Below, one piece after another: positions 1 to 56,606 of a stretch of 56,606 nt of DNA. A program made the position numbers and the translations under genes. Below the pieces are notes generated by a model, which saw only the letters and a list, made by a program, of their open reading frames with translations, ran no database searches and had not been told where the DNA came from. How positions within the stretch are numbered: the first letter of the stretch is position 1; every line of letters begins with the position of its first letter. Source of the stretch: Desulfovibrio sp. (lineage in GTDB: Bacteria; Desulfobacterota; Desulfovibrionia; Desulfovibrionales; Desulfovibrionaceae). The stretch lies in the NCBI GenBank assembly GCA_017450275.1, contig JAFSVD010000019.1, forward strand, positions 1 through 56,606, written 5' to 3'.

Positions 1-1299
1 AGTGAAGTTCTTATTGAAGAATTTGGTGTTAAAGGATTAGTTTCACCCTACAACGAACAAGGCGTACGGAGGCCTGCTAGAGTCTTCAGTGAAATACTCA
101 AAAAATTTGAACTCAATAGTATTGTTTTACTCATTGACGAATACGATGCACCATTAACGCATAATATTTACAATAAGGACAACCTTAATGAAATAGTAAA
201 AGTATTAAACAGCTTTTACGCAACAGCAAAGCAATATACGGGAAAATTCCGTTTAATTTTTATTACAGGTGTAACAAGAACAAGTCATATTTCTATTTTT
301 TCTGCTTTTAACAATCTCTTAGATATAAGTTTTAAACCTAAATTCAACAGCATCCTTGGATTTACAGAAAATGATATACACACGTATTTCGATAAATACG
401 TTGAATATGCGGCTCATACGCTATGTATAGGAAAAGAAGATGTTTATCTTCGAATTAAACAACATTATGATGGTTATCGATTTTCCTATGAATCAAAAGA
501 AACAGTATACAATCCATGGTCAGTTCTTAGTTTCTTTAAACAAGTAGAGGATGGCTTTCAAAATTATTGGTTTGAGTCAGGCGGTACCCCGTCAATAATA
601 ATGGAGTACCTAAAAATTAGCAAGTCATTTAATCTTCTTGCTTATAAAGACAATAGACTTACCAAAACAAGAAGAGAACTTTCAGCGAAATACGAAATAG
701 ATAATATTCCAGAAGAAATATTACTCTTACAAGCAGGCTATTTTACTATTCAAAATGAAGAGAATCAAACAGTACGCTTAATCTTTCCCAATATAGAAGT
801 AGAAGATAGCATTTTATCTCTTTACCTAACAGCGAATAACATCACATTGGGTGATAATACTAATCACCAAATTACTACTCTTATCGAATCAATAGACAAT
901 AAAAATTTGTTATCAATAACAAAAACATTCAATGCAATATTAAATGATTGCGTATCTATTTTAAGTAAAATTTTCGATAATGAACGCTCAATTCGTGATA
1001 TTATCTATGCTGCCTTGCCTCAAAAAATCGATTTTCAGAAAATAAAAGAACGAGAGACAAATAGAGGAAACTCAGATCTTGAGCTTGTGACGAAAAAAAC
1101 ACATATGGTTATTGAATTTAAACTTGCTTCAAAAAAATGTAGCCCTCAATCTTCATTAGAACAAGCTATCAAACAAATTCAATCAAAAGAATACGGTATA
1201 GGTGCTTACAGAAATCATCAACTCTACTATGTTGCTATGGTTATTTCAAAAGACGAAAAAAGGATTCTTCAAAAGTTCTGCCAAGAAGTTCTCCCGTAG
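1..1299 (+). CDS. AAA-ATPase-like / PD-(D/E)XK nuclease family protein (5' end outside window)
   Basis: The reading frame is open from base 1 to the TAG at 1297-1299, so the N-terminus with the Walker A motif lies upstream of the window. The visible part begins just before the Walker B segment (SIVLLIDEYDAPL, about base 118). It continues through the conserved FITGVTR block and ends in a PD-(D/E)XK-type nuclease core with SDLELV followed by VIEFK. This is the architecture of the AAA-ATPase-like (PF09820-type) plus PDDEXK_9/DUF1703 family. The intact paralogue at 49802-51424 aligns along its whole visible length. Codon use is very AT-rich compared with the core genes, which suggests acquisition by transfer. 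The biochemical role of this family is not established; nuclease or mobile-element-related functions are inference only. Confidence 0.85.
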   Translation, partial: SEVLIEEFGVKGLVSPYNEQGVRRPARVFSEILKKFELNSIVLLIDEYDAPLTHNIYNKDNLNEIVKVLNSFYATAKQYTGKFRLIFITGVTRTSHISIFSAFNNLLDISFKPKFNSILGFTENDIHTYFDKYVEYAAHTLCIGKEDVYLRIKQHYDGYRFSYESKETVYNPWSVLSFFKQVEDGFQNYWFESGGTPSIIMEYLKISKSFNLLAYKDNRLTKTRRELSAKYEIDNIPEEILLLQAGYFTIQNEENQTVRLIFPNIEVEDSILSLYLTANNITLGDNTNHQITTLIESIDNKNLLSITKTFNAILNDCVSILSKIFDNERSIRDIIYAALPQKIDFQKIKERETNRGNSDLELVTKKTHMVIEFKLASKKCSPQSSLEQAIKQIQSKEYGIGAYRNHQLYYVAMVISKDEKRILQKFCQEVLP

Positions 1300-1385
1300 A
1301 CTTTTTATCACAGGCAAAAATAGCTAGCGATATACACACACGAAATTTTGACTGACGCATACGGAATCCATAAGGAGAAAGTACA

Positions 1386-2558
1386 ATGTCGTTTTTAGAG
1401 ATCTCTGATATCAATCGCCTTCCTTATGGCGATCCTGATTTTGCAAATATTCGAGAAAAAGGGAAAATTTATGTAGATAAAACAAAACTAATCTATAAAA
1501 TTGCAGGTCAATATACTCCTATATTTTTCTCTCGTCCTAGTGGCTTTGGGAAATCATTATTAGTAAACACTCTCCATTGCCTTTTTTTCAACTGGATTAA
1601 AATATTTCAAAGGACTTGATATTGAAAAAGTATGGGATGACAAGACATATAAAGTCGTTCATCTTGACTTTTCAACTATTGTCCAAGAAACTTCATCAAA
1701 ATTTAAACAAGCTCTTGGATATAAAATAATCGAAGAATTCGATGCAAAAGAAATTGTTGCACAATATGATGAACTAGGTGTGAGAGATCCTGATATAATT
1801 CTTAGTAAAATCTTAAAAAATATAGACAATAATAGTGTTGTTCTGCTTATAGATGAATACGATACACCACTAACGTATCACCTTGACAATTCTGATGAAC
1901 TGAAAGACATACTTTCACTCTTAAACTGTTTTTACGCAACAGTAAAGCGATATACGGGAAATTTCCGCCTAATCTTTATTACTGGCATAACAAGGTCAAT
2001 TCGTACTTCTATTTTCTCTACTTTTAACAACTTCTTAGATATAAGCTTTGACTCAGATTTTAACCAGTTGCTTGGTTTTACTCAAGATGATTTACATAGA
2101 TACTTCGACAAATACGTTGAAAACGCTGCCCAAGTTCTATCTCTAAAAAAAGAAGATGTATATCAAAGACTTAATCAATATTATGGTGGTTTTCAGTTCT
2201 CTCTCGATGCCAATGAAACAGTCTATAATCCATTGTCTCTTCTCAGTTTCTTCAAGCAAACTGACAAAGGTTTTCAAGATTGTTATTTTAACTCTGATAG
2301 TACAAATTCCCTAATAATGAAATACCTAAAAGTAAATAATTCTGATTTAATGAATTATAATGACAGAGAAATATACATTAATAAAGAAGAACTTGCAATT
2401 CATTACCAGATAACAGACACCCCTCTAGATATTTTATTGTACCAGGCAGGATTCCTTACTATTAAAAAAATGACAGGTAATGCAGCAAAACTAGAATTTC
2501 CCAATACCGAGGTAAAAAATAGTTTATTATATCTTTACCCCTATAAAAACACAGTCAA
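1386..2558 (+). pseudogene. Second AAA-ATPase-like/PD-(D/E)XK gene, frameshifted and 3'-truncated
   Basis: The ATG at 1386 follows a good site (AAGGAGA) and encodes the family N-terminus (KIYVDKTKLIYKIA), then a P-loop-like segment RPSGFGKSLLVNTL. At the seven-T run 1582-1588 the frame shifts. Dropping one T joins HCLF to STGLKYFKGLDIEKVWDD, which aligns without gaps to the intact copy at 49802. The second half (frame of 1780 onward) has the Walker B segment VVLLIDEYDTPL. Homology to the paralogues stops near 2538, just before the inverted repeat of the IS element; the frame then runs into IS sequence until 2634. The C-terminal nuclease domain is gone and I do not find it on the far side of the IS, so insertion was accompanied by deletion. 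A sequencing slip could explain the T-run but not the lost 3' end. Confidence 0.8.
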
Positions 2559-2588
2559 CTCAAGTTCCCGGTCGGATTTATCCCTACA
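2559..2588. repeat. Left terminal inverted repeat of the IS element
   Basis: Begins CTCAAGTTCCCG and ends TATCCCTACA. It is the reverse complement of 5335-5364 over both conserved arms, with the 8 middle bases differing. Confidence 0.75.
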
Positions 2589-2643
2589 CCGAAAACCGGC
2601 GTCATTATTTTCCAAAATAATCAGAAAAAAATAAAGAATATTT

Positions 2644-4632
2644 TTAACACGGATTCATATCCTGTCCCTCAGCCGTAACAGCAGCCTGAGCTTCGCGCTC
2701 TAAAGTTTTCTTGTTTTTTGATCCCTTAGGCCGACCCCTTCCCCGCTTGGGTGTGGAATCTGCAACAGCAGCCTGAGCTTCGCGCTCTAAAGTTTTCTTG
2801 TTTTTTGATCCCTTAGGCCGACCTCTTCCCCGCTTGGGTGTGGAATCTGCAGCAGCAGCCTGAGTTTCGCGCTCTACTGTTTTCTTGTTCTTCGATCCTT
2901 TAGGCCGCCCCCTTCCCCGCTTGGGTGTGGAATCTGCAGCAGCAGCCTGAGTTTCGCGCTCTACTGTTTTCTTGTTCTTCGATCCTTTAGGCCGCCCCCT
3001 GCTTCTTTTCTGTTTAGAGTCTGAGAATTCCGCTTCTACAGAGGCATCACCATCGCTTTTTTCAAACTGAGTAACTTCTTTTAATGGTTGATCAACTGCA
3101 TCAGGAGGAGTGAAACAGAGCTTATCTCCGGTTATAGGCAATGAATACGGACATTCAATATCTAAAGCTTTAAAAATGTCATTTTCTGTTTTCTCGAGAG
3201 GATCGACAACAAGTTTTCCCTGATATCGCGTGCTGCCTAGTAGTTCTAATGCTTTAAGAGTCTCCCATGTACTTAGATCTTTCGATTTCATCTTGATATG
3301 AAGTAGTGTCACGACAGTAGCTGCTATAAATGACAGTAACAGGTGGCCTCTAACAGTTTCTTCAGTCCAGACTCTTAATGGCAAAATCTTTGTATAGTTT
3401 TTCAGAAAGTCAAATAGCTGTTCCGCAGCTTGACGCTGGTAATAACGGGGTAAGATCTCTTCACAGGGATACTCCATTCCGGATACTAACGCGAATATCC
3501 CCCCTTTCTGTGTTAGCTCGTACACTTCGTCATCTGTGAGTTTCTTTTTTTCAGCCTTTTTGGAAAGGCTTTTTATTTCATCAGCTGTGCGCTCTACATC
3601 CTTTCCAAGATACAACCATGCATGTTTATCTTTATTCTTTCCTACAAAAATCTTCTTTTTCTTAATAAATACAAATCTTCCATTATAATTATAGAAATTT
3701 TCCCTGTCTTCAAGAGAATCTATCTCATCATTAATCATGCTTTTTAATTCTAAATCATTAGATTTCACTCTTGATATATAATCAATATTACAATTACAAT
3801 CTTCATCATAGAATAAATCAAGATTTGATGCGCAATTATAGCCAGCATCAATGATACATGACTCAATCTCAACTTTCATAGCTTTCATGGTTTCAAGAGT
3901 AAATGAGAGAGTCGAGACGTCAACAGTATTTCCTGAGACAGATTTAAAGAAAAGGGGGATTCCTCCTTTCTGCACTACAGCGATGAAACGGATGGCGACC
4001 TTGACCGCGCCATTTTGAATGCCAGGACGTGACAGAGGAATCTTGATGCTGTTTTCGAGGGCCGTGCTGTCAATAAGAATATTTCTATCAGGGTTGAGGT
4101 GTTCTAAAACCCATGCAAGCTGCTTTTCAAGGTAGTTCTGCACACTATCTTCGGAGCCGATGGTCGCAAGCATTTCGCTTATTCTTTGAGATGCAAGGTT
4201 GGCTTTTGGATAGAGCAACCTCGCAAGACCAGACTGATACCACCTTTCTGCGTACTTGTTGGCAAGCGGGGAGAGAATATAGAACAGAACCATGGATCGG
4301 AGAGTATGCTTGTTCCCAAAGGGTAGGCTGTCGATGAGTTCCACCATACCTGTTTTGTGCAAAAAGGCATTGAGAAGGAAAGATCCTCCGAATGGTATGG
4401 CTCTGTTTTTGGCACCATCGAGCGGATAGACAAAATCGGAAGGCGGTTCACCGTACTGACGGGATTGGACGTCATAGGTAAAAAATCCTCGTTGAGGTGT
4501 GAAGAATACTCCTAACTGCCGATCGGCAACCTTGCCCAGATAGGTTGCTTCGGTTTTGACAGTCGATTCGATTCGTTTCGATTCTTTTACGTAGGCGTAT
4601 TCTTTGTTCTTGCCTTTGTACGTGATGAACAT
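2644..4632 (-). CDS. IS4-superfamily transposase with C-terminal AT-hook repeat array
   Basis: 662-residue DDE transposase. The catalytic aspartates are likely D188 (in NILIDST) and D262 (in IIDAGYN). The YREK signature typical of IS4-superfamily enzymes is at Y397, R400, E404 and K411, placing it near the IS1634 group (usually about 550-600 residues). The extra length is a C-terminal tail (about residues 540-653) of four near-identical 29-residue units. Each has the AT-hook core RGRPKGSKNKK, which in other proteins binds the minor groove of AT-rich DNA. The start ATG at 4632 has a GAGGGGG site a few bases upstream. It is the only clear gene of the element, and no internal frameshift is visible, so it may be active. 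Confidence 0.88.
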   Translation of the reverse strand: MFITYKGKNKEYAYVKESKRIESTVKTEATYLGKVADRQLGVFFTPQRGFFTYDVQSRQYGEPPSDFVYPLDGAKNRAIPFGGSFLLNAFLHKTGMVELIDSLPFGNKHTLRSMVLFYILSPLANKYAERWYQSGLARLLYPKANLASQRISEMLATIGSEDSVQNYLEKQLAWVLEHLNPDRNILIDSTALENSIKIPLSRPGIQNGAVKVAIRFIAVVQKGGIPLFFKSVSGNTVDVSTLSFTLETMKAMKVEIESCIIDAGYNCASNLDLFYDEDCNCNIDYISRVKSNDLELKSMINDEIDSLEDRENFYNYNGRFVFIKKKKIFVGKNKDKHAWLYLGKDVERTADEIKSLSKKAEKKKLTDDEVYELTQKGGIFALVSGMEYPCEEILPRYYQRQAAEQLFDFLKNYTKILPLRVWTEETVRGHLLLSFIAATVVTLLHIKMKSKDLSTWETLKALELLGSTRYQGKLVVDPLEKTENDIFKALDIECPYSLPITGDKLCFTPPDAVDQPLKEVTQFEKSDGDASVEAEFSDSKQKRSRGRPKGSKNKKTVERETQAAAADSTPKRGRGRPKGSKNKKTVERETQAAAADSTPKRGRGRPKGSKNKKTLEREAQAAVADSTPKRGRGRPKGSKNKKTLEREAQAAVTAEGQDMNPC
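2674..3015 (-). repeat. 87-bp tandem repeats encoding four AT-hooks
   Basis: The anchor GCAGCCTGAG recurs at 2681, 2768, 2855 and 2942, an exact period of 87 bp (29 codons). Each unit encodes a TPKRGRGRPKGSKNKKT-type segment followed by an alanine-rich linker. The units differ mainly by pairs of silent or conservative changes, indicating recent expansion. Confidence 0.85.
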
Positions 4633-5334
4633 TCCGTCCCCCTCAGCGTTCTGTAGGGTTATCGCTCAATAGGCCTACCTCCTAATATTTTTTAAGATTT
4701 TTGTCAAGCTAAATCTAGACAAATTTTTGCCTTTCTTAAGAAGCTTACACCGAAGCAAAGTCCTGATGGGAAGGAGTTTCCCAAACAGACAAAGAAAAAG
4801 CGAGCCTCAGTAGTGATGTTGAAAGCTGCATACAGAAAAGGTGATCTCCTAAGGCATTGGGAATCATAAGCTACGCACCTACCTCACGCACGGGGAGCAA
4901 TCTGCCACGTTATGGGAGATTTTGTGACGCCTATTCGTTGTTTGACAACGCCGCAAGTCAGCTCTAACGACGTACTTCTGTACCAGGATCTGGAGGCTTT
5001 CTCGCTCACCACATACGGCAGAGCGTATGTTCAACTATTCGCTCGGAGTAAGACCAAGAGCCACCAAAAATCGTAAAAATATTTATTTTTATACCTCCAT
5101 CAGATGTAGCTGTAGGGAGACATGGAAGGTATATTTTTCTTCTTATTTTTTTAGGTATTTTTTTAAAAAAAATAGATCTAAATATTGGGCAATTTTCTAC
5201 AAGAAAATTTCAAAATTTAACCCTCTGTAGGGATAACATGCTTTAGGCCTACAGAGCATTAAATAAATTAATATTTTATTAAAATACACCGCTGTAAGTC
5301 AGATAAATCGGGGGAAGTGAAAAAAATATTCTCT
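4633..5334. other. Gene-poor segment inside the IS element, with degenerate ORF
   Basis: No intact gene was found. On the plus strand one frame is open from 4696 to 5076 except for a single TAA at 4867-4869; the pieces end LLRHWES and KTKSHQKS and I do not recognise them. CTGTAGGG followed by an AGGCCTAC block occurs twice in direct orientation, at 4651-4680 and 5225-5256, and a third TGTAGGGATAAC begins the right inverted repeat. This suggests a nested insertion or repeated element ends. Confidence 0.4.
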
Positions 5335-5364
5335 TGTAGGGATAACAGGGGGCGGGAACTTGAG
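5335..5364. repeat. Right terminal inverted repeat of the IS element
   Basis: Partner of 2559-2588: starts TGTAGGGATA and ends CGGGAACTTGAG. A 13-bp hairpin (TTATTTGATTTTT pairing with AAAAATCAAATAA, 5366-5396) lies directly outside it. Confidence 0.75.
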
Positions 5365-6137
5365 GTTATTTGATTTTTTATGTAAAAATCAAATAATCTT
5401 ATTTTTTTGCTAAATTAATGTATAAAATTAGCGGAATTGTTCTGTAGCAAAAAATCAGTAGTTTTTTTATCTGACCAAAAAAAGCCTTTTTTGAGATTAA
5501 AATTTCTGAAAAAACATATTTGTATTTTGGATTATAAGTATCTATAAAGATCACTACAATTCCGCAACAGAGCCTTTTATATTAATTGTTAATATGGATT
5601 TATTTGGCCAATACTTTTCTTGTATCAAAAAGAGCGTACACAATATAAACAATGTTATAAATTTATTACGTATTCGTTTTATGTTTTCTCTAATATCGTT
5701 AATGTAGTTTTTTGTTTTTTATTCCTTCTAACGAAAATGTTACAATAAGTACCATCCCAACAGAAAAGACTATACACATGGCGTTGTACAGCGTTGGGAT
5801 CACAAATGTGTCTACAGGAAGATGAACTATGCAACAAAGAATACTCGCTATGCAACTTATTATAAAAAGTAAAATAATCCTCATGGCATTTTTATCTCAT
5901 CTAATTCACTAAGGAATCGAGCTATTTCTTGATGTAAATTTGGTTAAAGTAAAAAATGTTTCCTGATAATTCAATGTTTACAATCTTAGTTTTTAGTGTT
6001 TCTGTTCCCGTTGTAACTCTACTTTTTTTATCTTTCAAAATAATATGATTTGTTTCTGATACTTGTTTTAATAAAGTTGCAAATACCTTTTGAAAATATA
6101 TATCTTTTTTCTTAATTCATCTTTTATTTTTAAAACT
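5365..6137. other. AT-rich intergenic relic zone
   Basis: Mostly non-coding. It starts with the hairpin 5366-5396. GCGGAATTGT at about 5433 and its reverse complement near 5555-5565 (within CAATTCCGCAACAGAGCC) look like remains of insertion-sequence ends, but no transposase lies between them. Apart from the small ORF at 5699-5884 I see no gene. Confidence 0.35.
5699..5884 (-). CDS. Possible small two-helix membrane protein
   Basis: 61 codons. The first ~22 residues (ILLFIISCIASILCCIV) and residues about 33-51 (MCIVFSVGMVLIVTF) are hydrophobic enough for two membrane segments, with a short basic tail (KNKK). The start has only a weak GAGAT upstream, and the gene sits alone in an AT-rich relic zone. 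I do not recognise the family; it may be a chance ORF in AT-rich DNA. Confidence 0.3.
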   Translation of the reverse strand: MRIILLFIISCIASILCCIVHLPVDTFVIPTLYNAMCIVFSVGMVLIVTFSLEGIKNKKLH

Positions 6138-6589
6138 ATTACGCTTCGAGAGGCTTATTGGATCGCCGGAATCGGTTATATCTTGAGATTTGACTTTTTC
6201 TGCCTTCCTCTGGGGCTTGGCTGTTTCGGGCAGTGTATCTCACTCTGTTTTGACTTTTGCCTGGCTGATAATCAGGCCTGCTGGACGAGATCCCTCCCCA
6301 TAAGACAATGCTTTAATCTTCGTTCCAATCTGCCGTTTAGAAGCCAAAAAGCAGGGGTGTTAGTTCCTATAGGCGTTTTGTTGGGTTGAGCGAGGATTCC
6401 TTGAACCAGGGCATTTTCTCGTACGCTTTGTTTCTTGCGTGCTTCACTTCAGTGTAATTGCCAAGTACCAAAGAGGACTGGCATTCAAGCGAAACAACGT
6501 TTTTTAGATATTTTTATCTGAATTAAATAAGAGATTTTTGAAAATACCTTGGGCTGGCGATTGATTCAATAAGCATCTCGAAGCGTAAT
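6138..6589. mobile_element. MITE-like element / decayed IS with terminal inverted repeats
   Basis: The ends at 6138-6167 and 6556-6589 are inverted copies: ATTACGCTTCGAGA, one mismatch, GCTTATTG, and a shared GCC after a 4-base gap. An AAACTAT flank is also shared with a small gap. The 0.45-kb interior has no transposase. On the minus strand one frame ends exactly inside the left repeat (…NKPLEA stop) with a basic, IS-like tail. This fits an internally deleted insertion sequence. Confidence 0.6.
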
Positions 6590-6666
6590 ACATAGTTTGT
6601 ATTGATATAAATGGTACAAATATTAAAATAAAAAGTCTATTCTAGAGATTGCCTTCCATAGGCACT

Positions 6667-6864
6667 TCACGCGTTAGAGAAGTTAAGGATCAGGGCTTTC
6701 CATTCAGCTTCTTTTGTTTTGCCTTCTCTCATTAAAAAATTCGTATTCAAAGTTAAGTAACAGATCATTTGGTTAAGGAGATTTCCATGGATTTGCCTTC
6801 CGCGAAAAGATACTCTTCTTAGGCAAATGTTGCAAGGAGTCTTCTTGATAGGGAGGCTCGGCAA
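6667..6864 (-). pseudogene. Short ORF, possible transposase remnant
   Basis: 65 codons between the MITE-like element and the rpoC terminator. The C-terminal half (LTLNTNFLMREGKTKEAEW) has the look of a truncated mobile-element protein, but I cannot place it in a family. No good ribosome binding site is seen. Could be spurious. Confidence 0.2.
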
Positions 6865-6906
6865 AAAGGCTCCGTTTTCCCTCTCTTGAAAAGTTGTTTG
6901 TGTAAT

Positions 6907-6940
6907 ACAGAAAAACCCGCCAAACGGCGGGTTTTTCTGT
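6907..6940 (-). terminator. Intrinsic terminator of rpoBC
   Basis: Perfect 15-bp stem (ACAGAAAAACCCGCC / GGCGGGTTTTTCTGT) with a 4-base loop just past the rpoC stop, giving a U-run in the minus direction. The symmetric sequence could stop transcription from either side. Confidence 0.9.
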
Positions 6941-6942
6941 GA

Positions 6943-9900
6943 CTATCGATCGTTCCCAAGATCGGCCAAAATAGGTGTTTCTTGGAGAATATCTAAGAAT
7001 TTGTCGGGTTTTTCCTTTTGATCGGGTACGACAATTTTTCCATTGACATAATCCCGATAGCCTGTGCCGGCAGGAATCAAGCGACCGACAATGACGTTTT
7101 CCTTCAACCCGCGCAGTTTGTCGATCTTGCCCTTGAGGGAGGCTTCTGTCAACACCTTGGTTGTCTCCTGGAAGGAGGCAGCGGAGATAAAGGATGTGGT
7201 GGAGAGGGATGCTTGGGTGATACCAAGAACCAAGGGCTCAGCTGTTGCCGGGCGTCTCCCAGCGGCTATGGCCTTTTTGTTTTCGAGCGTAAAGTCGCTC
7301 TTGTCGACCTGTTCGCCTTCAAGAAGGGTAGTGCCGCCTGCATCGAGAATCGTGACCTTTTTCAGCATTTGTCGAACGATGGTCTCAATGTGTTTGTCGT
7401 CGATGACCACGCCCTGGAAGCGGTAGACGCTTTGGATTTCATCGACCAGATAGCGGGCGAGATAGGTTTCTCCCTTGGTGCGCAAAATATCGGGCAGTTC
7501 GGGGAAGCCTTCGGTCAATGGATCGCCGGCTTCAATAAAGTCGCCATCGGCTGTTGTGATGCGTTTGCCCTTGGGGATAAGGTATTCACACTCTTCGCCG
7601 ATATCAGGACGCACAATGACTTTGCGCTTGCCCTTGGCATCGGGGGCATACATCACAACACCCGAGATATCGGAAACAACCGCGATATCCTTGGGTTTTC
7701 TCGCTTCAAAGAGTTCGGCCACGCGAGGCAGACCACCGACGATATCCTTGGTCTTGGAGGTTTCACGCGGTCTGCGGGCAATGGGCTCGCCCACCTCGAT
7801 GTGATCCCCGTCTTTGACCATCAAAATAGCGCCAACAGGCAAGACATAGGTTGCTTCAGCATGGGTTGCGCTGTGGGAGAAGGTCTTGATTGTGCCGTTT
7901 TCGTCGCAGATGGAGATGCTCGGCTTGTAGTTTGTTGAGCGGTACTCCATGATGGTCAGGGAGGTGGAGCTGGTGATCTCGTCGGTCTGCTCTTGAACGG
8001 TTTTGCCTTCGATGATGTTGGAAAACTTGATGTAGCCTTCTTCTTCCGAAATAAAGGGTTCGTTGGAGGAATCCCATTCCGCTAAGACCGTATCCTTGGC
8101 CACTTCCTGCTGATCGTCGACCATAAGGCGGGAGCCGGATGGCAGAACATATTTTTCGCTCTCGCGTCCCTGTTGATCGACAATGGTCAAATGGCCGCTC
8201 TTGCCAAGGACAATTTTTGTGCCATCCTTTCTCGTCACGGTGCGCACCCGATGGAGCAGAACTTGACCGGCGTTTTGCGCCTTATACTTGCTCAACTCAA
8301 GGGTATTGGAGGCCGTACCACCGATGTGGAAGGTACGCATGGTGAGCTGGGTGCCAGGTTCGCCGATGGACTGGGCAGCAATAATACCCACTGTCTCCCC
8401 GATATTGACGAGATTGCCGCGGGCAAGGTCACGGCCATAGCACATGGCGCAGATGCCGCGCTCAGACTGGCAGGTCAAGGGCGATCTGACCATGACTTTG
8501 TCGATGCCTTTCTGGGCGATCAAATTGGCTTCTTTTTCCGTGATCAGGGTGTTCTCAGGCAAAAGCACGGTGGTATTGTCTTCGGGATCCAGAATGGGGT
8601 AGAGCAAAACACGGCCAACGAGCCGTTCGCTCAGACTCACCTTGACGTCAGCGCCTTCCTTGATGGGTTCAAGCTCAATGCCCTTGACGGTTCGGCAATC
8701 GTGTTCCGAGACAATGACATCCTGCACCACATCGACCAGACGCCGTGTCAGATAACCAGAGTTTGCGGTTTTGAGCGCTGTATCGGCGAGGCCTTTGCGG
8801 GCACCGTGGGTTGAGGTGAAATACTGCAAAACCGAAAGCCCTTCCCGGAACGAGGATGTGATGGGGGTTTCGATGATTTCACCGTTGGGTTTGGCCATAA
8901 GGCCACGCATGCCGGCGAGCTGGCGCATCTGCTCGGCATTGCCTCGAGCACCTGAATTGCTCATCATAAAGATGGGGTTGAAGCTGTCGTCTTCAGCCCG
9001 CGCAATCACATTGCCATCCTCATCCACTTTGACGCGGCGATCCTTGGAGATTTCGCGCATCATTTCTTTGGAAATGTCCTGGGTGGTTTTTGTCCACACA
9101 TCGATGACTTTGTTGCGTTTCTCGCTCTTGGTGATATTGCCGTCCTGGTATTGCCGCTCGATTTCATCGACTTCGTTCAAGGAGGTTTCCAGGATGTCTT
9201 TTTTGCGGGCAGGAATGGTCATGTCCTTCAGGCCGATAGTGATCCCAGCCCGGGTTGCGAATTCGTAGCCCAGATCCTTGATCTTATCGCAGAGCAAAAC
9301 CGTGGCCTTGATGCCGCAGGTGCGGTAGGCGGAGTCCACGAGTTTGCCGATGGCTTTTTTCGTGAGCACTTTGTTGACCGAGGAAAAATCCATCTCAGGC
9401 GGCAAAATATTGGAAACAAGCACACGGCCTGGGGTTGTCTCAATCAAGGGACCATTTTCCTTCATGCGAACCTTGATCTTGGCATGCAGGGTCACGCGCC
9501 CTGCGTCGTAGGCCACTTCCACTTCCCAGGGAGCGCAGAAAATCATGCCCTCGCCTTTTTCAAAGCTGCGGGCGCATGTCATGTAGTAGAGGCCAAGGAC
9601 AATGTCCTGGGAGGGGACAATGACAGGGCTTCCGTTGGCAGGGGAGAGAATGTTGTTGGTGCTCATCATAAGCACGCGGCATTCGATCTGCGCCTCAACC
9701 GAGAGGGGAATGTGCACAGCCATCTGGTCGCCGTCGAAGTCGGCGTTGTAGGCCGTACAAACCAAGGGATGGAGGCGGATGGCCTTGCCTTCGACCAGGA
9801 GGGGTTCAAAGGCCTGGATGCCCAAGCGGTGCAGGGTGGGAGCACGGTTGAGCAGAATCGGGTATTCGCGCACCACTTCGGAGAGGATATCCCACACAAC

Positions 9901-11139
9901 GAGTTCTTCCCGCTCAACCATCTTTTTGGCGCTTTTGATGGTTGAGGCATAGCCCCGTTTTTCCAGCTCGGAATAGATAAAGGGCTTGAAGAGCTCAAGC
10001 GCCATTTTTTTGGGCAGACCACACTGATGGAGCTTGAGGTAGGGACCAACGGTGATGACCGAACGACCGGAGTAGTCCACGCGCTTGCCCAAAAGGTTTT
10101 GGCGGAAGCGTCCCTGTTTGCCCTTGATCATATCGGAGAGGGATTTCAGGGGACGGCCGTTGGTGCCGGCGATGGCTCGTCCACGCCGACCGTTGTCAAA
10201 GAGCGCGTCCACGGCTTCTTGGAGCATCCGCTTTTCGTTGCGGATGATGATCTCAGGAGCGCCGAGATCGATCAGGCGTTTTAAACGGTTGTTGCGGTTG
10301 ATGACCCGGCGGTAGAGATCGTTGAGATCCGAGGTGGCAAAGCGTCCGCCGTCCAAGGGAACCAGGGGGCGGAGTTCCGGAGGAATGACCGGAATCACTT
10401 CCAAAATCATCCATTCGGGCTTGTTTTGGGACTCCAGAAAGGATTCAACGATTTTCAGCCTTTTGGTGATCTTCTTTTTCTTGGTCGAACTCTTGGTGGC
10501 CTCGCCATCCTCGCGCAGTTGCTCTTTCAGACGCTCAAGGTCGAGCTCTTCCAAGAGCTTGCGCACAGCTTCTGCTCCCATCCCGACTTCCAAGGCATCC
10601 TCGCCGCCGTAGCGATCCACATACTGCAAATAGAGGTCTTCAGAGATAACCTGTTGTTTCTGCAGATTGGTTTTGCCCGGATCCAAAACCACATAGGAGT
10701 CGAAATAGAGCACCTTCTCTAAATCGGCCATGGTGATGTCGAGCAAGGTGCCGATCTTTGAGGGCAAGGTCTTTAAAAACCAGATATGGGCAACAGGAGC
10801 CGCGAGTTCAATATGCCCCATGCGTTCGCGGCGCACCTTGGACGCAATGACTTCAACCCCGCATTTTTCGCAGACAATGCCGCGATGTTTCATGCGTTTG
10901 TATTTGCCGCAATTGCATTCAAAGTCTTTGACAGGACCAAAAATCTTCGCGCAAAAAAGGCCGTCGCGTTCGGGTTTAAAGGTTCGGTAATTGATGGTCT
11001 CGGGTTTTTTCACCTCGCCATACGACCATTCGCGGATATCTTCGGGGGAGGCAAGAGAGATCTGAATAGCTGTCAGATTTTTGATATTGGTGACGCTGTT
11101 TGACGATCCGCGTGCCGTAAAGAGTTCATCAAGGCTCAT
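6943..11139 (-). CDS. rpoC: DNA-directed RNA polymerase subunit beta'
   Basis: 1398 residues, the normal length for the family. An N-terminal zinc site is visible ([20 protein letters not shown], about residues 70-90), as are the catalytic magnesium motif NADFDGD (about residue 460) and a second cysteine cluster (CRTVKG … [11 protein letters not shown]) near residue 900. I chose ATG 11139 (MSLDELFT) because it has GGAAGG just upstream and matches the family N-terminus. The frame also extends to a GTG at 11184 that would overlap the rpoB stop, adding 15 unsupported residues. Transcribed with rpoB; the strong hairpin at 6907-6940 ends the operon. Confidence 0.97.
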
Positions 11140-11180
11140 ACTACCTTCCTGCTTGGAAAACTGGTGTTGTACTGCACGGT

Positions 11181-15341
<4,161 letters not shown>

Positions 15342-15422
15342 GAGTACCTCAAAAGAAAGATAGGTGATTGGCTAGGAGGCAAGGTCACGCCATCGTATAC
15401 GAGAGAAATGTTATGCGCTTGA

Positions 15423-15451
15423 ATTTTTTAAAGTACTCTCAAATTTGTCAA
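15423..15451 (-). promoter_or_regulatory. Candidate sigma-70 promoter of rpoBC
   Basis: Perfect TTGACA at 15446-15451 and AAAAAT (4 of 6) at 15423-15428, separated by 17 bases. It lies just downstream of the rplL terminator and about 80 bases before rpoB. Not tested. Confidence 0.4.
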
Positions 15452-15470
15452 GAGGCAAGTGCTTTTTGGC

Positions 15471-15499
15471 AAAAAAAAAGCGCTGCCCGAAGGCAGCGC
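15471..15499 (-). terminator. Intrinsic terminator/attenuator between rplL and rpoB
   Basis: The 8-bp GC-rich stem GCGCTGCC/GGCAGCGC with a tetraloop (15480-15499) is followed, in the minus direction, by nine U residues (15471-15479). It is 18 bases past the rplL stop. E. coli has a partial terminator at the same place. Confidence 0.85.
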
Positions 15500-15516
15500 A
15501 CAGGGAGCGATTTCTT

Positions 15517-15903
15517 TTACTTCAATTCGACAACAGCACCGGCTTCGGAGAGCTGCTTCTGCGCGTCTTCCGCTTCTTCCTTGGACACGCCTTCCTTGAT
15601 GGTGGAGGGCGCGCTGTCAACCTTTTCCTTGGCTTCCTTGAGACCCAGGCTTGTCAGAGCGCGGACAACCTTGATGACGTTGATCTTGTTGGGGCCAACT
15701 TCTTTCAAAACAACGTCGAATTCGGTCTTTTCTTCAGCAGCAGGCTGATCAGCACCACCGGCAGGGGCTGCCACCATCATCGCGGCAGCAGGAGCAGCGG
15801 CAGAGACGCCGAATTTCTCTTCGAGCTCGTGGATGAATTCGGAGAGCTCAAGAACGGTCATATTGGAAATAAATTCAATAACTTCTTCTTTCGTAGCAGC
15901 CAT
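15517..15903 (-). CDS. rplL: 50S ribosomal protein L7/L12
   Basis: 128 residues. It has the N-terminal dimerisation helix region ([24 protein letters not shown] is the longest recognisable block), an alanine/glycine-rich hinge (about residues 34-53), and the globular C-terminal factor-binding domain ([10 protein letters not shown] … [10 protein letters not shown] … GLKEAKE). Multiple copies form the ribosomal stalk on L10. It lies directly downstream of rplJ (21 bases) in the usual rplKAJL order and is followed by an intrinsic terminator. Confidence 0.97.
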
Positions 15904-15924
15904 GATGAACTCCGTGATAGTAGG

Positions 15925-16455
15925 TTAGGCTTGTTGGGATTGCTCTTTTTGCTCCTTGATAGCAGAGAGAGCGTAGAGCAAGCCGCGGATGATGTTGGCA
16001 AAGAGGGAGACAAAATTGGTTGGAACAGCATTCATGGTTCCAAGCAACTGACCCAGCAATTGTTCGCGCCCAGGGAGCTTGGAGAGAGCTTCGATTTGCG
16101 CGACATCCATGGGTTTGCCATCGAGGCTCGCGCATTTAAGGGAAAACAATTGGCTCCCTTTTGCAAAATCGACAAGGGACTTTGCCACAGCGACTGGGTC
16201 GTCAAACCCAAGGGCAACACCAGTGTTCTCGTGGAAGGAATCCTTGAGCACATCATGGTTGGTATCAGTGACAGCTATGCGACCGAGAGTGTTTTTGATG
16301 ACGTGGTATTGACCACCGACATTGTGGATGGACACTCTCAGGTTTGTAAGCTCTTCTACCGTCATCCCTTTGAAATTGGTAATGCAGGCTAAATGAGCCT
16401 TCGTCGATTGCTCGCGAAAAGCCTCAATAATCGCTGCTTTCCCAGATTTGTCCAT
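15925..16455 (-). CDS. rplJ: 50S ribosomal protein L10
   Basis: 176 residues, family-typical. The start at 16455 (MDKSGKAAIIEAFRE) has a GGGAG site 5 bases upstream and matches the usual N-terminus. The frame could be extended 14 residues to 16497 but without a ribosome site, and that would run into the leader structure. The C-terminal helix that holds L7/L12 dimers is present (FVSLFANIIRGLLYALSAIKEQKE). Probably autoregulated through the L10-type leader just upstream (16499-16552). Confidence 0.96.
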   Translation of the reverse strand: MDKSGKAAIIEAFREQSTKAHLACITNFKGMTVEELTNLRVSIHNVGGQYHVIKNTLGRIAVTDTNHDVLKDSFHENTGVALGFDDPVAVAKSLVDFAKGSQLFSLKCASLDGKPMDVAQIEALSKLPGREQLLGQLLGTMNAVPTNFVSLFANIIRGLLYALSAIKEQKEQSQQA

Positions 16456-16498
16456 GTGAACTCCCACATGTTCAAAGTTCGTCGGAAGAAACGCCATG

Positions 16499-16552
16499 CC
16501 AAAGATAGTCTGGACAGGAAATTAAGCGTTCGCCCCTGTCGTCTTCGACTGG
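16499..16552 (-). promoter_or_regulatory. Ribosomal protein L10 leader
   Basis: Between rplA and rplJ the RNA reads GTCGAAGACGACAGG, then GGCGAACGCTTAATTT, then CCTGTCCAGAC. GACAGG and CCTGTC form a stem, and the AGAC and TTAAT…CCTG blocks resemble the conserved L10-leader motif (Rfam L10_leader) through which L10-L12 represses its own translation in many bacteria. Recognition is by eye. Confidence 0.6.
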
Positions 16553-16579
16553 AATTTCGTGCCTTGGCCAATGATGCTT

Positions 16580-17284
16580 TTACGCATCGAGAAATTTTTT
16601 CACTTGCCCCATATCCACCTTAAAACCAGGCCCCATGGTCGTGGAAATGGACATGGTCACCATATAGGTACCCTTGGCGCCAGAGGGTTTGGACTGGTTC
16701 ACGGCTTTGAGCAGGGCTTTCAAATTGTCGAGAATCTTTTCCGTGCCAAAGGAAACTTTGCCAAGCGGAGCATGAAGAATGCCGGCTTTGTCGACTTTGT
16801 ACTCGACACGACCGGCTTTCAGTTCATGGACGGTCTTAGCCACATCCATGGTGACGGTGCCTGTTTTGGCATTGGGCATAAGGCCACGAGGTCCTAAGAT
16901 ACGACCGACTTGGCCAACGAGCGCCATGCAATCAGGGGTTGCCACAGCGGCGTCGAATTCGAGCCAGCCTTCTTTCACCTTGGCCACCAGATCTTCGGCA
17001 CCAAAGATGTCGGCTCCGGCCTCTTTCGCCTCGTTTTGCTTCTCCCCTTTGCAGAACACCGCAACGCGCACCTGTTTGCCAAGGCCATGGGGGAGGGTGA
17101 TCGCTCCGCGAACCATTTGATCGGAATATTTGGGATCAACGCCAAGGCGCAAGGCGACATCGACGTTTTCATCAAATTTGGCAAAGGCGCTGGCCAGAGA
17201 TTTTGCAACCGCGTCTTCAACGCTTGTCCATTCTTTGGGCACTGCTTTGCACGCTGTCAGAAATTTTTTTCCGTGTTTGGGCAT
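16580..17284 (-). CDS. rplA: 50S ribosomal protein L1
   Basis: 234 residues, exactly the usual family length when started at ATG 17284 (MPKHGKKF), which has AAGGA seven bases upstream. The frame also runs to an ATG at 17308, but there the AGGAG touches the start codon, so it is a poor choice. The conserved block [18 protein letters not shown] and the C-terminal [11 protein letters not shown] are present. L1 binds 23S rRNA in the stalk that guides the E-site tRNA. It sits 70 bases after rplK, as usual. Confidence 0.96.
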
Positions 17285-17354
17285 CTTCTTGTCCTTGTCG
17301 TTTTTCATCTCCTGCCCTGTGGCAGTACAATTGACTCCAACGAGAGGGGGTCTC

Positions 17355-17777
17355 TTACTTCACCTCAATGCCCATGCTGCGTGCTGTACCCGCAATGGAC
17401 TTAATCGCCGACTCCAACGACATGGCGTTCAGATCGGGAAGTTTGGTCTTGGCTATTTCTTCGATTTGCGCCATGGTGAGCGTTCCCACCTTCTTCTTAT
17501 TGGGCTCGCCAGATCCTTTCTCGAGCTTGGCTGCCTTCATGAGCAGAACCGATGCCGGAGGGGTCTTGGTGATAAAGGTGAAGGAGCGATCCGCATAGAC
17601 GGTGATGACCACAGGGATGACCATCCCTTTTTGATCCTGCGTCCTGGCGTTGAATTCCTTACAGAATCCCATAATATTCAGACCATGTTGACCAAGAGCT
17701 GGACCCACGGGCGGGGAGGGGTTGGCAGCACCAGCCTGAATTTGGAGTTTTATTTTTGCGACTTCTTTCTTCGCCAT
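17355..17777 (-). CDS. rplK: 50S ribosomal protein L11
   Basis: 140 residues. The N-terminal domain contains the [17 protein letters not shown] signature and the C-terminal rRNA-binding domain the KLPDLNA … GTARSMGI block. L11 forms the base of the L7/L12 stalk and the GTPase-associated centre. It is first in the rplKAJL group, 64 bases after nusG. Confidence 0.97.
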
Positions 17778-17841
17778 GATTGCTCAATCCTGGTCTAGGG
17801 AGTAATAGATGCGCCTTGTAAAGCACAAGGCTGTGGTCTGC

Positions 17842-18447
17842 TCAGCCGCGCGATACCTGGGAAAAATCGAGTTCCATGGGCGTCTGCCGGCCGAAGATGG
17901 AGACAGAGACGGTCAGTTTGCCTTTCTCGTAGTTCGCTTCTTGCACAACGGCGTTGAAACCACTGAAGGGACCGTCGATGATTCGAACCTCTTCACCGGC
18001 CTCGTAGCTGAACTTGGGTCTGGGCGCATCCTGACTTGTCTTCATCAGGTTTAAAATATGCTGGGCTTCGCTGTCCCGCATGGGGGCTGGCCTGTTCTTG
18101 CCACCGATAAAGCCCGTGACCTTGGGGATGGACTGCACAAGATGCCAAGAAAGATCCGTCATCACCATCCGAACAAGCACGTAGCCTGGATAGGACTTGC
18201 GGGTCGTTGTCCGCTTCTGTCCCCCCTTGCTCACTTCGATCACTTTCTCTGTGGGAACAATCACTTCTTCAATAAGACCCTGATCCTGCCCTGTCCGCTT
18301 CAGCTCGTTGATCGTTTTCTGCACCCGCTGCTCGAAGCCAGAATAGGTGTGGACAATATACCAGCGCGGCTTCCTCTGGGCATCATCCTCGATTTGTTCT
18401 GGGTTTTGGTGCGGTTCCAGGAAGCCTTCGGTATCGATTGCAGTCAT
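17842..18447 (-). CDS. nusG: Transcription termination/antitermination protein NusG
   Basis: 201 residues. After a 27-residue acidic N-terminal extension comes the NGN domain (WYIVHTYSGFEQRV … YPGYVLVRMVM). It ends in a KOW domain (GEEVRIIDGPFSGFNAVV). NusG binds RNA polymerase and links it to Rho or the ribosome. It is encoded 26 bases after secE, the conserved secE-nusG arrangement. Confidence 0.97.
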   Translation of the reverse strand: MTAIDTEGFLEPHQNPEQIEDDAQRKPRWYIVHTYSGFEQRVQKTINELKRTGQDQGLIEEVIVPTEKVIEVSKGGQKRTTTRKSYPGYVLVRMVMTDLSWHLVQSIPKVTGFIGGKNRPAPMRDSEAQHILNLMKTSQDAPRPKFSYEAGEEVRIIDGPFSGFNAVVQEANYEKGKLTVSVSIFGRQTPMELDFSQVSRG

Positions 18448-18473
18448 CTTTCTACCTCTCTGTGGAGGATGTC

Positions 18474-18713
18474 CTACGACAAAAGTGCTTTGATCAAACT
18501 CGAGAGCCCCAGATCGACAAGTCCCAGCAGGACAGCCATGACCGCAACGAAACCAAGGACTGCGATCGAGACCTTCTTGGTTGTCTGGAGGGTTGGCCAG
18601 GTGATTTTGCGCAGCTCAACGCGCGATTCTTCGACATATTTCGTGAAACGTTTGAGGGGATTCTCCCTGGGCGCCTCAACCACGTCAGCGACTTTTTCCT
18701 GCTTTTTGCTCAT
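18474..18713 (-). CDS. secE: Protein translocase subunit SecE
   Basis: 79 residues, the short one-helix form found outside gamma-proteobacteria. It has an amphipathic segment with ELRKITWPT (about residues 33-41) and one C-terminal membrane helix (VSIAVLGFVAVMAVLLGLVDLG). The start at 18713 follows GGTGGG. Longer readings of this frame run through the tRNA-Trp gene and are not real. SecE clamps SecY in the Sec translocon. Confidence 0.93.
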   Translation of the reverse strand: MSKKQEKVADVVEAPRENPLKRFTKYVEESRVELRKITWPTLQTTKKVSIAVLGFVAVMAVLLGLVDLGLSSLIKALLS

Positions 18714-18750
18714 AGCCCACCAAGGCAAGTTCCGTTTTTGGCAATAAAAA

Positions 18751-18827
18751 TGGCAGGGCAGGAGGGATTCGAACCCCCAACATGCGGTTTTGGAGACCGC
18801 CGCTCTAGCCGTTAGAGCTACTGCCCT
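18751..18827 (-). tRNA. tRNA-Trp (anticodon CCA)
   Basis: 77 nt including encoded CCA. Acceptor AGGGCAG/CTGCCCT, D-arm, anticodon arm GCGGT-CTCCAAA-ACCGC, and T-loop TTCGAAT with a GGGGG/CCCTC-type stem. It lies between rpmG and secE, a common location. Confidence 0.97.
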
Positions 18828-18871
18828 GCGCACCACTTGGAGAGAACTCCAAGTGGAGAGTTTGTCTTGTC

Positions 18872-19021
18872 TTACTTTGTCTCGCGATGCACTGTCATCT
18901 TCTTGTCCCAGGGACAATATTTTTTGATCTCGAGACGGCCAGTGGTATTTTTCTTGTTTTTCTGCGTGCTGTAATTACGGCGTTTGCACTCCGTGCAAGC
19001 AAGAATAATGTTGATACGCAT
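18872..19021 (-). CDS. rpmG: 50S ribosomal protein L33
   Basis: 49 residues, located between tuf and tRNA-Trp. The sequence contains CTECKRRNY and KKYCPWDKK, so three of the four possible zinc-binding cysteines are present and the last is aspartate. I recall the same CPWDKK variant in Desulfovibrio relatives. It starts 17 bases after the tuf stop and is probably co-transcribed with it. Confidence 0.93.
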
Positions 19022-19038
19022 GAAACCACCAGGCCTTT

Positions 19039-20232
19039 TTACTCAATAATTTCTGTCACAACGCCGGAACCAACGGTGTGGCCACCTTCGCGGATAGCAA
19101 AACGCAATTGCTCCTGCATGGCGATAGGCGCGATCAATTCCACGATGAACTGCGAGTTGTCGCCGGGCATAACCATCTCAACGCCTTCAGGCAAGGTGAT
19201 GACACCGGTGATATCGGTTGTTCTGAAATAGAACTGGGGACGATAGCCCGAGAAGAACGGGGTATGGCGGCCACCTTCTTCCTTGGAGAGAACGAGCACC
19301 TCGGCCTTGAATTTCTTGTGCGGGGTGATGGACTTGGGTGCAGCGAGCACCTGACCGCGTTCGACTTCGTCGCGCTTGGTACCACGCAAAAGCACACCAA
19401 TATTGTCGCCAGCTTCGCCTTGATCCAAGAGTTTGCGGAACATTTCGACGCCGGTGCAGGTGGTCTTTTGGGTCTCTTTGACGCCCACGATTTCCACTTC
19501 GTCGCCGACCTTGATCACGCCGCGCTCAACACGACCCGTGACAACGGTGCCACGACCGGAGATGGAGAACACGTCTTCAATGGGCATAAGGAAGGGTTTG
19601 TCGATTTCGCGGACGGGCTCAGGAATATAGTCGTCGCAGGCATTCAGAAGCTCGTGAATGCAGTTGGCGGCTTCGGCTTTGGGATCGTCGCATTCGAGGG
19701 CTTTCAGCGCGGAACCACGGATGATCGGGGTGTTGTCGCCGTCAAAATCGTATTTGGACAGCTCTTCACGCACTTCCATCTCGACCAGATCAAGCAATTC
19801 CGGATCGTCAACCAGGTCACATTTGTTCAAAAAGACGACGATGCGGGGCACACCCACCTGACGGGCGAGCAGGATATGCTCACGGGTCTGCGGCATGGGG
19901 CCGTCGGTGGCAGCCACAACGAGGATGGCACCATCCATCTGGGCAGCACCGGTGATCATGTTCTTAATATAGTCAGCGTGGCCAGGGCAGTCGACGTGGG
20001 CATAGTGACGTTTCGGGGTCTCATATTCCACGTGGGCTGTTGCAATGGTGATGCCACGTTCTTTTTCTTCAGGAGCGTTATCGATCTGATCGTAGGAAAC
20101 AAATTCGCCGCCTTTTTCCAGGCTGGCAATCTTTGTGATGGCTGCTGTAAGCGTGGTTTTCCCATGGTCGATGTGACCAATGGTACCAATATTCACGTGT
20201 GGTTTTGTACGTTCATATTTCGCTTTTGCCAT
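19039..20232 (-). CDS. tuf: Translation elongation factor Tu
   Basis: 397 residues, full length. G1 motif GHIDHGKTT (residues 18-26), G3 DCPGHAD, G4 NKCD, then the two beta-barrel domains ending [10 protein letters not shown]. Delivers aminoacyl-tRNA to the ribosome. It lies downstream of tRNA-Thr, -Tyr and -Gly, the same arrangement as the E. coli tufB operon. A 411-codon open frame on the opposite strand is only its shadow. Confidence 0.98.
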
Positions 20233-20386
20233 TCTACATCTCCTAATCTAAAAAATGGTTACAACGTTTTTGCGCAAGAGAAATCCTACTCACGCATTCG
20301 TCTAAATGCATAAGCCTTTTTTCAGTCACCAAATCTCACCTAGGAGATTGAAATTGCAGGAGAGTTGCCGAGGAAATGGTGGGATG

Positions 20387-20462
20387 TGGAGCGGGAAACG
20401 GGATTCGAACCCGCAACCCTCAGCTTGGAAGGCTGATGCTCTAGCCGTTGAGCTATTCCCGC
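20387..20462 (-). tRNA. tRNA-Gly (anticodon TCC)
   Basis: 76 nt with encoded CCA. Acceptor GCGGGAA, anticodon loop CTTCCAA, T-loop TTCGAAT. Part of the tRNA-tuf cluster. Confidence 0.97.
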
Positions 20463-20560
20463 ATGAGGGCTTTTGCCCGAAAACCATGTCCCGTAGTTTT
20501 CGACGTGAGTCTCCTACAGTCAAGGCATATGGCAAAATGAATCTGTGGGTCAGATTGGGA

Positions 20561-20646
20561 TGGTGGAGGGGGGTGGATTTGAACCACCGAAGTCGTACGA
20601 CGACAGATTTACAGTCTGTTCCCTTTGGCCACTCGGGAACCCCTCC
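20561..20646 (-). tRNA. tRNA-Tyr (anticodon GTA)
   Basis: 86 nt with CCA. Class II tRNA with a long variable arm (CGTCGTACGACTTCG), acceptor GGAGGGG, and anticodon loop CTGTAAA. Confidence 0.97.
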
Positions 20647-20664
20647 AGAAGACACCACAGTGCG

Positions 20665-20740
20665 TGGAGCTGGCGATGGGACTTGAACCCGCAACCTGCT
20701 GATTACAAATCAGCTGCTCTACCAATTGAGCTACGCCAGC
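20665..20740 (-). tRNA. tRNA-Thr (anticodon TGT)
   Basis: 76 nt with CCA. Acceptor GCTGGCG, anticodon loop TTTGTAA, T-loop TTCAAGT. First gene of the tRNA-tuf-rpmG-secE-nusG transcript; only 55 bases separate it from the prmC stop, so its promoter must lie there or further upstream. Confidence 0.97.
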
Positions 20741-20795
20741 GGTGAATGCTTTCTAAACGATTTTGGGAAAAAAGGCAAGAAGAAAATGTACAGGC

Positions 20796-21662
20796 TCATG
20801 TCGCATTGTTCTTGTTGCCCAAACACGGCGTACCATAACTGATTCTCTCGCGACCTGCAAGATCTTTTTTGGTCCCCACCGAAAAAAAATGCTTTGCAAG
20901 AAGTGTGCGCACGCTCTCTCCCTGTTCTGCGCCGTGCTCAAGACAGAGGCAGCCGCCCTCTCGCAGAAGCGTGGGGGCTTGATCGATGAGGCGTTCAAGG
21001 CAAAAAAGGCCGTTTTTTTTCGCAAACAGGGCTGTTGAGGGCTCAAAGGCCAAGACCTCATCCATGACGAGGTGTTCTTCAGGCAGGGCGATATAGGGCG
21101 GATTGGCCACAAGCAGATCAAGGCTTTTGGGCGCAAGGGGCAGGTGGTTGAGATCGCCAGCCACAAGCACGCAGGTACGAATGCCAAGGCGTTCGCTGTT
21201 TTTTTTGGCAACAGCGAGCGCAGCGCATTGGCAGTCGAGGAGAATGCCCCGAGCGTTGGGAAAGTATGTGGCAAGGGTGAGTCCGATATTGCCGCAGCCT
21301 GTGCCGATATCGGCGAAGGTGAAGGCGCGCTCCTTGGGAATGTGTTCTCGCACCCAGTCGATGAGGCCTTCGGTTTCTGGGCGCGGAATGAGGGTGTCTT
21401 TTGTCACCGAAAAGGGGAGTCCGTAGAATTCCTTTTCCCCAAGGATATAGCTCACGGGTTCGCCGCGTCTTTTGCGCTCAAGAAGAGCAAGACAGCGTTG
21501 TCGTTGCTCTTCATCAACGCTCTGGTCGGGATTGGTGAGGATATCGATGCGTTCTTTGTGCAGCGCATGGGCAATGAGCAGTTCAGCGCAAAGGCGTGGG
21601 CTCTCTCTGTGGGCGCGCGCAAGGGCATCACTTCCCTCTTGCACAAGGTCACGAAGCAGCAT
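20796..21662 (-). CDS. prmC: Peptide chain release factor N5-glutamine methyltransferase
   Basis: 288 residues from ATG 21662 (MLLRDLVQEGSDALA). The frame also reaches a TTG at 21683. An N-terminal helical domain is followed by an SAM-binding Rossmann fold (FADIGTGCGNIG) and the catalytic NPPY motif (residues about 187-190). It methylates the GGQ glutamine of RF1/RF2. It overlaps the 3' end of lon by 14 bases, so translation is probably coupled. Confidence 0.93.
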   Translation of the reverse strand: MLLRDLVQEGSDALARAHRESPRLCAELLIAHALHKERIDILTNPDQSVDEEQRQRCLALLERKRRGEPVSYILGEKEFYGLPFSVTKDTLIPRPETEGLIDWVREHIPKERAFTFADIGTGCGNIGLTLATYFPNARGILLDCQCAALAVAKKNSERLGIRTCVLVAGDLNHLPLAPKSLDLLVANPPYIALPEEHLVMDEVLAFEPSTALFAKKNGLFCLERLIDQAPTLLREGGCLCLEHGAEQGESVRTLLAKHFFSVGTKKDLAGRERISYGTPCLGNKNNAT

Positions 21663-24093
21663 GGATGGATGCGGGATCCTCAAAGGCCAGCGGGATCACG
21701 TCTTCGTATTTGTGCACCGTATGCACCTCGATTTTATCCAGGAGATCGTGGGGGATATCTTCGAGATCCTTGGTGTTTTCTTCGGGGATGAGCACATGGG
21801 AGAGGCCTTTGGCAACACCGGCCAAGATCTTCTCCTTGATGCCGCCAACAGGCAGAATGCGTCCCTGCAAGGTGATCTCGCCGGTCATGCACACATCGGA
21901 GCGAACCCTGCTCTTGGTGATCGCGCTGATCAAGGCTGTTGTCATGGTGACCCCAGCTGAGGGCCCATCCTTGGGTGTTGCGCCTTCAGGCACATGGATG
22001 TGCACATCGGCGTCCGTAAAGACATCGTTCGCTATGCCAAAGACATCAGCGCGGCTTCGGATAAAGCTCACCGCTGCCTTGGCGCTCTCCTTCATGACAT
22101 CACCCAATTGTCCTGTCAGGGTGAGGGTTCCCTTGCCCTTCATGAGGCAGGCCTCAATGGTCAAGACAACGCCGCCAACCGCTGTCCAGGCAAGACCCTG
22201 GGCTGTGCCTGGCAAGAGGCTTTTTTCGTTTTTGTTTTCAAGATAGCGGGGAATGCCCAGATAGGTTGCCACATCGTCTTTGTCCACCACAAAGGAGGAG
22301 GTATCGCCTTCGGCTTTTTTCCGGGCGATCTTGCGGCAGACTTTCGCGATCTCCCGCTCAAGATTGCGCACGCCAGCCTCTCGGGTGTACTCGGTGATGA
22401 TGCGGGTTAGGGCGTCTCTCGTGAGAGTGAGCATCTCTTGGGTGAGGCCGTTTTCGCTGATTTGTTTGGGCACAAGATGCTCGACAGCGATATCGAGTTT
22501 TTCCTGGGTGGTGTAGCCCGAGAGTTTGATTACCTCCATGCGGTCTTTCAAGGCCGCAGGCACGGTGTCCATCTGGTTGGCTGTACACAAAAACAGCACT
22601 TTCGAGAGATTGAAGGGCACATTCAGATAGTGGTCGCTGAAGGTGGCGTTTTGTTCGGGATCGAGTGCTTCAAGCAGGGCGGAAGAGGGATCACCGCGGA
22701 AGTCGGTGCCGATTTTATCGACCTCGTCCAAGATGATGACCGGATTCTTGGTGCCTGCTTGTTTGAGCGCCTGGATGATGCGACCGGGCATGGAGCCGAT
22801 ATAGGTGCGTCTGTGTCCCCGAATTTCCGCCTCGTCGTGCATGCCGCCCAAGGATATGCGCTGGAATTTGCGTCCCATGGCACGGGCGACAGAGCGACCA
22901 AGAGAGGTTTTGCCAACACCTGGAGGGCCTACCAGGCAGAGGATGGGGCCTTTGGATTCGGGATTGAGTTTGCGCACGCTCAAGAATTCGAGAATGCGTT
23001 CCTTGACCTTTTCGAGACCGCAGTGGTCTTCGTCCAAGATGGCTGCGGCCTTGGTGATGTCCATGGTGTCCTTGGAGACTTTTTTCCAGGGCAGGCAGAG
23101 CAACCAGTCGAGATAGGTGTGGATGATATTCGCCTCAGCGGTATCGCCGTGCATGCCGGCCAGGCGGCTGAGCTGTTTGTCCGCCTCTTTGCGCACCTCG
23201 GCCGGAAAGCCTGCCTTGGCAATGGCTTTTTTGAGGCTTTGGATCTCATCGTCGGAATCGATGTCTTTTTCGCCCAGTTCTTGGCGTATGGCCTTGATCT
23301 GTTCGCGCAGGTAATAGTCTTTTTGCGCCTTATCCATGCCTTCGCGGGCGGAATGTTGGATCTTCGCCTGGACAGTGGCGATTTCCACCTCGTTTTGCAG
23401 CTTGATATTGATGAGATTGATCCGATCGATGGGGTCAACGGTTTCCAAAAGCTCTTGGGCTTCGTTGGTTTTTAAGCGGATGTTGGCGGCAATGAGATCA
23501 GCCAGTCTGCCTGGATCATCGACGCTGGCAAGAACCGCATTGATATCGGGCGAGATGATGCCGCGCAGCGAAAGCACTTTTTCGCTCTGGGCTCGTGCCT
23601 GACGCAGAGCCCCCTCCACAGCCGTTGTGTGGGGCACCTTGGTTTCTATGACGGGCTCGATTTCTGCCGCAATATAGTGTTCGCCGTCTTCGAAGGTGAG
23701 CACCTTGGCTCGGCAAACGCCCTGCACCAAGAGCTTGACCCGGGAATCGGGCAGCTTGAGCACGCGCATGACATTGACCACTGTGCCCATGGTGTAGAGA
23801 TCCTTGGGGGAGGGATCGTCGACGGTCTCGTCTTTTTGCGCACAGACCAAGAGATGGTGGCCACAGGCTAAGGCTTCATCCACAGCGGCTATCGAGTGTT
23901 CGCGGCTGATGAACAGGGGCAGAACCATATAATTGAAAATGACAATATCGCGAACCGGAAGCACCGGCATCACACCCGGTATTTCCAAGATATCTTCAGT
24001 ATTTTCGTGGCCAGGTTTGGCAGAGGCGTTTTGCATAGAGCCACTGGCTGCATGGACACGTTCGTCGTTTCTATTTGTATTTTTTTCCGACAT
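21649..24093 (-). CDS. lon: ATP-dependent Lon protease
   Basis: 814 residues from ATG 24093 with GGGAG upstream. The substrate-binding N-domain (VMPVLPVRDIVIFNYMVLPLF) starts near residue 41. The AAA+ module has Walker A GPPGVGKTS (389-397) and Walker B VIILDEVDK (452-460). The protease domain has the Ser-Lys dyad at S712 (PKDGPSAG) and K753 (GGIKEK). A ~35-residue polar N-terminal extension precedes the usual start of homology. It has its own promoter and a dyad in the leader, and is followed by overlapping prmC. Confidence 0.96.
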   Translation of the reverse strand: MSEKNTNRNDERVHAASGSMQNASAKPGHENTEDILEIPGVMPVLPVRDIVIFNYMVLPLFISREHSIAAVDEALACGHHLLVCAQKDETVDDPSPKDLYTMGTVVNVMRVLKLPDSRVKLLVQGVCRAKVLTFEDGEHYIAAEIEPVIETKVPHTTAVEGALRQARAQSEKVLSLRGIISPDINAVLASVDDPGRLADLIAANIRLKTNEAQELLETVDPIDRINLINIKLQNEVEIATVQAKIQHSAREGMDKAQKDYYLREQIKAIRQELGEKDIDSDDEIQSLKKAIAKAGFPAEVRKEADKQLSRLAGMHGDTAEANIIHTYLDWLLCLPWKKVSKDTMDITKAAAILDEDHCGLEKVKERILEFLSVRKLNPESKGPILCLVGPPGVGKTSLGRSVARAMGRKFQRISLGGMHDEAEIRGHRRTYIGSMPGRIIQALKQAGTKNPVIILDEVDKIGTDFRGDPSSALLEALDPEQNATFSDHYLNVPFNLSKVLFLCTANQMDTVPAALKDRMEVIKLSGYTTQEKLDIAVEHLVPKQISENGLTQEMLTLTRDALTRIITEYTREAGVRNLEREIAKVCRKIARKKAEGDTSSFVVDKDDVATYLGIPRYLENKNEKSLLPGTAQGLAWTAVGGVVLTIEACLMKGKGTLTLTGQLGDVMKESAKAAVSFIRSRADVFGIANDVFTDADVHIHVPEGATPKDGPSAGVTMTTALISAITKSRVRSDVCMTGEITLQGRILPVGGIKEKILAGVAKGLSHVLIPEENTKDLEDIPHDLLDKIEVHTVHKYEDVIPLAFEDPASIHAAS

Positions 24094-24125
24094 TGGGATC
24101 TCCCGGCAAAAAGAACACGGTGGAA

Positions 24126-24140
24126 GAGCCAAGCTGGCTC
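24126..24140. promoter_or_regulatory. Dyad in the lon leader
   Basis: GAGCCAAGCTGGCTC: arms GAGCCA and TGGCTC flank a 3-base centre, about 13 bases after the expected transcription start of lon. Could be an operator or an RNA hairpin. Confidence 0.3.
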
Positions 24141-24159
24141 CCTCCACACTCTTTGCCTC

Positions 24160-24187
24160 AATATAAGGCCTTCTTTTGTTCTGACAA
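24160..24187 (-). promoter_or_regulatory. Sigma-70-like promoter of lon
   Basis: TTGTCA (24182-24187) and TATATT (24160-24165) separated by 16 bases, about 70 bases before the lon start. No convincing heat-shock (sigma-32) motif was seen. Confidence 0.5.
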
Positions 24188-24198
24188 GGGAGCCTATG

Positions 24199-24227
24199 AA
24201 AAAAAGCCCTCCTGCGAGGGCTTTTTT
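24199..24227 (-). terminator. Intrinsic terminator after holA
   Basis: GCCCTC/GAGGGC stem with flanking A and T runs, ending nine bases before the holA stop (24236); it ends the long rpmF-to-holA gene block and insulates lon. Confidence 0.85.
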
Positions 24228-24235
24228 GTGGTGTG

Positions 24236-25201
24236 TTATTTTTTGGCAAAAAGCGTACTGAGATCGACAAGCAGGGTATCGAGTGCCTGGGCAACGCTCG
24301 CCTCTCCCCGTTTGACCGACCAATCGGCCTCCAGCAAGACGCTCATGGCCTTGGCCAGGGTGGGGAGACTGACGGCTTTGGCGTCGTTTTCCTTATAGAC
24401 CTTGGAGGGGCCTTTGACTGTGGTCTGGCCGGTTTTCAGTTCCCAAAGCAGTCGAAACTCGCGATCGAGCATGGAGAGCAGAATAAAGAAAACCTTTTCC
24501 ACCTCGCGGTCATAGAGCACGTCCTTGATCGCAAGGCCGATCTTGCCCGCTTTGATGTGGTTGATGCAGGAGAAAAAATTGCATTCCTGCTCGCGCACCT
24601 CCCCCCATTCTCCCTCTGGCATGGTTTTTTGGCCATCGTAGTAGATGGTGAGCTTGCGCAATTCGTTTTCGAGCGTTCGGGCATCGGTTATGCCCTGGAG
24701 AGCCAGCTTGTCAAAGACGGGTTTGGGGAGGTTGGGGTATCTCGGCTGCTGTTGGGCAAGATAGCTGCGCAGGGTTTTTTCGGTGATGCCTTCGTGTTTC
24801 CAAATCCAGCCTTTTTTCTCCGCGATGGTGAAGCATTTGCTCTTTGTGATACAGGGATTGAGCTTGGGCTTGCCCCATTCCCAGGCTCCTTCCAGGCAGA
24901 AGATCGGCCAGCAAAAGGGGGAGAGGCGATGGATCATGATATCGATATTGTTCCAATGCTTGGCGCCCCATTTTTCCGCCTGATGCACGAGCAGGTAGTG
25001 GAATGTGCCAAAAAGGCCGGTTGCGTTGAATTCCTCCCAAAAGCTCGGAGGGGGATCTTCATCCCCCCAATAGCTTTTTTTCTCCCATTGGCCACTTGTG
25101 GGGGGAAATTGCGCAAGAAGCGTTTTGAGCTGTTCTTCCCACAAATAGGAATCAGGGCAGAGAAAGCAAAAAAAGGCCGGACGTTCTGCTGCGGTCGCCA
25201 T
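24236..25201 (-). CDS. holA: DNA polymerase III subunit delta
   Basis: 321 residues. Similarity is diffuse, as is usual for HolA: an N-terminal nucleotide-binding-like domain starting RPAFFCFLCPDSYLWEEQL, a central helical domain (LQGITDARTLENELRKLTIYYDG), and a C-terminal collar domain (FFILLSMLDREFRLLWELKTG). Delta opens the sliding clamp within the clamp loader. It starts 8 bases after the leuS stop with a GGGGT site. In many proteobacteria lptE lies between leuS and holA; here there is no room for it. Confidence 0.8.
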   Translation of the reverse strand: MATAAERPAFFCFLCPDSYLWEEQLKTLLAQFPPTSGQWEKKSYWGDEDPPPSFWEEFNATGLFGTFHYLLVHQAEKWGAKHWNNIDIMIHRLSPFCWPIFCLEGAWEWGKPKLNPCITKSKCFTIAEKKGWIWKHEGITEKTLRSYLAQQQPRYPNLPKPVFDKLALQGITDARTLENELRKLTIYYDGQKTMPEGEWGEVREQECNFFSCINHIKAGKIGLAIKDVLYDREVEKVFFILLSMLDREFRLLWELKTGQTTVKGPSKVYKENDAKAVSLPTLAKAMSVLLEADWSVKRGEASVAQALDTLLVDLSTLFAKK

Positions 25202-25209
25202 ACCCCAAC

Positions 25210-27714
25210 TTATCCAGCAACCACATTGACCAGTTTATCGGGCACGACAATGACCTTGCGCACGGTTTTGCCCTGGATATGGCGGACAATGGTTGGATTG
25301 TTCAGCGCGAGCGTCTTCAGCTCTTCTTCGGTCGAAGAGGCTGGGACTGTGATGGTTTGCCGCACCTTGCCATTGACCTGGAGCACAATGGTTTTTTCTT
25401 CGGCAACAAGGGCTTGCGGATCGATTTCAGGCCAGCGCTCCTTGGTGAGCGAGCTGGTATGGCCTGTTTTTTCCCACAGTTCTTCCGCAATGTGGGGGGC
25501 TATGGGAAAGAGCACGGTTAACACCGTTGCCATGGCCGAGGAAAAGACCGTATCGCCAACGGCTGCCAGATTGTCCTTCACCCCGTACATATCGTTCACC
25601 AATTCCATGATCGCGGCGATGGCGGTGTTGAATTGGAAGCGGTCGCCCATGTCTTCGCTGACTTTTTGCACGGTGGTGTGCTCTTTGCGTCGAAGCGCTG
25701 TGGCTTCCTTGGTTTTGGCGTCTGCGGCTGTGGCTTGGAGAGCGCGGAGGGGGAGACAGTGCTCTTGGGTCTCTGTGTACAGGCGCCAGACGCGGGCGAG
25801 AAAGCGGGATGCGCCTTCGATGCCGGAATCCGACCAGTCAAAATCGCGTTCAGGCGGGGCGGCAAAGAGGCAGAACAGTCTCACTGTGTCAGCGCCGAAG
25901 CGGTCGATCATCTCCTGGGGGTTGACGATATTGCCCTTGGATTTGGACATCTTGCTCCCTTCTTTCAAGACCATGCCCTGGGTGAGCAGATGGGAGAAGG
26001 GTTCGCGCAAGGTTTTGGGGTAGATGCCAAGATCGCGCAGCGCCTTGGTGAAGAAGCGCGCGTAGAGAAGATGGAGAATGGCGTGCTCCACGCCCCCGAT
26101 ATACTGATCAACCGGCAGCCAGTATTCGAGTGCTTCGGGATTGAAGGCGGCTTTTTCCTCTCTGGCTGCGGTGTATCTGGCAAAATACCAGGACGATTCC
26201 ATGAAGGTGTCCATGGTGTCGGTTTCTCGTCTGGCTGGTTTGCCGCATCGGGGGCAGCGGGTTGCGTAGAAGGATTCCTCTTCGGGCAGGGGGGATTTGC
26301 CATCAGGGCGAACCTGGATATCGAGGGGCAGCACAATCGGCAGATGCGCTGGATCTTCCGGCACAAGGCCGCAGGATTCGCAATAGACCATGGGAATCGG
26401 CGCTCCCCAATACCGTTGCCGCGAGATATTCCAGTCACGCAGGCGGTATTGCACGCTCTTTTTGCCAAGGCCGAGGCGTTCGAGCTCACGGGTGACTGCT
26501 TCCTTGCCCTCTTCGCTCGGCATGCCCGTAAATTGACCGGAATTGATCATGGTGCCGGGATCCGACATAGCACACGTTTGCGGATCGGGAATGCCTGTTT
26601 CTGGGCAGATGATGGGGATGATGGGCAGGTCGTATTTTTTGGCGAATTCAAAATCGCGTTGATCGCCGTAGGGCACGCCCATAACCGCTCCTGTGCCGTA
26701 GCTCGCGAGCACGAAATTGCCGAGCCAAATGGGGATGCGTTTCTTGGTTATGGGATGCAAGACAAAGACATCGATGGGTATGCCCTCTTTCTCCAAGGTT
26801 TCGGACTGGCGATCGAGGCGATCCATGTTGCGGATCTTGGTGATAAAGGCGTTGATAGCCTCGAAGTTGGGACTGTCCTTGATCAAGAGAGGAACCAAGG
26901 GATGTTCTGGCGCCAAGGTCATAAAGGTTACGCCAAAGAGGGTGTCAGGGCGGGTGGTAAAGACCGTAATGGAATCAGCCCCTTCAACAGGCTTTTCCAA
27001 GGGAAAGGTCACCTGGCAACCAATGGATTTGCCGATCCAGTTTTTTTGCATGGCGAGCACGCGGTCAGGCCAGGCGCCATTGGCTAAGAGCGGCAGATCG
27101 GAAAGCAGTTCGTCCGCATAGGCGGTGATTTTGACAAACCACTGGGTCAGCTCTTTCTGCTCGACTGTGCTATCGCATCGCCAGCATTTGCCCTCGATCA
27201 CCTGCTCGTTGGCCAAGACGGTCATGCAGGAGGGGCACCAGTTCTGCGGGGCTTTTTTGCGGTAGATTAAGCCCTTTTCGTAGAGCTTTAAGAAAAATTC
27301 TTGCTCAAAGCGGTAGTATTCGGGTCTGCAGGTGGCTATTTCTCGATCCCAGTCGTAGGAATAGCCCAGCCGCATGAGCTGGCTGCGCATCGTGCTGATA
27401 TTGGAGTAGGTCCAGGCAGCCGGATGGACATGGTGTTTGATGGCCGCGTTTTCCGCCGGCAGGCCAAAGGCGTCCCAGCCCATGGGATGGAGGACATTGT
27501 AGCCTTGCATGCGTTTTGTGCGGGCTATGACGTCGCCGATGCAATAGTTGCGCACATGCCCCATGTGGATGTTTCCGGAAGGATAGGGAAACATTTCCAG
27601 CACATAGTATTTGGGGGTGCTGGGATCAAGTTGGGCGCGACAAACGCCTTGCTCCTTCCATACACGCTGCCATTTTTCTTCAATGGCACCAGGTACATAG
27701 GGTGTCTTTTGCAT
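25210..27714 (-). CDS. leuS: Leucyl-tRNA synthetase
   Basis: 834 residues from ATG 27714 ([19 protein letters not shown]), with AGGA seven bases upstream. Longer readings overlap nusB. HIGH-type motif [14 protein letters not shown] (near residue 45), inserted editing domain with [14 protein letters not shown] motif SKMSKSKGN (about residue 590), and a C-terminal anticodon-binding and tail domain. Charges tRNA-Leu in the cytoplasm. Confidence 0.97.
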
Positions 27715-27740
27715 AGAGAATCCTGTTTCTTTCAGCGGCA

Positions 27741-28181
27741 TCAGGATTCCTGCTTCATGGCTGCTTCCAGGATGCCGTGGATGAATTTTTTGGCAGAGGG
27801 TTCGGCAAATTCTTTGCACAGGTCGAGCGTCTCAGCCATAATGACCTTGGGCGGGGTTTGGTGGAGAAAGAACAGTTCAAAAAAAGCCAGGCGGAGAAGG
27901 GTTCGCTCGATGGTTCCCAAGCGTTCAATCCGCCAGTTTGTGAGTCGCTCCTGGATGCGGGCATCGATAGCCTGGCATTGAGACCACACACCATGCACCA
28001 GTTCCCAGGCAAAGCCGCTCGTTTCCTTGGTCTCTTCCTGCGGATTGTCCTCGTTGGTCGGGATTGCCAGATAGCTGTTTTTGACATCGTCTTCGGTGGG
28101 CGCCTGCGTAAAGGAGAGGCTGTAGAGGACTTGAAAGGCCGCAACACGCGCCTGATGCCGTTTGGTCTTTTCTTTTCCCAT
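27741..28181 (-). CDS. nusB: Transcription antitermination protein NusB
   Basis: 146 residues. It has an arginine-rich N-terminus ([20 protein letters not shown]) and the all-helical NusB fold with [12 protein letters not shown] and the C-terminal [11 protein letters not shown]. With NusE it binds boxA RNA and supports rRNA antitermination. It begins 3 bases after ribH, the widespread ribH-nusB pairing. Confidence 0.95.
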
Positions 28182-28184
28182 AAA

Positions 28185-28655
28185 TCAAAGCTGCTCCAGG
28201 ACGTGGAGCGTTTCGAGCATGGCCAGCGCTGCCTCAACGCCCTTGTTGCCGGCCTTCGATCCTGCCCGCTCAATGGCCTGGTCGATGGTGTCGCAGGTGA
28301 GCAGGCCAAAGCCGATCGGAATCTCGTAGTTCAGCATCACCTGGGCAATGCCCTTGCTCGCCTCGGTACAGACGTAGTCAAAATGGGGGGTTGCGCCGCG
28401 GATCACCGCGCCTAAGGCAATGAGGGCGTCGTAGCGCTTGCTTTTGGCCACCTTCTGGCACACAAGCGGCAGCTCAAAGGCGCCGGGCACATGGATGAGC
28501 GTAATGTCCTCTTGGCTTGCCCCATGCCGTTCCAAGCAATCCAGGGCACCTGTCACAAGATTGTTGACAATAAAACTGTTGAAGCGGGTTGCGACAATGG
28601 CAATCTTGTGATGGTCGCAAAGGAGGGAGCCATCGATGGTGTGAAGAGTGGGCAT
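28185..28655 (-). CDS. ribH: 6,7-dimethyl-8-ribityllumazine synthase
   Basis: 156 residues. Motifs [12 protein letters not shown] (residues 22-33), VPGAFELPL and [17 protein letters not shown] with the catalytic histidine, plus [16 protein letters not shown]. Condenses the pyrimidine product with 3,4-dihydroxy-2-butanone-4-phosphate. The enzyme that makes the latter (RibB/RibBA), usually encoded between ribE and ribH in relatives, is not here. Confidence 0.96.
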
Positions 28656-28670
28656 AGGTAGTCCTGTTGG

Positions 28671-29312
28671 TTAGAAAAAGCCATGGCGGGCGAGAAAATC
28701 CTGGGTCAGGGAAGCCGTCGGTTGTTGACAATGCTTGGCAACGTATTTGGCGAGAATGTCGGTCTCAAGATGCAGGGTGCGACCTTGGGTCCAGTCTTTG
28801 GCCGTGGTGTTTTTGACGGTTTCAGGGATGATGTTGACCGTAAAGGTCGTGTTCTCCACGCTGTTCACCGTCAAGCTGATCCCATCGAGCGCAACAGAGC
28901 CTTTTTCCACAATTTCCTTCGCGTGCTGGGAGGGAAAGGTGAGGGTTATTTCTTTGGATTCCCCCTGTGCTCGGATACGCTGGATCGTTGCCAGGCAATC
29001 CACATGGCCTGTGACAAGATGACCCCCGAGTCTATCGCACAAGCGAAGCGCGCGCTCAAGGTTGACACATGTGCCCTGGCGCATGGTTTGAAGGGTTGAG
29101 CGGGCAAGGGTCTGTTTGGAGGCATAGACACTGAAGGTGGTGTGCGCATGCTTTTCCACGGTGAGGCATAAGCCGTTGACAGCAATGGATTCGCCGTCAA
29201 CGATATTGGTGAAGGCCTCGTCAACCGTGGGGCAGATACTGAGGCGCATGTCAGCGCCTAAGGGAGTCACTTTCTGCACAATACCTAGGGACGCGATGAT
29301 GCCGGTGAACAT
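28671..29312 (-). CDS. ribE: Riboflavin synthase alpha subunit
   Basis: 213 residues. Two lumazine-binding repeats: the first starts MFTGIIASLGIV and has SIAVNGLCLTV; the second has VALDGISLTVN near residue 135. Both contain GGHLVTGHVD-type segments. It dismutates two lumazine molecules to riboflavin. The start overlaps the 3' end of ribD by 28 bases, with a GAGG site inside ribD, indicating translational coupling. Confidence 0.95.
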   Translation of the reverse strand: MFTGIIASLGIVQKVTPLGADMRLSICPTVDEAFTNIVDGESIAVNGLCLTVEKHAHTTFSVYASKQTLARSTLQTMRQGTCVNLERALRLCDRLGGHLVTGHVDCLATIQRIRAQGESKEITLTFPSQHAKEIVEKGSVALDGISLTVNSVENTTFTVNIIPETVKNTTAKDWTQGRTLHLETDILAKYVAKHCQQPTASLTQDFLARHGFF

Positions 29313-30451
29313 GAGACCTCGGGAAGGGGCTTTGGCCGCAGAAGGATGTGCACATCGTCTCCGCAGAGGTGGACGTGGCTTGTGCGGAGGTGGATGGCGT
29401 CCTTGAGGGTGAGGGGGGTGCGACCGGAAAAAAGAGGAAGGGCGCTGTTGTCGGCGAGAATGATGGGCGCTAGATGCAGATGGAATTCATCCACAAGATT
29501 GGCTTCAAGAAGGCTTCGGGCAAGGAGGCCTCCGCCTTCACACAAAACGTAGGGGCAATGCAGCTCGGCCAAGATCAACTGGAAGAGCGCGTTCAAATCA
29601 GCTGCGCCGTCGGCACATTGGGGTATGGGAAAAACGCGCACCCCGAGCGTTCGGAGCTCCTGGGCAAGCGTGGATGCGGCGCACGCTGCCGAGGAAAAAA
29701 AAATGGTCTCGGTGGGGCGATGGGTGAGAAGAGCAAAGGCGTCCTGCGCCTTTGGCAAATGGCTTGTTATGACACCGGCCAGGGGCTGCTTGGGATTGTT
29801 GGCTGTGCGAACAGTGAGCTTGGGATTGTCCGTGCGAAAGGTGTTGCCGCCAACAAGAACCATGCCGTTTATGCGGCTTATGGCTTCGCGAAGGCGATGC
29901 ACGTGTTCGCGTGAAGCCTCGCAGCTGATCCACTGGGAGTGGCCGCTTCGGGTTGCGATGCGACCGTCCATGGACGCGGCCATTTTGAGGAGAATATAGG
30001 GACGCTTGTCTTTCTTCCAGGCGAGAAAATCCGCGAGCATATCCTGGCATTCTTGCTCAAGAACAGGGCCAATCACCTCAATGCCATAGGATTCGAGAAT
30101 CTCTTTGCCGCCAGCGGCTTCGAGGGTGGGATCCCGCATCCCAAAAACCACGCGACGAATCCCCGCTGCACGCAAAGCCTCTGTGCAGGGTGGGGTTTTG
30201 CCAAAATGGCTGCAGGGCTCGAGCGTCACCACCATGGTGAGGCCTTTGGGATCAATGCCAGCCTCTTTGGCTGCGTGTAAACACGCCACTTCAGCGTGCA
30301 TGGAGCCGGCTTTCGCATGGTAGCCGCGAGCAACAATACCCTGCTCAGACACCAAGACAGCCCCTACCGAGGGATTGGGATAGGTCTGCCATTTGCCGCG
30401 TTCTGCCTGCGCGAGTGCCTCATGCATGCAGTCTGCATACGCTTCACTCAT
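29285..30451 (-). CDS. ribD: Bifunctional pyrimidine deaminase/reductase RibD
   Basis: 388 residues. The N-terminal deaminase has zinc motifs HAEV (about residue 48) and LEPCSHFGKTPPC (about residues 77-89). The C-terminal RibD_C reductase begins around residue 150 (RPYILLKMAASMDGRIA) with GSNTFRTDNP-type and CEGGGLLARSLLEANLVDE motifs. It carries out two consecutive steps of riboflavin synthesis. No FMN riboswitch is visible upstream; it is inside the operon, 9 bases after the dCMP deaminase gene. Confidence 0.95.
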   Translation of the reverse strand: MSEAYADCMHEALAQAERGKWQTYPNPSVGAVLVSEQGIVARGYHAKAGSMHAEVACLHAAKEAGIDPKGLTMVVTLEPCSHFGKTPPCTEALRAAGIRRVVFGMRDPTLEAAGGKEILESYGIEVIGPVLEQECQDMLADFLAWKKDKRPYILLKMAASMDGRIATRSGHSQWISCEASREHVHRLREAISRINGMVLVGGNTFRTDNPKLTVRTANNPKQPLAGVITSHLPKAQDAFALLTHRPTETIFFSSAACAASTLAQELRTLGVRVFPIPQCADGAADLNALFQLILAELHCPYVLCEGGGLLARSLLEANLVDEFHLHLAPIILADNSALPLFSGRTPLTLKDAIHLRTSHVHLCGDDVHILLRPKPLPEVSCSPASSRP

Positions 30452-30460
30452 GCCGTCTTT

Positions 30461-30946
30461 TCAGCGTTCGGGAGGAAACGCTGCCTCCGCTTGGTCTGTG
30501 GGTTTTTGCACTTGGATGACAGGAATATGCGCCTGGCGCAAGAGATCCTTGGAGAGGTCGTCGGGATAGGCTTCGGCGTAGTAGATGGTCTTGATGCCGC
30601 AGTTGATGAGCATTTTGCAACACAGCACGCAGGGAAATGTTGTGCAGTAGAGATCCGTGCCGAGTAAGGAGATGCCGCTTGTCGCTGCCTGGATGATGAC
30701 GTTTTGCTCGGCGTGGATGCCGCGGCACATTTCATGGCGCTGTCCTGAGGGGATGTGCATCTCCTCGCGCAGACAGCCGATTTCAAGACAGTGCGGCAGC
30801 CCCTTGGGGATGCCGTTATAGCCTGTGGCTATGATCCGATTGTCCCAGACAGCCAGCGCCCCCACCTGTCTGCGTCGGCATGTTGAGCGTTCGGCAACAA
30901 GGTAGACAATGCGCATAAAATAGGCTGACCAGGGGAGGCGTTCCAT
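30461..30946 (-). CDS. dCMP deaminase family protein
   Basis: 161 residues of the ComEB/dCMP-deaminase type. Zinc-binding motifs HAEQN (about residues 78-82) and PCVLCCKML (about residues 104-112) are intact, and [22 protein letters not shown] is characteristic. The likely reaction is dCMP to dUMP for dTTP synthesis. It starts 5 bases after the glyA stop; serine hydroxymethyltransferase and dCMP deaminase side by side fit thymidylate supply. Exact substrate is inferred from family. Confidence 0.88.
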
Positions 30947-30951
30947 GGAAG

Positions 30952-32193
30952 TTACCAGGCAAAGAGGGGGAAGGAACGCACAAAGGACTGGACGTTGTCG
31001 CGGATTTTCCGCAGCGCCTCTGGTTCATTGTGGTGTTCGATCGCTTCCATGATAAAGACCGCGATGATGCGCATATCGTCTTCTTTGAAACCACGGGTGG
31101 TGAGAGCAGGAGTCCCCAAACGGATGCCGCTCGTGACCTTGGGCGGTTGGGTGTCAAAGGGGATGGTGTTTTTATTGACCGTAATGCCGGCGCTGTCGAG
31201 GGCGATCTCAGCCTCTTGGCCTGTCAGGTCTTTGTTGGTGAGGTCGATCAAAAGCAGGTGATTGTCGGTGCCGCCAGAGACCAGGGTGAAGCCGAAATTG
31301 GTCAATTCTTCGGCGAGCACGCGGGCGTTGGTGACCACTTGTTTCTGGTAGTGGACAAAGCTCTGGCGCAAGGCCTCTTTAAAGGCCACAGCCTTGGCCG
31401 CAATAACGTGCATAAGAGGGCCGCCCTGCATACCAGGGAAGATCTGCGAATCGATTTTTTTGGCGTAGTCGGCGTTTTGGGTCAAAATCATGCCCCCACG
31501 CGGTCCTCGCAAGGTCTTGTGGGTGGTTGTTGTCACGACATCGGCATAGGGAATGGGGCTCATGTGCAAGCCGGTTGCCACAAGACCCGCGATATGCGCC
31601 ATATCGACCAGAAGATAACAGCCCACTTCCTTGGCAATAGCCGCAAAGCGCTCAAAATCGAGAGCTCGGGGATAGGCGCTGGCACCGGCAATGAGCAGAT
31701 TGGGTCTGGTCTCCTTGGCCAGGTTCATGAGCGCATCGTAGTCAATGGTACCTGTCTCCCGATCCACCCCATAGGGCACGATGTGAAACTGCCGGCCAGA
31801 GAAATTGACCGCGCTTCCGTGGCTCAGATGCCCACCATGGCTCAAATTCATGCTCATGATGGTGTCGCCGGGTTTCAGGAAGGCATAATAGGCAGCCATA
31901 TTGGCCTGGGAGCCTGCATGGGGCTGGACATTGACAAAATTCGCGTGAAAGAGTTCCTTGGCTCTGTATCTGGCCAGCTCCTCGATGCGGTCGACGAATT
32001 CACAGCCGCCGTAGTAGCGCTTTCCCGGATAGCCCTCGGCGTATTTATGCGTCAAAATACTGCCTTGCGCCTGTCGCACAGCCGCAGAGACAAAGTTTTC
32101 CGAGGCGATCAGTTCCAGTTTGGAAACTTGACGGTTGGCTTCCTGCGCAATGGCTTTGGCCAGTTCGAGATCCTGTAAGAATATTTCTTCCAT
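30952..32193 (-). CDS. glyA: Serine hydroxymethyltransferase
   Basis: 413 residues from ATG 32193 ([19 protein letters not shown]) with AGGGA upstream. [12 protein letters not shown] near residue 25, [13 protein letters not shown], and the PLP lysine in [14 protein letters not shown] (about residue 225). Interconverts serine and glycine while loading tetrahydrofolate with a one-carbon unit. It lies between fabF and the dCMP deaminase gene, as in Desulfovibrio. Confidence 0.97.
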
Positions 32194-32285
32194 GCATGAG
32201 TCCCTTTTTTGCGTTGCGTGGGCTCCTTCTCTCAGTGCTCTGAGGGAAGTGGTATCAAGAGAGGGGTGCCGGCATTGGTAGGAGT

Positions 32286-33533
32286 CTAGGCGTCGTAGCG
32301 TCGCAAAATAACACTGGCATTGGTGCCGCCAAAACCAAAGGAATTGCACATAGCGTATTCACAGGCGATCTTCTTGCTGCCGTCGGCCATGTAGTTGAGA
32401 TCGCATTCCGGTGAAGGATCACGCAGATTGAGCGTGCCTGGGAGCATACCTGTGTGCAGGGCAAGAGCCGTAAACACGGTTTCAATGCCGCCCGCTGCAC
32501 CGAGCAAATGCCCTGTGCTCGACTTGGTCGCGGAGATGAAGAGCTTTTTCGCATGCGATCCAAAAACCAGCTTCATAGCCTTGGTTTCGGTCGCGTCGTT
32601 CAACATGGTGCTTGTGGCATGCGCGTTGATATGGGTGATGGCTTCAGCTGGCAGATTGGCGTCTTTCAAGGCTTTTTGCATGGCGAGCGCCATGCCTTCA
32701 CCGGTTTCGAGCGGCGCTGTCATATGGTAGGCGTCACAGGAGGCTCCGTAGCCAACGACTTCGGCGTAGATGCGGGCACCGCGCTCTTTGGCGTGCTCAT
32801 AGTCTTCGAGCAAGAGCAAGCCCGCGCCCTCACCAACCACAAAGCCGTCCCGTTTGCTGTCAAAGGGACGTGAGGCCAGTTCAGGGGTGTCGTTATAGTG
32901 GGTTGAGAGGGCTTTGAGGGCGGTGAAGCCCCCCACGCCGAGCGGGGTGATGGTTGATTCGGCACCACCTGTTACAACCACCTTCGCCCGATTGAGCAAA
33001 ATTTCGCCAAAGGCTGTGCCCACCGCATGGATGCCAGAGGCACAGGCGCTTGAGGTGACAAAATTCGCGCCCTTGGCCTTGCTCTGCATGGCGATTTGGC
33101 CTGAGCCCATGTTGGAAATCAGCATGGGGATCATGAAGGGTGAGATTTTGGCAGGTCCTGCCTGGAGCAATTTGGTGTGGTAGGTTTCGATGGTCTTTAA
33201 GCCACCCAGCCCAATGCCCAAGATCACCGCGACATCGCTGGCGTTGTCGTCGGTGATCGTGAAATTGGCATCTTTGAACAGCATTGCCTGGCTGGCAACG
33301 GCAAACTGCGTGAAACGATCCATATGTTTCAGTTGTTTGGCCGTCATATAGGCTTCTGGTGCAAAATTTTTCACCTCGCCCGCGATTTTGGAAGAAAAAT
33401 TGCTGGCATCAAACAAGGTGATTGGGCCGATTCCGGACTGTCCTTCAAGCAGGCGATTCCACGATGTTTCAATATCATTGGCAAGGGGTGTGACGCCGGC
33501 AATACCAGTAATGACAACTCGAGAGCGCACCAT
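32286..33533 (-). CDS. fabF: Beta-ketoacyl-ACP synthase II
   Basis: 415 residues from ATG 33533, with AAGGA seven bases upstream. The catalytic triad is visible: C164 in [10 protein letters not shown], histidine in HINAHATST and histidine in [13 protein letters not shown]. It elongates acyl-ACP with malonyl-ACP. It follows acpP, with a 7+3-bp stem-loop (33590-33615) in the gap. Confidence 0.96.
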
Positions 33534-33589
33534 GAGAAATCCTTTTGACAATGCTGTGTGTGGCAGAGGAAAGAAAACGGGAAACTCGC

Positions 33590-33615
33590 GGCACGACCTC
33601 CTAAGAGATCGTGCC
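33590..33615 (-). other. Stem-loop between acpP and fabF
   Basis: GGCACGA/TCGTGCC (7 bp), one mismatch, then CTC/GAG closing a CTAA loop, 7 bases after the acpP stop. No U-run follows, so it looks like a processing or stabilising hairpin rather than a terminator; acpP is normally more abundant than its neighbours. Confidence 0.4.
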
Positions 33616-33622
33616 CTTGGCG

Positions 33623-33859
33623 TTATTTTTTGGCATTCTCAATATAGGCAACAGCATCTTGCACTTTCTGGATTTTCTGAGCATCTTCGTCGGCGATCTC
33701 AATGTCGAATTCTTCTTCCATGGCCATGATCAGCTCGGTGAGATCCAGAGAATCGGCACCCAAATCCTCAACAAAGGACGCTTCGGGCTTGACATTGGCG
33801 GCATCCACGCCCAGTTGATCCACGATAATTTTTTGCACTTTTTCAGCAATATCAGACAT
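33623..33859 (-). CDS. acpP: Acyl carrier protein
   Basis: 78 residues from ATG 33859, with the strong site GGAGGAG. The phosphopantetheine serine is in [12 protein letters not shown]; the protein is acidic and four-helical as expected. It carries the growing acyl chain. Between fabG and fabF, the common order. Confidence 0.97.
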
Positions 33860-33903
33860 AGCTCCTCCAAGACGATGTTTTGCTTGTACACGATCCATGA
33901 TGG

Positions 33904-33926
33904 GTACTCAACCTGAGGTTGAGTAC
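33904..33926. promoter_or_regulatory. Perfect dyad between fabG and acpP
   Basis: GTACTCAACC and GGTTGAGTAC, 10-bp arms around a 3-base centre, about 45 bases upstream of acpP. Could be a fatty-acid regulator operator or an RNA processing hairpin. No U-run in either direction. Confidence 0.45.
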
Positions 33927-33938
33927 GGGTTTGGGTGG

Positions 33939-34703
33939 TTAGCAGTAGAGACCGCCGTTCACCGAAAGAACCTGCCCCGTGATATACCCTGCCGCATCGC
34001 TCGCGAGGAACGCAACCGCTGCAGCAACGTCTTCAGGGGTTCCCATGCGCTGCAGGGGGATGGCGGCAAGATATTGGCTTTTGACAGCGGCAGGCAGGTT
34101 GGCCGTCATGTCGGTTTCTATAAAGCCTGGAGCTACGGCATTACAGGTGATATTCCGTGCGGCCAATTCCTTGGCCGAGGATTTTGTCAAGGCAATAATA
34201 CCGGCTTTTGCCGCAGCATAATTGGCCTGCCCCGCATTGCCCATAAGGCCGACCACCGAGGCAATGCTTATGATGCGACCAGCGCGTCGCTTGATCATGA
34301 TTTTTGCAGCTTCTTGTGTTGCGACAAAGGTGCCGCGCAAACAGACGTCAATGACATGGGTAAAATCGTTTTCGCTCATACGCACAAGCAGGCCATCCTT
34401 GGTGATCCCGGCATTATTGACCAGGCAGGCGAGATTGAGCGTTTTCAGATGGCTGAAGAGATCGCGGATGGCGTCTGTGTTTTCGATATCGAGGATATGG
34501 CATGCGGCAACGCCTCCTGCCTGCTCAATGTCCGCAACGCAGGCGAGCGCTTCCTCTTCTTTTTTCCGATAGGTGATGAGAACTTGAAAATCCTGGGCGG
34601 CAAGGGCTTGCGCTATGGCTTTGCCAATGCCTCGGGAGCCGCCGGTGACGAGGGCTATTTTTTTCTGCGGATCCAAAGCGTGCGAGAAAGGGTGTGCATC
34701 CAT
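33939..34703 (-). CDS. fabG: 3-oxoacyl-ACP reductase
   Basis: 254 residues, short-chain dehydrogenase. The NADPH-binding motif TGGSRGIGKAIA is at about residues 20-31; NNAG and the catalytic YAAAKAG (Tyr and Lys) follow at about residue 165. An extra N-terminal decapeptide precedes the fold. The ATG at 34703 has GAGG six bases upstream. Second step of each elongation cycle. A 210-base gap separates it from plsX, where fabH normally sits. Confidence 0.94.
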   Translation of the reverse strand: MDAHPFSHALDPQKKIALVTGGSRGIGKAIAQALAAQDFQVLITYRKKEEEALACVADIEQAGGVAACHILDIENTDAIRDLFSHLKTLNLACLVNNAGITKDGLLVRMSENDFTHVIDVCLRGTFVATQEAAKIMIKRRAGRIISIASVVGLMGNAGQANYAAAKAGIIALTKSSAKELAARNITCNAVAPGFIETDMTANLPAAVKSQYLAAIPLQRMGTPEDVAAAVAFLASDAAGYITGQVLSVNGGLYC

Positions 34704-34913
34704 GACAAACCTCGGCGAGAAGAACCTGGGTCAATGGTCGAAAAAATGCATGCCACAGCACTGAGCGTGTCTGTTGTCGATCCCTGTCTCCATCGTAAAA
34801 AAGGTGTTTCGAATACGTTCTTCCCCATGAGGCGCTTCCATGGAATCGCTGCACAAAGTGGCTTGGGGAGAACACGAAGAGAAGAGGCGGAGGGAGAAGG
34901 GAGAGGATGGATC

Positions 34914-35948
34914 TCAGAGCGATCGCGAGAAGCGGGTCAATTCCTCATTGGCCACAATGGCTTCAGCTAAGCGCGCATTGGTCTCTTTGCGGACAAAGGT
35001 GCCGCCCATTTTAATGGCATTGCTCATAGCCAGGCTGTTTGACCGTCCGTGACAGACAATCACCAGCCCCTGGAGGCCGAGCAACGGGGCTCCACCGTAG
35101 GAAGCGTAATCAATGGTTCGGGCAAATTCCTTGAAGGCGCCCTTGGCCAGCATGGCGCCGAGCGCTGGGAGAATACCCGAAGTGAAGAGCCGTTTCAGCA
35201 TGCGCACAAGCGATGAGGCCAATCCCTCGCTCATCTTAACCACAACATTGCCGACAAAGCCGTCGCACACAACGACATCGATATTGCCTGTGAAAATGTC
35301 TCGACCTTCTGCATTGCCAACAAAATTGATGTGCTGCGCCATTTTGAGCAATTCGTAGGCCTCTTTGACCTGGGAATTGCCCTTGCCTTCTTCCTCCCCG
35401 ATGCTGAGCAGGCTCACGCGGGGGGAGGGATAATTCAGAAGGTCGCGGGTAAAGGCGTCGCCCATCAAGCCGAATTGGAAGAGATGATAGGGTCGGCAAT
35501 CGACATTGGCACCGGCATCGATGACAACAACAGGATTTTTTTCTGTCGGGAGCATAGCTGCCAGTGCAGGGCGCTCCACACCGGGCAGGCGTCCTATGGT
35601 AAAGATACCACAGGCAACCGCTGCCCCGGAGTGACCTGCGCTGACGACGCCATTGGCTGTGCCTTCTTTGACCAAACGGCATGCAACCTGAATTGAGGCG
35701 TCTTTCTTGCGGCGTAAGACATCACTGGCCTTGTCATTCATCCGAACAACATCGCTTGCATGAACCACATCATACATGGCACCCGTGAGATCGAGTCGTT
35801 CCAATTCATGCTCGATCTTTTGGGTGTCTCCGACAAGGCGCACGTGGAGATCATACCGCTTGGACGCATCAATGGCACCAGGAACAACCACTTGGGGGCC
35901 GAAATCGCCCCCCATGGCATCGACAGCTATGACTGGTTTGTCCTTCAT
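34914..35948 (-). CDS. plsX: Phosphate acyltransferase PlsX
   Basis: 344 residues. IAVDAMGGDFGP at the N-terminus, SAGHSGA at about residue 105 and GNVVVKMSEG in the second half are family signatures. Makes acyl-phosphate from acyl-ACP to start phospholipid synthesis. Its ATG overlaps the rpmF stop by one base (TAATG), the usual rpmF-plsX coupling. Confidence 0.95.
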   Translation of the reverse strand: MKDKPVIAVDAMGGDFGPQVVVPGAIDASKRYDLHVRLVGDTQKIEHELERLDLTGAMYDVVHASDVVRMNDKASDVLRRKKDASIQVACRLVKEGTANGVVSAGHSGAAVACGIFTIGRLPGVERPALAAMLPTEKNPVVVIDAGANVDCRPYHLFQFGLMGDAFTRDLLNYPSPRVSLLSIGEEEGKGNSQVKEAYELLKMAQHINFVGNAEGRDIFTGNIDVVVCDGFVGNVVVKMSEGLASSLVRMLKRLFTSGILPALGAMLAKGAFKEFARTIDYASYGGAPLLGLQGLVIVCHGRSNSLAMSNAIKMGGTFVRKETNARLAEAIVANEELTRFSRSL

Positions 35949-36139
35949 TAGACGTTCGTCGATTCAGCTTTTGGTTTGGTGTAGGAAACCTGATGGTATT
36001 TGCCGCATGTGGGGCAGATCCTGTGGGGAAGGGTATACGAGCCACAGGTGCAAACAATGACAGAAGGCACGGCAATGCGATCGTGGGAACGGCGCATGCC
36101 TTTGCGTGAACGAGATTTTTTATTCTGCTGGACAGCCAT
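35948..36139 (-). CDS. rpmF: 50S ribosomal protein L32
   Basis: 63 residues. N-terminus MAVQQNKKSRSRKGMRRSHD is diagnostic. Two cysteine pairs (VCTCGSY and CPTCGKY) form a zinc ribbon. A GAGGAG site precedes the ATG at 36139. First gene of the lipid cluster; DUF177, which normally precedes it directly, is displaced by the 36356-37009 gene. Confidence 0.96.
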   Translation of the reverse strand: MAVQQNKKSRSRKGMRRSHDRIAVPSVIVCTCGSYTLPHRICPTCGKYHQVSYTKPKAESTNV

Positions 36140-36220
36140 GGGAACTCCTCACAAAAAAAGAGACAACTGTGTGCGTCCAAAGCAAGGGGACGCAGACAGG
36201 AATGGTCATGCAAAGAGCAA

Positions 36221-36249
36221 TGTGTATGTCCTTTGGCCGATTTTGTCAA
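36221..36249 (-). promoter_or_regulatory. Candidate promoter of the rpmF-plsX-fab operon
   Basis: Perfect TTGACA (36244-36249) and TACACA (36221-36226) with 17-base spacing, roughly 80 bases before rpmF and downstream of the terminator at 36313-36352. The -10 is weak. Confidence 0.4.
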
Positions 36250-36312
36250 AGGGAATTGCCGCATGCCAGAAAGCGTGTTGCAGCGCAGGAGTCTTGGGGG
36301 TGTGGCCATAAC

Positions 36313-36352
36313 AAAAAAAACCTCTAAAAAGGATTTTTTAGAGGTTTTTTTT
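36313..36352 (-). terminator. Intrinsic terminator
   Basis: 18-bp stem (eight A, CCTCTAAAAA pairing with TTTTTAGAGG, eight T) around a GGAT loop, 3 bases beyond the stop of the 36356-37009 gene. Symmetric, so it may act in both directions, and it cuts rpmF off from upstream DUF177 transcription. Confidence 0.88.
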
Positions 36353-36355
36353 GGT

Positions 36356-37009
36356 TTAAGCGTTTTCGGATGGTTGGATCTTTTGCAAGACGTTTTTCCG
36401 ATACTCTGTAAAAAGGTTTTTATCCAAGGGAAGATGGGCACCCACGTCGTTCAGGATTGCCTCGAGGGTCTCTTTGGAAAGGGTGTGTTCCAATTGCGCC
36501 GCGTCCTGAAGATTGAACTTGTCGTGGAAAAGCGGGACGCTTCGCTCTAAGCCTTTTTTCGCCCTTTCAGCAGGAACCCTGCCCTCACATTCGAGGGCGA
36601 ACGGCCCTTTCTGGAGGGAATTCTTCACGGCTTGCCAATCGATACCGGTTTTGTACACCTGGTTCAGAATGGCGACGAGCAGGATGTTCATTGCATGATA
36701 AAAATCATTGTCATACCAACGCAAATGCCACACGTGAGAGTTTGAGCCCTTGGTTAAGATCCCCTCTGCATCTTCATTCACTGATTGCCAGGTTTTGCCC
36801 ATGATCAAAACAAAGAGGATGGTGTTTAATGCTTTTCGTATGCTTTTGGGTTTTGCCCCTGAGCCTCTTTTGCGGAAATAAAAATCATCCTCCACACCAA
36901 ACCGGGGGTTGCTATAAATTTTTATTAACGGTTCAATTAAAAACCAAAAAGAATCTAATATGCCTACGTATTCTTTAAAGAGGCTTTCTTCTGAAAAAGT
37001 ATTTTCCAT
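36356..37009 (-). CDS. Orphan protein resembling the N-terminus of IS5-type transposases
   Basis: 217 residues. Residues about 50-110 (KPKSIRKALNTILFVLIMGKTWQSV … WHLRWYDNDFYHAMNILL) resemble the helical DUF4096-like N-terminal region of IS5-family transposases. No DDE catalytic domain follows; instead there is a ~100-residue C-terminal part I do not recognise (VPAERAKKGLERSVPLFHDKF). It has its own strong terminator and a dyad-rich upstream region. It stands between DUF177 and rpmF, which are normally adjacent, so it was inserted. It may be a truncated or domesticated transposase; the assignment is by eye and weak. Confidence 0.5.
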   Translation of the reverse strand: MENTFSEESLFKEYVGILDSFWFLIEPLIKIYSNPRFGVEDDFYFRKRGSGAKPKSIRKALNTILFVLIMGKTWQSVNEDAEGILTKGSNSHVWHLRWYDNDFYHAMNILLVAILNQVYKTGIDWQAVKNSLQKGPFALECEGRVPAERAKKGLERSVPLFHDKFNLQDAAQLEHTLSKETLEAILNDVGAHLPLDKNLFTEYRKNVLQKIQPSENA

Positions 37010-37033
37010 AGAACTCTATCTTTTTTTAAAAGT

Positions 37034-37235
37034 TTATTGATATTCAATAAGGCAAGGCACATCACAACAAAGCGTTGTTGAAACAATTTTTACCCGTGTC
37101 TTGCCAAACAGATCAAAAACATCAAGATCTTGGTCAAAGCCAAGAGCGCTTTGGAATCGTTACAGCGATCTTGATCGTGTTGAAAACGTGGTTCAATACA
37201 AGTCGTTGTTGTGAGAGGGCGTATGCTACAACAAC
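37034..37235. other. Dyad-rich intergenic region upstream of the orphan gene
   Basis: Four inverted repeats: TTATTGA-TAT-TCAATAA (37034-37050), CAACAA-AGCG-TTGTTG (37065-37080), a spaced pair of GATCTTG/CAAGATC arms (about 37120-37175), and GTTGTTGTG…CTACAACAAC (about 37205-37235). No gene is seen. It may hold operators or relic element ends. Confidence 0.35.
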
Positions 37236-37283
37236 CGCAATAGCCATATCCTTTTTATCACACTTTGACAAGCATCCCTTCTG

Positions 37284-37820
37284 TCATTTGCTTGGGATGG
37301 AAAGCGAACGAAAGACAGCCAGGCGAGGATCCCCTGCTCCTTCGTGACATTGACATGTTTCGCGATTGCGGTTTGCGCCACACTGAGGGCAGAGGCCTTT
37401 GCAGTCGGGCGTACAAAGAGGGTTTATGGGGGTTGCCAGCACAAATTCTTCCCACAAAAGCCCCGAAAGATCGAGAAAGAGGTTCCCGTTTTCTTCGGCT
37501 ATGCGGGTTTCTTCGACCAAATCCCCTTCGTCCTCGCCAGGGAGGGGTTCAAAATCCCGGAAATGGGTGGACAAGGGAAAAACGCACGGATCAAGGCATC
37601 GGTTACAGGGAATACAAAGAGCCCCTTCGATTGTCCCCTCGACAAGGCAGCCTTCTTGGGTTTTTTGGATAGAGACCGTTGCCCGAAGCGGCGTCTGTAT
37701 CTCGATAGCGAGATGGAATTCGGCAATGCCCTCTGTCCAAAGGGTTTGGTCTGTGATGGTGAGCTGGGCTCCGCTTGCTGGAATTTCAAGCAGGGGAAGA
37801 TGAAAGGGGTGTTGCTGCAT
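37284..37820 (-). CDS. DUF177 (YceD-like) protein
   Basis: 178 residues from ATG 37820 (MQQHPFHLPLLEIP); a TTG at 37859 would add 13 residues. The DUF177 core has CIPCNRCLDPC (about residues 68-78), an acidic stretch, and the C-terminal CTPDCKGLCPQCGANRN, which could bind a metal. The family is almost always next to rpmF and has been linked to 23S rRNA maturation in plants and E. coli. Here the IS-like gene separates them. No strong ribosome site is seen for either start. Confidence 0.88.
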   Translation of the reverse strand: MQQHPFHLPLLEIPASGAQLTITDQTLWTEGIAEFHLAIEIQTPLRATVSIQKTQEGCLVEGTIEGALCIPCNRCLDPCVFPLSTHFRDFEPLPGEDEGDLVEETRIAEENGNLFLDLSGLLWEEFVLATPINPLCTPDCKGLCPQCGANRNRETCQCHEGAGDPRLAVFRSLSIPSK

Positions 37821-37946
37821 AGGGTTTTCTGTGTTGCTGGGTAGAAGGGTTGTTTGCAAGGGGACTGGTTTTAGCGTAGAGAAGAGGCCGATTAGTGGTT
37901 ACGAGGTACTTTTTTTTCTTTTGTTCTTTGTTTTTTTGAGGAGTCT

Positions 37947-38588
37947 ATGCGTTTCTGTGTTTTTTTTGTCTGTGTGATGGTTTGTTTGGGCGTTGCTTGC
38001 CCTTCTTTTGCCGATGATACGGCTACGCTTCAAAAGGCCTGGGAGACCTACAATATCGGCCATTATAAGGAGACCATGACGCTTTTGCAGCCCTTGGCGA
38101 GCAATGGCAATGCAACAGCGCAGATTCTCGTTGGCCGCTGTTATGAAAACGGGCTTGGCGTGCCCCAGAATATGGAGACAGCCGCCAAGTGGTATGCCCT
38201 GGCAGCAGAGCAAAACAATCCGCAGGCCATGGTGCTTTTAGGGTATTGCTATGAACATGGCCTTGGGGTGCCGAAAGATACGGCAAAAACCGTATCCCTG
38301 ATGGAAGGCGCTGCCAACAAAGGATCGGCTGAGGCGCAGTTCAATGTGGCAATGTATTACAACTTGGGCAAATACGGCAAGGCCAAGGATTTCAACGCCA
38401 GTTTTGCCTGGGCCAAACGCAGTGCCGACCAGGGCTATGCCGAAGCAGAGCGCTATGTTGGCGCCTGCTATGAAAACGGCATTGGCACCCCTGTTGATCT
38501 TGCTCTCGCCAAAGAATGGTTTGCAAAGGCCGCGAAAAAGGGGCTTGGCAAGGAAGGCACGATCGTGCAGAAACACGCCTTGCCCTAA
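37947..38588 (+). CDS. Secreted Sel1-repeat protein
   Basis: 213 residues with GAGGAG upstream. A signal peptide is obvious (MRFCVFFVCVMVCLGVACPSFA, cleavage after about residue 22). Four Sel1-like repeats follow, each with the pattern A-x-x-x-L-x-x-C-Y-E-x-G-x-G-V-P (for example GRCYENGLGVPQN, GYCYEHGLGVPKD, GACYENGIGTPVD). Such proteins act as protein-binding scaffolds in the periplasm or outside; the partner is unknown. It is transcribed alone, convergent with recJ, and ends at an intrinsic terminator. Confidence 0.9.
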   Translation: MRFCVFFVCVMVCLGVACPSFADDTATLQKAWETYNIGHYKETMTLLQPLASNGNATAQILVGRCYENGLGVPQNMETAAKWYALAAEQNNPQAMVLLGYCYEHGLGVPKDTAKTVSLMEGAANKGSAEAQFNVAMYYNLGKYGKAKDFNASFAWAKRSADQGYAEAERYVGACYENGIGTPVDLALAKEWFAKAAKKGLGKEGTIVQKHALP

Positions 38589-38605
38589 GAAAATCGATAC
38601 AGCAA

Positions 38606-38638
38606 TGCCACAGATACACCAATCTGTGGCACTTTTTT
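38606..38638 (+). terminator. Intrinsic terminator of the Sel1 gene
   Basis: TGCCACAGAT/ATCTGTGGCA stem followed by CTTTTTT; its end touches the stop codon of convergent recJ. Confidence 0.88.
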
Positions 38639-40424
38639 ATGTGTGCTGGTTGGCAAGGGTGTGGATGTCCTTGATTTCGAGTTCTGGATTGGCAATGCCC
38701 CGAAACATATTGAGCCGAAGGACAAAGGCCAGTTGCACGTATTTGCCGACCAAGGTTTGTGGCGGATAGGCCTCGGCCATACGCCAGCCCTTGGCTGTCA
38801 TCCTGATATTGGATTTCTCGTCAAAAACGGTCATCAGAATGTTGCGCTGGTCATAGCCTAAGTAGTCGTGGCGTTCGACCAGAAGCGGTGGCGACGAAAA
38901 AATCGGTTCGGGATTTTTTTGGCCAAAGGGTTCGAGCAAGGCTATTTCCGCCAGGGTCTCGGCGCAAAAGGCATGGGCTAAGGAGATTTCTCCGTCGAGC
39001 AAAATTTTCTGCTGCTGGGGCTGCATGGCCAGATGTTTGGCTGCGCAGGCGTCGAATTTTTTTCGGAGGGTTTCGAGCATGGTTGGCGCGATATTTAAGG
39101 CCGCAGCCGCCTTGTGCCCACCAAAGGAGAGAAGGCAGGAAGAGATTTCTGTCAGCATCCCGTGGAGGTCGAGGTCGCCAACCGTTCGGCCTGAGCCTTT
39201 CAAATGGTCACCCGCATCGCAGAGAATAAAGGTCGGGCGGGCAAATTCTTCGACAATGCGCGAGGCCACAATCCCAATCACGCCCGGATGCCAATGGCTG
39301 CCGTAGAGAATGAGGGAAGAGGTATAGGTTTTGAGCGATTGCTTGGCCTGCAGGCGGGCTTCCTGGAGGATTTTTTCTTCCTCGCTCCGCCTCTGGGTGT
39401 TCAAGGCATCCAGTTCTTGAGCCAGCTTCATGGCCTCGTTGTGATCCTTGGTGCGCAACAGCTTCAGCGCTGTTTCCGCGTGTTGCATCCGGCCAGAGGC
39501 GTTGAGACGCGGCACAAGCCGAAAGCTTATCTCTGTGCTCTTCATTTCCGCGGCGATATTGATGCGCGAAACCACCTTGAGCGCCGCAATACCCAAGCGT
39601 TTGGCCTGGGTTATGTGTTTGAGTCCGCCAGCAACCAAGAGTCTGTTTTCCCCGGTTAAGGGCATCAAATCCGCCAAGGTGCCGAGAGCGACCAAATCCA
39701 GGCACGTGTCCATGCGGTAGGGCTCAACCTTGAGACGGCTTGCCAAAAGATGGTTGACCGCAGCCATGAGATAGAAGGCAACGCCCACACCGGCTAATTC
39801 CTGGCACGGTGTTTTGTCCTTGGGCATGATGCGGGGATTGATAATGGCATCGGCGCAGGGCAATTCTTTTTGGGGGAGATGGTGGTCGGAGATGATGACC
39901 GTCATGCCCAAGTCTTTGGCTTGCGTGACAGCGGCGAGATTGGAAATACCGCAGTCCACTGTGAGCAAGACTTCATAGCCCTCTTCCCGCATCTTTTGGA
40001 GATAGGGCAGATTGAGGCCATATCCCTCGGCGTGGCGATGGGGGAGATGATGGCCTGGGTGGATGCCGTAGTGTTCGAGCACATCGAGGCAGAGGGTGGT
40101 TGCTGTGATGCCATCGACATCGTAATCGCCCCAGATCAAGATTTTCTTGCCCTGGAGAAGATTGTCCGCCAAAAGCTGGGCGCCGAAGGGAACATCAGGC
40201 CATTGATTGGGCGGGGTCAGGCGTTTTAAGCGTGGCGAAAGAAACGCATCCATTTCCCGAACATCCTGAAAGCCTCGTCGCAGCAGGATGTCCGCCAGAA
40301 AAGGCGATATATTGAGTGTTTTGGCAAGATCAGCAAGGTGTTCCGTATGCGGTGCTTCCCTGAATTGCCAGTATTTTTCTCTCGTCACTGGAACGGTATC
40401 CTTGGCTAGGCGTTTCTCTCCCAT
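38637..40424 (-). CDS. recJ: Single-stranded-DNA-specific exonuclease RecJ
   Basis: 595 residues. DHH-family phosphoesterase motifs: IWGDYDVDGITAT (about residue 97), LLTVDCGISN, IISDHHLPQ, and the DHHA1 part with SGRTVGDLDLH and GGHKAAAA near residues 420-445. Degrades single-stranded DNA 5' to 3' in recombination and mismatch repair. It follows the TPR gene with no gap (TPR stop at 40425). Confidence 0.95.
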   Translation of the reverse strand: MGEKRLAKDTVPVTREKYWQFREAPHTEHLADLAKTLNISPFLADILLRRGFQDVREMDAFLSPRLKRLTPPNQWPDVPFGAQLLADNLLQGKKILIWGDYDVDGITATTLCLDVLEHYGIHPGHHLPHRHAEGYGLNLPYLQKMREEGYEVLLTVDCGISNLAAVTQAKDLGMTVIISDHHLPQKELPCADAIINPRIMPKDKTPCQELAGVGVAFYLMAAVNHLLASRLKVEPYRMDTCLDLVALGTLADLMPLTGENRLLVAGGLKHITQAKRLGIAALKVVSRINIAAEMKSTEISFRLVPRLNASGRMQHAETALKLLRTKDHNEAMKLAQELDALNTQRRSEEEKILQEARLQAKQSLKTYTSSLILYGSHWHPGVIGIVASRIVEEFARPTFILCDAGDHLKGSGRTVGDLDLHGMLTEISSCLLSFGGHKAAAALNIAPTMLETLRKKFDACAAKHLAMQPQQQKILLDGEISLAHAFCAETLAEIALLEPFGQKNPEPIFSSPPLLVERHDYLGYDQRNILMTVFDEKSNIRMTAKGWRMAEAYPPQTLVGKYVQLAFVLRLNMFRGIANPELEIKDIHTLANQHT

Positions 40425-41384
40425 TTATTTGTTGGCGTTTTCGAGCAGCTGCGGCAGCGACATGGCTTCGGGTTCAACGCGAGGGAGTGACTGGACGGCT
40501 TGTTGCGGTACGGCTTGGGATGGAGGAGGTGTTGATACCACGTCGCTTTCATCGACAGCAGCAGGTTCCTCTTCCTGCGATCGTGCGATAACTTGGTTGA
40601 CGGCCGGAAGACGATCCTGGGGGACAAGGTTGCGTTGGATCAACCATGCAAGAAATTTGAGCGAAGGCACATGGTGCGGGGCAATACCCAGAGCCATAAG
40701 AAGGTTGTCGATACATTTGGGAATGTTGTTGCCTTCAAGATAGGCGCGTGCCACATTCATATAAAGATTTTCGTCGCTTTGCGTCAAGGCAATCGCCCGT
40801 TCGTAATAGGCAATGGCCTGGGGAATCATCTTATTTTTGCGAAGTTGAATACCAAATTCATTGAAGAGATGTTTATGCTCGGTTTCAAAGGCGCTGTCTA
40901 ATTTGACAAGGCGGTCGAAGATGTTTTGGGCTTTACTGGTATCGCCCCGTTCAAGATAGGTCAAACCAATGCCAAAATTGGCGCGCACATTGTCGCTGTC
41001 GACCTTGAGGGCTGCGGAATACTGGTGTTCCGCGCTGAAGTGTTCGCCTTTTTGGAGATGATCGTCGCCTTTGTTGATGGTATCGTTCAGCTTCTGCATC
41101 TTGGGAAAGACGGAACTTTGATAGAATTCCGGCTCAGGCGCGAACTTGGTGAGCAGATCCTCCATGGAGATCGTGCGTTTGGGACCGCTCGGCACGTAGT
41201 TGGTGTTGAGGGGCTGACAGACGATTGCATCTTCTTTTTGGTCGACAAACCAGAAGGTTTTGTGAACGCTTTTTCTGGTTGTTGTGCCTGTGCCGACCTT
41301 GCGCACTTCCTGGGAGGAGAAGACCCCGTGGATGCGGGGCGTTTTTGTTTCAGCTTGCATATCGTTGGATTGGTTTTGGTGCAT
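40425..41384 (-). CDS. Tetratricopeptide-repeat protein
   Basis: 319 residues. The N-terminal 90 residues (IHGVFSSQEVRKVGTGTTTR, FWFVDQKEDAIVCQPLN) are a conserved head that I recall from Desulfovibrio proteins of unknown function. About four TPR units follow (AEHQYSAALKVDSDNVRANF, YLERGDTSKAQNIFDRLVKLD, AIAYYERAIALTQSDENLYMN). The last 60 residues are low-complexity, rich in Pro, Gln and Glu. No signal peptide. AGGAGA lies 8 bases before the ATG. Operon with recJ. Confidence 0.85.
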   Translation of the reverse strand: MHQNQSNDMQAETKTPRIHGVFSSQEVRKVGTGTTTRKSVHKTFWFVDQKEDAIVCQPLNTNYVPSGPKRTISMEDLLTKFAPEPEFYQSSVFPKMQKLNDTINKGDDHLQKGEHFSAEHQYSAALKVDSDNVRANFGIGLTYLERGDTSKAQNIFDRLVKLDSAFETEHKHLFNEFGIQLRKNKMIPQAIAYYERAIALTQSDENLYMNVARAYLEGNNIPKCIDNLLMALGIAPHHVPSLKFLAWLIQRNLVPQDRLPAVNQVIARSQEEEPAAVDESDVVSTPPPSQAVPQQAVQSLPRVEPEAMSLPQLLENANK

Positions 41385-41404
41385 AGTACGGTTCTCCTAA
41401 AATA

Positions 41405-41596
41405 TCACGCCACTTCTGTTCTTAAAACGCGGTGCACGGTAGCGAAGATTCGCTGATCGCAGGCTGCGCCGATACTTTGCTCGCTGTTGCATTTTTTTGT
41501 GAATCTGATTTTCAAAAGCCAACGGACATGCCCGCAGCGTTTTGTTGGATATAATGTGTTTCCGTTATATCCTTTTACGTAAACTTTTGCATTCAT
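41405..41596 (-). pseudogene. IscB-like nuclease, N-terminal fragment only
   Basis: Starting at ATG 41596, residues 2-26 (NAKVYVKGYNGNTLYPTKRC, then GHVRWLLK) match the N-terminal PLMP/RRXRR segment that opens IscB-type OMEGA nucleases (pattern: hydrophobic strand, G-x-x-L-x-P-T-x-R, then R-x-L-L-K). After that the usual VV…PFTIQL continuation is missing, and the frame runs through unrelated sequence to 41405. The RuvC and HNH parts of a normal 400-500-residue protein are absent. The fragment directly follows the structured RNA at 41629-41788, as an IscB gene follows its omega-RNA. Weak ribosome site. Confidence 0.5.
41547..41572. repeat. 8-bp inverted repeat in the IscB fragment
   Basis: GGATATAA (41547-41554) and TTATATCC (41565-41572), 10 bases apart. 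It could also serve as an operator for the TPR-recJ operon, whose promoter must be in this gap. Confidence 0.3.
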
Positions 41597-41628
41597 AAGG
41601 CAAAATAGTAAAATTAAACACAAAACAC

Positions 41629-41788
41629 AGCACGAGAAAGTGCTGGTAGCGTTGCCATTCCCAGATCTACCAGCTTGGCATCATCGATAGGGGGAACGGG
41701 TAAGAAGGCTCGCCTTACCCTGTCGTATCACGTCTTTGTGTGCCACACTTCATCTCAACTCGCATCCAAGCAAAGGCTACGATGCGGG
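41629..41788 (-). ncRNA. HEARO / omega-RNA-like structured RNA
   Basis: Read on the minus strand, the structure starts directly after ATGA (41789-41792). It contains: a first hairpin CGCATC/GATGCG (41761-41786); a long helix GGGTAAG/CTTACCC (41698-41720) stacked on CGATA/TGTCG with an 8-base bulge; an 8-bp stem GCTGGTAG/CTACCAGC (41642-41674) whose loop TGGCA can pair with TGCCA just outside the stem, forming a pseudoknot; and a final CAGCAC/GTGCTG hairpin. The position upstream of an IscB-type ORF, the ATGA boundary and the pseudoknot fit HEARO RNAs, now known as omega-RNAs that guide IscB. No covariance search was possible. Confidence 0.6.
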
Positions 41789-41829
41789 TCATACATTGCT
41801 ATTTTCTCGAATATGAATGAAATGTAACA

Positions 41830-42510
41830 CTAGGATAAGGCTATTTCGTCAAGGATCAATGCTGTGGCTTTTTTGGGATCCTGGGCTTCGAGGATGGGGC
41901 GTCCAACGACAAGATAGTCACAGCCCAGAGCCACGGCTTCTTTCGGACTTGCAACGCGGCGCTGGTCGTTGGCGCAGGCCCATGCGGGACGGATGCCCGG
42001 GCACAGGCATAAAAGATGGGGATGGCGGGCTTTGATGGCTGGCACTTCCTTGGGCGAGCACACAATACCGTCGAGATGACTTGTTGCAGCAAGGTCTGCC
42101 AGATCACTCGCAAAGAGCGACGGATCCTTGGCAATACCCGGCATTTCGTTGGGACCAAAACTGGTGAGAGCTGTCACCCCGAAAAGAAGGGGGGTTGCGG
42201 CCTTTTCTTTTGCCGCAACAGCGCCAGCCAGCATGCGCGCTCCTCCTTGGCAGTGGAGCGTGAGCATGGAAACGCCAAGGGATCGAGCCGAACACACGGC
42301 TCTTTCGACCGTATGGGGTATGTCGTAGAACTTGAGATCGAGAAAGACAGAGAGATGGCGATCGAGAAGCTTTTGGATCAAGGCCGGTCCATAGCGGGTG
42401 AACATTTCCATCCCCACCTTGCACCAGCGAAGCTGGGGGACAAGGGTGTCCACGAGGGCGATGGCCTGGGTGTCACTGGGTAGATCAAGAGCCAGGATCA
42501 GTTCAGCCAT
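41830..42510 (-). CDS. pyrF: Orotidine 5'-phosphate decarboxylase
   Basis: 226 residues from ATG 42510, with AAGG upstream. N-terminal LILALDLPS, catalytic DLKFYDIPHTVERA (Asp-Lys-x-x-Asp, about residues 57-70), and C-terminal VVGRPI. Converts OMP to UMP. Overlaps the 3' end of gmk by 13 bases. No clear intrinsic terminator follows; the omega-RNA-like element begins 41 bases after its stop. Confidence 0.96.
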   Translation of the reverse strand: MAELILALDLPSDTQAIALVDTLVPQLRWCKVGMEMFTRYGPALIQKLLDRHLSVFLDLKFYDIPHTVERAVCSARSLGVSMLTLHCQGGARMLAGAVAAKEKAATPLLFGVTALTSFGPNEMPGIAKDPSLFASDLADLAATSHLDGIVCSPKEVPAIKARHPHLLCLCPGIRPAWACANDQRRVASPKEAVALGCDYLVVGRPILEAQDPKKATALILDEIALS

Positions 42511-43124
42511 GATGCACCTTCTTGCATAAGATTTTGCAAAAGCGTTGTCTGTCGGTTGGGTGCAAGCGCTTTCGCACACACAAGGCAACGCAAGGATTCG
42601 TAGGCCTTTGACAGATCGTCGTTCACAATCAGCGCGTCGTACCAGGTTGCCTCGCTGATTTCTTGGGTGGCATTGGCAAGGCGTTTGGCGATTGTTTCCT
42701 TCGAATCAGCGCCCCGGCCTTGCAGGCGTTTGGCAAGCTCGGCGATGGAGGGGGGCACGATAAAGACGAAAAGAGCCTCAGGGAGGCTTTGTTTGAGTTG
42801 TTTGGCGCCTTGCACGTCGATATCAAAGAGGAGATTGTGGCCTTCGGCGAGAGCGTGACGCACAGGTTCGATGGGGGTGCCGTAGTAGTTGCCATGCACC
42901 TGCGCCCATTCCGCAAAATACCCTGCGTCCTTGCGCTGTTCAAAGGTCGCCCTGTCGATAAAATGGTAGTCGACCCCATCGATTTCCTGGGCGCGGGGAG
43001 GCCGTGTTGTACAGCTGACAGAATAGCAAAAATCGGGGAAATCCTTGCGCAAAAGGGCGATCAAGGTGCTTTTCCCGGCTCCTGACGGGGCACTCAAAAC
43101 CAAGGCAATCCCTGGGTTGGGCAT
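42498..43124 (-). CDS. gmk: Guanylate kinase
   Basis: 208 residues. P-loop SAPSGAGKSTL (about residues 11-21), the GMP-binding region with SCTTRPPRAQEIDGVDYHF, and VHGNYYGTP. Phosphorylates GMP to GDP. The ATG overlaps the stop of DUF370 (TGATG); yicC-remA-gmk order is conserved in delta-proteobacteria and firmicutes. Confidence 0.95.
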   Translation of the reverse strand: MPNPGIALVLSAPSGAGKSTLIALLRKDFPDFCYSVSCTTRPPRAQEIDGVDYHFIDRATFEQRKDAGYFAEWAQVHGNYYGTPIEPVRHALAEGHNLLFDIDVQGAKQLKQSLPEALFVFIVPPSIAELAKRLQGRGADSKETIAKRLANATQEISEATWYDALIVNDDLSKAYESLRCLVCAKALAPNRQTTLLQNLMQEGASWLN

Positions 43125-43378
43125 CAGGCTTTTTCCTCCTGACTGAAGCGTGCTTTGAGGGTTTCGGTCTGGATGGCAGAGAGGACGACGTGGTTGGAAT
43201 CCAAAATGATGATGGCGCGGGTTTTTCGACCCTGGGTTGCATCGATCAGGCGGCCTGCCTCTCGCGCGTCCTCGCGAATGCGGCGGATGGGCGATGATCC
43301 TGGGGCAACAATGGCTGCGATGCGGCTTTGCACAACGTAATTGCCAAAGCCAATGTTGAGCAAGGGGTCGTTTGCCAT
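43124..43378 (-). CDS. DUF370 / RemA-like protein
   Basis: 84 residues. [20 protein letters not shown] at the N-terminus and [17 protein letters not shown]-like C-terminal block identify the DUF370 family. In Bacillus subtilis RemA is a DNA-binding regulator of biofilm matrix genes; the role in proteobacteria is not established. Starts 4 bases after the yicC stop. Confidence 0.9.
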
Positions 43379-43381
43379 GCC

Positions 43382-44263
43382 TTATTCCAGATTCTGCACC
43401 TGCTCACGGCATTTTTCGAGTTCGTTTTTAAAATCGACCACCAAGTGGGAGATTTGCACATCGCAAATTTTGTTGCCGCAGGTATTGATCTCCCGAAAAC
43501 ACTCCTGCAGGGTGAAGTCGAGTTTCCGTCCCGCGTCGACACCCGTGCGAAGCAGTTCATGGAGGCGGTCAAGATGCACGGACAAACGGGTCAATTCTTC
43601 GGTGACATCGATTTTGTCGGTGAGAATGACAATTTCCTGCAAAAAGCGGTCTTCGTCGAGTTCCACCCCAACGGCTGCGAGGCCTTCGCTGAGGCGTTCT
43701 TTGAGGTTTTCGAGGCGTTCTTCCTTGATGGCTGGCACGCGCTCAAGGAGCAGGCTTGTCCATTCTTCCATCGCGAGGATGCGTTGGGTGAGATCATTGG
43801 CCAAGGCCTTGCCTTCGGTCGATCGGCCTTCATTCCAATCCTCCAGCGCCACCGTCAAGCCTTCCAGAAGATCGTCCAGAAGGTCTTCAGCCGCATCCTC
43901 GTTGGCATCCCGCCAGAGCTGGGGGATGGTGAGAAGCGTATTGTAGTCGGGGGTAAAGGGGTGGCCTTGTTGTTGGGCAAAGGAGGTAAGGCAGTCAAGC
44001 ATGCTTTTGGCTTGGCTTGTGTTAAAGAGCATAGTACCGCCGATGCCCTCGGCAAATTGGAGAAAAAGGCTTATTTCCACGCGACCACGCTGGGCATGGT
44101 TGCGCACTTCTTTTTCCAGACGTGGCTCAAGCCCGTGGAGGGCAGGGGGAAGTCGCCATTTGATATCCAAATGGCGACCGTTGACGCTTTTGATCTCCCA
44201 TTGTTGGGTCATGGTGGCGTTTTCTATCAGACAACGGCCAAATCCGGTCATGCTGCGAAGCAT
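43382..44263 (-). CDS. YicC/YloC family endoribonuclease
   Basis: 293 residues from ATG 44263 (MLRSMTGFGR), with GGGAG upstream. The SMTGFGR start, SVNGRHLDIKWRLP, and the C-terminal GRKLDFTLQECFREINTCGNK are family signatures. E. coli YicC is an RNase that degrades the small RNA RyhB. First gene of the yicC-remA-gmk-pyrF operon. Confidence 0.93.
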   Translation of the reverse strand: MLRSMTGFGRCLIENATMTQQWEIKSVNGRHLDIKWRLPPALHGLEPRLEKEVRNHAQRGRVEISLFLQFAEGIGGTMLFNTSQAKSMLDCLTSFAQQQGHPFTPDYNTLLTIPQLWRDANEDAAEDLLDDLLEGLTVALEDWNEGRSTEGKALANDLTQRILAMEEWTSLLLERVPAIKEERLENLKERLSEGLAAVGVELDEDRFLQEIVILTDKIDVTEELTRLSVHLDRLHELLRTGVDAGRKLDFTLQECFREINTCGNKICDVQISHLVVDFKNELEKCREQVQNLE

Positions 44264-44349
44264 TCGTGCTCCCGTTCGCTTGTGGTTCTCCAAAGGTTAT
44301 TTCTATTCTAACGGCAAAGTATAGAAAAGGGACGTTGGAAAAGCAAGTC

Positions 44350-45552
44350 TTATGCCACGCCATTTCCCTCAAGCAGGGTTCGAACAAGGGTTATGGGATG
44401 GAGGCAGGTTTTGCCTGTTGCACCGGCGATTTGCAGACGACAGGTGCCGCATTCAGAGGCGACAACCGAAACCGGGGAGGATTTGACCGCATGAAAGAGA
44501 GCGGAACCGATGGTTTGGCCGATGGCGTATTTTTCCTTTTTAAAGCCATAGCTTCCTGAAATGCCGCAGCAGCCCGCATTGAGGTTGGTGATGGAAAGGC
44601 TTGGGAAGTATCGCAAAAGGTCAAAGCCTGGCAAGCCTTCGCCTTGCGCCCGAAGATGACAGGGCGCGTGGTAGAGGGCGCTGAGAGTGGGGGGATTGGG
44701 CGAAAGCGCAAGTTCTGACGAGGCGATGAGTCTGGCAAGAAAATCCATAGCATCGATGACGTTTGGATTCCCGTAGGTCTTGGTCACAGTTGGGAAAAAG
44801 GCCGCAAGCTCTCGTGTGAGCATGAGGCGGCAGCTTGGGCAGGTGGTGATAACGGGGATGGATGCTTTGGTGAGTTCTGCCACGACCTTGGCATTTTGGG
44901 TGGCATTGGCCAAGGCATCGTCTTTGAAGCCGCCACTGATCAGGGGGATACCACAGCAGACAAAGTCTTTGGGAACAAGAACGCGGTAGCCTGCCTGGTT
45001 GAGCACCCAGACCAGGTCAAAGCCTGTCTGCGGATCGTAGTAATTGGTATAGCAGCCGGGAAAAAAGGCAACAACCTTGCCCTGGGCTTGATCTATGCGT
45101 TGAATATGGTCGCGAAAGGGCTCCTTGGCAAAGGAGGGCATGGGGCATTGTTTGGCAATGCCAATGCCATCGAGAATCAATCGGGTGAGGGAGAGACCAA
45201 GAGCCCAGTTTCTGAGAGAGGCTGGCACATACTTGGTGGTTCTGGCCAAGAGTTCGCCGTGGGCGACGATCCAGTCGCGCAGGCTGGGTGGGGTCTTGCG
45301 GCACTGTTCAAGCCGGGCAAGCATGTTGATGGTTGCAACCGGCACGTTTTGCGGACAGCTGATTTCGCAATTTTTGCAGTTCGCGCAATAATGCAGCGAG
45401 GCGTCTTCGACAATGCCCAGGAGGCGGAAGCGTTCAAAGGCAGGTCCTATCATGCGGGGGCCTAAGAATGCCGGCGTAGCCTCTGCAACCGGGCAATGAA
45501 CCACGCATCCAGAGCATGCAAGACACGTATCGGGATTCAGATGAACGCTCAT
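44350..45552 (-). CDS. glpC: Anaerobic glycerol-3-phosphate dehydrogenase subunit C
   Basis: 400 residues from ATG 45552. Two ferredoxin-type cluster motifs (CLACSGCVVHC, about residues 9-19, and CANCKNCEISC, about residues 55-65) are followed by two CCG-type domains (FFPGCYTNYY…CCGIPLISGG and YHAPCHLRAQG…GCCGISGSYGF). Passes electrons from GlpAB to membrane quinone. Its ATG overlaps the glpB stop by 4 bases (ATGA). Confidence 0.95.
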   Translation of the reverse strand: MSVHLNPDTCLACSGCVVHCPVAEATPAFLGPRMIGPAFERFRLLGIVEDASLHYCANCKNCEISCPQNVPVATINMLARLEQCRKTPPSLRDWIVAHGELLARTTKYVPASLRNWALGLSLTRLILDGIGIAKQCPMPSFAKEPFRDHIQRIDQAQGKVVAFFPGCYTNYYDPQTGFDLVWVLNQAGYRVLVPKDFVCCGIPLISGGFKDDALANATQNAKVVAELTKASIPVITTCPSCRLMLTRELAAFFPTVTKTYGNPNVIDAMDFLARLIASSELALSPNPPTLSALYHAPCHLRAQGEGLPGFDLLRYFPSLSITNLNAGCCGISGSYGFKKEKYAIGQTIGSALFHAVKSSPVSVVASECGTCRLQIAGATGKTCLHPITLVRTLLEGNGVA

Positions 45553-46835
45553 AATGCACCCATACCTATAGAATGTGCTGCCTGTATTCCGGCATACCAT
45601 CCGCTTGCAATAGCAACGCCATGGCCGCTTTTTTCTGTGGTGAAGTCATAGCCACCCAGGGTGCGGCCTGCCACAAAGACATTGTCGAGGCAGCGCGTGC
45701 CGTCGGCATCGAGAGCACGAAGCGTTGCGTCTACAGAGACTCCCAGTCGATTGATCAGATGATTGCCCAAGGCGTTGGTGTCGCAGCGAGGGAGGGTTGT
45801 GGCGTTTGGAATCGGAAAACGGAAAAGGGGTTCTGTACAGGTTGTTGGATCCGTCTGGATGCCACCGCCTAAGATACCGCCTGTTGCGAGCACAAAGGCT
45901 TTGGCGCCAAGACGCACCCCATGGTCGCTGGCAAAAACCTCTTGGCAATGCGTATCTACAATATCGGCCTTGTCGATTTTGCAGTTTTCGACGAAACGGA
46001 TTTGTTTGGCTGTGGCTTCCTTGAGCAAAATCTCCCGAAGCCTGATGCCGCCAACCCCTGGTGGAATGGAGATCAATTCTCGGATTTGACACCCCAGGCT
46101 TTGGCTAAGATTTTCGCAGAGGCCATGGGTGTAGGAGGTGCCGAGGATGGGGGGCAGCATAATCACGTCATAGTCATGGGCAAAGCGTCCAAGGCAGGTC
46201 AGAAGCCAGGATTGACCGTTCTCGGTATTGACATGCCGGGCAATATCCAAGGCTGTTATGCCCCTGTGAGAAGCAGGGAAGGGCGAAGGAAGCGTTGTTT
46301 GCTCTATGCGCGTGTGTGAGAGCATGGGATGCTGCGAGAGAATCATTTGGCAGAGTTTGGGGCTTATGTCGCGCAGTCCAGCCACACCGCATACGAGCGC
46401 GCGTTTCGCGGTATACAAAATCGTTGCGTCAGCGCTTTTGGGGATCAGATAGCTTGGTTTGACAGTTCCTAGAATTGTCGGAACCAGGGTGTTCACCCGT
46501 TCGCCATTGGCTGTATTGACGCAAAAAGGCGCATGGTATTTGGCCAGCAAGGCTTCAAAGGCATCCAGTGCCTTGCGGACATTGTCTTGCCCAATCAGGG
46601 AATACGGATGATCGCTGGGCAGCTTCGCCATCGCTGCCCAGGGATCGTCGCACACCTTCCCCTCGATCACCCCCAACAGGTCGATACAGCCAGAGCTTAT
46701 GGCGATTATCCCTTGGCCGTTGCAGGCAACGGTCACATTGCAGCCACATTCAGCACAGGCGATAGCTGCGGTGAGTCCTGCAAGGCCGCTTCCAATGACG
46801 ACGACATCACTTGGTGCTTGCATACTGTTGTCCAT
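45549..46835 (-). CDS. glpB: Anaerobic glycerol-3-phosphate dehydrogenase subunit B
   Basis: 428 residues. FAD-binding GSGLAGLTAAIACAE (about residues 13-27) and a C-terminal FVAGRTLGGYDFTTEKSGHG characteristic of GlpB. The start ATG 46835 lies 29 bases inside glpA; ATG 46823 is equally possible. Links GlpA to the iron-sulfur subunit GlpC. Confidence 0.94.
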   Translation of the reverse strand: MDNSMQAPSDVVVIGSGLAGLTAAIACAECGCNVTVACNGQGIIAISSGCIDLLGVIEGKVCDDPWAAMAKLPSDHPYSLIGQDNVRKALDAFEALLAKYHAPFCVNTANGERVNTLVPTILGTVKPSYLIPKSADATILYTAKRALVCGVAGLRDISPKLCQMILSQHPMLSHTRIEQTTLPSPFPASHRGITALDIARHVNTENGQSWLLTCLGRFAHDYDVIMLPPILGTSYTHGLCENLSQSLGCQIRELISIPPGVGGIRLREILLKEATAKQIRFVENCKIDKADIVDTHCQEVFASDHGVRLGAKAFVLATGGILGGGIQTDPTTCTEPLFRFPIPNATTLPRCDTNALGNHLINRLGVSVDATLRALDADGTRCLDNVFVAGRTLGGYDFTTEKSGHGVAIASGWYAGIQAAHSIGMGAL

Positions 46836-48435
46836 TTAGGTTGAGCACACCGCAATAGATGGCGTTGTTGAGTTGCATTTCCTGAGCCTGAGTTCCCCAG
46901 ACGGTTTCGCGGATGCCGCGGAAACGCTCTTGCAGGAATTTGGTGATTTCTGTGAGCGGGTCGTTGGCGGTTTTGATGTCGTTTTCCACCAGGGCTGTGA
47001 CCGCACGAAGGGTGCAGAAGGTGCCTTGGCAGGTGCCCATGCCCAGTCTGGTGCGTAAGCGGATATCGGTTAAGGAATGGGTGTCTTTGGATTGGGCAAT
47101 GGCCGCTATTTCAGCAAGACTGACCATTTCGCACTCACAGATGAGTGGATTGCTGTTTGGGCTTGCTGGATCGCGCTGTTGGGCGTTGTCCAAAATGCTT
47201 TCAAGATCGTCGCCGGCTCGATCCACCAGAAGCGAGAGATCCGGAATGGGGAAGAAGCGTTTGGCCTGTTGAATGCGCTCCACTGGTTTCTCTTCGATCA
47301 TGGGGGTGTCGGCTGTGGTGCAGGGGGCGTTCACCCCAAGATACTGACACACCGCATCGGTCACCCGTTCGGCCATAAGACGGTAGGTTGTGAGCTTGCC
47401 GCCAAAAATCGAGAAAAAGCCGGGCAAGCCGTCTGAGCCATGGTCAAAGACCTGGAAATTGCGGCTGGCATTTCTGCCCTGGGCTGAGCCCGGGGTATAG
47501 AGCGGGCGGGTGCCGGCAAAGGCGCGAAGAATACGGTAGCTTTTCAAATGCGGGAAGAGCGGCTCCCCGATATCCAAGAGGCGGAGAATTTCTTCCCGGC
47601 TGGGGGTGGTGTCATCGGGTTTGTCGGTTGGCACAGAGGTTGTGCCCAAAATCGTGATGGAGCCGTGGGGCACAAAGATGTCACCGTCAGAGCCAGGATG
47701 GAGGCGATTGACAACACGTTGGGAGAAGCGGTGGTTGAAAACGATCAGGGTGCCTTTGTCCGGGGAAACAGGCACATCGAGACCAGCCATGGCCGCCACA
47801 ATGCCAGACCAGGATCCTGCGGCGTTGATGACCACCTGCGCCATGATGGACGTTGTTTCCTTGGTTTGTGTATTGACAAGGTGTACCAGCCATTGGTCGC
47901 CTATCCGTTCCAGCGCTGTCACTTGATGGTAGAGCAGAACGGTGCCGCCATGCCTTTGAGCGCTCATGGCGTTGTGGAGAACCAGTCGAAAGCCGTCGAT
48001 GCTGGAATCGGGCACTCGGAAAATGCGGGAGATCTGGCTTGAGAGTTCGGGTTCAAGAAGGCGTGCCTGGGCAACGTCGATTTCTTCAGCCCGAATCCCT
48101 GCCTGTTCACAGCCTTTTATCCATGCAGGAACATAGTCTGGATCGTCTTGGGGCAGAAGGGCAAAAAAGCCTTCGGTTTCTTCGACGCAGTGGCGACCAA
48201 TACGGCGGATGATGGTGTTTTCCTCAATGCATTCCTTGGCAGAGAGGGTATCGTTGACACAATAGCGACCGCCGCTATGGAGCAGGCCGTGGAAACGGGA
48301 ACTTGTGCCGTGGGCAATGCCTCCCTGTTCAGCTAAAACAGCGGGAATGCCCCGAAGGCTCAAATCACGCAGTGTTCCAATGCCTGTTGCTCCGCCTCCG
48401 ATCACAAGGGCAGTGGTTTCCCTAACAGTCTTCAT
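46807..48435 (-). CDS. glpA: Anaerobic glycerol-3-phosphate dehydrogenase subunit A
   Basis: 542 residues from ATG 48435 (MKTVRETTALVIGGGATGIG). FAD-binding GGGATGIG (residues 13-20), substrate domain with SRFHGLLHSGGRYC, SIFGGKLTTYRLMAE, and a C-terminal BFD-like [2Fe-2S] domain (CECEMV … GTCQGTFC). Oxidises glycerol-3-phosphate to dihydroxyacetone phosphate. First gene of glpABC, divergent from the HAD phosphatase; glpK and glpF are not in the window. Confidence 0.96.
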   Translation of the reverse strand: MKTVRETTALVIGGGATGIGTLRDLSLRGIPAVLAEQGGIAHGTSSRFHGLLHSGGRYCVNDTLSAKECIEENTIIRRIGRHCVEETEGFFALLPQDDPDYVPAWIKGCEQAGIRAEEIDVAQARLLEPELSSQISRIFRVPDSSIDGFRLVLHNAMSAQRHGGTVLLYHQVTALERIGDQWLVHLVNTQTKETTSIMAQVVINAAGSWSGIVAAMAGLDVPVSPDKGTLIVFNHRFSQRVVNRLHPGSDGDIFVPHGSITILGTTSVPTDKPDDTTPSREEILRLLDIGEPLFPHLKSYRILRAFAGTRPLYTPGSAQGRNASRNFQVFDHGSDGLPGFFSIFGGKLTTYRLMAERVTDAVCQYLGVNAPCTTADTPMIEEKPVERIQQAKRFFPIPDLSLLVDRAGDDLESILDNAQQRDPASPNSNPLICECEMVSLAEIAAIAQSKDTHSLTDIRLRTRLGMGTCQGTFCTLRAVTALVENDIKTANDPLTEITKFLQERFRGIRETVWGTQAQEMQLNNAIYCGVLNLNGQQYASTK

Positions 48436-48858
48436 ACTACATCCATTGTTCAAAACGTCTGCGCCTGGGGCGCTTGGAAAAAAGGGAGGATACGGGATAT
48501 CCAAGGACTTCACAAGAGCGAAGAAGATTGCGGCGCGAGCCTTGTCTTTTCCTTTGAGAAAAAAAAGGAGAGTTTTTTTTATCCTTCCTTGGCACTCTTT
48601 GTGTGACTCCTCGCATTGAAGCGCGCCATTGTGTGGTCAATGCAGCAAAGGCACGCAGCCACGATGCCATTTCGTCGTTTCGCCCTTGCAACTGTTGCAG
48701 CCGCAAGGGGCTTTTTTGTTGGCCTGCTCAGCGCACGGCGCATTTGACAAACGCAAGAGCAAAAAGGAATATCTTTCTTTTTGCAAGAGGGTCACAGGCA
48801 CACTGTACCGTGTGTATGGTTTCTACGGACTCATTTCGATTATTGCAGAGGGGGATGT
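48436..48858. other. Divergent intergenic region glpA / HAD phosphatase
   Basis: 423 bases, no gene seen. A weak possible glpA promoter (TTGTGA, 17 bases, TATCCT on the minus strand, near 48490-48520) and a terminator-like hairpin on the plus strand (48682-48717). No clear regulator palindrome. Confidence 0.4.
48682..48717 (+). terminator. Terminator-like hairpin in the leader of the HAD gene
   Basis: GCCCTTGC pairs with GCAAGGGGC (one bulge), followed directly by TTTTTT. It lies about 140 bases upstream of the HAD gene, where no upstream gene needs termination; an attenuator or the end of a small RNA is possible. Confidence 0.5.
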
Positions 48859-49635
48859 ATGCGTTGGTCAGAGAAACGCTGTGTTGTGCTCGATATGGAT
48901 GGGACGGTCTATCTTGGCAACAGGCCGATTGTACCATCAGTGGCTTTTATTCAAAAGCATTGGAAGGATCTCGATTTTTATTTTTTAACAAATAATACGT
49001 CAAAGTCATTGGAAACATATGTCAAAAAATTAAATAGAATGGGGATTCCGGCTCAAAAGAATATCCTTATCTCGCCGATCTATCCTTTAGTGGATTTTTT
49101 ACAAAAAAACGCCATCCATCGCATCTATTTGGTGGGCAATACGGATTTTACGAACGAGCTCAAAGGCCTTTTGCCAGATTGTATCATTGCCGATACTGCG
49201 GTTCAGGCGGTTGTTCTTGCCTACGATACCGAGCTCACCTACCAGAAATTGGCTCAATCAGCCCTGCTTTTGCAAGATCCGGCAGTCTTGTTTGTGGCAA
49301 CGCATCCGGATCTGGTTTGTCCCTCTGTGGAAGGTCCTCTTCCTGATGTCGGCTCGATGCTCGCTCTCTATAAAACCGCAACCGGAAGGACGCCGTCCCA
49401 CATTTTTGGCAAACCCGATCCCGCGATTCTCGCTCCCCTCATGAGTCGCTATGCAAAGTCCTCCATGGTCATGGTTGGTGACAGACTGACAACCGACATG
49501 CTTTTGGCAAAAAATGCCGGTATCGATTTTGCGCTTGTCTTGTCGGGCGAGGCAAAACGCGAGGATATTGATCCCAAGGGATTTCAGCCAACCGTTATTC
49601 TCGATACCCTGGGAAGTGCCGAGCAGTCGTGGTAG
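48859..49635 (+). CDS. HAD superfamily IIA phosphatase (NagD/AraL/GPPase type)
   Basis: 258 residues from ATG 48859, with GAGGGGGAT upstream. Motif I VLDMDGTVYLGN (residues 9-20), motif II FLTNNTS, IIA cap domain, motif III FGKPDPAI and motif IV MVGDRLTTDM. A small-molecule sugar- or polyol-phosphate phosphatase. Its position divergent from glpABC hints at glycerol phosphate or a related triose phosphate as substrate, but that is inference. Confidence 0.9.
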   Translation: MRWSEKRCVVLDMDGTVYLGNRPIVPSVAFIQKHWKDLDFYFLTNNTSKSLETYVKKLNRMGIPAQKNILISPIYPLVDFLQKNAIHRIYLVGNTDFTNELKGLLPDCIIADTAVQAVVLAYDTELTYQKLAQSALLLQDPAVLFVATHPDLVCPSVEGPLPDVGSMLALYKTATGRTPSHIFGKPDPAILAPLMSRYAKSSMVMVGDRLTTDMLLAKNAGIDFALVLSGEAKREDIDPKGFQPTVILDTLGSAEQSW

Positions 49636-49725
49636 AGACAGACGCAATGCATTGCATACAGCACCAAGCTTTCACCAATCCCCTTGAAAACGCACACTGC
49701 CTGTCAGACGAAAATGGATCGATGC

Positions 49726-49754
49726 TTGACTTGGGTCAGGATCTTTCCTCTAAT
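49726..49754 (+). promoter_or_regulatory. Candidate promoter of the AAA/PD-(D/E)XK gene
   Basis: TTGACT (49726-49731) and TCTAAT (49749-49754) with 17-base spacing, about 50 bases before the start codon. Confidence 0.45.
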
Positions 49755-49801
49755 ACGAAAAAGAATAGTATTTCTTTTATTGTGTCTTTTAAAGGATATG
49801 T

Positions 49802-51424
49802 ATGGATAATGATGTTCTAGATACGAAGAGTTTGCCATTGGGGCGGGTAGATTTTTCGAGTATTCGAAAAAAAGAAAAGATCTATGTTGATAAAACGCAA
49901 GTCATATATACAATTGCAAAGCAAGATGTACCAGTATTTTTAGCGCGCCCCAGACGTTTTGGCAAATCGCTTCTTGTCAATACATTGCATAGTCTTTTCG
50001 AGAAAGGAGTAGATGATTTTAGAGGGCTTTCCATAGAGAAAATTTGGGATGATACAACTTATAAGGTTGTTCATTTTGATTTTTCAGGCATAGCAGATGA
50101 TGATCCACAAGAATTTAAAAGAGATTTAGTTGAAATAATTGTTCGTCAATTTAACGTAGAGCAAGCTGTTTCTTCCTTTGATACCTTGGGTATACGAAAT
50201 CCGAGTGTGGTGCTTGCTGAAATAGCACAAAATTTGGACGATAATAGTGTTGTTCTCTTGGTCGATGAGTACGATGCACCACTCACACACCACATCGATA
50301 GACATGATGAGCTTCAAGAAATAATGAGAATATTGAATAATTTTTATGCAACTATAAAACAGTTTACAGATAAGTTTCGCTTTATATTTATCACTGGTGT
50401 TACCAGAGCAAGTCACGTCTCTATTTTTTCGGCATTTAACAATATTAAAGATCTAAGTCTAAGAAAAGAGTTTAATACAATTCTTGGTTTTACTCAAGAT
50501 GAACTAGGGCAATACTTCGATCTATTTATAGAAAATGCTGCTCGAATACTACGGATGACAAGAAATGATGTCTATGCGAAGGTACAGCAATATTATGATG
50601 GCTATCAGTTTGCGTTTGATGCAGAGCAAAGGCTCTACAATCCTTGGTCTATCTTAAATTTTCTTGACAGCCCTCAAGATGGTTTTAAAAATTATTGGTT
50701 TCAATCAGGAGGAGTATCATCAATAATATCACAGTACCTTAAAATAAGCAATTCATTTGATTTTATTGATTATGATAGTCGTACTATTTTTATTGATGAA
50801 GATGAACTTTCTGGTATTTATGAAATAGATCAGATTCCTCGTCATGTTTTGCTTTTTCAAGCTGGGTACCTTACAATAGGTTATGACGATGGCATTGCCT
50901 CACTTGTTTTACCAAATAGCGAGGTAGAAGACAGTCTCTTTAGATTATATCTCACGGCAAATAATTTAAGTCCAAGGTCTGATCTTACACAAAAGATGAA
51001 GAAGCTCTCTCGTGATATCGACAATAGAAATATTTCAGGAATAATAAATTTGTTTAATAGCATTTTAAATGAATGTGTTTCCACGCAGAGTAAGATATTT
51101 GATGATGAAAGATCTATTCGCGATATTATTTATGCTGCACTTATAAGAATCTCCTCCTTGCAAAAAATAAAAGAGCGCCAAACAGCAAAAGGGATGTCTG
51201 ATTTGGAGCTTGTTACGGATAAAACATGTATGGTTATTGAGTTCAAACGAACATATCCCAACCGTGGGCCAGAACTATCCCTGAAAAAAGCCGTTGAGCA
51301 AGTAAAAAATAATCAATATGGGCTACTTTTTTCACAAAGTCATGAAGTCTATCGGGTTGGGATGGTTATCTCATCAGAGAAAAAGATGATCCTTCATGAT
51401 TTTTGTCAAGAAATTATCGAATAA
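49802..51424 (+). CDS. AAA-ATPase-like / PD-(D/E)XK nuclease family protein, intact
   Basis: 540 residues with AAAGGA upstream. P-loop-like ARPRRFGKS (residues 48-56), Walker B VVLLVDEYD (150-158), FITGVTRASH (near 197), then the C-terminal PD-(D/E)XK core: D467, E480 and K482 (VIEFK), with a following amphipathic helix around 495-505. This is the full form of the family present in two damaged or partial copies at the start of the window. Very AT-rich codon use against GC-richer neighbours suggests transfer. Molecular function is not established; a nuclease driven by a degenerate ATPase is plausible. Confidence 0.88.
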   Translation: MDNDVLDTKSLPLGRVDFSSIRKKEKIYVDKTQVIYTIAKQDVPVFLARPRRFGKSLLVNTLHSLFEKGVDDFRGLSIEKIWDDTTYKVVHFDFSGIADDDPQEFKRDLVEIIVRQFNVEQAVSSFDTLGIRNPSVVLAEIAQNLDDNSVVLLVDEYDAPLTHHIDRHDELQEIMRILNNFYATIKQFTDKFRFIFITGVTRASHVSIFSAFNNIKDLSLRKEFNTILGFTQDELGQYFDLFIENAARILRMTRNDVYAKVQQYYDGYQFAFDAEQRLYNPWSILNFLDSPQDGFKNYWFQSGGVSSIISQYLKISNSFDFIDYDSRTIFIDEDELSGIYEIDQIPRHVLLFQAGYLTIGYDDGIASLVLPNSEVEDSLFRLYLTANNLSPRSDLTQKMKKLSRDIDNRNISGIINLFNSILNECVSTQSKIFDDERSIRDIIYAALIRISSLQKIKERQTAKGMSDLELVTDKTCMVIEFKRTYPNRGPELSLKKAVEQVKNNQYGLLFSQSHEVYRVGMVISSEKKMILHDFCQEIIE

Positions 51425-51615
51425 AAATTGTATTGTTAGTATGAATAATACTTTGTATACTCTTGGCTATGTCATTCCACTCCAAAAGACCACCTTCTGC
51501 TGTTGGGTAGTTGAATGCTTAGAGAATAACGCTTTTGGCAGGATCCCGACGACGTCATTCAGCCAAGCCTGTTTTATAGTAAACAACTTCAGTTTGCAAA
51601 GGGAAGAGTATCATC

Positions 51616-51651
51616 AAAAAGAGCCTGGTATTGAAATACCAGGCTCTTTTT
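51616..51651 (-). terminator. Intrinsic terminator of the TRAP operon
   Basis: 16-bp stem (AAAAAGAGCCTGGTAT / ATACCAGGCTCTTTTT) with a TGAA loop, 19 bases after the dctM stop; may also end transcription of the AAA gene from the other side. Confidence 0.9.
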
Positions 51652-51670
51652 GGTAAAACGTGCTTTTTGT

Positions 51671-52957
51671 CTACTCACCCATAAGCCAGTTCATAGGTAC
51701 TATGGAGAGATCGGGGAAGAAGAGAAGGACAAAGAGCATGATAATTTCTATGACAAGGAAGGGAATCAATTTCTGGATCAATTCTGCGATCTTGATGTCC
51801 CCTATGCCACAGACAACATAGAGAATGGTTCCAACCGGTGGGGTGATAACGCCAATGCCCAGGTTCAGGACAAAGAGCAGGCCAAAATAGTAGGGGTTGA
51901 TGCCGGCTTCCTGAATCAAGGGGAAGAAGACCGGAGCAAAGATCAGGATGTTGGGGGTCAAATCCATGACCATGCCGATCAGGAAGAGAAAGATATTGAT
52001 ACAGATAAGCAAAAGAACGGGCTTATCGATGAGGGGTCGGAAAATTTCCGTCATCTGATTGGGGATATCGGCAATGGTGATGAAATAGCCGACAGCCGTA
52101 GCTGATCCCACGATCATCATGACAACCGCTGTGGTCGAGGCCGCCCGGGCGCTGACTTTGAGCAGTTGATTGAACGTAAGCTCCCGATAGTAGAACATAC
52201 AAACGATAATGGCGTAGATGGCCGCAAAGGCACCACCTTCGGTGGGGGTAAAGAAGCCAAAGCGGATCCCACCAAGCAAGAGAACAGGCATCAAAAAGGC
52301 TGGCAAGGCATCGACCAGAATTTTAATGCTTTCTTGTAGGGTGAAGGTGGCTGTGTCGTTGTAGTTGTCGCTGCGGACAATGAAAAACCAGCCGATCATG
52401 AGCGCGAGCCCGATAAAGATACCAGGCATAAGGCCTATCATGAAGAGCTTGGTGATCGAGAGGCTGCTGATGGTTGCGCCAAGGAGAATGAAGTTGGTGC
52501 TCGGGGGGATGATGGGACCTAAGATAGCACCCGAGGCAATGACGGCACCGGCACGACCGGGATTGTAGCCTTGCGCCTTCATCATGGGGAGCAAGAGGCC
52601 TCCCAAGGCTGCCGCCTCACCCACGGAACTGCCCATAAGGCCAGCAAAGAGCACGCTTGAGACGATGGCGGCATAGCCAAGACCGCCACGGATGCGGCCA
52701 ATGATGAGCATGGCCAGTTTGACCACGCGCTCAGAGAGGCCACCTGCCGCCATGATTTCACCGGCAAACACAAAGAAGGGGATTGCCAGAAGCGGATAGT
52801 TGTTGACCCCGTCCAGCATGGAGCCGGGGATGGTCATGGCATCCCAGAAGCCTGAGTGCCACATAAGAACGGTTGCGCACAAGACTAAAACCAGGCAGAT
52901 CGGAATCCCCAGAGCCAGGAAGAAGAAGAGGGCTCCTAAAAAGAGAAAGAGTTCCAT
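51671..52957 (-). CDS. dctM: TRAP transporter large permease subunit
   Basis: 428 residues from ATG 52957, with GGGGGT upstream. About 12 hydrophobic segments, with family blocks IPFFVFAGEIMAAGGLSERV, GSSVGEAAALGGLLLPMM, ASGAILGPIIPPS and GIGVITPPVG. Carries the substrate with sodium or proton symport in the inner membrane. Starts one base after the dctQ stop. Confidence 0.95.
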   Translation of the reverse strand: MELFLFLGALFFFLALGIPICLVLVLCATVLMWHSGFWDAMTIPGSMLDGVNNYPLLAIPFFVFAGEIMAAGGLSERVVKLAMLIIGRIRGGLGYAAIVSSVLFAGLMGSSVGEAAALGGLLLPMMKAQGYNPGRAGAVIASGAILGPIIPPSTNFILLGATISSLSITKLFMIGLMPGIFIGLALMIGWFFIVRSDNYNDTATFTLQESIKILVDALPAFLMPVLLLGGIRFGFFTPTEGGAFAAIYAIIVCMFYYRELTFNQLLKVSARAASTTAVVMMIVGSATAVGYFITIADIPNQMTEIFRPLIDKPVLLLICINIFLFLIGMVMDLTPNILIFAPVFFPLIQEAGINPYYFGLLFVLNLGIGVITPPVGTILYVVCGIGDIKIAELIQKLIPFLVIEIIMLFVLLFFPDLSIVPMNWLMGE

Positions 52958-52958
52958 G

Positions 52959-53495
52959 CTACCCCCTTGGTTCCTGTGTATCGTTTGGATCCGATGCAAT
53001 ACGCTTTTTCAGATCCCGAAGCTGGAGAAGAAGGGCGGCAAACGCCATGATGGGGAGGGTGCTGTTGATCAAACCGAGATTAAAGCCTGTGGCCGGGGAG
53101 TAGGTGTCCATGGTTTGCAGCACGTTGACAATGCCGCCCCACAGCAAAAGCACCATAGCTAAAATACCCAAGATCATGGCAATAATGTCGACGATTTTCC
53201 GCGCCCCTTTACCAAGCATGTTGGCAAACATATCCACAGCAATGTGTCGATAGCGGTAGAAGCCTTCTATAGCACCAAAGAAGGTGATGTAGATAAAGAG
53301 GAAACGAGCCCATTCTTCGCTTGGCGGGTAACTCGAATTGAACACCTTGCGCAAGATAGCATTGTAGAAAACAAGGCCGATCATTCCAAGAAAGAGCGTT
53401 GCACAGAACACTTCAAAGCAAAATTGCGCCGAACTCCGTTTTGTCTCAGTCGTTGTCGGTGGCGTTTGCTCACGAGCGGTTTCTTCTTGTTGCAT
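52959..53495 (-). CDS. dctQ: TRAP transporter small permease subunit
   Basis: 178 residues from ATG 53495, with AAAGGA upstream. After a 25-residue polar N-terminus come four membrane segments; the family motif EEWARFLFIYITFFGA is at about residues 57-72, and IAVDMF follows. A terminator-like hairpin separates it from dctP upstream. Confidence 0.93.
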   Translation of the reverse strand: MQQEETAREQTPPTTTETKRSSAQFCFEVFCATLFLGMIGLVFYNAILRKVFNSSYPPSEEWARFLFIYITFFGAIEGFYRYRHIAVDMFANMLGKGARKIVDIIAMILGILAMVLLLWGGIVNVLQTMDTYSPATGFNLGLINSTLPIMAFAALLLQLRDLKKRIASDPNDTQEPRG

Positions 53496-53542
53496 GCGAG
53501 ATATCCTTTCCTTGGAGGGGAGGGGAGCAAGGAGAAAGAAAA

Positions 53543-53568
53543 GAAAAGCCGGATTGCTCCGGCTTTTC
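53543..53568 (-). terminator. Intercistronic terminator-like hairpin dctP/dctQ
   Basis: 10-bp stem GAAAAGCCGG/CCGGCTTTTC with a 6-base loop, followed in the minus direction by a U-rich stretch. It starts 10 bases after the dctP stop and probably sets a higher level of binding protein than of permease. Confidence 0.7.
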
Positions 53569-53577
53569 ATACAATTA

Positions 53578-54576
53578 CTACTTCAGAGCTGCTGCACTAT
53601 CCAGGATTTCCTGGCAGTTGGGGACGGTTTCGCGGAAAAGATTCCAGGTCTGTTCTGCTGCTTTGACCATGTGCGCATGGAAGGCTTTGTCGGGAGTTGA
53701 GATATGTCCCTTGTGGGCAATGATGGTTTTTTCTGCTTCCTTGTCGATCTTTTCCATTTCCTTCCACACATAGTCGGCTGCCAGACGAGCGGCTTCGTCA
53801 AACCATTTCTTGTCTTGGGCAGGCAGCTTGTCGTAGAAGTCTTTATTGATATAGAGAGAGTGGATGACGAGGATATGGCCGGTCAAAGTGATTTCCGGGG
53901 TGATCTCATACATCTTCTTGCTGACGATATCGGCGAGAGGAGAGTCGCCACCATCGATGATTCCCTGATCAAGAGCGCCGTGCACTTCGGCAAAAGGCAT
54001 GGCCTGACCGCTGATGCCGCATTCCTTGGCAAAGCGGATGTAGAGCGGGATATTGGGCACGCGCAGGCGCAAACCCATAAGATCAGAGACCTTGGTCAAG
54101 GGTTTCTTGGTGTAGAAATGTCTGAATCCAAGAGGAAAGGCGTTCAGAGTTCGTAAGCCTGATTTTTCCGGAAAACCTTTATTGATCAATTGGAAGGTTT
54201 TACCACCATCCATGGCACGGCGAGCATGGGCATAGCTGTCAAAGAGCATGGGGGTCTCGAGCATAGCCATGGCCGGATGGAGTGCTGATGTCTGGGTGCC
54301 GGTGGCGCACATTTGGATGATGCCCTTGCGGGTCTGTGCAATATAGGAGTCTTCCTTGCCCAAGATACTGTTCGGGAAGACCTTGACCACGTATTTGCCA
54401 TGGGAGAGCTTGGTCAGATGTTCACCGAATTTATGCATACTGATGGTTTCGGGTTCGCCTTCGGGTTTCATTCCGGCGATTTTGATCAGCGTTGCCGCTT
54501 CGGCAGACCGAGCGAAAAACAGCGAGAGTCCACAAAGCAGTGCACAGACAGCAATGCATGCAGTCAAGCGTTTCAT
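53578..54576 (-). CDS. dctP: TRAP transporter solute-binding protein (DctP family)
   Basis: 332 residues from ATG 54576, with GGAGG upstream. Signal peptide (CIAVCALLCGLSLFF, cleavage after AEA, residue ~27). The DctP fold shows GLRLRVPN, whose arginine usually binds the substrate carboxylate, and GALDQGIIDGGDSPLADIV. Likely ligand is a C4-dicarboxylate or similar organic acid; the sequence does not decide which. Confidence 0.93.
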   Translation of the reverse strand: MKRLTACIAVCALLCGLSLFFARSAEAATLIKIAGMKPEGEPETISMHKFGEHLTKLSHGKYVVKVFPNSILGKEDSYIAQTRKGIIQMCATGTQTSALHPAMAMLETPMLFDSYAHARRAMDGGKTFQLINKGFPEKSGLRTLNAFPLGFRHFYTKKPLTKVSDLMGLRLRVPNIPLYIRFAKECGISGQAMPFAEVHGALDQGIIDGGDSPLADIVSKKMYEITPEITLTGHILVIHSLYINKDFYDKLPAQDKKWFDEAARLAADYVWKEMEKIDKEAEKTIIAHKGHISTPDKAFHAHMVKAAEQTWNLFRETVPNCQEILDSAAALK

Positions 54577-55055
54577 GGAAAAAACCTCCACAACGAGCAT
54601 AGGGTTGTTCTTGTGTGATCCAAAAACACATAAATAGTTTTTTTGGAAAAACATATGCTTGGTACAGAGTATAGCTTTTGCTTGGCCTTTAGGCAAGAGT
54701 CAGGCCATTTCCGCTCAAAGGGGCACAGTCGTTTGAAGAGAGACAATGCTTGACGAAGACGTTTCTTGTGACTAGAAGAGCAAAAATTGGGGCGTATGAG
54801 TTGTTTGTGCTCTTTGCCAAGAGGCGTTTTCGCTTGTTTTATCCAATGTATACGCACCCATCCCCTATTGTATTGCGAGTCAGAGAGCTTCATTGCGCAA
54901 CAGAACTTGCAAACAGTGGCCGTTGCTTTTCTGAATCGTGGAAGATCTGTATACACGCAACGGTGTCTTTGAACGCGTTTCGGAGTACTGTTTGGCGTTG
55001 ACGCAATGGATTGACACAGCGGTCTTGTTAATCCCTATCATATATGGGAGGTGTT
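54577..55055. other. Divergent intergenic region dctP / metY
   Basis: 479 bases. Contains the dctP promoter (54668-54696) and, close to metY, a TTGACA at 55011-55016 with TATCAT 19 bases on, which is too widely spaced and too near the ribosome site to be convincing. No gene or RNA recognised. Confidence 0.5.
54668..54696 (-). promoter_or_regulatory. Sigma-70-like promoter of dctPQM
   Basis: TTGCCT (54691-54696) and TATACT (54668-54673) with 17-base spacing, about 90 bases upstream of dctP; the -35 sits inside a TGGCC…GGCCA inverted repeat. Confidence 0.55.
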
Positions 55056-56315
55056 ATGCACAAAGAAACCCAATGTCTTCATGAAGGCTATGTCCCCAAA
55101 AACGGGGAACCCCGCGTGCTTCCCATCGCGCAGAGTACGACCTTTCGGTATACCTCGACAGAGGAAGTGGCCAAACTCTTTGATTTGGCCAGTCCGGGCT
55201 TTTTTTATACCCGTCTTGGCAATCCCACCGTGGATGCGGTCGAGAAAAAAATTGCCGCTCTGGAAGGTGGGGTGGGAGCGCTTTGCACATCCTCAGGTCA
55301 GGCGGCAGCCCTCACGGCCATTTTGACCATCGCCAAGGCAGGCGATCATATTATCAGTTCCTCAAGCATCTATGGGGGCACATTTAATTTGTTTGCCGTA
55401 ACGCTGAAGCGTTTTGGCATCGATGTGACCTTTGTCGATCAGCGGGCGGACAATGCCACGATAGAAAAGGCCTTTCGTCCCAATACCAAGGCTGTCTTCG
55501 GGGAGACATTGACCAATCCCTCGATGCATGTCTTGGATATTGAGCGTTTTGCCACGCTCGCTCACGAGCACAATGTGCCTCTTATTATAGATAATACCTT
55601 TGCAACCCCTGTTTTATGCCAACCCTTTGCGTTCGGAGCGGATATTGTGGTTCATTCGACCACCAAGTATCTGGACGGGCATGCTGTGCAGATGGGCGGG
55701 GTGGTTGTTGACAGCGGGCACTTTGATTGGACAAAGGGCGCATTTCCCGAATTCACCGAGCCCGATCCCTCCTACCATGGTCTTGTCTATACCGAGGCCT
55801 TTGGCAAAGCGGCTTTTATTGTCAAGGCGCGGGTGCAGATCATGCGGGACTTGGGCTGCTGCCAAACACCGCAGGGCGCTTTTTATCTCAATCTGGGGAT
55901 TGAGACCTTGCCCTTGCGCATGGAGCGGCATTGTCGCAATGCCGAGATCGTGGCCACGTATCTGGCAGCCCATCCCAAGGTTGCGGCAGTCACCTATCCC
56001 AGGCTTCCGGGCAATCCCGATCGGGCGCTTGCCACAAAATATCTGCCAAATGGCTGTTCGGGCGTCATTTCCTTGATTTTGAAGGGCGGACGCGAAGAAG
56101 GAGCCAGGGTTATTGATGCCTTGAAACTTATTTCGCTCGAAGTCCATGTGGCAGACTGCAGAACGTGTATTTTGCATCCGGCCTCATCGACCCACAGGCA
56201 GCTGACGGATGAGCAATTGGCCGAATGTGGCATTGATCCGGGCACAGTTCGCCTCTCCGTTGGTCTTGAGCATGTGGACGATATTATCGCCGATCTTGCC
56301 CAGGCGTTAGGATAA
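55056..56315 (+). CDS. metY: O-acetylhomoserine sulfhydrylase (MetY family)
   Basis: 419 residues from ATG 55056, with GGGAGG four bases upstream; an ATG 12 bases earlier precedes that site and is unlikely. Cys/Met-metabolism PLP enzyme: YTRLGNPTVDAVEKKIAALE, SSGQAAALTAIL, and PLP lysine K204 in HSTTKYLDGH. Length and N-terminus (ETQCLHEGY) fit MetY, which makes homocysteine from O-acetylhomoserine and sulfide; cystathionine synthase or lyase activity cannot be excluded. Confidence 0.9.
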   Translation: MHKETQCLHEGYVPKNGEPRVLPIAQSTTFRYTSTEEVAKLFDLASPGFFYTRLGNPTVDAVEKKIAALEGGVGALCTSSGQAAALTAILTIAKAGDHIISSSSIYGGTFNLFAVTLKRFGIDVTFVDQRADNATIEKAFRPNTKAVFGETLTNPSMHVLDIERFATLAHEHNVPLIIDNTFATPVLCQPFAFGADIVVHSTTKYLDGHAVQMGGVVVDSGHFDWTKGAFPEFTEPDPSYHGLVYTEAFGKAAFIVKARVQIMRDLGCCQTPQGAFYLNLGIETLPLRMERHCRNAEIVATYLAAHPKVAAVTYPRLPGNPDRALATKYLPNGCSGVISLILKGGREEGARVIDALKLISLEVHVADCRTCILHPASSTHRQLTDEQLAECGIDPGTVRLSVGLEHVDDIIADLAQALG

Positions 56316-56353
56316 ACAAAAAGCCCCCCGATTGAGGGGGGCTTTTTGTTTAT
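56312..56353 (+). terminator. Intrinsic terminator of metY
   Basis: 18-bp stem (ATAAACAAAAAGCCCCCC / GGGGGGCTTTTTGTTTAT) around a 6-base loop; it includes the metY stop codon. Confidence 0.92.
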
Positions 56354-56481
56354 CCTCGTATAGTAAACGAAATAAGCTTTTTTACAAAGGCTTTTTCTAA
56401 AGTATTGTCATTGTTTTTAGAAATATTAAAGATATTATCTAAATATAAAAACTCTATTCAGAGAGAATATTACGGTTCTCC

Positions 56482-56517
56482 AAAAATATCCCACCACTAA
56501 GGTGGTTGGATATTTTT
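56482..56517. terminator. Terminator-like hairpin
   Basis: AAAAATATCC/GGATATTTTT plus ACCAC/GTGGT around a TAAG loop; T-runs on both strands. Might end a gene entering from the right. Confidence 0.55.
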
Positions 56518-56533
56518 GCTCGTAATCAGCCTC

Positions 56534-56563
56534 AGTTCAGATGGCATTTTTGCCATCTGAACT
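56534..56563. repeat. Perfect 13-bp hairpin
   Basis: AGTTCAGATGGCA and TGCCATCTGAACT around TTTT. Confidence 0.6.
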
Positions 56564-56573
56564 ACGTTGGCAG

Positions 56574-56598
56574 GGTTTGTACGCTCTTTGTACAAACC
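56574..56598. repeat. 9-bp hairpin
   Basis: GGTTTGTAC and GTACAAACC around a 7-base loop. Confidence 0.55.
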
Positions 56599-56606
56599 GA
56601 TAAACG

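Follow-up and report, generated by a model that had tools for sequence, protein, structure and literature searches.

The window analysed here, the whole 56,606-nt stretch, is one contig (C65) of a 1.84-Mb genome assembly, 74% complete and split over 70 contigs, which often break at the repeats of two families, here called A and B. Both are families of OMEGA (IscB) elements: a family-A nuclease gene (IscB-A) lies on contig C17, and a family-B one (IscB-B) on contig C69. The gap between the pyrF and TPR-protein genes of the window holds pieces of both. Its features, from pyrF towards the TPR gene, are:

41830..42510, minus strand: pyrF (open reading frame), upstream of the gap and in the same orientation as the element
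41830..41833, minus strand: CTAG flanking the left side of the element, including the pyrF stop codon (from the sequence)
41830-41832, minus strand: pyrF stop codon TAG, abutting the first base of the element, 41829 (from the sequence)
starting at 41829, minus strand: 5′ terminus of the element, its left inverted repeat TGTTACATTTCATT (by repeat comparison)
41595..41829, minus strand: family-A omega-RNA remnant (81-86% identity to other copies; covariance model R1)
41741-41754, minus strand: GATGAAGTGTGGCA, able to pair with TGTTACATTTCATT as the second strand of the first stem
about 41647..41663, minus strand: site of 17 missing nt, which in the IscB-linked copy form the loop of a stem together with its 3′ arm (by alignment to that copy and to the model)
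41507..41596, minus strand: what remains of the N-terminus of IscB-A, MNAKVYVKGYNGNTLYPTKRCGHVRWLLK (83% identical to the C17 IscB-A across 30 aa)
41414..41509, minus strand: family-B IscB bridge-helix fragment, in the frame 41400-41522 (86% DNA identity over 96 nt to the C69 IscB-B; PF14239)
41387..41414, minus strand: family-B terminal repeat of 28 nt (100% identity over 28 nt to the family-B right end)
41393..41398, minus strand: AGGAGA, Shine-Dalgarno-like, within the family-B terminal repeat (from the sequence)
40425..41384, minus strand: TPR-protein gene (open reading frame, ATG at 41382-41384), downstream of the gap and in the same orientation as the element

Elsewhere in the window, Rfam models place four tRNA genes at 18754-20740, also on the minus strand.

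TPR homologues were found in 30 of 40 relatives searched, and pyrF lies directly upstream of TPR at 18 of 19 relative loci (the remaining one begins where its contig does). In these relatives the aligned parts of the two genes are 52 to 249 nt apart, and the insert is absent; the element was therefore inserted into an old gene pair. The CTAG at its left side fits the pattern of 4-bp duplicated targets, or TAMs, of family A (see below). The right-hand copy of this target has been lost from the chimeric window element, which leaves its own insertion with no second copy to compare.

A DNA search with 41560-41830 gave 35 matches in the same genome. Over most of its length the omega-RNA remnant is 81-86% identical to copies on contigs C37, C48, C17, and C30, and specifically 81% identical to the leader of the intact, OgeuIscB-like gene on C17. 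A covariance model (R1) trained on ten other copies, with the window copy excluded, detects 41638-41756 on the minus strand with 122.4 bits (E 5.7e-33). The window thus carries a scaffold that shares its ancestry with the omega-RNA of a complete IscB locus but has one stem arm deleted, and the structured minus-strand RNA proposed for this gap in an earlier, sequence-only reading is confirmed by homology. That reading had assigned the RNA to the HEARO family, which we reject: RF02033 does not reach its gathering score (83 bits) anywhere in the window, relaxing the limit to E 10 brings up no match in 41350-41850, and the nearest IscB is OgeuIscB-like. RF02033 also stays below its gathering score at the OgeuIscB-like loci L077 and L127-L129, so the absent HEARO match is no argument against an omega-RNA. 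A viral contig (L130) sharing 17 identical bases with the omega-RNA was discarded as a chance match within a phage gene.

The coding part of the gap is more degraded. The small open reading frame at 41405-41596 had been read as opening with the N-terminal segment of IscB, which holds for its first 30 aa; as a whole it has no IscB match in either Pfam or NCBIfam, owing to a change of frame within the remnant. The frame at 41400-41522 (minus strand) matches both PF14239 (RRXRR; E 6.5e-9, at profile positions 84-116, not the N-terminus) and the IscB model NF040563 (E 1.1e-9). The window copy follows family A (C17 type) up to 41509 and family B thereafter: this second part is 86% identical to an internal segment of the C69 IscB, and the closing 28 nt match the family-B right end without a difference. 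What is left of an IscB protein with RuvC and HNH is the 30-aa N-terminus and a scrap of bridge helix. The IscB/omega-RNA origin and the loss of the nuclease body were thus correctly recognised, and the similarity to IscB goes far beyond chance, by homology; the description of the gene as “decapitated” inverts the situation, since the head was kept and the body lost. As judged from its sequence, the window element is a chimeric, degenerate copy of an IscB element, and an ordinary one as a single locus.

Intact IscB genes and sister RNAs had been named as things to look for elsewhere in the genome, and both are present. The IscB-A gene on C17 is intact (504 aa, no stops; PF14239 E 2.3e-38; NF040563 205 bits, cut-off 175) and is preceded by a leader RNA with a fold z-score of -6.28, forming a complete IscB locus; the second family has a complete IscB-B of 424 aa on C69; and there are many further copies. 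Among the 395 genomes of the phylum sample, IscB-A was found at E 1e-45 only in its own genome. As a single query in genome and viral scans it retrieved only distant relatives; an alignment query retrieved loci L127-L129, at 34-38%.

The helices of the window RNA had been described as undamaged, which does not hold. One stem, retained by the IscB-linked copy, has lost its 3′ arm in the window to a 17-nt deletion whose point is near 41658/41659; other decayed copies carry different deletions in the same region. The window fold has a z-score of -2.22, with 4 of 200 shuffles as good, and those of C17 (-6.28) and C69 (-5.84) are both stronger. Some structure does survive: all 13 pairs of the first stem are intact, and the fold beats 196 of 200 shuffles. 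Together, the stem deletion, the weaker fold, and the foreign tail point to an omega-RNA in decay. Because of this deletion and the joining of two families, a working trans-acting omega-RNA from this locus appears unlikely.

Family A has at least 50 merged loci in this genome (21 retain both ends, 11 just the 5′ part, and 18 just the 3′ part), a lower bound, as not all first-look candidates were scored. Its omega-RNA has no match in 60 relatives, and its exact left end none in viral_contigs. Most of the complete copies are 60-660 bp long; assembly of complete elements is prevented by contig breaks at the repeats. The left and right ends (TGTCACATTTCATTCATATT and CAATGTGAATGAAATAGACCA) are imperfect inverted repeats of each other: at its positions 7-29, the left end agrees at 87-91% with many of the right ends. 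The 4 bp flanking the two ends are identical in 10 of 19 end pairs, where shuffling gives a mean of 2.4 (none of 100000 shuffles had as many); the other nine pairs have no exact 4-bp match. The duplicated bases are mostly N-W-A-G. NWRR is found in the right flank in 29 of 39 cases at offset 0 and in 37 of 39 at offset 1 (the 39 being the 40 found minus one left end read backwards), and at 13.5% of window positions. OgeuIscB is reported to need the TAM NNRR (PMC9640706), and engineered forms of it to prefer NWRGNA (PMC13180657); the family-A right flank fits the OgeuIscB TAM, as a match of sequence only.

Several family-A copies (C16, C26, C33, and nearly C15) have in common a 17-nt omega-RNA deletion different from that in the window. 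This indicates that nuclease-less forms have spread on their own, and also that a working omega-RNA was not needed for their spread. At L080:280-753 (C48), two right-type ends lie inverted to each other with CTAG on both sides.

The left end of the element has a second identity, as one strand of the first omega-RNA stem. In the C17 and C69 folds, the GATGAAGTGTGGCA strand is paired to the 13-14 nt with which the element begins, and in an alignment of 15 copies 148 of 158 cells pair in this stem, compared to 39 to 98 of about 155 when the strands are slid by 1-3. Most of these positions hardly vary, so that what is seen is pairing and not covariation. The OgeuIscB scaffold begins with a 14-bp guide adaptor hairpin, according to PMC9640706, and the family-A first stem resembles it. 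As the folds place the terminus of the element within this stem, the guide should come mostly from the flanking DNA. The sequence-only reading had the RNA begin immediately after an ATGA; in fact the element starts at 41829, after the pyrF stop, and the ATGA lies about 40 nt inside it. A guide within the element, with the scaffold starting at this internal ATGA and the same fixed guide in all copies, was considered and is rejected by the folds. The border between guide and scaffold is uncertain by several nt, because TGGCA in the 3′ strand of the first stem can alternatively pair with a downstream TGCCA (74 of 75 cells); RNAalifold prefers this second pairing, with almost no covariation. Consensus folding of all 15 copies is weak, because most of them are decayed.

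The same design, with the left repeat as the 5′ strand of the first stem, is found in family B (inverted repeat of 38 nt, 87%) and at the phage locus L128 (23 nt, 91%). A generic inverted-repeat test was applied to 13 IscB loci, of which 11 could be scored (L127 and L099 were unparseable). Family B on C69 scored 26.0 (null maximum 14.0) and L128 18.0 (null maximum 13.0; under another scoring, exceeded by 1 of 200 shuffles). The other nine scored loci were not outstanding, including the C17 copy of family A (9.0, with the 95% point of the null at 12.0), so it is the alignment of many copies that supports the family-A repeat. Upstream of L127 and L128, the RNA model of family A gave no convincing match, and its match at L129 (11.2 bits, E 0.18) was set aside as noise, an equal score being obtained inside the L134 IscB gene. 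On the viral contig of L128 (IMGVR_UViG_3300013426_000064), at 2787-4516, the OgeuIscB-like gene lies inside the 23-nt repeats, with ATATTAG flanking on both sides. On another viral contig, the OgeuIscB-like element of L129 has a direct repeat at its two boundaries (about 2743-2776 and 4423-4460), each side holding the palindrome GTTCCGAATCAGAAC; these direct-repeat ends are a different end design from that of the inverted-repeat elements.

Family B has a HEARO-type RNA, scoring 55.0 (C43), 43.1 (C69), and 39.5 (C34) bits with RF02033, below the cut-off of 83. At L079:1057-2992 (C69), its 38-nt inverted repeats surround the HEARO-like RNA and the intact IscB; no target duplication is evident for this copy. 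A left terminal repeat and the start of a family-B omega-RNA also lie at window positions 56470-56606 (plus strand), ended by the contig end, and contigs C58, C45, C43, C16, and C3 likewise break about 50-140 nt into a family-B left end, as expected of near-identical recent copies.

Both families tend to lie just ahead of genes. For family A, a Shine-Dalgarno-like sequence plus a start codon, opening a reading frame of at least 80 aa, lies no more than 45 nt beyond 17 of 38 usable right ends; the same arrangement of Shine-Dalgarno and start was found at 129 of 1171 motif-matched window sites, and leading away from 0 of 26 left ends. In family B, where ends were classed by inner context, each of the ten classifiable right-type ends carries AGGAG, terminates 2 nt before an ATG, and is followed by nTATG and a reading frame of 75-499 aa. 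The corresponding nTATG follows 3 of 19 left-type ends (one with a reading frame of only 4 codons) and 5 of 7 unclassified ends, which include the window and C63 chimeras; among the 42 family-B end matches, those keeping no terminus could not be scored. Many different genes have a family-B right end 2 nt before their start codons (L140-L149, L159, L017). In the window, too, the family-B repeat terminates 2 nt ahead of the TPR start codon, and its AGGAGA, placed 9 nt ahead of the annotated ATG, is the sole evident Shine-Dalgarno sequence there.

We consider it probable that a mobile OMEGA (IscB) element has left a degenerate, chimeric copy between pyrF and TPR, within the 5′ leader of the latter, with its family-B end as a putative Shine-Dalgarno sequence. 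The 5′ half, consisting of the omega-RNA and the first 30 codons, comes from the OgeuIscB-like family A, and the 3′ end, an internal scrap and a terminal repeat, from the second IscB family, B. Family A would have multiplied in this lineage by moving as a terminal-inverted-repeat element and duplicating a 4-bp target (N-W-A-G), most of its copies having been internally deleted, left without a nuclease, and presumably mobilised in trans, with one intact IscB-A gene remaining. The remnant sits in the TPR leader, where the family-B AGGAGA would offer a ribosome site from which, judging by its position, TPR translation may be initiated; the window omega-RNA probably no longer guides a nuclease, and the element is then dead as a cutter.

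Other roles for the RNA can be envisaged. The same genome does contain an intact IscB-A with conserved catalytic positions, and a stand-alone window omega-RNA that loaded this C17 protein could target the 3′ end of pyrF in insert-free cells and so favour its own retention. The fully paired first stem, the 122 bits of the scaffold against a model of other copies, and the many copies without a nuclease would all fit such a function, but with a stem arm deleted, a fold weaker than those of C17 and C69, and a family-B tail, we find it very unlikely; the spread of C16, C26, C33, and nearly C15 despite their common omega-RNA deletion also speaks against it. Alternatively, the remnant may have been exapted as a regulatory 5′ untranslated region of TPR, independent of IscB, as its orientation, its place directly upstream, and its possession of the only evident TPR Shine-Dalgarno sequence might suggest, along with the recurrence of this arrangement at many genes. 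Set against this, the insertion is not seen in relatives, so that there is no sign of conservation, and the window copy is decaying; this seems rather unlikely. As to a HEARO (RF02033) RNA with a truncated IscB, the genome does have HEARO-type copies, and another starts at the end of the window, but given the failure of RF02033 to match at this locus and the OgeuIscB-like character of the closest IscB, the idea is scarcely credible.

No Y1 transposase (PF01797) was found in this genome (74% complete); among 14 control genomes, 5 yielded a match. For family A we infer mobilisation by a DDE-type transposase. An IS630-like reading frame (C64:129-1085; L114/L123) adjoins a second class of family-A right ends. 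This fragment matches NF033545 weakly (E 1.3e-4, 21.5 bits, with a cut-off of 100 bits), and its catalytic motifs are not recognisable by eye; as complete elements are unassembled too, we ascribe no part in family-A movement to it. IS630 transposons are known for duplicating TA, not 4 bp.

It seems possible, though we hold it tentatively, that OgeuIscB-type IscB elements can travel as terminal-inverted-repeat, target-duplicating (DDE-like) transposons. In such an element the left repeat would double as the 5′ strand of the guide-adaptor stem, the target bases that become duplicated would be the TAM, and translation-initiation sites would be preferred for insertion. Families A and B would then insert in sense orientation just upstream of genes, rebuilding or supplying their Shine-Dalgarno sequences, and act as portable omega-RNA 5′ untranslated regions. 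Such a design would tie together the end of the transposon, a stem of its guide RNA, and the motif at its target, and a preference for start sites would account for some 50 tolerated insertions in a small genome; the window copy would be a decayed example, whose end looks like a ribosome-binding site for a host gene. Few IscB genes lie beside a TnpA transposase, as PMC9755519 states for the HEARO nucleases. Families A and B with their inverted repeats, and A with its TAM-matching duplications, offer a testable non-Y1 route. No such IscB elements are described in the parts of the open-access literature covered (including PMC6452270 and PMC8987985).

Among known systems, the closest is OgeuIscB (structures 7xht, 7utn, 8csz), to which the C17 IscB-A is related at E 6e-106, with 45% identity over the aligned part, conservation of E196 and the HYHH motif, and the RuvC and HNH positions kept. 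In both, the leader RNA lies upstream of the IscB gene; the family-A scaffold is likened to the OgeuIscB omega-RNA through published stem coordinates only, and the window copy differs in having no nuclease. HEARO RNAs (RF02033) are likewise structured RNAs just upstream of IscB-type reading frames, and family B is of this kind; the window RNA, without an RF02033 match, is not. ISC and IS200-IS605 transposons also carry IscB and have non-autonomous copies moved in trans. The ISC transposons of Kapitonov et al. reportedly insert without target duplication and use a Y1 transposase; family A differs in its 4-bp duplications (10 of 19 end pairs), and no Y1 was found in the genome as far as assembled (74% complete). 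In its short copies, inverted repeats, target duplications, high copy number, and lack of a transposase of its own, family A has the properties of a MITE, from which it differs in carrying an omega-RNA instead of arbitrary filler.
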